From a virus: a stretch of 43,730 nt of DNA. The translations under genes were made by a program, and so were the position numbers. Within the stretch, counting starts at the first letter, position 1. Each line of letters starts with the position of its first letter. Location of the stretch: IMG/VR virus record IMGVR_UViG_3300025669_000069, positions 1 through 43,730 of that record; one strand, written 5' to 3'. The notes under the pieces were generated by a model. The model was not told the DNA's origin. It made no database searches and saw nothing but the letters and a program-made list of their open reading frames with translations. This document shows positions 1 through 43,730 of the stretch, piece after piece.

Positions 1-79
1 ACAAGTACTTCGACTTCTACTACGACTACTAGCAGTTCTACTTCAACAAGTACCTCAACTAGTACAACTACAACCAGTA
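1..79. repeat. Terminal direct repeat, left copy
   Basis: These 79 bases are identical to the last 79 bases of the window. The overlap lies inside a Thr/Ser-coding repeat, and joining the two copies keeps one reading frame open. This fits a circularly closed assembly or terminal redundancy. Because the sequence is itself repetitive, the true number of repeat units at the junction may be larger than shown. Confidence 0.9.
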
Positions 80-669
80 GTTCTACAAGTACAAGTACTT
101 CAACTAGCACAACCACAACGTCTAGTAGTACGTCTACAACGACATCAACATCAACGAGCACAACTACGACAAGTAGTTCAACTAGTACAACAACATCAAC
201 TAGCACAACTACGACAAGTAGTTCAACTAGTACGACAACTAGTACGTCAACCAGCACCTCTACAACAACAACGTCTAGCAGTACTTCGACAAGTACCTCT
301 ACAAGTACAACTACTACATCAAGTTCTACCAGCACAACAACGTCAACTAGCACAACCACAACATCTAGTTCAACCACAACAAGCACTTCGACAAGTACAA
401 CTACAACCTCTAGTTCGACAAGCACTACAACTAGTACTTCAACTTCTACCAGTACGACTACTACATCAAGTTCTACTAGTACCTCAACATCTACTAGTAC
501 AACTACCACAAGTACAACTACAAGTACTTCAACAACAACAAGCACTTCGACAACTACATCAACTAGCACAACTACTTCCACGACCACAACCTTAATAATT
601 ATTTATGTCCCACATGTGGACGTATATACACAACAGGCCAACGTAGACACGGGGGATTATATATACTAG
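1..669 (+). CDS. Thr/Ser-rich virion protein, 3' part (continues from 42608)
   Basis: This is the C-terminal part of the gene that starts at 42608 and runs off the right edge. Merging the 79-base terminal repeat gives a protein of about 570 residues. Nearly 200 codons here encode only Thr and Ser, in blocks of TTTT, SSS and alternating TS. A short non-repetitive tail of about 25 residues (starting LIIIYVPH) ends at a TAG stop. The tract looks like an extended, mucin-like stalk on the virion surface, and the glycosyltransferases elsewhere in the genome make O-glycosylation plausible. Function is inferred. Copy number is uncertain because of the repeats. Confidence 0.75.
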   Translation, partial: TSTSTSTTTTSSSTSTSTSTSTTTTSSSTSTSTSTSTTTTSSSTSTTTSTSTSTTTTSSSTSTTTSTSTTTTSSSTSTTTSTSTSTSTTTTSSSTSTSTSTSTTTTSSSTSTTTSTSTTTTSSSTTTSTSTSTTTTSSSTSTTTSTSTSTSTTTTSSSTSTSTSTSTTTTSTTTSTSTTTSTSTTTSTSTTTSTTTTLIIIYVPHVDVYTQQANVDTGDYIY

Positions 670-671
670 AT

Positions 672-693
672 TTTCAGAAACATACCCTATAAT
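672..693 (+). promoter_or_regulatory. Candidate late promoter (TTTCAGAA-N8-TATAAT)
   Basis: TTTCAGAA is followed after 8 bases by TATAAT, just after the stop of the Thr/Ser gene and before the adaptor gene. The same arrangement occurs at 39953 (TTTCAGAA-N8-GATAAT), and a weaker version occurs at 31270 before the scaffold gene. A normal -35 box is absent, so this may be a phage-specific late promoter. Confidence 0.45.
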
Positions 694-706
694 TTAAAGC
701 ACGATC

Positions 707-1882
707 ATGATAGTAAAAATAGCATTACCACAAACAGAAGACTCCAATAAAACGAGGCTAACAGATAGAATTTCTGTTGGTGCAACATCGTTACCTGTTG
801 AGAATGGGAACGGTTACGCAAGCGGACAGGGAGTTGTTATTGGAAATCCAGGGGACGAAAGAACCGAACTGGTCTTTGTTTCCTCTTCCACAGATACCAC
901 CATTACGGTGGGAGCAACAAAGTACGGACACTCACCTAGTGATAGAATCGCACATTCAACTTTTGATAAATATTCTATAGAGTATAGAACGGCTGCTGCT
1001 GGTGCATGGACTGTATTTGGTAGTATGCCATCGAGTTTAAGGTGGGATCAGCTAGAGAACCTCTATAGGCCATCTGCTGCCCTAACAATTTATAGTGTAC
1101 GAATTAGATTATACTCAACGGAGTTAACGGCTTACACTAATTATTCAGACGAGATCCTAAGTACGGGTCTAGGAAGAACAACAGTCAAGAAAATGACAGA
1201 CCAGATTCTGCGTAAGATGAAGGACGACACGATTGACCGTGATTATATTTTACAATTATTGAACGAGTCTCAGGACATAATCCTTGCCGAAAACAAGAAG
1301 TGGGAATTCCTTTTAGTAGAGGATAAAACGACAATCGATACCGTAGATGGAACCACAGATTATAGTCTACCAGATGATTACGATAGAATGGATAGTGTAT
1401 ATCTGAATTATGTGAATACAGATACAAGTACGGACATCGAATATGAATTAGAATATCTAACTTATAGGGAGTTTCAATTCCAAGAACAGGATAATAACGC
1501 AGCTGCAACAGACAGGATAACCTACTATACAATAACTCCAGACGAGAAGTTAAGAATCCACGAACCCGAAGACGGAGGCTTAGACATATACTTAATGTAT
1601 TATAAGAAAGCTGCCGATTTAGATTCTGATGGTGATATAACAGACATTCCATTGCCTAGTGCATTGAAGTATTACGTACTAAGCATATTAGAAAATGATA
1701 GAGGAGATGAACAAAAGTCTCTAACATATTTCCGATTATATAAAAAGACGTTAGGAAATTTAACAACAAGAGAGAAGCCTCCCGTTAAACCTTCTAGGAG
1801 ATTTAAGTATAATGAAAAAGATAGGTTTGGAACCGCCGGGAAAAGAATGGTGACAGCCGAAGATAGAGAGAATTATTGGTAA
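707..1882 (+). CDS. Head-tail adaptor (tail tubular A/gp11-like) protein
   Basis: Probable neck protein linking portal to nozzle. Residues from about 160 onward are alpha-helical and contain a run (LLNESQDI, then a KKWEFLL and DYSLPDDYDRM stretch) typical of short-tailed-phage adaptor/tail-tubular-A proteins. The N-terminal ~150 residues are beta-rich (VGATSLPVENG, then a TTITVG strand) and look like an added surface domain. The next gene encodes the nozzle-like protein, the usual neighbour of an adaptor. No Shine-Dalgarno sequence precedes the ATG. The family call rests on pattern and synteny only. Confidence 0.7.
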   Translation: MIVKIALPQTEDSNKTRLTDRISVGATSLPVENGNGYASGQGVVIGNPGDERTELVFVSSSTDTTITVGATKYGHSPSDRIAHSTFDKYSIEYRTAAAGAWTVFGSMPSSLRWDQLENLYRPSAALTIYSVRIRLYSTELTAYTNYSDEILSTGLGRTTVKKMTDQILRKMKDDTIDRDYILQLLNESQDIILAENKKWEFLLVEDKTTIDTVDGTTDYSLPDDYDRMDSVYLNYVNTDTSTDIEYELEYLTYREFQFQEQDNNAAATDRITYYTITPDEKLRIHEPEDGGLDIYLMYYKKAADLDSDGDITDIPLPSALKYYVLSILENDRGDEQKSLTYFRLYKKTLGNLTTREKPPVKPSRRFKYNEKDRFGTAGKRMVTAEDRENYW

Positions 1883-1883
1883 C

Positions 1884-3407
1884 ATGAACCAACCCGTATT
1901 TACAATAGAAGATCATTCGGGAGGGATTAATAGATTTGTTCAACCCTTTCTTTTAGCCCCAAACGAACAACTCGAAACCATTAATATGGTGGCGACAGAA
2001 CTTGGGGGCTTAGCTTTACGTAAGGCAGTCAATCCATCTGTTTACCATAGGGCTTTTGATACAGAGATTGGGGCGGGAAGAACCATCCATAGCACTGAAC
2101 TTTTAACAAAATATAGCGGAGAGCAATTCCTTGTATTTGTAGCGGATAATGGGGTTGTTAAATACGCAAAAGTTGGGGGGTCATTAACAGATCCTTCTTT
2201 GACATTGACAGGATCTTTCACAGATTCATGTATGTTTTTAGACACAATGTTTTTAGTTTCACTATACGATACCACAAGAAGCTTTAATGGCACAGCATTT
2301 TCAACAAGCACAAACGTTACAGATGCTCCGAAAGGAAAGTTTACCGAATTATATAAAGCAAGGGTTTATATAGGGAATTGTAATGTCAGTGATTCCCCTG
2401 TTCCTAATAGAATATTCTATAGTGACTATGCTGAATCAGGTACTATAGCATGGAACAATACAGTTAACAATATTGATGTCGAAAGGGACGACGGAGATAA
2501 AATAATGGGGTTGAAGAAGTTTGGAGAACGACTGGTGATTTTTAAGGAATACGCCATGTATAAATATGACGAGAGTTCTATTCTTAAAGTTGTTGGGGCT
2601 CCCGGAACAGTTTCCAATAGATCCATCCAATCAATCGACCAAGTATTAATCTATTTGGCACATGATGGGATTAGGATATATGATGGGGGAAAATCCTATC
2701 TAAAGTCCAGAGCAATCAAACCATATATAGATGCAATATCAGACCACGGAAAGTATTATTCATTTTCTTGGGTAAATGGAAGCGAGTATAATATATTCGT
2801 TGGGGATTTGACAAACGATGACTATGATATAGACATTAAGGATGCTGTTATAACATATGATATTTACACACACGAGTTAAGGGTACAAAGTTTTAGAAAT
2901 GACGATACAACTTATCCTTTCTTTGATGCGGTTTCAGTTTCTAATGTAGAGGCTACGACAACATCAACTTCTTCAACAACATCCTCAACTACAACTCTTC
3001 CATACGTTACGTATGATTCTAAAAAACATTACATTGCAGGATACCTTGGACTATATAATCTTTATAATGGTTATGACGAGAAGGACAGTTCTAATGCAGA
3101 GTTAACCTACTCGGGAGAGATTTTATATCCACACATTTATCCTACAAACCCCGAAACAATTAACGAATTCGATAGGGCGAATATTTATCTGTCCAGGGCA
3201 GGCAACTTTAAAGCCAAATACAGAATAGATGAGGGTGAATGGCGTGACATAAACATGCAGCCAAGCGGGAAGGATAACGTAGTTTCTCTAAAGTTTAAGA
3301 CAGAGAAGGGTAGGGGGTTACAATTCTGGTTACAAACAATATCGGGAGGAGAACCCTCAATAATTAGAAGGATTGCCATCTTTCTCAAACCAGAAGGGCA
3401 ACAATGA
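1884..3407 (+). CDS. Nozzle / tail tubular protein B-like beta-propeller
   Basis: Probable distal tail tube (nozzle) subunit. The first ~350 residues are repeated beta-strand modules with FNGTAF, RIFYSDYAESG, RLVIFKEYAMY and DGIRIYDGG. This pattern is characteristic of the propeller-type tail-tubular-B/stabilisation proteins of short-tailed phages. A short Thr/Ser linker (about residues 358-373) ending TTTLP interrupts the protein. A second beta domain follows, in which residues such as YRIDEGEW face a jelly-roll-like fold. The linker matches the long Thr/Ser tracts in other virion genes. The gene starts 1 base after the adaptor stop and ends with an ATGA overlap into the fibre gene. Confidence 0.75.
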   Translation: MNQPVFTIEDHSGGINRFVQPFLLAPNEQLETINMVATELGGLALRKAVNPSVYHRAFDTEIGAGRTIHSTELLTKYSGEQFLVFVADNGVVKYAKVGGSLTDPSLTLTGSFTDSCMFLDTMFLVSLYDTTRSFNGTAFSTSTNVTDAPKGKFTELYKARVYIGNCNVSDSPVPNRIFYSDYAESGTIAWNNTVNNIDVERDDGDKIMGLKKFGERLVIFKEYAMYKYDESSILKVVGAPGTVSNRSIQSIDQVLIYLAHDGIRIYDGGKSYLKSRAIKPYIDAISDHGKYYSFSWVNGSEYNIFVGDLTNDDYDIDIKDAVITYDIYTHELRVQSFRNDDTTYPFFDAVSVSNVEATTTSTSSTTSSTTTLPYVTYDSKKHYIAGYLGLYNLYNGYDEKDSSNAELTYSGEILYPHIYPTNPETINEFDRANIYLSRAGNFKAKYRIDEGEWRDINMQPSGKDNVVSLKFKTEKGRGLQFWLQTISGGEPSIIRRIAIFLKPEGQQ

Positions 3408-4552
3408 ACTACCTAGAATTAGGATTCAGTAGAGATATTACAAAACAGTTAACGCCCGACATTGGGAACTACATAAATCCAGAGACGGTAGGATCAATAG
3501 TAGGAGATGGTACTTTCGGGGGTTCGGTATTAGTAGATGGTGCAATAAGTGAAGATCAGTTGGGAGAGGATTCCGTTACTTCCAAGGCTTTGTCTGATGC
3601 AGCTGTTGTAACAGAGGCAATCGCAGACGGAGCAATTGATACAGATAAGCTTGCCAATTTAGCAGTAGAAGCAGCTAAGCTTGCCAATAGTGCAGTAGAG
3701 ACAGCTAAGATAGCAAACGCCGCAGTAGGTAGTGCAGCTATAGCAGCTCTAGCAGTAGGAACAGCAGCAATTGCAAACGGTGCAATACTAGAAGCAAAGA
3801 TAGGAAATCTTGCGGTAACAAATGCCAAGATCAATGATATCTCTTTTACAAAAGCTTCTGGTGGAACTTTAACACTGGGGGGATCGGCAAATGTTAATGG
3901 TGTCTTTTCTTTAAAAAATAGTAGTGATGCTGAGGTTATCGCAATGGACAATACTGGGATACGTGTGTATCTTGGGGGAGACATACGGTTAAGAGGGGCT
4001 TATGAGGGCCCAATCTATAACCCAGGAGAAATTGTATGGGAAGATGCGGTTGGTTCGCCAACCTATAGGGCCTTTGATACAGGGGGGGTCTTGTATATCG
4101 GGGGAATTGGGACGGCTTCAAGTAGAAGCATAGCAATTGGGGCAGAATACGAACATCCTGGATTCAAAAAGTCCACCGTAAGATCGTCATCTTTATCAGG
4201 TCTTGTGGGAACAGGTTTGTATGTTGGTCTAGATACGATAGTAAATCTAGACAATAAATTTACTCTTGAGAAAACATACTCGTATTCGCATAAACCTATT
4301 AAACTAAACTATCAAGGTTCATCCTTTATTGCTGTTGGGTCTGGAGGAACAGGATTTGTAACTGTTACACATAATCTTGGTTATGCGGAATATTATGTAA
4401 TGTTGTCGTTAGATCAAACAGGGGGATCATATATGGATTATGTAACATATTCATGGGAGAGATTAAGCTCCACACAGATACGGATTTATTATAAAAATAA
4501 TGCTCCTGGAACAGCAGTTGGTAGGATTTATTGGCAACTTTACAAGATATAA
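3404..4552 (+). CDS. Tail fibre-like protein with short Ala-rich repeats
   Basis: Residues ~45-150 are a repetitive stretch with Ala/Ile/Lys/Leu periodicity (variants of AVEAAKLA, AAIANGAI, KIGNLAV), as found in trimeric phage fibre shafts. A beta-rich middle part follows. The C-terminal ~70 residues contain GFVTVTHNLGY, a motif often seen in the terminal knob of fibre proteins. It probably contacts the host surface. It overlaps the nozzle gene by four bases (ATGA), so translation is likely coupled. The receptor is unknown. An alternative role as a neck whisker cannot be excluded. Confidence 0.65.
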   Translation: MNYLELGFSRDITKQLTPDIGNYINPETVGSIVGDGTFGGSVLVDGAISEDQLGEDSVTSKALSDAAVVTEAIADGAIDTDKLANLAVEAAKLANSAVETAKIANAAVGSAAIAALAVGTAAIANGAILEAKIGNLAVTNAKINDISFTKASGGTLTLGGSANVNGVFSLKNSSDAEVIAMDNTGIRVYLGGDIRLRGAYEGPIYNPGEIVWEDAVGSPTYRAFDTGGVLYIGGIGTASSRSIAIGAEYEHPGFKKSTVRSSSLSGLVGTGLYVGLDTIVNLDNKFTLEKTYSYSHKPIKLNYQGSSFIAVGSGGTGFVTVTHNLGYAEYYVMLSLDQTGGSYMDYVTYSWERLSSTQIRIYYKNNAPGTAVGRIYWQLYKI

Positions 4553-4564
4553 ACATTTAGAATT

Positions 4565-5380
4565 ATGGCAGAATATATAGTTAGACAGGGTGACACTCTT
4601 TGGGACATAGCTGCCCGTACTTTAGGTAGTGGTAGCCGATGGCGTGAATTGGGATATACAGGAAATCCAAGGACGTTACCGATTGGTACGCCTTTAACAG
4701 TCCCTGATACTGCTCAACAAGGGCAGGAACAGGAAGCTGTACAACAGGCTCCTACAGAAACGGTAGACGAATATCTTGCTTCTTCTGAGGAGATTTTAGA
4801 AAGCATTGTGCCTATTCCAGTTGCTCCAATTGACCCGTTTTCTTTTGATGAAGAGTTGGCAAGAGCTGCCGTTGAATCCGAAGTATCTCCATATTACGAA
4901 GAGCTTCTTGGTGATTATTTATCCAATGTGGAAACAAGAAAGACTAGGGCAGAAGAGGATGAGAGGTCACAACTAGGATTACTTGGCGAACAGGATCGAT
5001 TATTTAGAGAAGATCTTGATCGAGATTATAATATTGCGATAGAGAAGACCAGACAGGGGTTTGCTGGGAGGAACTTATACTTCTCGGGTAAAGAGACCCA
5101 AGCAGAACAGAGGGTAGGAACAGAGAAAACTGCAAGAGAAGACAGACAACAAGTTTCGCAAGACTATAGGACAAACGAACTGCAAACAGGGGGAGAAAGG
5201 TTCAGAACGGATATTGCAACAGAGGAGTCGCAAAGAAGACGTGATATTGGAAGAGAACAAGACTTCCAAATTGAACGTGGTGTTTTAGGTAGACGAGGAG
5301 AGCAATTAGAAGAATATACAACCGGGGCAATACCTGCATATTATGGAGAGTCGGGCTTTGGATTTAACAATACTTTATAA
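4565..5380 (+). CDS. LysM-domain virion protein, helical C-terminus
   Basis: The N-terminal ~50 residues form a LysM module (YIVRQGDTLWDIAARTLG ... LPIGTPLTVP), which binds peptidoglycan or chitin-like glycans. The remaining ~220 residues are charged, Glu/Arg/Gln-rich and predicted to be helical. The gene lies between the fibre gene and two larger helical proteins, in the position where short-tailed phages encode internal or ejection proteins. A role in cell-wall contact during DNA entry is inferred. No catalytic wall-degrading domain is visible. No Shine-Dalgarno sequence is seen. Confidence 0.65.
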   Translation: MAEYIVRQGDTLWDIAARTLGSGSRWRELGYTGNPRTLPIGTPLTVPDTAQQGQEQEAVQQAPTETVDEYLASSEEILESIVPIPVAPIDPFSFDEELARAAVESEVSPYYEELLGDYLSNVETRKTRAEEDERSQLGLLGEQDRLFREDLDRDYNIAIEKTRQGFAGRNLYFSGKETQAEQRVGTEKTAREDRQQVSQDYRTNELQTGGERFRTDIATEESQRRRDIGREQDFQIERGVLGRRGEQLEEYTTGAIPAYYGESGFGFNNTL

Positions 5381-5388
5381 ATAATAGC

Positions 5389-6246
5389 ATGGCTGCATTA
5401 GACGAATATAGGTCAGAGTCGGAAAGACTGGCAAAGGTTGCAACGGAGAAAACTTCGTCAGCCACAGTTCTTCCGGACAAGATAAAAAACATAATTAACA
5501 CAAAGCTTGAGGGTAATAGGGATATTATTGAACAGCAACGAGCTGCACAGGGAAAATACTTTGGAGCAGGAGACGTTGCTAGGGAAAAGTTTGGTGGGAC
5601 TTTTAATCCTTTAAAAAAGGAACAATTAGTAAACCAGTATAGGACGCAAGCGTTTGCCCCGTATGCTGCATTGTCGGATGTTAGAGCCAATCGAGAGGGT
5701 ACGATTGGAGATATTGTTGGACAGGCAAGTAGAGCGGGTGTTGCAGAAGCACAGTCGGCATACGGGGCAGCGGGTATATCCAGACAAGCATATCAGGACT
5801 TGTTGGGCGAGTATCAATTTGGAGAACAGTTGAAGAGAGAAGATGCAAGGATTGCTCTTTCCAGAGCATCTGCTAACCGTGGCCCTGCACCAAGGCAGGT
5901 CTCATTATCAGAGATCATTGCAGGAAAACAACTTGGAATAGATTATGAAGGTGGGGAAAGTTACGAGGACTATATCGGTAGGGTTGGCTCCGAAGGAGTA
6001 TTCCCGGAAGAAGCCCCTTATCAACCAGAGCCATATAGCGAAGAGGATTACCTACAAACAGAAGCAGGTTTGATTCAGGATATACAAAGTGGACAATTTT
6101 CAACTAGAGAGCAGGCAGAAGCTTATTTGGTTAGTCAACAGTATAATCCAGTGGACTTCAAAGATATATTAGACGATTATTCTCATGGATTTAAGGGTAG
6201 ACAAGGTTTCTTTAAAGATTTATTTAGTGGTAGACTGTTTCAATAA
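5389..6246 (+). CDS. Putative internal virion protein
   Basis: This 285-residue protein is mostly helical and Ala/Glu/Gln/Arg-rich. It has no recognised family. Position and composition, between the LysM protein and a 964-residue protein, match the internal-core or ejection proteins of short-tailed phages. Its stop overlaps the start of the next gene (TAATGG), so the three genes probably form one translationally linked set. The final ~40 residues are richer in aromatic and basic residues. No signal peptide, membrane segment or catalytic motif was seen. Confidence 0.5.
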   Translation: MAALDEYRSESERLAKVATEKTSSATVLPDKIKNIINTKLEGNRDIIEQQRAAQGKYFGAGDVAREKFGGTFNPLKKEQLVNQYRTQAFAPYAALSDVRANREGTIGDIVGQASRAGVAEAQSAYGAAGISRQAYQDLLGEYQFGEQLKREDARIALSRASANRGPAPRQVSLSEIIAGKQLGIDYEGGESYEDYIGRVGSEGVFPEEAPYQPEPYSEEDYLQTEAGLIQDIQSGQFSTREQAEAYLVSQQYNPVDFKDILDDYSHGFKGRQGFFKDLFSGRLFQ

Positions 6247-9140
6247 TGGCTTATAAACGCCTTAGTAATTCTCTTAAATTACGACCACCAAGAATCCCCG
6301 AATCAGGGGGCAGAATAACTCCGAACAGGAATTTGTTTGCTTATGGGCCTATTACACTTCCTAAATACGAAGCATCTAGGGCAGAGAAACCATTAAAGTT
6401 TCTACAACAAAAGGTTGGGGGGCCTGTATCCAAAGGTCTTAATGTTTTAAGTGCTGTTACTGCTGGCCCGATAAGGGCTGAAATGGAGGCTGTTACAAAG
6501 GCCCAACAAGAGCGTAAGGGTGTGGGAGGACAACTGCTTAGTGGAGCAGGGGGGTTCCTGTCCGGACCTTTAAAAGGTGTAAAGAGTGCTTTAAAAGGTG
6601 AAGATAAGTATTCCTTTTCTGGTATCACAAGAGACCTTCCCGAAATTATTGGGGGTAAGGGGACAGCGTTTGAGAAAGATTATAAATCCCCCGCAATACA
6701 AAAAGAATTGGGTTTATTATCCTTACCTTTAGAGGTGTTCTTGGATTTAGATATCCCGGCTGGAGAGATTGCAAAGGCTCCTAAGAAGCTAAGGAAATTT
6801 TTAAAGGGGATAAGTAAAATTGAGGATATTGAGGACGTTGCACGAACTGTTTCTAAGACCACGAAGCTTATTGATATTACTAAGGGGATAAGTAAAATTG
6901 AGGATATTGAGGACGTTGCACGAACTGTTTCTAAGACCACGAAGCTTGGTGATATTACTAAGGCGACTCAAAAGGCGGGGGACATTACATCTCTAGCAAG
7001 ACGTGCAGAAAAGATACAAGACATTGTAAATATATCCAAAGGGAAAAATATAACACAAGATGCACTAACGGCTGCCGGACGGGAAAAACAGTCTTTAGTT
7101 AAAGTAATTGATGATCTAGCAGATACACCAGCAAAACCTGTTGCTAAAACTGCGGACTCTGTACAGACAGCAAAATCTAAATCATTAAAGACTCCAAAAT
7201 TTCTAAAAAGATCTATTGATGATATCCCAGAAATGAATGTATCAAGTTGGAAGGACAAGATTTTTCAAGAGAGAGAAACACTGGAACGAAATATTGAGAG
7301 GGTTACGGGAGGAGACGCAGAGGGGTTAAAGGATTATGTCACTGAACCTCGGAAAGCCAATGAAGCAAACAAGCAAATCTGGATTGGTGAGATGAAAGAT
7401 TATTTGGATGAGAAGAAGAAGATTATTAAACTTGACTCTAAAGATGATTTGCTTACAACAAGATTTGGTGAAGGAAAGATGACACTTGAGGAGTTAAAGG
7501 AGGCCTCGCCCAACAACTGGCAAAACATTCAAAAGACAGCTGGTGAAATCAGGGGGGTAATGGATGAAACCATTGATGCAATTAACAAAGAGCGGATAGC
7601 TTTGGGACTGCCATTGATACCAAAGAGAAAAAACTACATGCGAAACGCACGTTTACAAACCACCTTGTTTGAGAAGATGGGAATATTTTTAGAGAATGGA
7701 AAGGACGTTCCAACACATAAGCTGGATTTTACTGAATTGTTCGGAGCCAATAAACCATTTAGCACAACGGAATTTGCACGCCATGGCGATGACTTTGAGG
7801 GTTCTGCGATTCGTGTAACAGAGAACTATATTGATGCAGTAGCAGACACGCTCTTCCATACAGACACTGTACAAAGAGTACGTAATGTAGAAGAGCAAAT
7901 GAGGAAGGCACAAAAGATTGCTCTTGAGTCCGGGAAGCCTCTTAACTTACCGAATTTTTATAAGAATCTCAGGAACTATGGAAATAATCTTGCAGGTAAA
8001 GCAACGAAGCTTGATGAAGGTATAGAGGAAATAATTACTCCTACAGGATTGAAGTTTATTGATTTTATTACAAAGAAGATAAGCGCAAATATGGTTGGGG
8101 GGAATTTCACTTCTGCAATTTCGAATTTTATTCCATTCCAAGACTTTATACCAACTACAAAAATTAGATATGTTCTTGAGGGTTTACAAGAGGGACTCCG
8201 TTTACCATTTACAAAAAACTTTACTGAAATTGGGAAAGAGACCTCAAGTTATTTAACAAGAATGTTTCCTCGGGGGAAGTTAGTTAAGACTATTGGGAAT
8301 AATATTACCGATGCTTCAAAGTGGTTCTCTGATACAGTCAATAGGTTTACTGCAAGGTCAATTGTTTCGGGTAAATATTTTGAGGGTTTAAGTGAGGGGC
8401 TTGATTCAAAGGCAGCAATGAAAGCGGCAGATGATTATGCGGGGAGATTGATTACAGACAAGTCTAAAGGGGGGTTACCAAACATGTTCTCCAACAGGAT
8501 ATTAAGGCCTTTAATGCAGTTCCAGTCTGAGGTGAATAATAGTGCATCATTCCGTCTACATGATATCCCACGAAGTTCAAAGTCCGTTGGTGAAACAGCT
8601 TCGATATATGCACAAATTGCATTGTTGGGATTTGCCGGAAACGAGATTAGCGAAAAGGTAACAGGGCGTAGACCAATGGCAGATCCTATTGATTACTTTT
8701 TAACAGCCACAGGAATAAGGGATGGGGACATTAAAACAGGGGAGAGATTAAAGGGTGTCGGTAAAGATACATTGGGACAAGTCCCATTTACGGGAGGGCT
8801 GTTCGGAGGAAAGTATCCTGTTGAAACAGCATTTAGAAGTCCAATAGATTTTCTTTCTTATGTGATTCCGCCTACAGCTGGGGGACAAATAAGAAAAACT
8901 TCCACAGCAGCTGCCGTGGAAGACGGAGATGTCAAAGATTCTCTTGGAAGAACAAAGTTTACAATACCAGAAGACGAGAAATTAAAAACTCTCTTTTCGG
9001 GGATATGGTCTGCATCTACAGCACAGGACTATTTGAATAGGGGAAAGAAAAATGAAGAGGGAAGCTCAGGTAGACCATACCCAAGAAGTAGATCTTCAAG
9101 GAGTAGACCCTCGAAGAGAAGTAGACCTGCCCCAAGATAA
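6246..9140 (+). CDS. Large internal virion / ejection-type protein
   Basis: At 964 residues this is the largest protein encoded. It is mainly helical, with hydrophobic patches near residues 610-650 (GGNFTSAISNFIPF) and 790-800 (IALLGFAGNEI). These features and the position are typical of large ejection proteins that form a DNA-translocating channel. Residues ~187-238 are two nearly identical 26-residue units in tandem. The last ~25 residues are an Arg/Ser/Pro-rich basic tail (SRSSRSRPSKRSR) that could bind DNA. No muralytic motif was recognised. Function is inferred from size, context and composition. Confidence 0.55.
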   Translation: MAYKRLSNSLKLRPPRIPESGGRITPNRNLFAYGPITLPKYEASRAEKPLKFLQQKVGGPVSKGLNVLSAVTAGPIRAEMEAVTKAQQERKGVGGQLLSGAGGFLSGPLKGVKSALKGEDKYSFSGITRDLPEIIGGKGTAFEKDYKSPAIQKELGLLSLPLEVFLDLDIPAGEIAKAPKKLRKFLKGISKIEDIEDVARTVSKTTKLIDITKGISKIEDIEDVARTVSKTTKLGDITKATQKAGDITSLARRAEKIQDIVNISKGKNITQDALTAAGREKQSLVKVIDDLADTPAKPVAKTADSVQTAKSKSLKTPKFLKRSIDDIPEMNVSSWKDKIFQERETLERNIERVTGGDAEGLKDYVTEPRKANEANKQIWIGEMKDYLDEKKKIIKLDSKDDLLTTRFGEGKMTLEELKEASPNNWQNIQKTAGEIRGVMDETIDAINKERIALGLPLIPKRKNYMRNARLQTTLFEKMGIFLENGKDVPTHKLDFTELFGANKPFSTTEFARHGDDFEGSAIRVTENYIDAVADTLFHTDTVQRVRNVEEQMRKAQKIALESGKPLNLPNFYKNLRNYGNNLAGKATKLDEGIEEIITPTGLKFIDFITKKISANMVGGNFTSAISNFIPFQDFIPTTKIRYVLEGLQEGLRLPFTKNFTEIGKETSSYLTRMFPRGKLVKTIGNNITDASKWFSDTVNRFTARSIVSGKYFEGLSEGLDSKAAMKAADDYAGRLITDKSKGGLPNMFSNRILRPLMQFQSEVNNSASFRLHDIPRSSKSVGETASIYAQIALLGFAGNEISEKVTGRRPMADPIDYFLTATGIRDGDIKTGERLKGVGKDTLGQVPFTGGLFGGKYPVETAFRSPIDFLSYVIPPTAGGQIRKTSTAAAVEDGDVKDSLGRTKFTIPEDEKLKTLFSGIWSASTAQDYLNRGKKNEEGSSGRPYPRSRSSRSRPSKRSRPAPR
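6804..6959 (+). repeat. Tandem 78-bp duplication within the large virion gene
   Basis: Two adjacent 78-bp units (6804-6881 and 6882-6959) differ at only two bases, changing an Ile to Gly near the end of the unit. Each encodes 26 residues beginning KGISKIEDIEDV. The duplication is in frame and looks recent. Confidence 0.95.
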
Positions 9141-9145
9141 TTTGA

Positions 9146-9403
9146 TTGACAAAGACAATGAAACATGATATTTTAGAGAAGCTAGGATTAAATATTGCTT
9201 CGGCACTTGCATATTTGATTGCTGGTATACTTGCTTTTTCAAGATTGGCTAATAGCCACGAAGCTTTAGCGACAGAGTTCCATGATTATAAAGAAACAAC
9301 AGTTGTTAAAATAGAAGAAATGTTAGATGTTCTAACAGTAATACAAATAGAGCAAGGCAAACAGGGTACAAAGATAGAATATATCGAAGAAAACGTTGAA
9401 TGA
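9146..9403 (+). CDS. Small membrane protein with coiled coil (lysis-associated?)
   Basis: An 85-residue product from a TTG, or 81 residues from the in-frame ATG at 9158, which I consider likelier. One hydrophobic segment (ASALAYLIAGILAF) is followed by a charged helix (VVKIEEMLDVLTVIQ). This architecture resembles XhlA-type or accessory holin proteins. It sits directly before a peptidase gene and a holin-like gene and overlaps the peptidase start by four bases (ATGA). Membrane location is clear. The lysis role is inferred from context. Confidence 0.6.
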   Translation: MTKTMKHDILEKLGLNIASALAYLIAGILAFSRLANSHEALATEFHDYKETTVVKIEEMLDVLTVIQIEQGKQGTKIEYIEENVE

Positions 9404-10551
9404 AACTACCAGTAGTTTATTCGCAACATGACATTAGATGGAACGACCTAAAACTAGGTGGTTCCAATTCGAGTATCGGGGGATATGGTTGTACCATTGC
9501 CGTTTACAGTATGCTGGCAGAATATTATGGACACCATATTAATCCAGCAGGTTTTAATAAGCTAATGATTGAGAAGGGTTTATATGTAGGAACGTACAAG
9601 AACCTGTATTCAATGAATGCTATTACAAAACTATTTCCAGATATTAAATACAGAGGATTCACAGACACTCCAAACGCAGTAACAGACGAACAGTTTGCAC
9701 TGATTCATAGAGAGTTAGATAATAAAAGACCAGTTGTAATTAAGGTAAAGACATCCCGTAGTTATCATTATGTCCTTGCGACAGATTATACAGGACAGGG
9801 GTTAGAGATTGTAGATCCGATAGATGGAAGGATACGGACTCTAAGAAGTAGATATGGTACAGATAGATTCGCTATACACAGGTACGTTTTTCATACAGGT
9901 ATTTTAGTAAACACAAGTATGCCGACATTAGATTTTTCACAGGGAAGTTTTCTTGCAGACACAAACGGGAAGTACAATGCTTCCGTAGGACTGGTAGAGA
10001 TTATAGAACAAAGAGGGGGTAATGTAGTTATACAAGCTTTCTGGCCAGATGGGACAGAGTTTAAGAGGGAGGTTCCTTTCCATGAATTGACGCTGCTTAA
10101 TAGGGATACCAAGACTTTGGAAGAAGAGATTGAGAGATTGATTCTTTCTAATAATAATTCGATGGCGCAATTGAAGACGGCCTTAGTTTCAGAAGGTGCG
10201 GCGAAAGCAAGAGCCACTAATCTAGATGAAATGCTAGCAAAAACAAAAACAGATATTAAAAGAGAAGTTGCAGCGAATAAAATTATTCGTGATAGTCTAA
10301 TGGAAACATCAGATAAGTTGAAACAATTAGAAGGAGAGAATTATAAACTTGTTAAGCAAGTTATAGCCTATAGTAGTACTTTGAAAAGAGAGAGAAAAGA
10401 GTGGGAGAAAGAAGAGGTTATCTATAAAGAGAATATAAAAGAGTTGGAGAAGAAGTTATTAGAGAACCCCTTGTTCTTTAAACAAGTGGTAAACAAAATT
10501 ACGGTATTTATTTTAAAAGTTATCAGTAGATGGAAAAGGTTAAAAGTTTAA
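9400..10551 (+). CDS. C39-like cysteine peptidase with coiled-coil tail
   Basis: Residues 1-170 fit the papain-like C39-type peptidase fold: Cys31 in GGYGCTIAVYSML, His123 in SYHYVLATDY and Asp139 in EIVDPIDG form a plausible triad. In phages such domains act as cell-wall endopeptidases or virion maturation proteases. The remaining ~200 residues are Glu/Lys-rich, predicted coiled coil. A holin candidate begins inside its 3' end, suggesting an endolysin role in a lysis cassette. A structural role, with the coiled coil anchoring it in the tail, is an alternative. No signal peptide is visible. Confidence 0.65.
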   Translation: MKLPVVYSQHDIRWNDLKLGGSNSSIGGYGCTIAVYSMLAEYYGHHINPAGFNKLMIEKGLYVGTYKNLYSMNAITKLFPDIKYRGFTDTPNAVTDEQFALIHRELDNKRPVVIKVKTSRSYHYVLATDYTGQGLEIVDPIDGRIRTLRSRYGTDRFAIHRYVFHTGILVNTSMPTLDFSQGSFLADTNGKYNASVGLVEIIEQRGGNVVIQAFWPDGTEFKREVPFHELTLLNRDTKTLEEEIERLILSNNNSMAQLKTALVSEGAAKARATNLDEMLAKTKTDIKREVAANKIIRDSLMETSDKLKQLEGENYKLVKQVIAYSSTLKRERKEWEKEEVIYKENIKELEKKLLENPLFFKQVVNKITVFILKVISRWKRLKV

Positions 10552-10784
10552 TTAATAAAATCCCAAAAGAAATTAAAGATGGATTTATTAAAGGAGTAAA
10601 GGTATCTGGTTACATTGGAGTTTCAGTTGGGCTAGGAGTTTTATTCAGTGAAGAGTTCAAAGGTGTGCTGTCAGAATATGGATGGTATGCAATGTATGGG
10701 GGCGTAATAAATGTCGCCTTGTCCGTATTAACGAAAATCTTAAAGGAGAAATATCCGGACTTGATTATATTCAGATTGGTCTAG
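10530..10784 (+). CDS. Holin-like protein
   Basis: 84 residues with two hydrophobic segments (GYIGVSVGLGVLF and YAMYGGVINVALSVL) separated by a short charged turn, and a charged N-terminus. This is the usual size and topology of a class II holin. It overlaps the end of the peptidase gene by 22 bases and is followed at once by a strong terminator, so it is the last gene of the rightward late operon. Identification rests on topology and neighbours. Confidence 0.65.
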   Translation: MEKVKSLINKIPKEIKDGFIKGVKVSGYIGVSVGLGVLFSEEFKGVLSEYGWYAMYGGVINVALSVLTKILKEKYPDLIIFRLV

Positions 10785-10797
10785 TAGTACAAACAGA

Positions 10798-10825
10798 AAG
10801 ACCCGCATAAAGCGGGTCTTTTTTT
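10798..10825 (+). terminator. Rho-independent terminator of structural operon
   Basis: A 9-bp perfect stem (AAGACCCGC / GCGGGTCTT) with a 5-base loop is followed by a run of T. It lies between the rightward holin-like gene and the leftward tRNA cluster. Confidence 0.93.
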
Positions 10826-10826
10826 A

Positions 10827-10940
10827 TGGTCAAGGTAGGAGTCGAACCTACGCACTGTGGGGGCTTTCCACTTATTTCGGTATTCCCTTATTCGTTGTTT
10901 TAACAACCCCCGACTGCTCTAACCACTGAGCTACTTGCCT
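10827..10940 (-). tRNA. tRNA-like gene with enlarged anticodon/variable region
   Basis: Read on the minus strand it has a canonical D-arm (GCTC AGTGGTTA GAGC), a canonical T-arm (GTAGG TTCGACT CCTAC) and a 3' CCA. The region between them is about 35-40 bases longer than in a normal class I tRNA. It contains a GTTGT/ACAAC hairpin, a possible TCGG/CCGA stem and a GTGG/CCAC hairpin. The acceptor can form only CAAG/CTTG plus weak pairs. I cannot assign an anticodon. It could be an intron-containing or class II-like tRNA, a tRNA mimic, or decayed. Confidence 0.6.
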
Positions 10941-10948
10941 TATTAAAC

Positions 10949-11022
10949 TGGTTGGGAGACTAGGAGTCGAACCTAGATGACAAAGCCCAAAACTTTGCAT
11001 CCTACCATTAGATGACCTCCCA
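10949..11022 (-). tRNA. tRNA-Gln (UUG)
   Basis: A full cloverleaf can be drawn: acceptor TGGGAG/CTCCCA, D-arm around TCTAATGGTAGGA, anticodon stem CAAAG/CTTTG with loop TTTTGGG (anticodon TTG, reads CAA), T-arm CTAGG TTCGACT CCTAG, discriminator A and an encoded CCA. This is the only orthodox tRNA in the window. It directly abuts the CCA end of the next tRNA-like element. Confidence 0.92.
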
Positions 11023-11090
11023 TGGCAAGAACCCTCGGAATCGAACCGAGCCAGTTTGGAGACCACCTCGCCAACCTTGGAACATTAGCC
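11023..11090 (-). tRNA. Degenerate or non-canonical tRNA-like element
   Basis: The 3' half is tRNA-like: T-arm CTCGG TTCGATT CCGAG, discriminator-like G and encoded CCA. Upstream of it, TCTCCAAA resembles a tRNA-Trp (CCA) anticodon loop, but the flanking bases do not pair. No complete D-arm or 7-bp acceptor stem could be drawn. It fills the space between the tRNA-Gln and the stop codon of the small membrane protein gene. It could be a decayed tRNA-Trp, a truncated tRNA, or a 3'-processing signal. Confidence 0.4.
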
Positions 11091-11267
11091 TTATTTATAA
11101 AACGCCCACATCTTTATTGTTTCGTAAACAATAATTGAAACAAGAATTCCCAATATTCCGACCATTCCCATAGAACATCCACAACCTATCTTCATGGCTA
11201 TTTCTTTGTTTAAAACCTCGAGCCCTAAGGGGTCTCTATCCTGTTCTGAGTGTTCAAGTGGTATCAT
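11091..11267 (-). CDS. Small membrane protein (58 aa)
   Basis: The open frame begins ATG with residues MIPLEHSEQD and ends TAA. Residues ~29-48 are hydrophobic (MGMVGILGILVSIIV), giving one transmembrane helix, with a CGC motif just before it and an acidic N-terminus. It starts 8 bases after the stop of the HNH gene in a tightly packed array, which supports it as real. No family is recognised. It might be a toxin-like or superinfection-related membrane peptide, but nothing in the sequence proves this. Confidence 0.6.
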   Translation of the reverse strand: MIPLEHSEQDRDPLGLEVLNKEIAMKIGCGCSMGMVGILGILVSIIVYETIKMWAFYK

Positions 11268-11274
11268 AGTGCCA

Positions 11275-11733
11275 TTAGGATGCTAAACTCGTTAGAAGGG
11301 CATCAGAGCTCGTCTGCTGGTATTTGTCCATTTCAACCATCATTTTCTCTAATTCTTGTAGGTTTCTGTATTCTTCCCCTAAAAAATCAATCGTAGTCTT
11401 CTCGGTTTTGAACTTTCTTGCCTGTAAATAGTCGAGTCGTTTCTTTCCGATATGTTTTCCAAGCCAGTCATTGAAAGCGACTAATCCAAAATAGTCTTTT
11501 GAGTGAGCTGATATTTCTCCGAACGTGTGATGTGTCGGGCAAAGCACCATTGCGTTTGCTAAATCCCATCTTAAAATCCTACAGCGTCCCTTGCCTACTA
11601 TGTGATGAACGTTTAGGGTTGGGTGTGGATTGTGACAAAACTCACAAACATCCATTGCCCGAATCTTTGCGAGTTTCTTCCATAGAGCTTCGCTCTTGCT
11701 ATTTAATTGTTTTTTCTTTTTCTTTATTGTCAT
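11275..11733 (-). CDS. HNH / NinG-like zinc nuclease
   Basis: The core has CEFC, NVHHIVGKG, the NAMVLCPTHH block and a later conserved Tyr/Trp-rich helix. These are the zinc-binding Cys/His pairs and HNH histidines seen in NinG/Rap-like recombination nucleases and other HNH proteins. I place the start at the internal ATG (MTIKKKKK). A longer frame reaches upstream but would run into the tRNA-like element. The Lys-rich N-terminus may contact nucleic acid. Likely roles are Holliday-junction or branched-DNA cleavage, or a free-standing homing-type nuclease beside tRNAs. Confidence 0.7.
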   Translation of the reverse strand: MTIKKKKKQLNSKSEALWKKLAKIRAMDVCEFCHNPHPTLNVHHIVGKGRCRILRWDLANAMVLCPTHHTFGEISAHSKDYFGLVAFNDWLGKHIGKKRLDYLQARKFKTEKTTIDFLGEEYRNLQELEKMMVEMDKYQQTSSDALLTSLAS

Positions 11734-11743
11734 TTTAAAAATT

Positions 11744-11837
11744 GGGGCGAGAGTGAGACTCGAACTCACATAGATGGTATACCCATTGCTTTACCTCGTT
11801 AGTCTGCGTCGACACACCTAACATTAAGCTATCCGCC
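11744..11837 (-). tRNA. tRNA-like element with hairpin inserted in the D-loop region
   Basis: On the minus strand, GGCG pairs with CGCC at the ends, the T-arm is GTGAG TTCGAGT CTCAC, and D-stem halves GCTT and AAGC are present. They are separated by a ~26-base insertion that itself forms a hairpin (GTTAG/CTAAC). The anticodon region is about 5 bases too short for a standard tRNA and can fold as ATGG/CCAT. No CCA is encoded and the anticodon is not assignable. It lies immediately 3' of the large structured noncoding region and may be part of that RNA. Confidence 0.45.
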
Positions 11838-11844
11838 TTGACGA

Positions 11845-11868
11845 AAGTCGCTAATTTCTTAACGACTT
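11845..11868 (-). other. 10-bp hairpin with GAAA tetraloop
   Basis: On the minus strand AAGTCGTTAA and TTAGCGACTT pair (one T-G wobble) around a GAAA loop, 7 bases before the tRNA-like element. This is the 3'-most helix of the structured RNA candidate. Confidence 0.8.
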
Positions 11869-11876
11869 CGCATCTC

Positions 11877-11893
11877 TTTCTACTATTGTAGAT
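11877..11893 (+). other. Solitary Cas12a-repeat-like hairpin
   Basis: The plus strand reads TTTCTACTATTGTAGAT, matching the conserved 3' stem-loop of type V-A (Cas12a) CRISPR repeats (TCTAC / GTAGA around a 4-5-base loop). Only one copy is seen and no cas gene is nearby. It lies inside the region otherwise interpreted as a minus-strand RNA, so it may just be one of that RNA's helices. Confidence 0.3.
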
Positions 11894-12224
11894 GAGTTGC
11901 GGCAGACACAACTTCAACAACATCGATTCATTCAGCTTACGCCTACTTATACCTACTCCATGTGTTGTACATAAAGGGCAGGACTTATTATAGTTATGTT
12001 CACCGTGAACCACCCGAAGGTGTGAGATCACTTACTGGAAGGGGGATTAAGATGTGTTTTCCAGGGATCTTGCGATCACCCTTATCCCACTTCGGGAAGC
12101 TAAGCCCGACCCCCAAGTTTGCAATTCACTATCTTGTTTTTAGCTTGTCCAACCGAAGATTACTAGGCCGACTGTCCCTTTCCTCTTCGTACATTAGGGG
12201 GTGAATACCCCTTATTCTGTCATT

Positions 12225-12292
12225 CCAGTAGAGACAACCCTTTGGTTATCCCTACTAATGATAAGGCAATGCCGAAACATTGTCTCTACTGG
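12225..12292. repeat. 13-bp inverted repeat
   Basis: CCAGTAGAGACAA and its perfect reverse complement are separated by 42 bases that contain a smaller TTATC/GATAA stem and a GGC-AAT-GCC hairpin. It is followed by an AGGGGAGG/CCTCCCCT inverted repeat (12293-12330). Both are near the 5' end of the structured RNA. Confidence 0.93.
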
Positions 12293-12340
12293 AGGGGAGG
12301 GCTCTAAAACCTTACCGGTCTACCTCCCCTAGTTGACTTT

Positions 12341-12369
12341 ATCTTATCACGTATCATCTTCCTTGTCAA
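12341..12369 (-). promoter_or_regulatory. Promoter for structured RNA/tRNA-like region
   Basis: On the minus strand: TTGACA, a 17-base spacer, then TAAGAT. It overlaps the 3' end of a 37-codon gene. Expected start is near 12334, directly at the first inverted repeat of the noncoding region. Confidence 0.8.
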
Positions 12370-12460
12370 GCATTTTCCGGAAGATTGCTTTACAAGAGAT
12401 TATTAACCCTACTAACAAAAACAGGAATGCTTCTATAACATCCCACAATCTTTTCTCCAT
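12347..12460 (-). CDS. Small membrane protein (37 aa)
   Basis: A short frame begins MEKRLWDVIEAF. One hydrophobic helix (FLFLLVGLIISC) is followed by a basic-then-acidic tail ending KEDDT. AGGA precedes the start at suitable spacing. It lies downstream of the RNA ligase gene in the same direction, and its 3' end carries the promoter of the noncoding RNA. No family is recognised. Coding status is inferred from the start signal, the plausible membrane topology and the position in the gene array. Confidence 0.5.
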   Translation of the reverse strand: MEKRLWDVIEAFLFLLVGLIISCKAIFRKMLDKEDDT

Positions 12461-12472
12461 TATCCTACGCTA

Positions 12473-12499
12473 AATATACTCTATATATTAGAGTATATT
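12473..12499. repeat. 11-bp palindrome with 5-base centre
   Basis: AATATACTCTA and TAGAGTATATT flank TATAT, between the RNA ligase stop and the small membrane protein gene. The TATACTC core resembles the repeated TATACTCA boxes at 14981-15006, so both could be binding sites for one regulator. Confidence 0.85.
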
Positions 12500-12509
12500 A
12501 TTCACAAAG

Positions 12510-13397
12510 TCAACGTTTTAGATTGTTGATAAGCGTATTCTTTAATACACTAACACACCTTTTAGAAGTAAGTGATCGGAATCTTTTAAAGCTAATTACC
12601 CAATCTGACTTAAAGATTTCAAAACCACACTCGCCAACAATGTCATGGATAATTCTATAAGGAAGGAACTTCATCATTTCCATCTGCAACTTCTCTCCCT
12701 CGTCAATCATCTTAAAAATATGCTTTTCGATTCGAGCATTAGTTACATAGGTGGCACACATCTTCGCATCGTCCGTTAGAGCGTGTTTGGGAGAGCCTCC
12801 AAATGCCAACATATGCTTTTCTTTAAATTTCTTTGTAACAAGCTTTGCAAAAATTTCTCTTTTATAGTTTTTAAAAACAATCCCCTCTGATTGTCCATCA
12901 TAATACTTTGAAGGCGGAATCATGCCCTCGTTTATCTCTTCAATGTCTTTAGCATTGCAAATTCTAACAAGAGGAACTAGAGGTAGGTCAAGTTTGTTGA
13001 ATAGGCTTACTTTTTCATCGTAGTCTAAATACCCCCCGTTTTCTAGGTCTATTACATCAAACCCCAAATAAGGAGGTATCCTATCCCAATCATATTGCAC
13101 ACTATGGGCTACACAATTCTCTCCACAGAACATTAAACCTTCGGGCTTATATTTGTCTCTCACCTTGTCAAACTTCTCCCGAAGGTATTGTATTACTCTT
13201 TTAAAGTTACCTGAACCCTCTCCCTCAAGATCGCAATTCCTACTTCCGAAATATGCTTCTCCGTCTTTAAACATAAAGCGGAAGTTAGCACCGTCGATTT
13301 TCTCCTCAATGAAGATTGTATCATCGCCATCAAGGAATATCAATTCGTTCTCTTCGTTACCAATTGCGTATATTTTTGGATACTTGATTAGGTTCAT
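12510..13397 (-). CDS. ATP-dependent RNA ligase (Rnl2-like family)
   Basis: The protein carries the nucleotidyltransferase motifs of RNA ligases: motif I EEKIDGANFR with nucleophile Lys33, motif III-like LGFDVID, motif IV EGIVFKNY and motif V AKLVTKKFKEKH. FCGEN matches another conserved block. Such enzymes seal nicked RNA, typically tRNAs cut by host defence nucleases. The ~100 C-terminal residues are helical and may recognise the substrate. The gene overlaps the preceding gene by four bases (ATGA) and lies upstream of the tRNA cluster and structured RNA, consistent with tRNA repair or processing of those unusual RNAs. Confidence 0.85.
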   Translation of the reverse strand: MNLIKYPKIYAIGNEENELIFLDGDDTIFIEEKIDGANFRFMFKDGEAYFGSRNCDLEGEGSGNFKRVIQYLREKFDKVRDKYKPEGLMFCGENCVAHSVQYDWDRIPPYLGFDVIDLENGGYLDYDEKVSLFNKLDLPLVPLVRICNAKDIEEINEGMIPPSKYYDGQSEGIVFKNYKREIFAKLVTKKFKEKHMLAFGGSPKHALTDDAKMCATYVTNARIEKHIFKMIDEGEKLQMEMMKFLPYRIIHDIVGECGFEIFKSDWVISFKRFRSLTSKRCVSVLKNTLINNLKR

Positions 13398-13810
13398 TCA
13401 AATAGACTTGGTAGTATCTCTCTTATTTTTTGTCCTTTATACATATGTGGAGCATCCAATAGAATTTTCTTTTGTTCTTTTGTAAGTACTAGCTTTGATT
13501 CTTTTTCGTATTTAGCAAGGTCATCCTTTAATTCTTTCGTCCGAGTCTTTAAGTCCTCCATCTCATGAAGGTATCTTTTTACCCCAATTAAATATTCCAC
13601 AAGCTGAAATTTCTCCGTTGCAACCTTTGATTCTTCTAGGGCCTTCATTGCTTTTGTTAAATATTTTTTCTCTACCTTGACTACTGTTCGTTCTTCTGTT
13701 CGTTCTTCTGTTCGTTCTTCTGTTCGTTCTTCTGTTCGTTCTACCTCGCACATTGTTTTTTCTTCCATGCCGGTTATCGTGACCGGATTATATGTTTCTT
13801 GTCTTATCAT
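13394..13810 (-). CDS. Coiled-coil protein with RTEE repeats
   Basis: 138 residues, no recognised family. Residues ~24-42 consist of four RTEE units encoded by a 12-base tandem repeat. The rest is a Lys/Glu-rich predicted coiled coil (LKTRTKELKDDLAKYEKES) with a short C-terminal segment. It sits between the SSB-like gene (TAATG junction) and the RNA ligase gene (ATGA overlap), so the three are probably translated together. A role as a partner in nucleic-acid repair is possible but unsupported. Confidence 0.7.
   Translation of the reverse strand: MIRQETYNPVTITGMEEKTMCEVERTEERTEERTEERTEERTVVKVEKKYLTKAMKALEESKVATEKFQLVEYLIGVKRYLHEMEDLKTRTKELKDDLAKYEKESKLVLTKEQKKILLDAPHMYKGQKIREILPSLFE
13685..13744 (-). 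repeat. 12-bp tandem repeat (RTEE codons)
   Basis: Four complete copies and one partial copy of a 12-base unit (plus strand TGTTCGTTCTTC) encode Arg-Thr-Glu-Glu. The copies are identical, suggesting slippage or recent expansion. Confidence 0.95.
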
Positions 13811-14292
13811 TAGTATGGAAGGTCTTCTGGATTAACAACATCCTTTTCTTCTTTTTCTGGTACTTTCATATCTTTTTCTGATGGAACGTAGTCTGTAATC
13901 TTACAGTATTGAACATCTTCTTGTGGTTTAATACTAAGGATTATCTGCTGTCCAATTAGTTCATTCACGTCTTCTTTACCATATAAGTCTAAGTCTCCTA
14001 ATTCTGGATATACTGCTTTAACTATATTGTATAAATTAGAGCCGTCACGTCCTTTTCTAGGGGCGGAAATAAATGGTTTAACCCAATCCTTCCATACGAG
14101 TCTATCGTTCTGGTCTCCCTCTGTTAGAACACGGAAGACAAACGTATATAATTCATCTCCCACTTTGTTGTATTTGGAATCTTCCTCAATAAACTTGTCT
14201 TTTACATCATCTATTACTACTTGATATAGACCTGCTTTCCAAGGCTTGTATTCTTTTGCTTCTTGTTTCTGCATCTTTATTGTTGCTGGCAT
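13810..14292 (-). CDS. Single-stranded DNA-binding-like protein
   Basis: 160 residues with a beta-rich core (AGLYQVVIDDVKDKF, DELYTFVFRVL, VWKDWVKPF, GQQIILSIKP, CKITDYVPS) suggestive of an OB fold. A C-terminal acidic tail ends NPEDLPY, resembling the acidic, proline-aromatic tip with which SSB proteins recruit partners. It is first in a likely operon with the coiled-coil protein and RNA ligase, under a strong promoter. It probably protects phage single strands and recruits host replication or repair factors. The family assignment rests on pattern only. Confidence 0.65.
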   Translation of the reverse strand: MPATIKMQKQEAKEYKPWKAGLYQVVIDDVKDKFIEEDSKYNKVGDELYTFVFRVLTEGDQNDRLVWKDWVKPFISAPRKGRDGSNLYNIVKAVYPELGDLDLYGKEDVNELIGQQIILSIKPQEDVQYCKITDYVPSEKDMKVPEKEEKDVVNPEDLPY

Positions 14293-14308
14293 TTTAAATA
14301 TTTCTTAA

Positions 14309-14337
14309 ATAATAACACAACAGAACCCTCTTGTCAA
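14309..14337 (-). promoter_or_regulatory. Promoter of SSB-like / RNA ligase operon
   Basis: Minus strand TTGACA, 17-base spacer, TATTAT with a TG just upstream of the -10. It lies immediately before the SSB-like gene and overlaps the 3' end of the preceding small gene. Confidence 0.85.
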
Positions 14338-14534
14338 GCCCCTATGAACCTTGCCTTTAAATCCCATAGAATGTCGTCCAAAACGTGAGCGAATTGCCAT
14401 AATTTAAACCAGTTGTTTCCGTTAAAACAGTCGTACGAATTATGAATGTTGCAATACTCACCCTTGCAACATTCATACATACAAGGCTCGTGTGGACTTA
14501 ACTTATCAAACAAGAACTGTATTAATCTCTTCAA
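14334..14534 (-). CDS. Small Cys-rich protein (66 aa)
   Basis: Contains closely spaced cysteines (EPCMYECCKGEYCNIH, DCFNGNNWF) that could bind zinc or iron, and a Trp/Phe-rich C-terminal half. No family recognised. The ATG overlaps the stop of the upstream zinc-ribbon gene by four bases, which supports translation. The promoter of the SSB-like operon starts in its last codons. Confidence 0.6.
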   Translation of the reverse strand: MKRLIQFLFDKLSPHEPCMYECCKGEYCNIHNSYDCFNGNNWFKLWQFAHVLDDILWDLKARFIGA

Positions 14535-14824
14535 GTAACAATCTTTCTACATTCGTTACAAATATAAAACATTCCCCTTTTGTAAACATCTCTACCACAA
14601 GAACACTTCTTTGACTCCTCAATATCAAGTACCTCTTCTGCATTTTTAACATTGACCTCCCCTTTGAGACTGTCAAGGATCTTTGCAGCATGTTTATCTG
14701 GTATATCCTTTACCTTATCTACTTTAAAATTCGTTTTTAATTTCTTACAAGCCTCCTCACAACCCTCTTCACCACGGCTGTCAACTAAACAAGCTATTAT
14801 TTTGTCGTAATTGTCTGTTAGCAT
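14531..14824 (-). CDS. Small zinc-ribbon protein (97 aa)
   Basis: The N-terminal ~65 residues are charged and helical. The C-terminus has CSCG and CNEC separated by 12 residues, a likely zinc ribbon. Such small zinc proteins often bind nucleic acid or modify transcription. It is preceded by a promoter and a long hairpin leader (14858-14961), so its expression may be controlled at RNA level. Function unknown. Confidence 0.7.
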   Translation of the reverse strand: MLTDNYDKIIACLVDSRGEEGCEEACKKLKTNFKVDKVKDIPDKHAAKILDSLKGEVNVKNAEEVLDIEESKKCSCGRDVYKRGMFYICNECRKIVT

Positions 14825-14857
14825 ATAATTACTCTTTTCTTTAAATCTTACACCACT

Positions 14858-14961
14858 GTTAGTAGGTTATTGGTGGGACAACAGAGGTTGGTTTGGTGGA
14901 CTCTTTTCTAATTCCACCCCTTTAATCAGATACCTGTTGTCGCCCCCAATAACCTACTAAC
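14858..14961 (-). ncRNA. Long-hairpin leader or small structured RNA
   Basis: A perfect 16-bp outer stem (GTTAGTAGGTTATTGG and complement) encloses a second 8-bp stem (GACAACAG/CTGTTGTC) and a terminal GGTGGA/TCCACC hairpin. A promoter ends 10-20 bases upstream on the minus strand, so the hairpin would form the 5' leader of the zinc-ribbon gene. It could be a regulatory leader, a stable small RNA or a replication structure. No riboswitch class was recognised. Confidence 0.75.
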
Positions 14962-14977
14962 TATTTTTAATAATCGA

Positions 14978-15006
14978 ATTATACTCAATATACTCATTAT
15001 ACTCAA
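14978..15006 (-). promoter_or_regulatory. Promoter with three TATACTCA-type repeats
   Basis: Minus strand TTGAGT, 17-base spacer, TATAAT. The promoter is built from three near-direct repeats of TGAGTATA, so a repressor could bind cooperatively across it. It directs the hairpin leader and zinc-ribbon gene. Confidence 0.65.
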
Positions 15007-15009
15007 TAA

Positions 15010-15261
15010 CTACTTATCATCTTCTCTCAAGATTGACCAATCACCTGTTTTAATTTTCTCTATCTTCTGTAATGCTCCTTCTAGTTTCTTTTCTTTTAAA
15101 TCTTTCTGTATCGATATATCATTGATATCCTTCTGAAGTTGTTCAACCCTATAAAATAGTTTCTTGATTAAACCAGCCGCTGTTTTTCTTTTGTCTTCTA
15201 TTATCTGTTTCACCGTCTCCTCTACAAGAGTTTTCGGGTTTACATCTTTAATAGGAATCAT
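15010..15261 (-). CDS. Small coiled-coil protein (83 aa)
   Basis: A charged helical protein (VEETVKQIIEDKRKT, VEQLQKDINDISIQKDLKEKKL) with no cysteines or membrane segment. No family is recognised. It has its own promoter about 75 bases upstream, with a short leader. It could be a small regulator or scaffold. Confidence 0.65.
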   Translation of the reverse strand: MIPIKDVNPKTLVEETVKQIIEDKRKTAAGLIKKLFYRVEQLQKDINDISIQKDLKEKKLEGALQKIEKIKTGDWSILREDDK

Positions 15262-15335
15262 ATTTTTCTTACTAAAATAAAAAAGGTTGTGGGTAGGTAT
15301 CTACCGTTTATCCATTGTCCCGTATGCTTGAATAG

Positions 15336-15364
15336 ATAATAGCAGAAAGATTCGACCTTGTCAA
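15336..15364 (-). promoter_or_regulatory. Promoter of small coiled-coil gene
   Basis: Minus strand TTGACA, 17-base spacer ending TGC, then TATTAT: a consensus -35 with extended -10. The leader to the gene at 15261 is about 65 bases. Confidence 0.85.
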
Positions 15365-15426
15365 GCATATTATAAAGAAAAGACCCCAAATTAATGAAGT
15401 CTTTAGGACTATTTAATAAAATTTCG

Positions 15427-15870
15427 TTATTTACAGGAACAATACTCTATGTCCTCTCTTTCTAAGGGCTTGAAACACGTCTCACAAAGGGAAAACTTAA
15501 TCTTTTTCGTTATTTCTTGTCCTTTTTCCTTACTTATCTCTACTGCTAGCTTCTCACTACTCCAATTATTAGCGTCTGCCATCTCTAACCACTCTACTGG
15601 TCTCTCTGTATATGCGGCTTTGGCGTGATGTCTATGACTTAGTCTAGGAATTCTATTATCCATGCCAAATGTCTCTGCAACCCTTCGATATTGATACATT
15701 GTACTCCTTGCAAGTCCTACCTCTATACTAAACTTACCCAAACAATCCTTACCATATGCGGCCGTTACCAAAAGTGCCAAATCCCCCAACTTCCATTGTG
15801 TATTATCCTTTTTCTCCCTTATCACAATTGCCGTAGACAACAATTCTTCCCACGTTGGCTTATTTTCCAT
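15427..15870 (-). CDS. HTH DNA-binding protein with C-terminal zinc ribbon
   Basis: The central part resembles the helix-turn-helix of ParB/KorB-like and phage DNA-binding proteins: GKFSIEVGLARSTMYQYRRVAETF, followed by LSHRHHAKAAY and WLEMADANNWSSEKL. The C-terminus has CETC and CSC, a likely zinc ribbon. I place the start at the ATG giving MENKPTW rather than the TTG four codons upstream. It may regulate the early arm or act at a replication origin. No enzymatic motif is seen. Confidence 0.65.
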   Translation of the reverse strand: MENKPTWEELLSTAIVIREKKDNTQWKLGDLALLVTAAYGKDCLGKFSIEVGLARSTMYQYRRVAETFGMDNRIPRLSHRHHAKAAYTERPVEWLEMADANNWSSEKLAVEISKEKGQEITKKIKFSLCETCFKPLEREDIEYCSCK

Positions 15871-16102
15871 ATTTCTTATCAAAATTCCTATATGTTGTAT
15901 TAAAAGTCTTTCCCGAAAAGATCATTCTGTTAAACCTAGTCTCTAAAATCGCACACTCTTTCTTTGAAATCACACTCTTTAAGTTACCCTGTTTATCAAA
16001 TACTCTGCAAACTCCGTTTCTATTCTCTTCATAAGGAACTTCATATGCTAACCTGTTCCTCATTTTATACCTAATCGGTAGGTATACCGTTGTTACTTCC
16101 AT
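15860..16102 (-). CDS. Small hypothetical protein (80 aa)
   Basis: A basic protein with beta-like N-terminal strands (TTVYLPIRYKM) and an RVFDKQGNLKSV hairpin. No family is recognised. It overlaps the HTH gene start and follows a 47-codon gene by 11 bases. AGAGGA upstream could act as a ribosome site. It is probably part of the early operon from the 16658 promoter. Confidence 0.6.
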   Translation of the reverse strand: MEVTTVYLPIRYKMRNRLAYEVPYEENRNGVCRVFDKQGNLKSVISKKECAILETRFNRMIFSGKTFNTTYRNFDKKYGK

Positions 16103-16113
16103 TACTATCCTCT

Positions 16114-16257
16114 TTACTTAACCCAATCTTTTTTATGATACTTCTGTTTCCATTGAGACCTTGCTTCTATCCTTCTTTGTTTATGAGATTTAACAACCGT
16201 TATCCTTTTACCCTGTACATCCTGTAAACATTTATTGTTATTTAAACGTATAACCAT
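16114..16257 (-). CDS. Small basic protein (47 aa)
   Basis: A short frame starting MVIRLNNNKC contains a strongly basic C-terminal half (KSHKQRRIEARSQWKQKYHKK), suggesting nucleic-acid binding. It is the first coding frame after a ~390-base noncoding leader and is followed 11 bases later by the next gene. No family is recognised. Its length means coding status is not certain. Confidence 0.5.
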   Translation of the reverse strand: MVIRLNNNKCLQDVQGKRITVVKSHKQRRIEARSQWKQKYHKKDWVK

Positions 16258-16651
16258 TTTCTATCGTTCGGTTTGATTTCTTTAAGGACGCACCCCCCTT
16301 ACCCCCCTCGAGAGATAAGAGCTAAGCACTGTGCTCTAACCCATTTATGAAGCCTTCAAACGTTGACCAAACCTTTTACAATCCCTCTTCGGGACTCAGG
16401 AGACACGTTTGGGCTATTTAAAGCGAACCGTTTCTCTCCATCTTCTTATCTGCTCTATCGTTTCGGAATCATTCCTGTCGTTACGCTGTTGTTCCTTCTT
16501 TATACTAGCGAACAACTTATTATCGTTCTCTTCAGAACTTCCACCCCCTTATTGCAGGTGTGGAATCCCCACTAGTGTATTTGCAAAAGACCAGACATAA
16601 TATGTGTTAATCAATCCTAGTGGGGTATTATGTTAGGTCTTTTATCAATAC
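16258..16651 (-). ncRNA. Structured noncoding leader / RNA candidate (about 390 nt)
   Basis: No convincing gene fills this stretch, although it follows a consensus promoter. Its 5' part carries two interleaved inverted repeats that could form a pseudoknot (16567-16643). Further on are a TCCC/GGGA hairpin near 16383 and an AGAGC/GCTCT palindrome near 16320. It could be a free RNA, a long regulatory leader for the small basic protein, or an origin region. A weak 33-codon TTG-started frame exists inside but lacks a clear start signal. Confidence 0.5.
16567..16643. repeat. Interleaved inverted repeats (pseudoknot-capable)
   Basis: CCCCACTAG at 16567 pairs with CTAGTGGGG at 16617. AAAAGACC...CATAATA at 16585 pairs with TATTATG...GGTCTTTT at 16626 (16 of 18 positions). 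The order is arm 1, arm 2, arm 1', arm 2', which as RNA would be an H-type pseudoknot. Confidence 0.85.
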
Positions 16652-16657
16652 AGATAT

Positions 16658-16686
16658 ACATTAGCATACATCTTCTCAAATGTCAA
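16658..16686 (-). promoter_or_regulatory. Promoter upstream of pseudoknot region
   Basis: Minus strand TTGACA, 17-base spacer ending TGC, then TAATGT. The expected start near 16651 is 8 bases before the first pseudoknot arm. Confidence 0.75.
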
Positions 16687-16694
16687 GGATATTA

Positions 16695-16714
16695 GCCCGC
16701 ATTTTATAGCGGGC
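16695..16714 (-). terminator. Hairpin after the 16726-18247 gene group
   Basis: GCCCGC and GCGGGC form a 6-bp GC stem with an 8-base loop, between the last gene of the upstream group and the next promoter. There is no good U-run, so termination is probable but not certain. Confidence 0.5.
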
Positions 16715-16725
16715 CGTAATATTGG

Positions 16726-16974
16726 CTATTTTAACAACCCCTCTGTTTCGATACTATCTAAATCAACTAAATCTATAACTGGCATACCGATTTTTTCATT
16801 CGTAAGGCGGTAGTTTTTATTTGCCCATTCTTTCAGCTCCTCTACCACCGCCTTTCGCTCGGATTGAATGAAGGCTAACAAATTATCCCAATTTTTTACA
16901 ACCAGAACAGGCTTTTCATCCCCATTCTCTATCTCATCAAAATATTCTAACAATCTCTCCTCGAATGTACTCAT
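16726..16974 (-). CDS. Small acidic protein (82 aa)
   Basis: No family recognised. The first half is acidic (LLEYFDEIENGDEKPVL), followed by helices rich in Glu/Lys/Trp and an acidic end (LVDLDSIETEG). The ATG overlaps the previous gene by four bases. It is the last gene of a closely packed set of three small genes before a GC-rich hairpin. Confidence 0.6.
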   Translation of the reverse strand: MSTFEERLLEYFDEIENGDEKPVLVVKNWDNLLAFIQSERKAVVEELKEWANKNYRLTNEKIGMPVIDLVDLDSIETEGLLK

Positions 16975-17204
16975 TTCATTTCTTCCATTTTAATTAAACG
17001 CTCTCTAAACGATTCTAAGGCCTCCCTTTCTGTATCTATAGCAATCACCCTACCTAGTCTCACTTTACCCTTCTTAGTGTACTCTACGTCCACTAGAACA
17101 TAACCCTCTATAGAGTCTAGGTACAAGATTCTGTCTTTTTTAACGAATTTTCTAAAACCCTTGTGTTTCTCAACAGCAAGATTTGCCTTTAGTATCCTAA
17201 TCAC
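16971..17204 (-). CDS. Small hypothetical protein (77 aa)
   Basis: A basic beta-rich core (ILYLDSIEGYVLVDVEYTKKGKVRLGRVIAID) suggests a small SH3- or OB-like barrel, followed by a helix. No family recognised. Start and stop each overlap neighbouring genes by four bases (ATGA), strong evidence for coupled translation. Confidence 0.6.
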   Translation of the reverse strand: MIRILKANLAVEKHKGFRKFVKKDRILYLDSIEGYVLVDVEYTKKGKVRLGRVIAIDTEREALESFRERLIKMEEMK

Positions 17205-17467
17205 AATACAGAACTTTCATTAGATTTAAAGCCTGCATCATAAGCATCGTACACGTGAGCTTGTAATATCTCGTACAAATCGTTAGGGACATACGTTAAT
17301 GAGTATGTCTCCGTTATCTCTTTTGTCATTGACATAACAATTGTCTCTAACTTTCGACTGGTTTTTTCCCCTGTTAATCTCTCTGTTACACAATCCAAAC
17401 ATTTACGTGCTTCTCTTATATCTTTTATTCCTTTCTCAACCTTTTCTGCTACTTTTTTTACGTCCAT
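17201..17467 (-). CDS. Small helical protein (88 aa)
   Basis: Mostly helical and charged, with a CLDC pair near residue 24 and a Tyr/Ala-rich C-terminal half (HVYDAYDAGF). No family recognised. It begins 11 bases after the hexapeptide-repeat gene and overlaps the next gene by four bases. No membrane segment. Confidence 0.6.
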   Translation of the reverse strand: MDVKKVAEKVEKGIKDIREARKCLDCVTERLTGEKTSRKLETIVMSMTKEITETYSLTYVPNDLYEILQAHVYDAYDAGFKSNESSVL

Positions 17468-17478
17468 TTTTCTTTTTA

Positions 17479-18135
17479 CTAAATTAGTTGTTTCTTTAGC
17501 GCTTCAAGCGACTCTTCAGATAATTCAATCTCTTTGCCGTCTATTGTGATTGTGTGTTTCTTGTCATGTAGTCCTGTAATTCTCTTGAATATTTCGGCAT
17601 CAAACTCAGGTAACGACTTAACATAATCTATTGCTTCTTGTGGCATATCTTTCCATGCTTCGTATGGCTTTTCCCAGTCATCCAGAGTCGACTCCATTTC
17701 GGAAGCATCGACCTTCTCCCAATCACTACCGTTTTTGAGATATAACTCATACCCATTATTGAATTTAGGAAACCAACCGTCTAGTTTTTCATGTAGGTCG
17801 GACCAAACTTCATCGAAGCGTTCTTTGCTCACTTCAATTCCAAAAATCCTTTGAGTTATCGGTCTATCAACCTCGAATATACTCCTGTTCACACCATAAC
17901 AATTGAGAATACCATAGCTCCAATTGACCGCATCGCTCATATTGACCCCCCTGCTCCAATTGACCCCCCTGCTCCAATTGACCCCCTTGCTCCAATTGAC
18001 CCCCCTGCTCCAATTGACCGCATTGCTCCAATTGACCCCCTTGCTCATATTGACCCCCTTGCTCCAATTGACCGCTTCGCTCCCATTGACCGCTTCGCTC
18101 CCATTGACCGCATTGCTGTTCGTTATATTTTTCAT
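17479..18135 (-). CDS. Hexapeptide-repeat protein ([AG]VNWSx)
   Basis: The N-terminal ~70 residues are at least eleven six-residue units of pattern [AG]-V-N-[WMG]-S-[KRNED], coded by 18-base repeats. Such regularity suggests a beta-solenoid or fibrous stack. The C-terminal ~150 residues are a different acidic globular domain ending in a GKEIELSEESLEAL helix. I prefer the ATG giving MKNITNSNAV over a TTG 25 codons upstream, since the latter overlaps another small gene. Similar S-x-G-V-N repeats occur in other uncultured-phage proteins, function unknown. Confidence 0.65.
   Translation of the reverse strand: MKNITNSNAVNGSEAVNGSEAVNWSKGVNMSKGVNWSNAVNWSRGVNWSKGVNWSRGVNWSRGVNMSDAVNWSYGILNCYGVNRSIFEVDRPITQRIFGIEVSKERFDEVWSDLHEKLDGWFPKFNNGYELYLKNGSDWEKVDASEMESTLDDWEKPYEAWKDMPQEAIDYVKSLPEFDAEIFKRITGLHDKKHTITIDGKEIELSEESLEALKKQLI
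17927..18118 (-). repeat. 18-bp tandem repeats coding [AG]VNWSx
   Basis: About eleven copies of an 18-base unit (plus strand CTCCAATTGACCCCCCTG and variants). Copies differ mainly at the codons for residues 3 and 6 of the unit, indicating protein-level selection on the rest. Confidence 0.93.
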
Positions 18136-18151
18136 CTTTCTTTTTACTAAA

Positions 18152-18247
18152 TTAATATCTACGTTCTGCCTCCCATTTATCATCCATCCACCCTTCTGTA
18201 GCTTGGACAAACCTTTCTGCCTCTAGTCTATCTTCTAATTCTTGCAT
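18152..18247 (-). CDS. Micro-ORF (31 aa)
   Basis: A very acidic short frame (MQELEDRLEAERFV ... WEAERRY) with a purine-rich AAGGGGG ribosome-site-like sequence upstream. It ends 16 bases before the preferred start of the hexapeptide-repeat gene, so it could be a small protein or a leader peptide. Confidence 0.45.
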   Translation of the reverse strand: MQELEDRLEAERFVQATEGWMDDKWEAERRY

Positions 18248-18400
18248 ATTGCCCCCTTTTAATTAATTCGTTTTTTTTAATTCTCTTTCTAATAATAATA
18301 TAACATATGAACATTAACTCAGTCTAAAGTAACTCTGGATTCTCGTAAATGTTACCGATTATTTCAAACCCGTGAAGGTTGAGATTATAGTTTTTTAATC

Positions 18401-18490
18401 TTATTCTCTGTTATAATCCTCCTCTATAAGAAATAATAACTCATCTTCGTCAAATAATAACGCCCTATCTTCTATAATTCCATTGTTCAT
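18401..18490 (-). CDS. Micro-ORF (29 aa), acidic
   Basis: Begins MNNGIIEDRALLF and is rich in Asp, Glu and Leu. It overlaps the preceding 27-codon frame by four bases (ATGA), which supports translation by coupling. No function can be assigned. Confidence 0.45.
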   Translation of the reverse strand: MNNGIIEDRALLFDEDELLFLIEEDYNRE

Positions 18491-18570
18491 AACAAGAAAG
18501 CCAAAACTAAAACTAAAATAAACACTAATGTAACAACACGCATAACCTGTTCTTTTGGATCTACTCTCAT
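18487..18570 (-). CDS. Micro-ORF (27 aa), membrane peptide
   Basis: MRVDPKEQVM is followed by a run of hydrophobic residues (TLVFILVLVLAFLL) to the C-terminus. It overlaps the muralytic enzyme stop and the next micro-ORF start by four bases each. A tiny membrane peptide just after a wall-degrading enzyme could assist lysis (inference). Confidence 0.5.
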   Translation of the reverse strand: MRVDPKEQVMRVVTLVFILVLVLAFLL

Positions 18571-19160
18571 TGTTCTAATTCGACTAATTTATTATAAAAT
18601 TGTCCACATGTATTCTTCCAGTGTTGAGATGGATTATAGCCAGCGTTTGACATCTCGATAATTGTCATGTTCTTATATTTCGATTCGCTAATCTCTCGTG
18701 TAAAGGACTCTACACCCTTCTCGTACGTTGACCAGTCCCAATCCCCATGTTGTAGACCTCCCCAAACACCATAACCCCAAGCGTTCCATTTATAGTTCAA
18801 GTTCTTCCAGAATGAAGTTTCACAACCTGCTATTGCAACGACCTTCTTATAGTCTACACTATATCTATCCGCCGTGTCAATGATATAATCAGAATCCACA
18901 TAAGAACCGTAACTCTCAAGAAACCCCTTCACAACAACCTTTCTATTATCCACAATCTCCACCTTGTGTTCAACCTGTTCAACAAATATACCAGACTCAA
19001 CCTTCTGCTCTTGTCGTACGGCTTCCATAACTTTGTAATCTATTTCTGGACGAAAGTTATAGCGTGCTGTAATTTCTGAATCTTTCTTAACAGCATAGAA
19101 GCAAGTAGAACCCCCAATCAGCACCAACATCATAAGCGACTGTAAATAATCTTTCTTCAT
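18567..19160 (-). CDS. Membrane-anchored muralytic enzyme (transglycosylase/glucosaminidase-like)
   Basis: A short N-terminal hydrophobic segment (SLMMLVLIGGSTCFYA) is a signal anchor. The C-terminal ~115 residues match the lysozyme-like pattern: a Tyr/Asp helix, then VAIAGCETSFW with candidate catalytic Glu114, NAWGYGVWGG, the STYEKGVESF helix and a final QHWKNTCGQF helix. In my recollection this arrangement is frequent in Patescibacteria wall enzymes. It would cut peptidoglycan at the membrane face. The gene is coupled to both neighbours by ATGA overlaps. Exact bond specificity is unknown. Confidence 0.7.
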   Translation of the reverse strand: MKKDYLQSLMMLVLIGGSTCFYAVKKDSEITARYNFRPEIDYKVMEAVRQEQKVESGIFVEQVEHKVEIVDNRKVVVKGFLESYGSYVDSDYIIDTADRYSVDYKKVVAIAGCETSFWKNLNYKWNAWGYGVWGGLQHGDWDWSTYEKGVESFTREISESKYKNMTIIEMSNAGYNPSQHWKNTCGQFYNKLVELEQ

Positions 19161-19819
19161 TTTATTTCTTCTAAAGTTAAGCCCTCCATGTAATCATAGA
19201 TTGAACCTGTGACAACATCCTCATCCCAAGAAGCCCCAGCAGCAGCAGACCCAGCACACCTAACAGCCCCAGCAGCCCAAGCAGCCCAAGCATACCCAGC
19301 ACACCTAGCAGCCCAAGAAGCAACCCTAGCAGCATACCTAGCAGCCCTAGCATACCCAGCATACCTAGAAGCAACCCTAGCAGCCCAAGAAGCAGCCCTA
19401 GCAACATCCCCGTTCTCTTCTGTTGGGTTATCCAACCAGTTCTTCGCTGCTTCTATAGCTTTACGTGGTCTGTCGTCCTTAGGCTGTTCCATTTCATAAA
19501 TGTCTATAACCTGTTCCGCTGCGAAGATTGTCAACTTAACGGAATCTGTTTTTGTCCACTTCCAACATTTAACGATCCGCATTTCTTCCCAAACCTCTTT
19601 GTCATCTCCAATTATACTTTCTCCCCTACATTCTACCTCTGCTACAATTTCCCCTTGCACATATAAAAAAGCTTCTCCCATTCTCTTGGAACAATGAAAG
19701 CCTGCGTTACACATATCTAACTTTCCTATGTGCTTATACCACTTCCCAATCTCCCACGTGTGAGCACCGTATTCCGATTTAAAGCCCTCTCTAAAAAACT
19801 TATATCTTTTGTTCTTCAT
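19157..19819 (-). CDS. GFHCS-motif phage protein with Ala-rich repeats
   Basis: The N-terminal ~120 residues (GFKSEYGAHTWEIGKWY, CNAGFHCSKRMGEAFLY, EVECRGE, KLTIFAAEQVI) resemble a domain common in phages and mobile elements (DUF7666-like), function unknown. Residues ~138-195 are Ala/Arg/Trp/Tyr-rich repeats (variants of ARAASWAARVAS), probably a helical solenoid, coded by short GCA/GCT-rich repeats. The C-terminus (GSIYDYMEGLTLEEIK) is non-repetitive. It overlaps the muralytic gene start by four bases. Confidence 0.65.
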   Translation of the reverse strand: MKNKRYKFFREGFKSEYGAHTWEIGKWYKHIGKLDMCNAGFHCSKRMGEAFLYVQGEIVAEVECRGESIIGDDKEVWEEMRIVKCWKWTKTDSVKLTIFAAEQVIDIYEMEQPKDDRPRKAIEAAKNWLDNPTEENGDVARAASWAARVASRYAGYARAARYAARVASWAARCAGYAWAAWAAGAVRCAGSAAAGASWDEDVVTGSIYDYMEGLTLEEIK

Positions 19820-19820
19820 C

Positions 19821-20090
19821 TTACTTATTAATTAAATAATGTGTTCTATAACTTTCTCCATACGCAATGAAGCAAAGGGTTGTTAGATAGTCAAAATTCC
19901 AATCTTTACCCTTATAGTTCATTTCTACAATGTCAAACCTTTCATCTTTTTCCAATTCTTTACAAACACCTATAGAAGAGATTGTTTTAATCTTCCTTCT
20001 CATTTGCCAAGCTCTATGAGCTTCTAATGCAGTTGGTTTGACTAGTTTCTGTTTCAACAACCACCCTTTTAATCTATTATTATAAATCAT
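19821..20090 (-). CDS. Small basic protein, possible winged helix (89 aa)
   Basis: A helix-rich N-terminus (LKQKLVKPTALEAHRAWQMRRKIKT) is followed by SSIGVCKELEKDERFDIVEMNYKGK, which could be the recognition helix and wing of a winged-helix fold. No family recognised. It lies one base upstream of the GFHCS-motif gene start. Confidence 0.55.
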   Translation of the reverse strand: MIYNNRLKGWLLKQKLVKPTALEAHRAWQMRRKIKTISSIGVCKELEKDERFDIVEMNYKGKDWNFDYLTTLCFIAYGESYRTHYLINK

Positions 20091-20196
20091 ATAGACATTT
20101 GTTCAATCTTAAAATTAAACGAGCCAATAACTCCCTGTTTGTCTCTCCCCATTTAAATTCGTACCAGTGGAAAGTAAGCAACTCCCTGATTAGATC

Positions 20197-20307
20197 TTAC
20201 ATTCTTTCTCCTAAAATAAAATCGATAAAGCTTAGAACCGCATTTAGTACCAGAATAATAACGAAATAAGTAAACAATCCAACCCCTAGCATTTCCAGTA
20301 TTGTCAT
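20197..20307 (-). CDS. Small membrane protein (36 aa)
   Basis: MTILEMLGVG is followed by a hydrophobic helix (LFTYFVIILVLNAVLSFI) and a short charged end. Its start overlaps the stop of the upstream conserved phage gene (TAATG), supporting coupled translation. No family recognised. Confidence 0.5.
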   Translation of the reverse strand: MTILEMLGVGLFTYFVIILVLNAVLSFIDFILGERM

Positions 20308-20570
20308 TAGTTTAAATCAGTTAAAATATAGGTACCATCATCAATCTTCTTTTGTGTCTCCTTTGTCGTCTCACCTAGAAAGATGTTTCGATATTTACCC
20401 GTTGTTCTTGAGTAGTTCCAGTAATTTTCATCAAGAAAGGTCTTCCTTGACGAAATCTGTACAATAATAGAATTATAAGACTGAAAATATGTACAGCCTT
20501 TTGTTTCTACGACAAATTGATTACCAACTGGATTACCACTTGGACTCAACATGTTTTTTACCTTGACCAT
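20307..20570 (-). CDS. Conserved small phage protein (DUF8033-like)
   Basis: The sequence has MLSPSGNPVGNQFVV, YFQSYNSIIVQI, and YWNYSRTTGKYRNIFLGE with a KKIDDGTY end. I recall this pattern from a small protein conserved in many phages, designated DUF8033. Its function is unknown. It is probably beta-rich and soluble. The domain name is from memory and was not checked. Confidence 0.7.
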   Translation of the reverse strand: MVKVKNMLSPSGNPVGNQFVVETKGCTYFQSYNSIIVQISSRKTFLDENYWNYSRTTGKYRNIFLGETTKETQKKIDDGTYILTDLN

Positions 20571-20623
20571 GATATTTCAACTAAACTAATAAACAAATTA
20601 TAGCACGCCATCATTAACAGATC

Positions 20624-20782
20624 TTAAAGAACAGAAACAAAACACCCAACAGCAACCAACACAACCAAACACTTATAAGCAAACAAACCATTCTCAGACT
20701 CTACCTTCTTAGCTTTCAACTCATTAACTACCCTAGATCTCATCTCACTATAAGTACAGTACTGACCTTTTAAATTCCTCAT
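20624..20782 (-). CDS. Small membrane protein (52 aa)
   Basis: The N-terminal 30 residues are charged and helical (YSEMRSRVVNELKAKK). The C-terminus is a hydrophobic helix (LVVLVAVGCFVSVL), giving a tail-anchored protein. A good AAGGAG ribosome site lies 9 bases before the ATG. It is the first gene of the leftward arm, directly behind its own promoter, so it is likely early-expressed. Confidence 0.65.
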   Translation of the reverse strand: MRNLKGQYCTYSEMRSRVVNELKAKKVESENGLFAYKCLVVLVAVGCFVSVL

Positions 20783-20809
20783 GATAATACTCCTTAATTA
20801 ATTATTTAC

Positions 20810-20838
20810 ATTCTACCATAACAAATACAATTATACAA
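20810..20838 (-). promoter_or_regulatory. Leftward promoter at the divergent control region
   Basis: Minus strand TTGTAT, 17-base spacer, TAGAAT, leading into the 52-codon membrane protein gene. It is back-to-back with the rightward promoter at 20861. Confidence 0.55.
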
Positions 20839-20860
20839 CACTATTATTATAATAAAGTCC

Positions 20861-20889
20861 TTGACAAGCTACTATATATATGTTACTAT
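20861..20889 (+). promoter_or_regulatory. Rightward promoter of the small terminase candidate
   Basis: TTGACA, 17-base AT-rich spacer, TACTAT. The gene follows about 38 bases downstream. Confidence 0.75.
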
Positions 20890-20927
20890 AAGATAACAAT
20901 TACAAAACAAGCTAAACAAGCCCCCTA

Positions 20928-21419
20928 ATGAACTCAAACCACCCAGTAAAAAGATCAAACAGACCCCCAACAACCAAACAAGCCAAACTAGCCGAACTAT
21001 ACAACACTAACCAACAACTCCCAAAGATCAAACAAAAGAACAATAGCCAACTAACTAAGGAAGCAGGATATAACGGAGAAGGACAATCATTAGCAGCAAC
21101 AGCATGTTCCACAATCAGAACACTCAAAAAGAAAGGACTAATACAGTCTTTTGAGAATATAGAACTAAATGAAGACTATATAGCAAATACTTTAAAATAC
21201 CTAATTGATAACGGTAAATCAGTCAATGTTAAAGCCTCAGACGCCATTAATGCACTCAAATTAGCAATGAAAGCACGCGGAGATTTAAAAGAAGTATCGG
21301 AGACATACGAACAGACGATTAAGAAGGAGTTAAAGGGCTTAACAGAGACACAGTTATTAAACAGACTACAGGTACTTAGAGAGGCATCTACTATCCAAGA
21401 AGGGGAAATAATCGCTTAG
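20928..21419 (+). CDS. Small terminase subunit candidate
   Basis: The N-terminal third is basic (KRSNRPPTTKQAKLAELY) with a possible helix-turn-helix around LTKEAGYNGEGQSLA. The middle SVNVKASDAINALKLAMKARGDL and the C-terminal LQVLREASTIQEGEII helix resemble the oligomerisation and large-subunit-binding parts of small terminases. If correct it selects phage DNA for packaging. It is separated from the large terminase gene by about 5.9 kb of other genes, which is unusual. A transcription regulator is the alternative. Confidence 0.55.
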   Translation: MNSNHPVKRSNRPPTTKQAKLAELYNTNQQLPKIKQKNNSQLTKEAGYNGEGQSLAATACSTIRTLKKKGLIQSFENIELNEDYIANTLKYLIDNGKSVNVKASDAINALKLAMKARGDLKEVSETYEQTIKKELKGLTETQLLNRLQVLREASTIQEGEIIA

Positions 21420-21601
21420 AATGACACAGGGAGAGCCATTATTACAGCCTATAGTATAACAAAGGGAATAAAAGTATCCCACCTGTGACAGGATAGCATA
21501 TAAGATTGATACAGCAACGTTCTTGTTTTCGGTAAAAAGGGGTAAAATGAATAGAGGGGGTAGGTGTTTTATATCCTATAGTGTATAAAGACGACAAAAA
21601 A

Positions 21602-21622
21602 GGTAGAGTTGTTAGTTCTACC
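21602..21622 (-). terminator. Terminator of the 59-aa leftward gene
   Basis: On the minus strand GGTAGA / TCTACC form a 6-bp stem with a 9-base loop, followed by six T. An adjacent perfect CGAATAA/TTATTCG hairpin (21624-21639) lies on the upstream side. Confidence 0.75.
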
Positions 21623-21650
21623 ACGAATAATTTTATTCGCTCTTTGGACT

Positions 21651-21830
21651 TTATCTTTCAAAAACCTGCTTAAAAGAGCAACCCAGAAGTTGAAGGTTTT
21701 TTATGTCAGACTCATCAATTGTTTTCTTTCCAGTCAATCTCGAGATGACTTCTGCCTTTTCGCTATTCTTGATATACATTAGGATTCTACCGTAGTTTGA
21801 TTTGGTGTAGTACTCGATTTGCTTGTTCAT
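21651..21830 (-). CDS. Conserved small phage protein (59 aa)
   Basis: Starts MNKQIEYYTKSNYGR and continues LMYIKNSEKAEVISRLTGKKTI, DIKNLQLLGCSFKQVF. I recall this pattern (IEYYTK-x-x-YG then a helical RLTGRKT) from many phage genomes as a small uncharacterised protein. It has its own promoter and terminator, so it is a monocistronic unit inside the divergent intergenic region. Function unknown. Confidence 0.65.
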   Translation of the reverse strand: MNKQIEYYTKSNYGRILMYIKNSEKAEVISRLTGKKTIDESDIKNLQLLGCSFKQVFER

Positions 21831-21860
21831 TTGTTTTCTTTTTCTTAATTAGATAAAAAC

Positions 21861-21866
21861 ATTATA
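21861..21866 (-). promoter_or_regulatory. Extended -10 promoter of the 59-aa gene
   Basis: Minus strand TGC-TATAAT, an extended -10, about 30 bases before the start codon. No good -35 is visible. Confidence 0.5.
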
Positions 21867-21898
21867 GCATTGTTACATTAACAAAACATAAAGTCTGC

Positions 21899-21925
21899 TT
21901 GTTACAAGGGTAAATGTACTATAAA
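21899..21925 (+). promoter_or_regulatory. Weak candidate promoter of the rightward late region
   Basis: TTGTTA, 15-base spacer, TATAAA, immediately before the 27-base repeats. Spacing is short, so confidence is low. Confidence 0.3.
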
Positions 21926-21926
21926 T

Positions 21927-22004
21927 GATGATAGTCTTCTACTATGGGGAGGGGATGATAGTCTCCTACTATGGGGAGGGCTGTTAGTCTCCTACTGGAG
22001 GGGG
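21927..22004 (+). repeat. Three 27-bp repeats with hairpins in the late-region leader
   Basis: Units begin at 21927, 21954 and 21981. The first two contain ATAGT/ACTAT around a pyrimidine loop, followed by GGGGAGGG. The loop CTCC is complementary to the GGAG that follows, so loop-tail pairing is possible. The third unit is shorter. A C-run and a CACCTG/CAGGTG inverted repeat follow (22019-22055). No gene is present between 21831 and 22089. Confidence 0.88.
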
Positions 22005-22089
22005 CATACACCCCCCCCACCTGATTCGGTTTCTAATGATGTCTCACACCAGGTGCGTAATATATTTTTTCATAGAGTGAGTAAATAAC

Positions 22090-22410
22090 TTGAACAAGTA
22101 TAGATTTAGGGACAATGTATTTAGGGCTGATGTATTATTAGAGATAGTAGATACGGAGAGTTATTTAGACATGGATGTGAGTGATTTAGACGGTGCGCAT
22201 TTTAAGTTAGTAAACGGGGATCATGTAATTTGGTTACGTAGATTTGATTGGGGGATACGTAGGTGGAGTTCGTTAGTACACGAGATAGTTCATTTGGCAG
22301 ATGGTATAATGAGGAGTCGGGGTATAGGGAATGATACAGAGGTGAGGGCATATTACGTAGAGTATTGGACGGAGAGGATGTTTAAGAGATTACAGAAGGA
22401 TTACGGTTGA
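22090..22410 (+). CDS. Small HExxH putative zinc metallopeptidase
   Basis: Residues 64-68 are HEIVH, preceded by WSSLV and followed by a helix with DTEVRAYYVEYWTERMF, whose Glu may be the third zinc ligand. The arrangement matches small phage proteins with a minimal metallopeptidase-like core. It starts with TTG. No signal peptide is visible, so action would be in the cytoplasm or virion. The substrate is unknown, and catalytic activity is predicted only from the motif. Confidence 0.65.
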   Translation: MNKYRFRDNVFRADVLLEIVDTESYLDMDVSDLDGAHFKLVNGDHVIWLRRFDWGIRRWSSLVHEIVHLADGIMRSRGIGNDTEVRAYYVEYWTERMFKRLQKDYG

Positions 22411-22460
22411 CAAGAGGGATAGGATATGTTAGGATTGGTTATATTTAAGAAGAAATTGTT

Positions 22461-22757
22461 ATGTTGAATTACAGTAATGTAGAGGAGGGGGATATAATAG
22501 TATCAGATGGATATTACAGAAAGGTAGTACAAGAACACAGGGGATATGTTGTAGTAAGTGAGGGTGTGTCTATGGGGGAATTAGACGCGAATTTAAAAGG
22601 TCATTATTTACATATTGTGACTTGGGATTATTTAAACAATTATGGTTACAAGATATTAGAGAAAATTAAAGTCGAGGAAGTTAAGGAGTACAGCATGGAT
22701 GAGATAGCAGAGGCATTAGAGATAGAGGTAGGGGATTTAAAGATAAAGAAAGATTAA
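22461..22757 (+). CDS. Small hypothetical protein (98 aa)
   Basis: Begins with a beta-rich part (EEGDIIVSDGYYRKVVQEHRGYVVVSE), then a short helix region ending MDEIAEALEIEVGDLKI. No family recognised. It lies in a close-packed rightward group, two bases before the next gene. Confidence 0.6.
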   Translation: MLNYSNVEEGDIIVSDGYYRKVVQEHRGYVVVSEGVSMGELDANLKGHYLHIVTWDYLNNYGYKILEKIKVEEVKEYSMDEIAEALEIEVGDLKIKKD

Positions 22758-22758
22758 T

Positions 22759-23036
22759 ATGTTCAAACTAAAGAAGGATCTAAAAGCAGGAGAGTTGATG
22801 GAGGTAGACTTGGGTAACGATCTGTGTGAAGAGGTAAAGGGGAGGAATTCTGGGAGGAGAGGAAATACAAAGAGGGTTATGCGCCTAAGTACTATATTGC
22901 TACGAGACTTTCGGGATTTAGTACTGTTGAAACAATTGGTTCGCCACAAATAAATTGTTATTATTTCGGTTCAAGAGACACCGCCCAAGAAGCGATAGAC
23001 AAATTCGGAGATAAGTTGAAGATGTTGATAAGATGA
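22759..23036 (+). CDS. Small phage protein expressed through a -1 frameshift (or broken by an indel)
   Basis: The first 28 codons (MFKLKKDLKAGEL ...) lead to A AAG GGG at 22836-22842, a canonical -1 slippery heptamer. The -1 frame then continues for 64 codons (EEFWEERKYKEGYAP, CYYFGSRDTAQEAIDKFG) to a TGA that overlaps the next ATG by four bases. The downstream frame looks coding and has no start codon of its own. Without the shift, a 64-aa product with an atypical Arg/Leu-rich end results. A one-base assembly error in the G4 run is the alternative. Confidence 0.65.
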
Positions 23037-23164
23037 CACTAAGTATTGTATTGAAGTTGCCAAATGTTAATTTATATAATGAGATGTATCAATTGACTAG
23101 TTTCATTGAGGCTTTGGCGATTAAGTACGACGGATATTTTAAGATAAATCTAAACGATGATTAA
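23033..23164 (+). CDS. Small protein (43 aa)
   Basis: Starts MTLSIVLKLPNVNLYNEMY and ends FKINLNDD. It overlaps the frameshifted upstream stop (ATGA) and the start of the sugar dehydrogenase gene (8 bases). Tight packing supports it. No family recognised. Confidence 0.5.
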   Translation: MTLSIVLKLPNVNLYNEMYQLTSFIEALAIKYDGYFKINLNDD

Positions 23165-23927
23165 GGTATTAGGAGGGGGAGAGGTAGGTAGTAGTATTTA
23201 CGATCTTATACTAGAGGCCGGGAAAGATGTATTCCTAGAGGACTTGGAGTACGTGATGTACAAGGGCAAGAAGTACGGGGAACATAGTGTAATGACGGGG
23301 GATATTACAGGATTTGGACGCACAGACATCCTGCATGTTTGTATACCTTATAGTGATAAGTTTGTAGAGATCGTTCTTGACAGTATAAAAGAAGAAACGG
23401 AATTAGTAATAATTCATAGTACAGTTAAGTCTGGAACTACAGAGGAGATAAACAGGAGAAAGTGTAGAAGCGTTTGTGTACACAGTCCTGTAAGAGGAAT
23501 ACATCCTAATTTGGTAGAGAGTTTAAAGACTTTTGATAAGTTTGTTGGGACAGATGACGTGGAGTTATTTGTAAAGGCAAAGAAACACTTAAACGAAATC
23601 GGTATTCCTGTTGCAAACGGGGGGGGAAGTAGAAATACAGAATTAGCAAAGATAATGAGTACGACCTATTATGGTTGGAATATTATTTTTGAGAAAGAGA
23701 TGAAGAAGTTGTGTGATAAAGAGGGGGTAGATTTTGATATGGCTTATACAGACTGGAATAACTCTTACAATAGTGGCTACATAAGACTAGGGGGAATGGA
23801 TCACGTAGTTAGACCTGTGTTAAGGGACACGGAGGGTAAAATAGGCGGCCATTGCATAACGCCAAATTGTAAATTAATAGATACGTTTCTAACAAGAACT
23901 ATATTAGCGAGAGATGAAACATTTTAA
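23157..23927 (+). CDS. UDP-sugar dehydrogenase-like protein
   Basis: An N-terminal Rossmann motif (VLGGGEVGSSI), then HSTVKSGTTE, HSPVRGIHP, NTELAKIMSTTYY and GGHCITPN with candidate catalytic Cys233 follow the order of UDP-glucose/UDP-ManNAc 6-dehydrogenases. At 256 residues it is much shorter than typical family members (~400), lacking most of the C-terminal nucleotide-sugar domain. It might be a reduced dehydrogenase that supplies an acidic or modified sugar to the adjacent glycosyltransferases. Activity is not certain. Confidence 0.7.
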   Translation: MIKVLGGGEVGSSIYDLILEAGKDVFLEDLEYVMYKGKKYGEHSVMTGDITGFGRTDILHVCIPYSDKFVEIVLDSIKEETELVIIHSTVKSGTTEEINRRKCRSVCVHSPVRGIHPNLVESLKTFDKFVGTDDVELFVKAKKHLNEIGIPVANGGGSRNTELAKIMSTTYYGWNIIFEKEMKKLCDKEGVDFDMAYTDWNNSYNSGYIRLGGMDHVVRPVLRDTEGKIGGHCITPNCKLIDTFLTRTILARDETF

Positions 23928-23983
23928 TGGCTGGAATATTTGGACGGCAAGCCTTATGGAACCGTTTATGTAGGAGAAAGAAT

Positions 23984-24820
23984 ATGAGAACAGTAGCAGC
24001 ATTACAAGCATGGAACAATTTCAGTGCATATTATGCAGAACAACTAGGGAACTATTTAGAAGATTATGATTTTACAATCACATATAATCAAAAGAGAGAC
24101 TATTTAGATCAGTTTGATATCATCTGGTCATTCTTTCCTACTCGACATCCTAATGGTCTGGAACATAAACTAGTAAAGACTTTCTGGGAACCCCATGAGA
24201 TGGGGTATAAACTAGGTAAGGTCAACGTTGCATGTTCTAAGTATTCGCATAACATGTTAATAAATAAGGATGAGAATGCAATTCTAGCTCCCCTAGGTTT
24301 TAATCCCGAACACTTTTACCCGTCCCGTATTACGGAAGGGAAACTAAAGGTTGGATGGTGTGGTTCTTACAAGAATCCTAGGAAGCAATTTGAAAAATTG
24401 AAGGAAGTGGTAGATGACATAGAGGGAGTGGAATTTGTCCCTAACTGTGTAACCATGGACAAAGGCACAATACAGGGCAACTTCGAAATGAATGAGATGG
24501 TGGATTACTATAAGACTATAGAAGTTTATGTGTGTGCGTCAGCCTCTGAGGGATTTGGACTTCCTATTATGGAATCGATGGCTTGTGGTAAGCCCGTAGT
24601 ATCATTTCCTGTAGGCATAGTACCAGATATACATGAGAGAAATCCAAAGGCTATCAGGATGGTAAGTATGAATGATTGGGATGGACTAGTAAAACAGATA
24701 GAACTTATCAGAGACGCAGATGTAGACTATGAAGAAACCTGTAAAATTGCCGAGGCTTCGGATTATTATAACCTTAAAAATATCGCCCCAATATGGAAGA
24801 AAGTATTTGACAGAATATGA
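23984..24820 (+). CDS. Glycosyltransferase, GT-B fold (GT4-like)
   Basis: The C-terminal half has GWCGSYKNPRK and ASASEGFGLPIMESMACGKPVVS, the latter being the EX7E donor-binding motif of GT4-type retaining enzymes. I choose the start at MRTVAALQAW because AGGAG lies 9 bases upstream. A longer frame (from 23927) adds 19 residues. It transfers a sugar from a nucleotide donor to an unknown acceptor and is coupled to the acetyltransferase by an ATGA overlap. Part of a sugar-modification cassette. Confidence 0.85.
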   Translation: MRTVAALQAWNNFSAYYAEQLGNYLEDYDFTITYNQKRDYLDQFDIIWSFFPTRHPNGLEHKLVKTFWEPHEMGYKLGKVNVACSKYSHNMLINKDENAILAPLGFNPEHFYPSRITEGKLKVGWCGSYKNPRKQFEKLKEVVDDIEGVEFVPNCVTMDKGTIQGNFEMNEMVDYYKTIEVYVCASASEGFGLPIMESMACGKPVVSFPVGIVPDIHERNPKAIRMVSMNDWDGLVKQIELIRDADVDYEETCKIAEASDYYNLKNIAPIWKKVFDRI

Positions 24821-25206
24821 GACTATTTGAAGAGAGAAAAGGAAGTGCACCAATAGTAGGAGAGGTTTTTTGTGAGTCTCATGTAGACCCCACATTCGCA
24901 GATTGTCAAGGACAAATAACCATAGGTGACTATGTATTCTGTGGACACGGAGTAAAGATTCTTACAGGTTATCACGATTACACGGAGACAGGATACCTTA
25001 GACAAAGGACTGTACGTAGCAAGCCAGTTACGCTAGAAGACGGTGTATGGGTAGCCAGTTACGCCATTATCCTTCCCGGAGTTACAATTGGGAAGAATGC
25101 AGTGATTGGAGCAGGAAGTGTAGTAACGAAGAATGTACCGGCAGGAGAGTTGTGGGCAGGCAACCCCGCAAAGTTTATTAAAAAGATAGAAAATGAAGAA
25201 CTATAG
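24817..25206 (+). CDS. Hexapeptide O-acetyltransferase (WbbJ/maltose acetyltransferase-like)
   Basis: Left-handed beta-helix repeats are clear (ITIGDYVFCG, VTLEDGVWVASYAIILPGVTIGKNAVIGAGSVVTKNVPAGE), followed by WAGNPAKFIKKI, the standard end of this family. The His in TGYHDYTE is a candidate catalytic residue. It would move an acetyl group from acetyl-CoA to a sugar. At 129 residues it is a compact member. It overlaps both neighbours, consistent with one sugar-modifying operon. Confidence 0.88.
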   Translation: MRLFEERKGSAPIVGEVFCESHVDPTFADCQGQITIGDYVFCGHGVKILTGYHDYTETGYLRQRTVRSKPVTLEDGVWVASYAIILPGVTIGKNAVIGAGSVVTKNVPAGELWAGNPAKFIKKIENEEL

Positions 25207-26236
25207 AACAATAGATATTGATAAATGGCAGTTTGAGACCACAGGGGTTCATACAGGCATAATGAGGATCGATCTCTCTAAATGGGGATATGAGCCTAGG
25301 GGAGACTACGAACTATGCTTAAAGGTCTTTAGAGACGATTACAAGCCCTTAGAAGAGTTTATGTGGAAGCACACGAACCTAATGGATGCAACCATAATCC
25401 AGAACATCCTTCACGAAGAGGGATTTGCCCCTAGGGTTTATGACCTAGTAAAGGTGATGACACCTGTTGGGATTCATTGGGGACAGATAGTAGAGTATCT
25501 ACCAGATTCCGAGAGAGGAGCCTTCTCGTCCAAGGAAAAGGGGGAAGAGATTAAAAGGGTAATGAAGAAGAATGGGATAGGAATTGTTTCCATAGACCCT
25601 AATCCGAAACACAAGTACGTAGATAAAATGGTGGATATGTCTCAACTTTATTTGGTTGACGACATTTATAAGAACGATTTGATAGAACGTTTTACAAAAG
25701 ATGCTATTTGGGGTTCTAACCCAAAGCCCTATCAGGGGATTAAAGAGTTGGGTATCGAGGGGCAAAGGACTCTAGGACAGAGACTAATTGCTTACGATTT
25801 TGATTCGGTAGACTTTAGGGGTAAAACCGTAATAGACTTTGGTTGTTCAGGGGGGGAGTTAAGCAGAGAGGCTGTGGACAGGGGAGCCAAATATTGCGTT
25901 GGGATAGATCTTCCAAGGGTGGCTAATGTAACAAGAGAGATGAACAGACTCTTGGGTTATTTTAACATAGACGTAATAGGGGGAGACTTTAGTTGTAAGA
26001 AAGAAATTCCGGACGTAGGTCACTACGACATAGCGTTTTACATGAGTACTCAACAGTTAGGTTTTCCAGAGTACTTAAAGGATAGGGTAGACATATTATA
26101 TTTAGAAGGACATAGCGGAGACCACAGAGAGACCTATGAAGACAGACTTAAAAAGATGTTTAATAAAGTCGAGTTTCTAGGAGGGTCGAATGACCACTCG
26201 GTACGTCCAGTTTTTAGGGCAAGCAATGGGACGTAG
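25193..26236 (+). CDS. Kinase-like / SAM methyltransferase fusion
   Basis: The first ~150 residues contain LCLKVFRDDYK, a helix with HTNLMDATIIQNIL, APRVYDLVKV and QIVEYLPD, resembling the small lobe and hinge of a kinase-like fold. No complete catalytic loop was found. Residues ~215-340 are a class I methyltransferase: VIDFGCSGGELSREAVDRGA (motif I) and YCVGIDL. It probably modifies a sugar or protein in the neighbouring pathway. The fusion has no counterpart I can name. Its 3' end overlaps the next gene by 47 bases. Confidence 0.65.
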   Translation: MKNYRTIDIDKWQFETTGVHTGIMRIDLSKWGYEPRGDYELCLKVFRDDYKPLEEFMWKHTNLMDATIIQNILHEEGFAPRVYDLVKVMTPVGIHWGQIVEYLPDSERGAFSSKEKGEEIKRVMKKNGIGIVSIDPNPKHKYVDKMVDMSQLYLVDDIYKNDLIERFTKDAIWGSNPKPYQGIKELGIEGQRTLGQRLIAYDFDSVDFRGKTVIDFGCSGGELSREAVDRGAKYCVGIDLPRVANVTREMNRLLGYFNIDVIGGDFSCKKEIPDVGHYDIAFYMSTQQLGFPEYLKDRVDILYLEGHSGDHRETYEDRLKKMFNKVEFLGGSNDHSVRPVFRASNGT

Positions 26237-26597
26237 AATAGCGGCATATTATTTAGCAAGGGGTTTTATTGACGCTGGGGACAGGGTACTAGACATAGAT
26301 TGTGGTTCCGGAGAAGGAGCGGTTATTATTGCCGACAGGGCTTTTCAGGTTCTAGGGGTTAGTAAAGACATAACGGATGCCATCAGATTTGAGATTAAGG
26401 GTTTTATAGAATTTGTAATGTCCGTCCCTAAAAAACAGATGGATGTTGCCATTGCCTTTGGTGAATGGGAACCCGAAGACATTTTAAATATAACTAAACG
26501 TTTGATTACAAACAGAGAAATTAATTTTGATGGATGGGTAGAAGTCTGTAGATTTAATCAAGAGACACCCATAATAATTTACGATAAAGAACAATGA
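26190..26597 (+). CDS. Small methyltransferase-like protein
   Basis: Contains RVLDIDCGSGEGAVIIAD, a SAM-binding motif I, followed by a shortened Rossmann-like core. At 135 residues it is below the usual size of a complete methyltransferase, so it may be reduced, a partner of the preceding methyltransferase, or inactive. It overlaps that gene by 47 bases and the next by four. Confidence 0.6.
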   Translation: MTTRYVQFLGQAMGRRIAAYYLARGFIDAGDRVLDIDCGSGEGAVIIADRAFQVLGVSKDITDAIRFEIKGFIEFVMSVPKKQMDVAIAFGEWEPEDILNITKRLITNREINFDGWVEVCRFNQETPIIIYDKEQ

Positions 26598-26878
26598 AAA
26601 CAATTACTTCCTCTCAGATACAGAGGAAATTCTCTCAACTCTTCCCAATTCCAAACGAAGGTTACAAGATTACAAGAGATCATATTGTCGTGGCATATCT
26701 ATTCCCGGCAGACCTTGCAATTAACGTATCTAGGGGCATTGAGATAGATGTAGACACAACGGAACGTGCTAGGGGACGATGTCAAGAATGTGGTGTCCAG
26801 AATGTACTGTTTCAAATAAGTAAAACAGATACTCCAAAATATTTATGTGAACGATGTATTGATGCTAGAGAAACTTAA
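26594..26878 (+). CDS. Small zinc-ribbon protein (94 aa)
   Basis: The C-terminal third has CQECG and CERC separated by 20 residues, a four-cysteine zinc ribbon. The N-terminal part (SSQIQRKFSQLFPIP) is helical, then beta. No family recognised. Possible nucleic-acid or protein binding. It overlaps the preceding stop by four bases. Confidence 0.65.
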   Translation: MKTITSSQIQRKFSQLFPIPNEGYKITRDHIVVAYLFPADLAINVSRGIEIDVDTTERARGRCQECGVQNVLFQISKTDTPKYLCERCIDARET

Positions 26879-27392
26879 AAAGAACCTTGAACAGATTGAC
26901 ACTAAAGACCTAAAGGAGTCTGAGGAGGCAATGTATGCAGAGGATGAGAAAGAAGGGATACGTGCTACCAAAGAACATCATGAGGAGAAGGAACGTGTTG
27001 ATGGTATAGGAAAGAACATGATAGAAGAGTCCCTTGGAAAGAAACGGAAATATACAAAATTAGAATACAAGAAGTACTTAGCACAGATTTTTATGTGCTG
27101 CTTACGAGATCTTGAATGGCCGTTGGGTTATCAGTGGAGGGTTCTGGTTACACGAAAAGGGATAGCAGTGGCCTTTACGGATAACCACAAACTACTGTAT
27201 TCCAAGGGTATAGCCGAAACAGGAGAGATAAAGATGGATGTAAATGCAATTAATATGCTTGTTATGAAGACAGAGAATACAATAGAAAGAATAATCAAGG
27301 ATGAACAGAGAACAACTAGAGGAAGCAATAATTCAGGAGGAGCTAACTTCAAAGGAGTTGGAGGCCAAGAAATACCTCAAAAGCCTATATGA
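26862..27392 (+). CDS. Hypothetical protein upstream of terminase (176 aa)
   Basis: The N-terminal ~70 residues are highly charged (Glu/Lys) and helical. The middle has a compact region YLAQIFMCCLRDLEWPLGYQWRVLVTRKGIAVAF. I use the ATG giving MLEKLKKN rather than the upstream GTG. Its last 92 bases overlap the large terminase start, close packing common in packaging operons. Function unknown. Confidence 0.6.
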   Translation: MLEKLKKNLEQIDTKDLKESEEAMYAEDEKEGIRATKEHHEEKERVDGIGKNMIEESLGKKRKYTKLEYKKYLAQIFMCCLRDLEWPLGYQWRVLVTRKGIAVAFTDNHKLLYSKGIAETGEIKMDVNAINMLVMKTENTIERIIKDEQRTTRGSNNSGGANFKGVGGQEIPQKPI

Positions 27393-28779
27393 TTTTAACT
27401 TTGAAGTTCTTGGATTAGAACCTGTTGGAAATTATAGTAAGACACTTAAAGAATTAGCGAATTTTATAGAAAGAAGGAAGAATAAGTTTAAGCTTATCTT
27501 ATTACCCCGTGGACACCTAAAGAGTACAATCGTAACTGTTGGGAGTACGGTACAGGCTATTGCGGAAGACAAGAGTAGTCGAACCCTAATCTGTTCCGCC
27601 ACCTATTCAATGGCCGTTTCATTTCTCAACCAGATCAAGAAGACCCTAGCCTATAACGAAGATTTCAAGAAGTATTATGGGCATCTGTCAAGAGACGCTT
27701 CTAGGTGGAGCGAGAATCAGATTGATGTAAAAGATCCAGAGGATTCTTATACCACCAAAGAACCAACAGTGACAGTTATGGGTATTGATGGCAACCTTGT
27801 TTCTCAGCATTATGATAGAATAATACTGGACGATGTTGTCAGTCGCTCGAATACAGGGACAAAGGATCAGATTGATAAGGTAAAACTAGCATACAAGGAT
27901 ATGCTTGATCTTTTAGAGCCAGGAGGAGAGCTTATAGTAATTGGGACAAGATGGCATTATGATGATTTGTATGGTGCGATCCTTGGAGACAATGATAATC
28001 CAGATGAACATTTGGGGAACAATTTCTTAACCTTTACAAGACAGGCCGTAACGAACGGTGACTTAGAGAAGGGTAAGATTTTATGGCCGGCAAAGTTTAC
28101 GAGAGAGAAGTTGAACGATCTCTATATTGCAAAAGGCCCATATGAATTTTCTTGTCAATACCAGAATGAGCCGGTGGATGATGAGAACGCAACTTTCAAA
28201 AAGAGCTGGTTCAAATACTATGATACCGACATGCTTCGGGGCAGAAACCTAAGAACAGTTCTAGCAGTTGACCCCGCCATTTCACTAAAGAAAGAAGCCG
28301 ACTATACAGCAATGGTGGTTCTTTCAAAGGACCAATTTGGATATGAATATATAAGAGATATTGTGAGGGCAAAGTTCACACCAAAACAAATGATTGACAA
28401 TATTTTTAAGCTCTATGAGAAGTGGCATCCCACTTCTATAGGGATTGAGATGGTTGCATTTCAGAAAGCTCTGCAATACTTTATACATGATGAGATGCAG
28501 AAAAGGCGGCTTAGGCTACCAATAGAAGAACTGCGTCCAGACAGGGGAGATTCAAAGGAAATAAGGATTAGAAGGCTACAACCAAAGTATGCTTCTGGTT
28601 CAATTTGGCATGATAGACTATTGCCGCACACGGCTCATTTAGAGGACGAGTTGGTAAGGTTTCCAAAGGCCCCACATGATGACATCATTGATGCTCTTGC
28701 ATATGCAGACGGAATGTCCATAAGACCTTCTAAGAGAAAAAAAGACGAAGATAATAAAAAATCCACATACCTATACTAA
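27301..28779 (+). CDS. terL: Large terminase subunit
   Basis: DNA-packaging motor ATPase and nuclease. The N-terminal ATPase has Walker A-like LLPRGHLKST (residues ~67-76), Walker B RIILDDVV (~173-180) and a GTRWHYDDLY coupling motif (~215-224). The nuclease domain has AVDPAIS (Asp324) and HDDIIDALAYA near the end, acidic residues of the RNase H-like fold. The LPRGHLKST form is typical of terminases of short-tailed and related phages. At 492 residues it is of normal length. It docks on the portal encoded by the next gene. Confidence 0.95.
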   Translation: MNREQLEEAIIQEELTSKELEAKKYLKSLYDFNFEVLGLEPVGNYSKTLKELANFIERRKNKFKLILLPRGHLKSTIVTVGSTVQAIAEDKSSRTLICSATYSMAVSFLNQIKKTLAYNEDFKKYYGHLSRDASRWSENQIDVKDPEDSYTTKEPTVTVMGIDGNLVSQHYDRIILDDVVSRSNTGTKDQIDKVKLAYKDMLDLLEPGGELIVIGTRWHYDDLYGAILGDNDNPDEHLGNNFLTFTRQAVTNGDLEKGKILWPAKFTREKLNDLYIAKGPYEFSCQYQNEPVDDENATFKKSWFKYYDTDMLRGRNLRTVLAVDPAISLKKEADYTAMVVLSKDQFGYEYIRDIVRAKFTPKQMIDNIFKLYEKWHPTSIGIEMVAFQKALQYFIHDEMQKRRLRLPIEELRPDRGDSKEIRIRRLQPKYASGSIWHDRLLPHTAHLEDELVRFPKAPHDDIIDALAYADGMSIRPSKRKKDEDNKKSTYLY

Positions 28780-30962
28780 TGGCACTTACGAAACAGACGA
28801 TTAAGGAAATAGCAAGTAGCTCTGGTTATACACCAAGTGATGCTCAAATGGAAAAGATACTTTGGGTTTCCCAGAGACTCGACCAGATGGACGGGGATTA
28901 CCGTCAAGCCAAAGAAAAAGAGTGGAGAAGCGCAGATGACGCATACAAACCTCCTAGAAGTGAAAATACGGGATGGGAATCCAAGATTGTTCCTCCTCTA
29001 ACAACTTCAATTATTGAGGCAGAAATATCACATATTATTGAGTACGACACCACTCCGCTATTAGTTGGGAGAACACCAGGAGACGATAAATTCGCTGCTA
29101 TAAAGCAGAAGATTTTAGAGTATACAAAGGATAAAGGCAAGTTTAAATATCAGCTTTTCCTAATTTTAAAAAGTATGCTTATCAGGGGAGATGGTATTGG
29201 ATACGAGTTTGTATATAGAGATGCTAGGAAAGTTCAGGTTCCTAAGGGTCTTGATAAAAAGGGAAACATTGAATACGAGGAGGTAGATAAGGTTTTCTTT
29301 GAACTTCCTTATTTAAAATATGTTCCACTAGAGGATGTATACTTTGACGAAACAGCACTGGCTTTACGAGGGCCTGATGGATGTAAGGACGCTATTTATG
29401 TAAAGTATTATCAACTAGAGGACTTTAAAAACACATTTAGGGGCAGCAAAGATCCACTCGGAAACGCAAAGTTTGTTCGGGGTGGGGGAGAGATTGTAAA
29501 GAACTATACCTTTAAAAGGGGCGAGGAACAAGGGGAGTTAGTTGAGGTATTAGAATATTGGAATAGGGGAATTCCCTATGATGCAAAATGGGTTGTTGCA
29601 AATGGAGTCTTACTTGAGAATGGGCCTAATCCATACGACCATAAAGAACTGCCATTTATTAAAGTATGCGATGTTCCGGAATTAAACTCTTTCTACTCTA
29701 CAGGAGAAGCAGAGCTTTTAAGAGATATTCAAAAAGAGATAACTACAATCCGTCGAATGAGACTTGATCGTCAACATTTGCAGATTGATAAAATGTTCCT
29801 GGTTGGCGATAGCGAGACAAGCATTGATGACGATGAGTTGACAGTAAGGCCACATGGAATCTTCCATGTAGCAGATGTGAATAATGTTAAAGCCCTTGAA
29901 TATTCGGACATTAAACCTTCCGCTTATCAAGAAGAAGATCGGTTAAAAGAAGACGCCACCAAGGTTACAGGAATGGACGATAGGATGCAGTCCTCGTCAT
30001 CTTCTTCTGCAAGAACCGCTACAGAGGCTGCAATTTTAAAGGAAGCAACCTTACAAAGATTGCGCACAAAGTTATTCTTACTAGAAATCGACACTCTTGT
30101 GGATTTTACAAGACTAAGGGAATCCAATATGCGACAGTATATGAGGGAACCCAAACTAGTTAGAATCCTTGGGGAGAAAGGATCTCAGGTTTACAAGGAC
30201 GCTGTTAATACAGCAAAGAAAGAAAGTCTTTTGGCAATGCAAGGGGAAGAGGCTTATAGAAAAGAATATAATACCATTCCAATTGAGGGAGAAAGATTCT
30301 ATAAAGACAAAGAATCCGGGGATATACAATCAGAAAAGATTGAAGGAAGATCGTTCTTACAAATTCTTCCCGAATACTTAGATCCAGAAATGGATGTAAG
30401 ATACCAGGCTGCACCAGATTTACCAGTTTCTAAGGCACTGGATGCACAGAGGTTTTCAGAAGTGTATCAAAGCCTTGTCAAGAATCAATCATATGATCCT
30501 GCAAAGTTAGGAGCAGAACTATTGAGGGTCAATGGTAAAGATGCAGACGAGTTCAAGGCACAGGGACAAGGAGAGAGTGTACCGTCAGAAGATGTTGCAG
30601 ACATACAGAAACTTGTTGATCTTGCTTCTCAAGAGAATGAGGATATGATGAACGGTACAGACGTACTCTCAACACCATATGCTACAAGTAAACACACAGA
30701 GATACATTACGCATTTATGGAAAGTCCTGATTTTGTAAACGAAAAGGATCTTACAATAATGAGTATATTCACACAACATGTTCTGGGTGAAGCCAAGGCA
30801 CAAAAACAAAGAGGTGAGGCAAGTATTGCAAACGCTCCTGTTGGAGCCGATGGGGGAGTAGCTCCACAAGGAGTAGACCCAACATTGAAGTCTCTACTTC
30901 CAGACCAAATTCAAGGCGGGGGAGAAGTTGAATCACTAGAACCACCAAGAAGAAATAGATGA
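28779..30962 (+). CDS. Portal protein
   Basis: Dodecameric portal through which DNA enters and leaves the head. The N-terminal part has KPPRSENTGWESKIVPPLTTSIIEAEISHI, a pattern common to large portal proteins of short-tailed phages. Further motifs include YLKYVPLEDVYFD, LPFIKVCDVPE and ARTATEAAILKEATLQRLRTK (the helical tunnel region). The gene follows the large terminase with a one-base overlap. 727 residues is at the large end of the family. Confidence 0.88.
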   Translation: MALTKQTIKEIASSSGYTPSDAQMEKILWVSQRLDQMDGDYRQAKEKEWRSADDAYKPPRSENTGWESKIVPPLTTSIIEAEISHIIEYDTTPLLVGRTPGDDKFAAIKQKILEYTKDKGKFKYQLFLILKSMLIRGDGIGYEFVYRDARKVQVPKGLDKKGNIEYEEVDKVFFELPYLKYVPLEDVYFDETALALRGPDGCKDAIYVKYYQLEDFKNTFRGSKDPLGNAKFVRGGGEIVKNYTFKRGEEQGELVEVLEYWNRGIPYDAKWVVANGVLLENGPNPYDHKELPFIKVCDVPELNSFYSTGEAELLRDIQKEITTIRRMRLDRQHLQIDKMFLVGDSETSIDDDELTVRPHGIFHVADVNNVKALEYSDIKPSAYQEEDRLKEDATKVTGMDDRMQSSSSSSARTATEAAILKEATLQRLRTKLFLLEIDTLVDFTRLRESNMRQYMREPKLVRILGEKGSQVYKDAVNTAKKESLLAMQGEEAYRKEYNTIPIEGERFYKDKESGDIQSEKIEGRSFLQILPEYLDPEMDVRYQAAPDLPVSKALDAQRFSEVYQSLVKNQSYDPAKLGAELLRVNGKDADEFKAQGQGESVPSEDVADIQKLVDLASQENEDMMNGTDVLSTPYATSKHTEIHYAFMESPDFVNEKDLTIMSIFTQHVLGEAKAQKQRGEASIANAPVGADGGVAPQGVDPTLKSLLPDQIQGGGEVESLEPPRRNR

Positions 30963-31264
30963 AGGATATAAAAAAGGACTTAACAAAATACGACAAAAAG
31001 GCTTTACAGCAATTTGTACGGCTTGCAGAAAGCCCTTTATGGGATCCTGTACTAGAATGGATTGATGAATACATGAAGCATCAAGCCACAAACTCATTGA
31101 AGTTAGATAGTACAAGTCCAGACCTCTCGCCACTACACGCCCAATATAAGGGAAGGGTGCTTAGTGTTAAAAGATTGAGAGATCTTGTCCAGAACTCAGC
31201 AGACATAATAGACCAGTCTTCCAAGAAGGCTAAAGGCCAAGTAAAGGAGAAAAATCTTTACTAG
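30959..31264 (+). CDS. Small helical head-region protein (101 aa)
   Basis: Lys/Leu/Asp-rich helical protein (YDKKALQQFVRLAESPLW, VKRLRDLVQNSADIIDQ) with no recognised family. It overlaps the portal stop by four bases. Position between portal and scaffold suggests a head-assembly role, for example a portal-bound or minor head protein. Confidence 0.6.
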   Translation: MKDIKKDLTKYDKKALQQFVRLAESPLWDPVLEWIDEYMKHQATNSLKLDSTSPDLSPLHAQYKGRVLSVKRLRDLVQNSADIIDQSSKKAKGQVKEKNLY

Positions 31265-31269
31265 TTGCA

Positions 31270-31291
31270 TTTCAGAAAACAAACCCCTATT
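31270..31291 (+). promoter_or_regulatory. Weak copy of the TTTCAGAA late-promoter motif
   Basis: TTTCAGAA is followed by CCCCTATTTTT in a 98-base noncoding gap before the scaffold gene. The same TTTCAGAA box occurs at 672 and 39953. The -10 match is weaker here. Confidence 0.3.
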
Positions 31292-31362
31292 TTTAAAAAC
31301 GATAATATATTAGATCGGGATAACCAACAGGCCCCTAGGTAATATGATACAGGGATAATCTT

Positions 31363-32175
31363 ATGACCCCGAAGAAGGTAACAGAAATGTTAAACAAAGA
31401 CGAACAGGAACAGAACGAACAGAACGAAGAAGAAGGTTCCAAAAGCACCCCCGATAATACTCAGAACGGACAAGGTGAAGAACAAGAGTTGATACTCGGC
31501 AAATTTAAAACTCAGGCAGACTTGGAGAAATCCTATACAGAGCTTGAAAAGAAACAGGGTGGATTTGCAGACGTAGAGAGAGAGCGAGACGAATATCGCA
31601 AATATGCCACCCAAGTCCAACCAGTAATCAACCAGATTGAAAACGACGAAGACCTTGCAAATATTATAAGGGAGAAGATGGGACTAAAAGTTGAGAAAAC
31701 TGAACTAAAAGAACAGCCTCAAGTAGAAGTTCAAGAAATCAAACAGAGATTGGATAGGGTTGAATCGAGAGATCGAGTGAACGTTGTACAAGACTTTGAA
31801 AAGAAATATGGAATTGACTCACTCGAAGAGGGTGCACGAAAGGAAATAAGAAGTAAGATCGAAGGAAGATTAAATAGATGGGGTAAATCCGCAAGAAGCG
31901 GAAACTCTAATGGATTGGCAGGACATCTAGAAGATGCATATGCTCTGGAAAATAATAGTAAACAGATTGAACAGGCCCGAAATGAGGCTATTATTAAAAC
32001 AAAGCAGAACGAATTAGGTATCTCAGCAGATGGGAACTCAGTAAAAATGGGTTCAACGACAGAGGTAACATTATCACCAGAAGAGCGAGAGACAGCCAGA
32101 AAGCAAGGAATTGCTGACAAAGACTATCTTGCAGCAAAAACAGAGATAATGAAAGAAAAGGGCTTGATAAAATAG
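31363..32175 (+). CDS. Scaffolding protein
   Basis: An acidic, Gln/Glu/Lys-rich, almost entirely helical protein. ILGKFKTQADLEKSYTELEKKQG is a motif recurrent in scaffold proteins of short-tailed phages. It is followed by a long coiled coil and ends in a charged helix (KDYLAAKTEIMKEKGLIK) that could bind the capsid protein. It sits directly upstream of the decoration-like and major capsid genes, the normal place for a scaffold. Confidence 0.82.
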   Translation: MTPKKVTEMLNKDEQEQNEQNEEEGSKSTPDNTQNGQGEEQELILGKFKTQADLEKSYTELEKKQGGFADVERERDEYRKYATQVQPVINQIENDEDLANIIREKMGLKVEKTELKEQPQVEVQEIKQRLDRVESRDRVNVVQDFEKKYGIDSLEEGARKEIRSKIEGRLNRWGKSARSGNSNGLAGHLEDAYALENNSKQIEQARNEAIIKTKQNELGISADGNSVKMGSTTEVTLSPEERETARKQGIADKDYLAAKTEIMKEKGLIK

Positions 32176-32192
32176 ATTAGAAATATAAAGCT

Positions 32193-32741
32193 ATGGCAAG
32201 GTTTGAATTTAGAAAACATTTGCTCGGAGCAATAAACACAGTCACATTACCATTTACAATCGCAAATTCAGTTACGGTTACTAAAGGTGGAGCAGTTTAC
32301 ATCGATGGCGATGGATATGCAATCCCTTGTACAGCAGGTTCGCTTGTTGCAGGTATCGTAATGGCAATTACAGATAAAAATGGTATTGACTTAGGAAACA
32401 CAAGTGAGACATTGGACGGTACATATACCGCACAATCTGGCTCAACCAATGGAAGCTACTTATCAGCAGATGATAACGAAACTGTCCTAAAAATTACAGT
32501 TCACGTAGCATTAGACCCTTATGCAATGTATAAAAACGATGCAGATGGAAGTCTATCGCAAGGAGATGTATTGCAATTTGGTAACTTGATTAGTGCTTAT
32601 CAGTTAGATGCCACGGATTTTGATTCCCCAACGGGTGGTCAATTTCAATGTATGGCACTTGACCCTGATTCCGAGAGTGATGATTCAATGGGACTATTCC
32701 GCATTGCGGAGTCACAATTGTTCCCTTACGCACAACGATAA
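32193..32741 (+). CDS. Head decoration-like protein (DUF2190-like)
   Basis: A beta-rich protein with TLPFTIANSVTVTKGGAVYIDGDGYAI and LVAGIVMAITDKNG. This pattern matches small head-decoration or capsid-stabilising proteins, often encoded just before the major capsid gene as here. It lacks a Shine-Dalgarno site. The C-terminal part is acidic. It could alternatively be a minor capsid protein. Confidence 0.65.
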   Translation: MARFEFRKHLLGAINTVTLPFTIANSVTVTKGGAVYIDGDGYAIPCTAGSLVAGIVMAITDKNGIDLGNTSETLDGTYTAQSGSTNGSYLSADDNETVLKITVHVALDPYAMYKNDADGSLSQGDVLQFGNLISAYQLDATDFDSPTGGQFQCMALDPDSESDDSMGLFRIAESQLFPYAQR

Positions 32742-32758
32742 ATTAGTAGAAAAGATTA

Positions 32759-33682
32759 ATGGCAAGGAGAAATGATTTTGGAGATTTATTAGAACCAGGA
32801 TTTAGAAAGATTTTCGATGATAAATTCAGCGAAATTCCTTTACAATTCCCAAGTGTGTTCACAATAAATTCTTCAAGCAAGCAGGATGAGAAAGATTCTG
32901 CCGTATCTGGATTTGGATTGTTAACGGAAACTGCTGAGCAGGATCCAATAACGTACGAAGATCCATTACAAATGTTCAATGTTTCTTATGTTCATAAGAA
33001 ATATACGAAGGGCTTCAAGGTCTCGAGAGAGATGCAAGAAGATGACCAATATATGGTTATGAACAAGAAACCTGCAGCTCTTGGTAGAGCTTCAAGGAGA
33101 ACTGCCGAATATTATGCGGCACAAAACTTCAATAATGCGTTCAATACCGACTATACAGGCGGAGACTCGAAGCCTTTGGCTTCAACATCTCATCCACGTG
33201 CAGACGGGGGTACAGCTCAAAGTAATGCTAATGCATCAGGAATTGTTCTCAATGAGACCAACCTAGAGACAGCGGCACTTGCAATGAGGGGACAAAAAGA
33301 TGATAAAGGAATGAAGATTATGGCAAAAGCCAAAACAATCGTTGTTCCACCTGCTCTTGAAAAAGAAGCAAAAATTATTGTCGGATCAAACCTAAGATCG
33401 GGACAAACGTCAACAGGAAACGTTAATGATCTAAATGTCTATAAAGGACAATACGAGATCAAAGTTCTTGACTATTTATCAAGTGAAACCGCATGGTTCT
33501 TGATGGATGGGGCTCTTGATGAGTTGAATTGGTTCTGGAGAATAAAACCGGAATTTAAGCAAGGTAATGCATTCGATAATGACGAAGCATTGTATAAGGT
33601 TCGAGAAAGATTTTCAAGCGGCTGGTCCGATTGGAGAGGTTTCTGGGGATCGAAAGGTGACGCTGGTTCTTATACCGACTAA
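32759..33682 (+). CDS. Major capsid protein (Mu gpT-like, HK97 fold)
   Basis: At 307 residues, it has features of the Mu gpT-type capsid proteins: N-terminal FGDLLEPGFRKIFDDKFSEIP, a FKVSREMQEDD helix, ASRRTAEYYAAQNFNNAF, the PLASTSHPRADGG loop and the ALAMRGQKDDKGMKIMAKAKTIVVPP segment, ending in a WFWRIKPEF region. It forms the icosahedral shell. It is followed by a GC-rich hairpin that may attenuate transcription. No N-terminal proteolytic delta domain is evident, consistent with a separate scaffold gene. Confidence 0.88.
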   Translation: MARRNDFGDLLEPGFRKIFDDKFSEIPLQFPSVFTINSSSKQDEKDSAVSGFGLLTETAEQDPITYEDPLQMFNVSYVHKKYTKGFKVSREMQEDDQYMVMNKKPAALGRASRRTAEYYAAQNFNNAFNTDYTGGDSKPLASTSHPRADGGTAQSNANASGIVLNETNLETAALAMRGQKDDKGMKIMAKAKTIVVPPALEKEAKIIVGSNLRSGQTSTGNVNDLNVYKGQYEIKVLDYLSSETAWFLMDGALDELNWFWRIKPEFKQGNAFDNDEALYKVRERFSSGWSDWRGFWGSKGDAGSYTD

Positions 33683-33695
33683 ACCTACAGTTTGG

Positions 33696-33711
33696 GCCGG
33701 GGCAACCCGGC
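33696..33711 (+). terminator. GC-rich hairpin after the capsid gene
   Basis: GCCGGG-GCAA-CCCGGC with a stable GNRA loop. The U-run is poor (TCTTAGCTTATTTT), so it may be a partial terminator or an mRNA-stabilising end. Confidence 0.6.
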
Positions 33712-33737
33712 TCTTAGCTTATTTTAACTAGAGGATT

Positions 33738-34247
33738 ATGGCAAAGAAAGAAGTAAAGAAAAAAGAAGCGGTGGTAGAAGAGGAAAAGATTCCTGGTACT
33801 ACTTCAACAAGTACACCAACAACAACTAGTACTTTAACGAGCAAAACTACATTACCAAATAAAACAGAAGAGATAATTTCGGTAAACGTTACAACTAATG
33901 AGGAAGAGGTTGTAGAACATAAGATTCCAAAGGGGGTCTTTATTTTAAAAAATCCCGCAAAAGGTAATATTGATATTGCTTACGAGGGGAAAATCTATAA
34001 ACTAGGCTCAGGAGAAGAGAGACTGTTTAATGAAGAGGTTGGATCTTTCTTGAAGGAAAGATACCCATTCTTGAAAAGATCTGAATTAACAGCAAAGAAT
34101 ATGGATATAATTGCGGAGGCAGAATCCCAAGTATCTCCATTGACATTTAAGAAACAAAAGAAAAGGGGAACATTTGATCCCAACATATACGACAAGAAGC
34201 TAGGGCTTACGGGTAAAGGTGTTGAGGACGATAACTTAAAAGGATAA
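33738..34247 (+). CDS. Virion-region protein with short Thr/Ser linker (169 aa)
   Basis: A Lys/Glu-rich start (MAKKEVKKKEAVVEEE) is followed by a ~20-residue Thr/Ser linker (about residues 21-41) ending TTLP. A small beta-rich domain follows (GVFILKNPAKGNIDIAYEGKIYKLG) with a basic C-terminus. AGAGG before the ATG is a possible ribosome site. The linker has the same style as the long tracts in other virion genes. Possibly a head-associated protein. Family not recognised. Confidence 0.55.
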   Translation: MAKKEVKKKEAVVEEEKIPGTTSTSTPTTTSTLTSKTTLPNKTEEIISVNVTTNEEEVVEHKIPKGVFILKNPAKGNIDIAYEGKIYKLGSGEERLFNEEVGSFLKERYPFLKRSELTAKNMDIIAEAESQVSPLTFKKQKKRGTFDPNIYDKKLGLTGKGVEDDNLKG

Positions 34248-34277
34248 GAGAAATCCTCTAAACTCTAAAGCGATATT

Positions 34278-34691
34278 ATGATTCAACACATAGAAGACCA
34301 AAACGGACATGTTATGCCAGTTGATGGTTACACGGATCCAACAACAGGCAAGACTTATGCCTATGCTCATCACATGACAACGACGAGTACAAGCACAAGT
34401 ACAAGTACATCAACAAGTACATCAACAAGTACAACTACAACGTCCAGCAGTACGACAACAAGTACAAGTACTTCAACAAGTACAACTACAAGTACGACAA
34501 CTACATCGAGTAGTACAAGTACTTCAACAAGTACAAGTACTTCAACAAGTACAACTACAAGTACGACAACTACATCGAGTAGTACAAGTACTTCAACAAG
34601 TACAACTACAAGTACTACTACAAGTACGTCAACAAGTACAAGTACATCAACAACTACAACGAGTTCTAGCACCACAACTACACTTCTTTAG
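34278..34691 (+). CDS. Mucin-like Thr/Ser-repeat protein (137 aa)
   Basis: After 33 normal residues (IQHIEDQNGHVMPVDGYTDPTTGKTYAYAHHM) the protein is about 100 residues of only Thr and Ser, ending in LL. The N-terminal part resembles a small capsid- or membrane-associated tag. The gene lies immediately upstream of five glycosyltransferase genes, so the tract is the most obvious candidate acceptor for O-linked sugars. The DNA is a low-complexity ACA/AGT/ACT/TCA mixture. Exact repeat count may be affected by assembly. Confidence 0.65.
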   Translation: MIQHIEDQNGHVMPVDGYTDPTTGKTYAYAHHMTTTSTSTSTSTSTSTSTSTTTTSSSTTTSTSTSTSTTTSTTTTSSSTSTSTSTSTSTSTTTSTTTTSSSTSTSTSTTTSTTTSTSTSTSTSTTTTSSSTTTTLL

Positions 34692-34700
34692 TCAATCCTC

Positions 34701-34729
34701 TTGACATTAGTTTCGATGTGTGTTAGTAT
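34701..34729 (+). promoter_or_regulatory. Promoter between mucin-like gene and glycosyltransferases
   Basis: TTGACA, 17-base spacer, TAGTAT. A strong terminator follows only ~20-45 bases downstream, so this promoter would make a ~45-nt RNA, or a leader that must be read through to reach the glycosyltransferase operon. Confidence 0.7.
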
Positions 34730-34750
34730 AAAACAACTCTAATAGTAAAT

Positions 34751-34780
34751 AAACCTTACCTTCGGGTAGGGTTTTTATTT
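34751..34780 (+). terminator. UUCG-loop terminator / attenuator
   Basis: AAACCTTACC-TTCG-GGTAGGGTTT forms a 10-bp stem (one G-T) with a UUCG loop followed by TTATTTTT. It lies just 13 bases before the first glycosyltransferase start codon. Confidence 0.88.
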
Positions 34781-34792
34781 TTAATAAGTATC

Positions 34793-36151
34793 ATGAAAAA
34801 AGTTGCAATTTTAACCTCCTTTACATCAGCGGATTGTGCTTACAGTCTTAACAATGTAGTGCAGGATCAGATAAAGATGTTGGTAGATAATGGTTATAAG
34901 CCCATAGTAATTGCTAGTGAGGGGTTTAAACCCATTGAGAACTATGCATTACCAGAAGTCGAGATGAGGTTCGTCCCCTCGATTACAAGATCTAATAACG
35001 TAAGTGTGGATGAGAAGTTTGATGAGGACGTAAAGAAAACATACGAAGCTCTAAAAGAAGCCTTGAAGGGTATTGATGTTATATTCACACACGATTTAAT
35101 TTACCAACCTGCGGAATTAAAAACCCATGTAGCGTGTAGAAGGATTGCTGCTGAATCACATCACCGATGGTTACACTGGATACATTCAGCAACCACTCCA
35201 CATATCTTATTAGATAAATTAAATCTTTCCGGGGAGACAAAAGAGATCTATACTCCATTCTTAAAGAATAAGTTCCCGAATAGTTTTCTTGTTTTTCCAA
35301 ACGCATATTCAAGAAGAAGGATTGCGACCAATTTCGGATACGAACAAGACGAGGTGAAGACCGTTAACCACCCAACAGACATCTTCACATATATGGACAT
35401 GCACCCAATGACACAGAAGTTAGCAGAGGGTAAAGATCTTTTATCTGCTGATATGATTTGTGTATATCCAATCAGACTTGATCGGGGAAAGAACGTAGAG
35501 GTTCCGATTGAAATATTAGCACAAGCCAAGAAAAAGGGGATGTCTGTTCGCATGATTGTTGTGGACTTTCATTCAACAGGAGGAGATAAAATAACCTATA
35601 GGGAATCTTTGAAAAGATTAGGAGCCGATAAAGGCTTAAATGATAACGAATTGACATTTACAAGTGAGTTTGATGAATCGCTGAAAACACGATGTCCCCG
35701 AAAGATGGTTAGAGACCTTTTCCTTCTTTCTAACGTATTTATAATGTCTTCTAAAAGCGAATCATATTCATTAATTACGCAAGAGGCTGCAATGTGTGGG
35801 AACATCATTCTTATCAACAGAGACTTTCCCCCATTCATTGATGTGTTTGGGGATGCGCCTTATCAGGGACAATTCTCCTCTAACATGGATGCTTTAACAG
35901 GGATGGATGGAGAGACGACAACAGAGTTTAATGACAAAGATGCTTACATGTCGGATATGGCAGGGAGGCTAATCTATGAAATCAAGAACAATCGAGTATT
36001 ACGAATGAAGGATAGGACAAGAAAGTTTAGGTCTTTAGATTATATCTTCAAACACCAATTACAGCCTTTGATAGACTTTCAACCAAGGGGAATTGCAAAA
36101 GAAGCAGAGGAAGTAAAAGAAAATATATATCAAGAAGCGGAATTACTATGA
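34793..36151 (+). CDS. Glycosyltransferase, GT-B fold (GT4-like)
   Basis: At 452 residues, the N-terminal domain starts with KKVAILTSFTSADCAYSLNNVVQDQIKML. The C-terminal donor domain has MICVYPIRLDRGKN and SNVFIMSSKSESYSLITQEAAMCG, the EX7E-type signature of GT4 enzymes. HDLIYQ and HHRWLHWIHSATTP in the middle are typical acceptor-side motifs. It is first in a run of five glycosyltransferase genes and is preceded by an attenuator-like terminator. The sugar and acceptor are unknown. It overlaps the next gene by four bases. Confidence 0.82.
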   Translation: MKKVAILTSFTSADCAYSLNNVVQDQIKMLVDNGYKPIVIASEGFKPIENYALPEVEMRFVPSITRSNNVSVDEKFDEDVKKTYEALKEALKGIDVIFTHDLIYQPAELKTHVACRRIAAESHHRWLHWIHSATTPHILLDKLNLSGETKEIYTPFLKNKFPNSFLVFPNAYSRRRIATNFGYEQDEVKTVNHPTDIFTYMDMHPMTQKLAEGKDLLSADMICVYPIRLDRGKNVEVPIEILAQAKKKGMSVRMIVVDFHSTGGDKITYRESLKRLGADKGLNDNELTFTSEFDESLKTRCPRKMVRDLFLLSNVFIMSSKSESYSLITQEAAMCGNIILINRDFPPFIDVFGDAPYQGQFSSNMDALTGMDGETTTEFNDKDAYMSDMAGRLIYEIKNNRVLRMKDRTRKFRSLDYIFKHQLQPLIDFQPRGIAKEAEEVKENIYQEAELL

Positions 36152-36918
36152 GGAATCGATCAACTACGTTCTCGATAATTACACCAGTACGTAATAGACA
36201 AGATACCATCAGGAGATGTATGGAGTCGGTCTTTGTACAAACGTATGCTAAGAAGAACTACGAACATATCATTGTGGACGATGCATCGAAGGACGACACC
36301 ATAGAGCTCGTTAAAAGCGTAAGTTCTATGCAGTCATGTAGGGAACCTATTAAACTAATCGAACAACCAGAACACTTAGAGAGAGCCATTTGTCGAAATA
36401 ACGGAATGTTGGAAGCAAAACATGATTGGATTTGTTGGCTAGATTCAGACGATGCTTATACGCAAAGATATTTAGAAACGGTAGCACGAGCAATCAAAGA
36501 GAATCCAGAAATACTATGCTTTAACTTTGGGTCGATTGTTCACCACAATGACAATCACCATAGTACACGACCCACGTTTTGCCCAAAGATTATAAAGGAC
36601 GAGGGGAATGGGTTGGGTTGTCACGAGGAGTTTAAGAGCGGTAAGATTGGAACTGGATCCTTTGTCTTTCACAAGTCTGTGTTAGATACTATAGGAATGC
36701 TTCCTGAGGTAAGTAGCCCATACGCATTGAAAGACGAAGCCATAAAGGAATTTGGGAAGAACTGGAATGAGAGTAAAGATATATTTGATTTGTATTTAGA
36801 GAAAGGTGTAACACTGGGTAATCCTTGGGGAGATGATTATTACATGTTTTACAAGATTACAAGAAAGTTTATAAGTAAACCGTTGGGTATTAATTTGTAT
36901 TACCATAATGTAAGATAG
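36148..36918 (+). CDS. Family 2 glycosyltransferase
   Basis: GT-A fold: FSIITPVRNRQDTIRRCMESVFVQTY (nucleotide-binding start), EHIIVDDASKDDT, and WICWLDSDDAY with the DXD metal site. The C-terminal half is His/Trp/Asp-rich with LGNPWGDDYYM. It adds a sugar by inversion, probably extending a chain started by the preceding enzyme (inference). An ATGA overlap couples it to the upstream gene. No membrane segment is seen, so it is cytoplasmic. Confidence 0.88.
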   Translation: MRNRSTTFSIITPVRNRQDTIRRCMESVFVQTYAKKNYEHIIVDDASKDDTIELVKSVSSMQSCREPIKLIEQPEHLERAICRNNGMLEAKHDWICWLDSDDAYTQRYLETVARAIKENPEILCFNFGSIVHHNDNHHSTRPTFCPKIIKDEGNGLGCHEEFKSGKIGTGSFVFHKSVLDTIGMLPEVSSPYALKDEAIKEFGKNWNESKDIFDLYLEKGVTLGNPWGDDYYMFYKITRKFISKPLGINLYYHNVR

Positions 36919-36948
36919 AACATTTAAAGTTAATTTAAAATTAAAAAG

Positions 36949-37740
36949 ATGGAAGACAAAAAAGAACAAACTTGGCAAGAAAAAGAAAAAGAAGCTAGAG
37001 AAAAGATAGAGGCGGATCGAAAAATAGATATTGTCATTACGTCATACAATCGTAGACAGTTTACAGAGACATGTATACGAGAGATTTATAATAGAACAAC
37101 AACACCACATAGGGTTATTGTTGTGGACAATGGTTCAACAGACGACAGTGTATCATACCTACAGGCTTTAAAACACACAGGACACATAGACGTTCTAATC
37201 CTTCTGGATAGAAACCTAGGATTAGAAAGGGCAAAGAACATTGGGCTGTCAGTTGTGAATTCAACATGGTATGTAGATACAGATAACGATATTATTGTTG
37301 AGAGCCCTAGAGATGGTACAGATTGGTTAGCAAAGCTAGTGGACTTGATTGCAAGGAATACAGAGTTTGGGGGGATTGCATGTAGACCACAGGTAATGGT
37401 GGGAGAACCAGGTAATGCTTTTGATAAAGTTGATGAGGTAAGAGAAGGTAACGCAGGAGCACACGCCCGTATAATGCACACAGACACGATAAGAGATGTT
37501 GGGGGATGGAATAACCACTTTACAAACAGAAGCGAGGAGAAGGAGATCAGGGGCCGTCTAGGCAAGGTTCAGTTGAAGACAGGATATGCAAAGAATATAA
37601 GATGCATTCATTTGTTTGGAGAGAACTGGGGATATAAAGGAGTGGAACATTTCCATAGAGATATATGGCCACCAGTACAAAGTTACGAATGGAACAATGT
37701 TAAAATTAATTGGGAGACCTGTAGAAAAGAAGATGAATGA
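36949..37740 (+). CDS. Family 2 glycosyltransferase
   Basis: After a Lys/Glu-rich 25-residue start, the GT-A core shows IDIVITSYNRRQFTETCIREIYNRT, HRVIVVDNGSTDDS, LDRNLGLERAKNIGL and WYVDTDNDII, containing the DXD motif. Later GGWNNHF resembles a conserved GT2 segment. It is separated by 30 bases from the upstream glycosyltransferase, with no Shine-Dalgarno sequence. A cytoplasmic inverting transferase with unknown donor and acceptor. Confidence 0.88.
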   Translation: MEDKKEQTWQEKEKEAREKIEADRKIDIVITSYNRRQFTETCIREIYNRTTTPHRVIVVDNGSTDDSVSYLQALKHTGHIDVLILLDRNLGLERAKNIGLSVVNSTWYVDTDNDIIVESPRDGTDWLAKLVDLIARNTEFGGIACRPQVMVGEPGNAFDKVDEVREGNAGAHARIMHTDTIRDVGGWNNHFTNRSEEKEIRGRLGKVQLKTGYAKNIRCIHLFGENWGYKGVEHFHRDIWPPVQSYEWNNVKINWETCRKEDE

Positions 37741-37866
37741 AATAGTAGAAAAGGTTAAGCTGTTTATTGTATAGCTGCTTATTGGGCCGGGTTATGTATT
37801 ATTTAAGTTATCAAAACTATTGTTCCCCTTGGAAACGGAAGAATGTTTAGAAATCTTTTACGATCA

Positions 37867-38838
37867 ATGAAGATATATATTGTAGACAGTAATGGTTTCA
37901 AGTTCTCGAATATTCTCGCTAGAGGATGGACAAAGATGGGACATGAAGTTAGAAGCTTTCACTGTCTTCATATGCCATTATACGATTGGGCAGACATTGT
38001 CTACTTTGACTTTGCAGACAACAATGTAAAATGGTTATCGAAATATGCTAACGGGACTCAGTTGAAAGACAACATTCCATACGACCCAAAGAAAACACAT
38101 GTGGTAAGATGTGTAGACATAGAGGCTTATGCAGGACATCCGGGGCCAGTAGATTGGACTAAGTTTGATGCTTGTATTTTTATATCCGAACACATACAGA
38201 AGTATTGTCAAGATAAATTCCCTAGCTTAAAGGGTGTTAAACAACATCTAGTAAGGTGTGGAGTTGAGACAGACAAGTTTCATATTATAGATCGAGAACC
38301 AACTGATACTTTTGATATAGGATTTCTTGGAAGGCTATGGATAGGAAAGAACTTTCCGGGAGTATTGGATGTTTTATATGAATGCAAGAAGCGTTGCGAT
38401 AAGGTTAAGTTACATGTAAGAGCCGATGGTTATGACCCTGCATGGTGGGAAGCTTTCTGTAAGCACAGGATAAAAGCACTTGGATTAGAGGACAATATAG
38501 TTTATTATGATTATATAGAGGATCTCACAGATTGGTATAATAAACTAGACTACGTTATAGTACCTTCTTTTAAGGAAGCCTTCTCTTATGCAGCAGGTGA
38601 AGCAGCCGCATGTGGAGTACAACCTTTGATATTAAATTCACCAGAGATGGATAAGACATGGCCAGAGAGTTGGAGATATAACACACCCTCAGAAGCCGCA
38701 GCAATAATTATGGGAACAGACTATGATAGGAAAAGGGTTCGCCAGTTCATCTTGGACAATTACAGTGCAGAGAAACATATATTAGAAACAAGTAAAATAT
38801 GCAAGATACCAACGAAAGATTTAAAAGAAAAACAATAA
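37867..38838 (+). CDS. Glycosyltransferase, GT-B fold (GT4-like)
   Basis: Starts MKIYIVDSNGFKFSNILARGWTKMG. An upstream ATG would add eight residues but lacks support. The donor domain has IGFLGRLWIGKNFPGVLDVL and VPSFKEAFSYAAGEAAACGVQP, the EX7E signature of GT4. Four cysteines scattered in the sequence have no obvious pattern. Its end overlaps the next glycosyltransferase by 40 bases. It is preceded by a ~125-base noncoding gap with no clear promoter. Confidence 0.83.
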   Translation: MKIYIVDSNGFKFSNILARGWTKMGHEVRSFHCLHMPLYDWADIVYFDFADNNVKWLSKYANGTQLKDNIPYDPKKTHVVRCVDIEAYAGHPGPVDWTKFDACIFISEHIQKYCQDKFPSLKGVKQHLVRCGVETDKFHIIDREPTDTFDIGFLGRLWIGKNFPGVLDVLYECKKRCDKVKLHVRADGYDPAWWEAFCKHRIKALGLEDNIVYYDYIEDLTDWYNKLDYVIVPSFKEAFSYAAGEAAACGVQPLILNSPEMDKTWPESWRYNTPSEAAAIIMGTDYDRKRVRQFILDNYSAEKHILETSKICKIPTKDLKEKQ

Positions 38839-39761
38839 ACACCTTTGTCATTCCCGTCATTCGAGATATATTCATTGAGGACTGTCTGGAATCTTTATGG
38901 TCACATTGTGATATGGAGCAGCATAGAGTCATTCTAATTGACCAAACAAAGGATGGAATATACGATAGAATCAGGGATAAAGTACATGCATATGTAAGAC
39001 CACATAGAAACCTAGGATTTGCCGCCGCAATGAATATGGGTATTAGAATGGCAACAACCAAGTATGTGACGTGTGCAAATGACGATATAGTCTTTATTGA
39101 CGAAAGATGGTGGGATGGTATCCTTGAAACCTTTGATAGACATCCAGACATGGGAGGAGTTAACCCATTTTCCATATGGGAGACTGGATGGGGTTATGGT
39201 GCAAAGCCAGATAATCCAGAACGCATAGCAGAGGTTCTAAAGATATTTGGAAAGCGGGGAAGAACCTTTCAAAGAGGGGGACAGGTATTCTTTTCTTATT
39301 TAGAAGATGAAAAGAATATTACTAAAGAGGATATTGACTTTATCAAAACCGTAAGACCTGGTATGATAGACGGAATTGCCACATGGTGTACGACATTTAA
39401 AAGAGAGTCGTTGGCACTGAAAGGGTTATTCGACGAACGATTTTATCCGGGTGGGGGAGAGGACTATGACATAGGGGGAAGGTTTTATGATAAAGACTAT
39501 CCGTATGTAGACGCAGGAAGACTTAGGGTTTGTGCAACGTCTAATAGTTGGGTACACCATTTGTGGTCACAATCAAGATACATGGAAAAGAAGGACGCAA
39601 TGGAGGGTTATCCAATTGAAGCGGAGCGAAGATGGAATAAGCTTGGGGACTGTTGGCCAGAAAAAGAAGACAAAGAAGATAGACACAAAAACCATTGTTT
39701 TAATGGTCATCCAACTCTTTCAAGAGGTAGGGTGGGTAATATTTATACAGTAGACTTATGA
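38799..39761 (+). CDS. Family 2 glycosyltransferase (GT-A, galactofuranosyl/rhamnosyl-transferase style)
   Basis: The N-terminus NTFVIPVIRDIFIEDCLESLWSH, VILIDQTKDG, RNLGFAAAMNMGIRMAT and YVTCANDDIVFID give the GT2 nucleotide- and metal-binding pattern (NDD in place of DXD). The C-terminal half has a FDERFYPGGGEDYDIGGRFYDK block, the ED-containing catalytic region. It ends with an ATGA overlap into a small gene. It is the last of five glycosyltransferases in this cluster. Confidence 0.87.
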   Translation: MQDTNERFKRKTINTFVIPVIRDIFIEDCLESLWSHCDMEQHRVILIDQTKDGIYDRIRDKVHAYVRPHRNLGFAAAMNMGIRMATTKYVTCANDDIVFIDERWWDGILETFDRHPDMGGVNPFSIWETGWGYGAKPDNPERIAEVLKIFGKRGRTFQRGGQVFFSYLEDEKNITKEDIDFIKTVRPGMIDGIATWCTTFKRESLALKGLFDERFYPGGGEDYDIGGRFYDKDYPYVDAGRLRVCATSNSWVHHLWSQSRYMEKKDAMEGYPIEAERRWNKLGDCWPEKEDKEDRHKNHCFNGHPTLSRGRVGNIYTVDL

Positions 39762-39946
39762 AAAAACAAATAGAGAATGCGATCGAGAATATTAATATCT
39801 TAAACAAGGCTTTAGGCGATATGGTTGCAACGAGAAAAAATCATGAAATAGTAACGATTGCAGTTATTCAAATCTTAAATACACTTAACGACTGTAAGGG
39901 AGAGTTCGATACGCATACTGCCCCAGAGACTGGCGTGGAGAAGTAA
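39758..39946 (+). CDS. Small helical protein (62 aa)
   Basis: A short amphipathic helix-rich protein (IENAIENINILNKALGDMV, VTIAVIQILNTLND) with no family. It is coupled to the last glycosyltransferase by an ATGA overlap and is followed by the TTTCAGAA promoter motif. It may be a chaperone or cofactor of the adjacent gene products (inference). Confidence 0.55.
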   Translation: MKKQIENAIENINILNKALGDMVATRKNHEIVTIAVIQILNTLNDCKGEFDTHTAPETGVEK

Positions 39947-39952
39947 CTGGAA

Positions 39953-39974
39953 TTTCAGAACATAAACAGATAAT
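39953..39974 (+). promoter_or_regulatory. Candidate late promoter (TTTCAGAA-N8-GATAAT)
   Basis: Same TTTCAGAA box and 8-base spacing as at 672. It is followed closely by a terminator hairpin and then by the Thr/Ser tail gene. Confidence 0.45.
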
Positions 39975-39976
39975 TT

Positions 39977-40007
39977 ATCCCTATATATAAACGTATAGGG
40001 ATTTTTA
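39977..40007 (+). terminator. Terminator after the glycosyltransferase cluster
   Basis: ATCCCTATA / TATAGGGAT form a 9-bp stem with an 8-base loop and a TTTTTATT run. The next reading frame starts with TTG directly at its end. Confidence 0.85.
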
Positions 40008-41714
40008 TTGACGACAACAAGTACCACAACAACGTCGACAACTACGACCAGTTCAAGCACAACTACTACAAGTACTTCGACAACCACAACTAGTACGTCA
40101 ACCACGACCACGTTACCATTACACTTTAATGAACGGGATGGGCAGTTCTATTCTTCTGGAATACTTTTGAGAGATTCGGACGATAAGATTGCATTTAGAT
40201 TTACCCCTTGGCAAACAACACGGATAAGTGAGTTATATCTTTATTTGTCAAAAAGTGGAACTTCACCAACATTTAGGTTTGGGATACAATCCGATAATGC
40301 AGGAGAACCATCGGGATCTTTTCTAGCTAGTGCAACCGGTACAATCAGCTCTTCGGTGGGGGGTTGGAAGAAACTTGTCCTTAGCGAATATGCAGCATTA
40401 ACAGCCGGCGCAACATACTGGATTGTAATGGAACATTCTAGTGGAACTATAGACGGTTCAAACTATGGTGTTATGGGGATGGCTAATAGTAGCGACTCCA
40501 CATGGGTTTTTAACGATATAGAGGGAGACCTTGCAGTATTTAGTTATAACGGCTCTACTTGGTCAGAAGAAAGCTCTCATACCCCCCTCTTCGGGACGGA
40601 AACATTGATTGGGCAACCCATAATTAGATTCGACCTCTATCCAACATACAGCATAAATGACTCGCAGTATGTTAAGTATGCAGAGAAGGTTAAATTTGCA
40701 GAAAACAAAACAGTTGCAAGCATCAGGTTTAGCATACGAAAAGAAACGGAGGGTGTTGACGATGATCTATACTATGAGATAAGAGAAGAGGACGACACGC
40801 TTTTAAGAAGCGGAATTGTCGTAAAACACACAATGGCCATTTGGGGCAACAATATGTGGGCAGAGGCTAACCTCAGCAGCCCGTTAACCCTGATAGCAGA
40901 CACCTACTATAGGCTGATATTGTATTCTGAATCCTCGATTGGGAATGAATGGTATATCAATTATGCAGAGGTTTCAATAAGTGGGGAAGAGTCTCCACAA
41001 CAGGAGAATGCGGGATATGGGGGACAGCATTGTTTTTTAGATAAATATGTGGATAGCGCATGGGGAGGATTAGGGGGAGATGCCGTTGAGAAAGATTTAT
41101 TGTTCGGTATTGAGGCAACGAGCACGAGCACAAGCACTTCAACAAGTACGAGTAGCTCAACAAGTACGACTACTTCGACAAGTACAAGCACCTCTACTTC
41201 AACTAGTACTTCTACCACAACTACTAGTAGTTCAACAAGTACTTCTACTTCGACCACAACAACAAGTAGCTCTACCTCAACATCAACTAGTACGTCAACC
41301 AGTACGACCACTACATCGAGTAGTACCAGTACGACCACGAGTACTTCAACGAGTACAACAACAAGTACGTCAACAAGTACTTCTACCACAACAACACTTG
41401 CGTTTATATTACAGGAAACGGGAGATGTTATTTTACAAGAAACAGGAGATAAGTTGGCACTTGAACAATTGGGCACAACTACCTCGACAAGTACAACAAC
41501 AACCAGTACAACCACTACAAGTAGTAGCACTAGTACAACTACAACAACCAGTTCTAGTACGACTACGACTAGTTCGAGTACATCAACAAGTACAAGTACA
41601 TCAACAAGTACATCAACAAGTACCTCTACTACCACACTCTCAATTGAGTTTGGTAGTTTAGGGATAGATATTATACAGGACAAATTTACATATAACTTAG
41701 ACACAAAAAACTAA
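40008..41714 (+). CDS. Tail-associated protein with three Thr/Ser tracts
   Basis: 568 residues from a TTG directly after a terminator, with no leader and no normal N-terminal domain. It starts as ~37 residues of Thr/Ser ending TTTTLP. Residues ~38-365 are a beta-rich domain containing two similar jelly-roll-like halves (RDGQFYSSGILLRDSD, FRFGIQSDNAGEPSG, LSEYAALTAGATYWIVM). Two more long Thr/Ser tracts flank the motif ILQETGDVILQETGDKLALEQ. The beta part resembles carbohydrate-binding or receptor-binding tail domains. The true start could be a non-annotated codon or the gene a recombinant. Confidence 0.65.
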   Translation: MTTTSTTTTSTTTTSSSTTTTSTSTTTTSTSTTTTLPLHFNERDGQFYSSGILLRDSDDKIAFRFTPWQTTRISELYLYLSKSGTSPTFRFGIQSDNAGEPSGSFLASATGTISSSVGGWKKLVLSEYAALTAGATYWIVMEHSSGTIDGSNYGVMGMANSSDSTWVFNDIEGDLAVFSYNGSTWSEESSHTPLFGTETLIGQPIIRFDLYPTYSINDSQYVKYAEKVKFAENKTVASIRFSIRKETEGVDDDLYYEIREEDDTLLRSGIVVKHTMAIWGNNMWAEANLSSPLTLIADTYYRLILYSESSIGNEWYINYAEVSISGEESPQQENAGYGGQHCFLDKYVDSAWGGLGGDAVEKDLLFGIEATSTSTSTSTSTSSSTSTTTSTSTSTSTSTSTSTTTTSSSTSTSTSTTTTSSSTSTSTSTSTSTTTTSSSTSTTTSTSTSTTTSTSTSTSTTTTLAFILQETGDVILQETGDKLALEQLGTTTSTSTTTTSTTTTSSSTSTTTTTSSSTTTTSSSTSTSTSTSTSTSTSTSTTTLSIEFGSLGIDIIQDKFTYNLDTKN

Positions 41715-42556
41715 TGGCAGATTTAAAAATTACAGAACTTACGGAATTAGAAGCACCGACAACAGACGATTTGGTTGCAATAGTAGATAGTCCCGCCAGT
41801 TCACCAATAACGAAAAAGGTAACGGTGGCTAATCTACTTGCCACATCGGTAGACGGTTGGATGGTTGCTGGTGAAAGTTGGACTTCTCCATCCTTTGCAG
41901 ATACAAATGGAGAATCAACATTAACAGTGACTGTACCAACGGATGCGACTACAAAATATCAAGCAGGTATGAGGGTCAAATTCACACAGGATGCTACTGA
42001 AAGATTTGGAATTATAACAAAAGTTGCAGCGACAGAACTAACAATATTTATAGACACGGATTACACGCCAACGGGGAATGCAATAACTCTTCCTTTCTTT
42101 TCTATGATGAAAACTCCGTTTGGTTTTGATGGAAACCCTATAAAGTGGAGAGTTATAACAACAAGTACTGCTCTAAGTCAACAAGTTAATCCAACAGCTA
42201 ATGTTTGGTATAATGTGGGCTCTCTTAGTATTACAGTTCCAATAGGTGCGTGGGAAGTCTATTATAAAGCGAATATGCTTGCAGATAGTGATTCGGACGA
42301 GGTTGCGACTAAAGTAACATTGTCAACAGCTTCTAATAGTGAAAGTGATAAGGCTTGGACAACTCAATTTTATGGAAAATCATTAGATACTACTGCTGTT
42401 TGGTCTTCTACAAGAAAAGGGAGAGTTGCATTAACGACTGCTGATGTTTTCTATTTGAATATATCAACAGATAAAACAATAGGAGCGGGTAAGATTATCG
42501 CTTTTTATGGAACGGAATCTACGATAGTAATTGAAGCTACTTGTGCTTATTTATAA
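41714..42556 (+). CDS. Tail fibre / receptor-binding-like protein
   Basis: Residues 1-46 (LKITELTELEAPTTDDLVAIVD ... TKKVTVANLL) are a module found at the start of many phage tail-fibre proteins. A beta-rich domain follows with TLTVTVPTDATTKYQAGMRVKF, and a second domain (WYNVGSLSITVPIGAWEVYYKANM) like a jelly roll. The C-terminus ends STIVIEATCAYL. The gene starts on the stop of the preceding gene (TAATGG). It lacks a Thr/Ser tract, in contrast to its neighbours. Probable role: host attachment. Confidence 0.68.
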   Translation: MADLKITELTELEAPTTDDLVAIVDSPASSPITKKVTVANLLATSVDGWMVAGESWTSPSFADTNGESTLTVTVPTDATTKYQAGMRVKFTQDATERFGIITKVAATELTIFIDTDYTPTGNAITLPFFSMMKTPFGFDGNPIKWRVITTSTALSQQVNPTANVWYNVGSLSITVPIGAWEVYYKANMLADSDSDEVATKVTLSTASNSESDKAWTTQFYGKSLDTTAVWSSTRKGRVALTTADVFYLNISTDKTIGAGKIIAFYGTESTIVIEATCAYL

Positions 42557-42607
42557 TGCCATACTCACTATTTGGGACACTCTGGAAGAATAAATAAGAA
42601 ATAACTT

Positions 42608-43730
42608 ATGAGTTATTATATATTACAGGAAACAGGTGATGCTATCCTCCGAGAGCAAGGAGACCATATACTCCTGGAGCAAACGACTACGTCTACTAGT
42701 ACTTCAACGTCTACTACGACTACTTCAAGTTCTACGTCTACAAGTACTTCAACCAGTACAACTACTACATCTACTTCAACAAGTACATCAACTAGTACAA
42801 CTACAACACTTCCGTTCTTCTCAACACTAACAGAAGATTTTAATGATAACAGTTTAGATTTTGACAAGTGGGGCTATTGGGGTTCTTATGATGCAGGTGT
42901 TGCAGAAACTAGTCAACAATTAGAGCTTACCACAAAAGCTGTTAATGGAGCTTATCTTGGTTTAATCACAGACCTGATTTATAATTTGACAGGAAGTTCC
43001 GTTTTCGTTGAGGTTGTTAATCAAGGCAATCAAACTCTGGAATCTTTTGAGGGATACCCTTTAACCTTAACAGACGCAGCAGAATCAAATTATATCGAGT
43101 TTAATATAATTGGCGGTGTTTTAAACGTATATAAAAGAGTTTCTGACGTTTCAACAAAACTAGCTTTTGACACATTCGACTCTGTAAACCATAGGTTTTT
43201 ACGAATCCGAGAAGATAGTGGAACTACCTATTGGGATACTTCTGCAGATTGTTCTTCTTGGACAAACTTTCATTCGGTAGCTAATCCTATTACAGTTACA
43301 GCACTTTATGCAAAATTAGCAGTTGGAACATGGCAAACAGAAGTTTCTACAACCGACTTTATTCTTGATAATATAAATGTGGTAACTACAACCAGTAGTT
43401 CTACATCAACGAGTACTTCTACCAGTACAAGTACTTCGACTTCTACTACGACTACTAGTAGTTCTACCAGTACAAGTACTTCGACTTCTACTACGACTAC
43501 TAGTAGTTCTACCAGTACAAGTACTTCGACTTCTACTACGACTACTAGCAGTTCTACTTCAACAAGTACCTCAACTAGTACAACTACAACCAGTAGTTCT
43601 ACAAGTACAAGTACTTCGACTTCTACTACGACTACTAGTAGTTCTACCAGTACAAGTACTTCGACTTCTACTACGACTACTAGCAGTTCTACTTCAACAA
43701 GTACCTCAACTAGTACAACTACAACCAGTA
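42608..43730 (+). CDS. Thr/Ser-rich virion protein, 5' part (continues at position 1)
   Basis: Begins MSYYILQETGDAILREQGDHILLEQ, a motif also present inside the preceding tail protein (ILQETGDVILQETGDKLALEQ). A ~40-residue Thr/Ser linker ends TTTTLP. Next is a ~185-residue lectin- or laminin-G-like beta domain (TEDFNDNSLDFDKWGYWG ... IDDN-type end), and then a tract of Thr/Ser running over the window edge into the first 669 bases. Probable total about 570 residues. The lectin-like fold and mucin-like stalk suggest a surface adhesin or fibre. Confidence 0.75.
   Translation, partial: MSYYILQETGDAILREQGDHILLEQTTTSTSTSTSTTTTSSSTSTSTSTSTTTTSTSTSTSTSTTTTLPFFSTLTEDFNDNSLDFDKWGYWGSYDAGVAETSQQLELTTKAVNGAYLGLITDLIYNLTGSSVFVEVVNQGNQTLESFEGYPLTLTDAAESNYIEFNIIGGVLNVYKRVSDVSTKLAFDTFDSVNHRFLRIREDSGTTYWDTSADCSSWTNFHSVANPITVTALYAKLAVGTWQTEVSTTDFILDNINVVTTTSSSTSTSTSTSTSTSTSTTTTSSSTSTSTSTSTTTTSSSTSTSTSTSTTTTSSSTSTSTSTSTTTTSSSTSTSTSTSTTTTSSSTSTSTSTSTTTTSSSTSTSTSTSTTTTS
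42689..42811 (+). repeat. Thr/Ser-coding low-complexity repeat
   Basis: About 40 codons of Thr and Ser in the pattern shared by the other tracts, ending in TTTTLP. Similar DNA occurs at 2955-3002, 33799-33858, 34375-34686, 40008-40118, 41115-41397, 41475-41640 and 43384-43730 plus 1-588. Confidence 0.95.
43384..43730 (+). repeat. 45-bp repeats coding SSSTSTSTSTSTTTT
   Basis: A 45-base unit (15 codons) recurs, several copies exact, within a higher-order 135-base period (43547 and 43682 start the same unit). The repeats run through the contig ends, so the number of copies at the join cannot be trusted. Confidence 0.93.
43652..43730. repeat. Terminal direct repeat, right copy
   Basis: Identical to positions 1-79. 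Merging both copies preserves the reading frame of the Thr/Ser gene (1044 bases from 42608 to 43651, exactly 348 codons, then frame 1 at position 1). Confidence 0.9.

Follow-up and report, generated by a model that had tools for sequence, protein, structure and literature searches.

A highly structured non-coding RNA candidate ahead of tRNA-like genes in a probable Patescibacteria phage

A virus record of 43,730 nucleotides (IMG/VR IMGVR_UViG_3300025669_000069, the whole of which is called the window here) carries on its minus strand, from 12334 to 11838, a non-coding interval of about 497 nt with a strong computed fold, lying between a predicted promoter and a run of tRNA-like genes. A preliminary description of this DNA had noticed a highly structured non-coding interval, and that observation is confirmed. 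The reading of this interval (RNA1) that we prefer, tentatively and with slightly more doubt than confidence, is of a free-standing structured RNA that would be the first product of its operon, be released by RNase P and act in trans as a decoy or scaffold.

RNA1 has a GC content of 45% as against 39% for the window. Between the stop of an RNA ligase gene (12510) and a tRNA-like gene (11837) the only ORFs are one of 37 aa and two GTG-started frames. The frames across RNA1 have no credible Pfam or PHROG match, so that the interval is gene-free as had been claimed, and a search for a conserved protein frame running through it returned no credible family. The features of the locus are these:

12510 to 13397, minus strand: RNA ligase gene, upstream of RNA1 (Pfam RNA_ligase, 7.5e-24)
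12463 to 12350, minus strand: 37-aa putative membrane ORF, upstream of RNA1
12341 to 12370, minus strand: predicted sigma-70-type promoter CTTGACA-17-(TG)TAAGAT, predicted transcription start about 12334
12224 to 12293, minus strand: predicted main hairpin of RNA1, 15 pairs of which 14 are perfect Watson-Crick, mean pair probability 0.97-0.98
12191 to 12220, minus strand: predicted hairpin ACA-GAAUAA-[GGGGU..ACCCC]-CUAA-UGU, the source of a weak manA match
12154 to 12189, minus strand: predicted hairpin CGAAGA/UCUUCG with inner GGG/CCU
12066 to 12077, minus strand: predicted hairpin GAUC-GCAA-GAUC, pair probability about 0.66 in the full-length fold and 0.47-0.65 in other contexts
11901 to 12004, minus strand: predicted 3' domain, a long imperfect stem GGU..GCC with ACAUAACU/AGUUGUGU, UAAUAA/UUGUUG and two inner hairpins
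11870 to 11900, minus strand: predicted hairpin GCA.CUC.UCUAC-AAUA-GUAGA..GAG.UGC, complement of a Cas12a-repeat-like 17-mer
11844 to 11869, minus strand: predicted hairpin GAAGUCGUUAA-GAAA-UUAGCGACUUU, directly before the tRNA-like gene
11735 to 12031, minus strand, and 11962 to 12204, plus strand: GTG-started frames crossing RNA1
11743 to 11837, minus strand: tRNA-like gene whose D-loop carries an additional hairpin of about 26 nt (Rfam tRNA 27.2 bits, cut-off 29)
11275 to 11733, minus strand: HNH endonuclease, NinG-like (PHROG matches)
11023 to 11079, minus strand: truncated tRNA-like element with T-arm, CUCCAAA loop and CCA end, without D-arm; no ARAGORN or Rfam call
10949 to 11022, minus strand: normal tRNA-Gln(TTG) (ARAGORN, Rfam)
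10827 to 10940, minus strand: tRNA-Asn(GTT)-like gene with a 36-nt anticodon-loop insertion (Rfam 39.6 bits; ARAGORN intron mode)
10797 to 10821, minus strand: intrinsic terminator AAAGACCCGC..GCGGGTCTTT, the operon end

The minus strand of RNA1 folds at -162.8 kcal/mol as against a mean of -134.7 for 200 dinucleotide shuffles (z -4.28), none of which folds as well, and its energy is the lowest among 178 tiles of 490 nt taken from both strands (runner-up -148.0). Taken alone a low z-score is not specific, since two coding tiles, 29975(+) and 5475(+), reach similar values (z -3.8 and -4.25, 100 shuffles); z is -3.5 for the plus strand of the interval and -3.43 for the 3' half of RNA1. The best single structural feature is the main stem, 12293-12280/12237-12224, in which 14 consecutive Watson-Crick pairs bear out a stem earlier put at 13 bp and exceed the longest stem, of 12, among 150 dinucleotide shuffles. 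Of the other stems described before, the 10-bp one with a GAAA loop is predicted at 11868-11859/11854-11845 and the GCAA one at 12077-12066, but the UUCG hairpin (12022-12011) forms when the 3' half is folded alone and meets a competing 10-bp alternative in the full-length fold. At the 5' end two mutually exclusive arrangements, a local GGGGAGG/CCTCCCC and a long-range GGGAGGT/GCTTCCC together with GAGCCC/GGGCTT, differ by 1.3 kcal/mol, so that no single predicted fold of RNA1 is secure. Folding of the one sequence seems to fix reasonably well only the main hairpin, the hairpins next to it and the 3' domain.

The consensus minus-strand promoter that had been claimed is present at 12369-12341 as CTTGACAAG...TG-TAAGAT, that is TTGACA-17-TAAGAT with an upstream TG, and overlaps the last codons of the 37-aa ORF. 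A scan of 10500-13400 gave 7 consensus sites with 6.9 expected, and so a consensus match alone is no proof of a promoter. The extended form, CTTGACAAG or GTTGACAAG with TGT-TANNAT, also precedes the ORFs at 14292(-), 20928(+) and 22461(+), and so has the look of a promoter type that this phage uses. This promoter and the terminator at 10821-10797 bracket an operon in the order RNA1, tRNA-like gene, HNH nuclease, tRNA-like element, tRNA-Gln, tRNA-Asn-like gene. The tRNA neighbourhood is thus as described earlier, with three matches to the Rfam tRNA model downstream of RNA1 (50.6, 39.6 and 27.2 bits); at the gathering score Rfam reports two tRNAs only for the whole window, and ARAGORN at its default finds the tRNA-Gln alone and no tmRNA. 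Three aberrant tRNA-like genes (within 10827-11079 and at 11743-11837, minus strand) adjoin the one normal tRNA-Gln, and these may be decay, decoys or unusual tRNAs. Unusual tRNA settings were also seen in other records: in a member of the phage family (IMGVR_UViG_3300049046_000147, L423:6053-6406, minus) a non-coding stretch holds a tRNA T-arm within a long hairpin, with a D-arm-like GTAGCTCAATAGAGAGC further on, and in IMGVR_UViG_3300004154_000029 (L443:18593-18666, minus) a tRNA-Pro lies apparently within an open frame whose product resembles the RNA ligase RtcB.

RNA1 is an orphan, since no collection searched yielded a homologue. Distant blastn against phages (INPHARED) gave six weak matches, all of them within the promoter or an arm of a tRNA, and no homologue was found among PLSDB plasmids, in the viral records carrying RNA-ligase relatives, in two close terminase relatives and three others, or in 43 contigs of the phage family by DNA search and by nhmmer over the family. 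None of the 120 loci retrieved with the motif GACAGAATAA-N-TAATGT has extended similarity to RNA1, an 18-mer found one match, judged chance, and 384 host-class genomes gave matches to a tRNA part and a CRISPR repeat only. Two single-sequence covariance models (R1 and R2) run over 1.4 Mb recovered themselves only, apart from a complementary hairpin and a chance match at E 2.3 with R1. A folding screen of structured gaps in the phage family turned up small ORFs or terminators in many of them and nothing that resembled RNA1. With no relative found, the structure and function of RNA1 remain predictions.

Through its capsid protein the phage can be placed in a family with 79 IMG/VR loci, the majority of them 50-67% identical, and in the early region that holds RNA1 most genes are without a detectable relative in it. 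A search of 84,980 species genomes with a 20-mer of the tRNA-Gln matched four contigs and no more, all of them Patescibacteria (two Nomurabacteria, one Campbellbacteria and one further), the closest tRNA being 86% identical over 70 nt. The phage ORFs have no Shine-Dalgarno motifs, which fits a Patescibacteria host. These ultra-small bacteria are probably the host; a capsid-profile search of the 384 host-class genomes found one weak relative only, and so the host is probable, not proven. An archaeal host was considered because the closest known relative of the ligase is in the halovirus Halogranum virus HGTV-1 (the best IMG/VR relative is at 49%), and was rejected on the bacterial-type promoters, the encoded CCA ends and the Patescibacteria match of the tRNA-Gln. 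In or beside the late genes of the window are Thr/Ser-rich short tandem repeat arrays (1-590, 34377-34659, 40017-41623 and 42687-43730).

A second non-coding structured interval lies at 16258-16665 on the minus strand of the window, preceded by a terminator and a TTGACA-17-TAATGT promoter. The gap that holds it (16103-16725) folds with z -3.0, none of 100 shuffles being as low, and an H-type pseudoknot is predicted from 16643-16626/16602-16585 with 16625-16617/16575-16567. It has no Rfam match save chance microRNA models, and no homologue was found. A relative of the phage (IMGVR_UViG_3300028920_001971, L303:15346-15640) has in its early region a different GC-rich folded non-coding stretch, for which 15300-15640 gives z about -2.6 and no Rfam match.

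For RNA1 we propose that its own promoter would drive an RNA-tRNA-HNH-tRNA operon of which it is the first product, and that host RNase P would cleave the transcript where the tRNA-like gene at 11743-11837 begins, the probable site that fixes the 3' end of RNA1. So freed with a defined 3' end, RNA1 would act in trans while the phage infects its host. As a decoy or scaffold it would most likely bind either the translation machinery or a nuclease of the host, a role that the aberrant tRNAs and the RNA ligase nearby would fit. Computation shows the fold, the lack of coding potential, the promoter, the terminator and the order of the operon, whereas transcription, release by RNase P, the action in trans and the decoy or scaffold role are inferred. 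The second structured and promoter-preceded RNA in the same phage suggests that such RNAs belong to its biology.

A cis-acting leader and a stretch without function are the serious rivals to a trans-acting RNA1. As a leader it would be the structured 5' part of the tRNA/HNH operon transcript, its alternative 5' folds setting read-through into the tRNAs, or the transcript end being protected. That RNA1 is the first segment past the promoter and has two exclusive 5' folds within 1.3 kcal/mol suits this, but no intrinsic terminator is found inside RNA1 on the minus strand, RNA1 with its roughly 500 nt would be a long leader and the next element is a tRNA-like rather than a protein gene, and we regard a leader as possible but unlikely. 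The interval could instead be functionless as one RNA, being hairpin-rich intergenic or decayed sequence whose fold is partly due to chance or composition. The lack of homologues, the aberrant or decayed look of the adjoining tRNA genes, the similar z of the coding tiles and a GC content above the genome average would all follow; set against them are the lowest energy of the 178 tiles, the perfect 14-bp stem and a phage-type promoter directly upstream. Unused stretches of 500 nt are rare in phage genomes, and this too counts against a functionless stretch, which we think rather improbable.

The reading of RNA1 as a far-diverged member of manA, a putative riboswitch found in marine phages, is close to refuted. 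manA (RF01745) is the only notable Rfam match, spanning all 192 model positions with UGAC.GAAUAA and UAA.GU at matching places (E 0.0027 for 341 nt against 4227 families), but its 20.4 bits are 35 below the cut-off of 55.2, and in the same comparison unrelated microRNA models reach E 0.012. The blocks AAGGUGAUGAGACACAGGUGGUGC and UGUAGUAAUGCCC, which recur in the manA loci of marine-virus IMG/VR records (40 listed of 101 extracted), are absent from RNA1, and a manA family search of the whole window gave no candidate. The shared part is the internal loop of the 12191-12220 hairpin, GAAUAA opposite UAA, which we take to resemble the recurrent UAA/GAN motif. With the conserved blocks missing and a loop of recurrent type in common, RNA1 is not filed as manA. 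Very unlikely also is a functional element on the plus strand, where TTTCTACTATTGTAGAT at 11877-11893 is identical in 17 of 17 letters to the 3' half of a Cas12a CRISPR repeat, TTTCTACTNTTGTAGAT, and could be a lone repeat acting as an RNA anti-CRISPR. Cas12a is carried by 19 of the 384 genomes of the likely host class, and Racrs, solitary CRISPR repeat RNAs, against type V-A exist (PMC10651486). However, compared with the host-class array the 5' half of the repeat is missing, no plus-strand promoter was found upstream of the repeat in the scan of 10500-13400, the predicted transcription of RNA1 runs in the opposite direction and the hairpin fits RNA1's own fold.

Among known RNAs, some of the large ornate type share the setting of RNA1. 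The preliminary description had proposed a large structured RNA beside tRNAs with its own promoter, which stands on folding, promoter and context, and had further suggested either a new class or a divergent GOLLD or ROOL to be sought with covariance models. Run through Rfam at E<=10 over 10700-12560, that search matched neither of them, nor a group I or II intron, RNase P or tmRNA, and membership of GOLLD or ROOL is rejected; the accession RF01998 given for GOLLD is presumably not that family's. ROOL is, we assume, similar in size to RNA1. Of the other known systems, manA shares with RNA1 the one internal-loop hairpin and occupies what may be the 5' UTRs of protein-coding genes (PMC2864571), unlike RNA1, which precedes a tRNA-like gene. 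With Racrs RNA1 shares a phage non-coding segment with a CRISPR-repeat-like hairpin (PMC10651486), but its repeat is a 3' half only and, rather than lying in sense orientation behind its own promoter, is antisense to the predicted transcript. GOLLD is a non-coding RNA of phages and prophages, large and highly folded, that lies close to tRNA genes and has no known function, and ROOL, also an RNA of phages, is large and ornate and is often found by tRNA islands (PMC12286853). Like GOLLD, RNA1 is a phage RNA located near tRNA genes; unlike it, RNA1 has about 495 nt as against more than 800 for many GOLLD members, its fold is predicted from a single sequence, and the conserved 3' region of GOLLD has no alignment match in it. 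GOLLD forms a 14-mer nanocage, and nanocage assembly and high abundance mark ROOL. Since the setting of a large folded phage RNA near tRNAs is shared, RNA1 may work alike without membership. That Patescibacteria phages contain a new class of large ornate RNAs, trans-acting and possibly multimeric like GOLLD and ROOL, with RNA1 and perhaps the RNA at 16665-16258 as its first known representative, is a doubtful idea. Large ornate phage RNAs are few and unexplained, and Patescibacteria are nearly unstudied at the RNA level. An unrelated candidate from their phages would widen the kind, this phage family being a place to seek relatives able to supply covariation, and if the idea is true there would be a second system in which to ask why RNAs of this kind adjoin tRNA genes.
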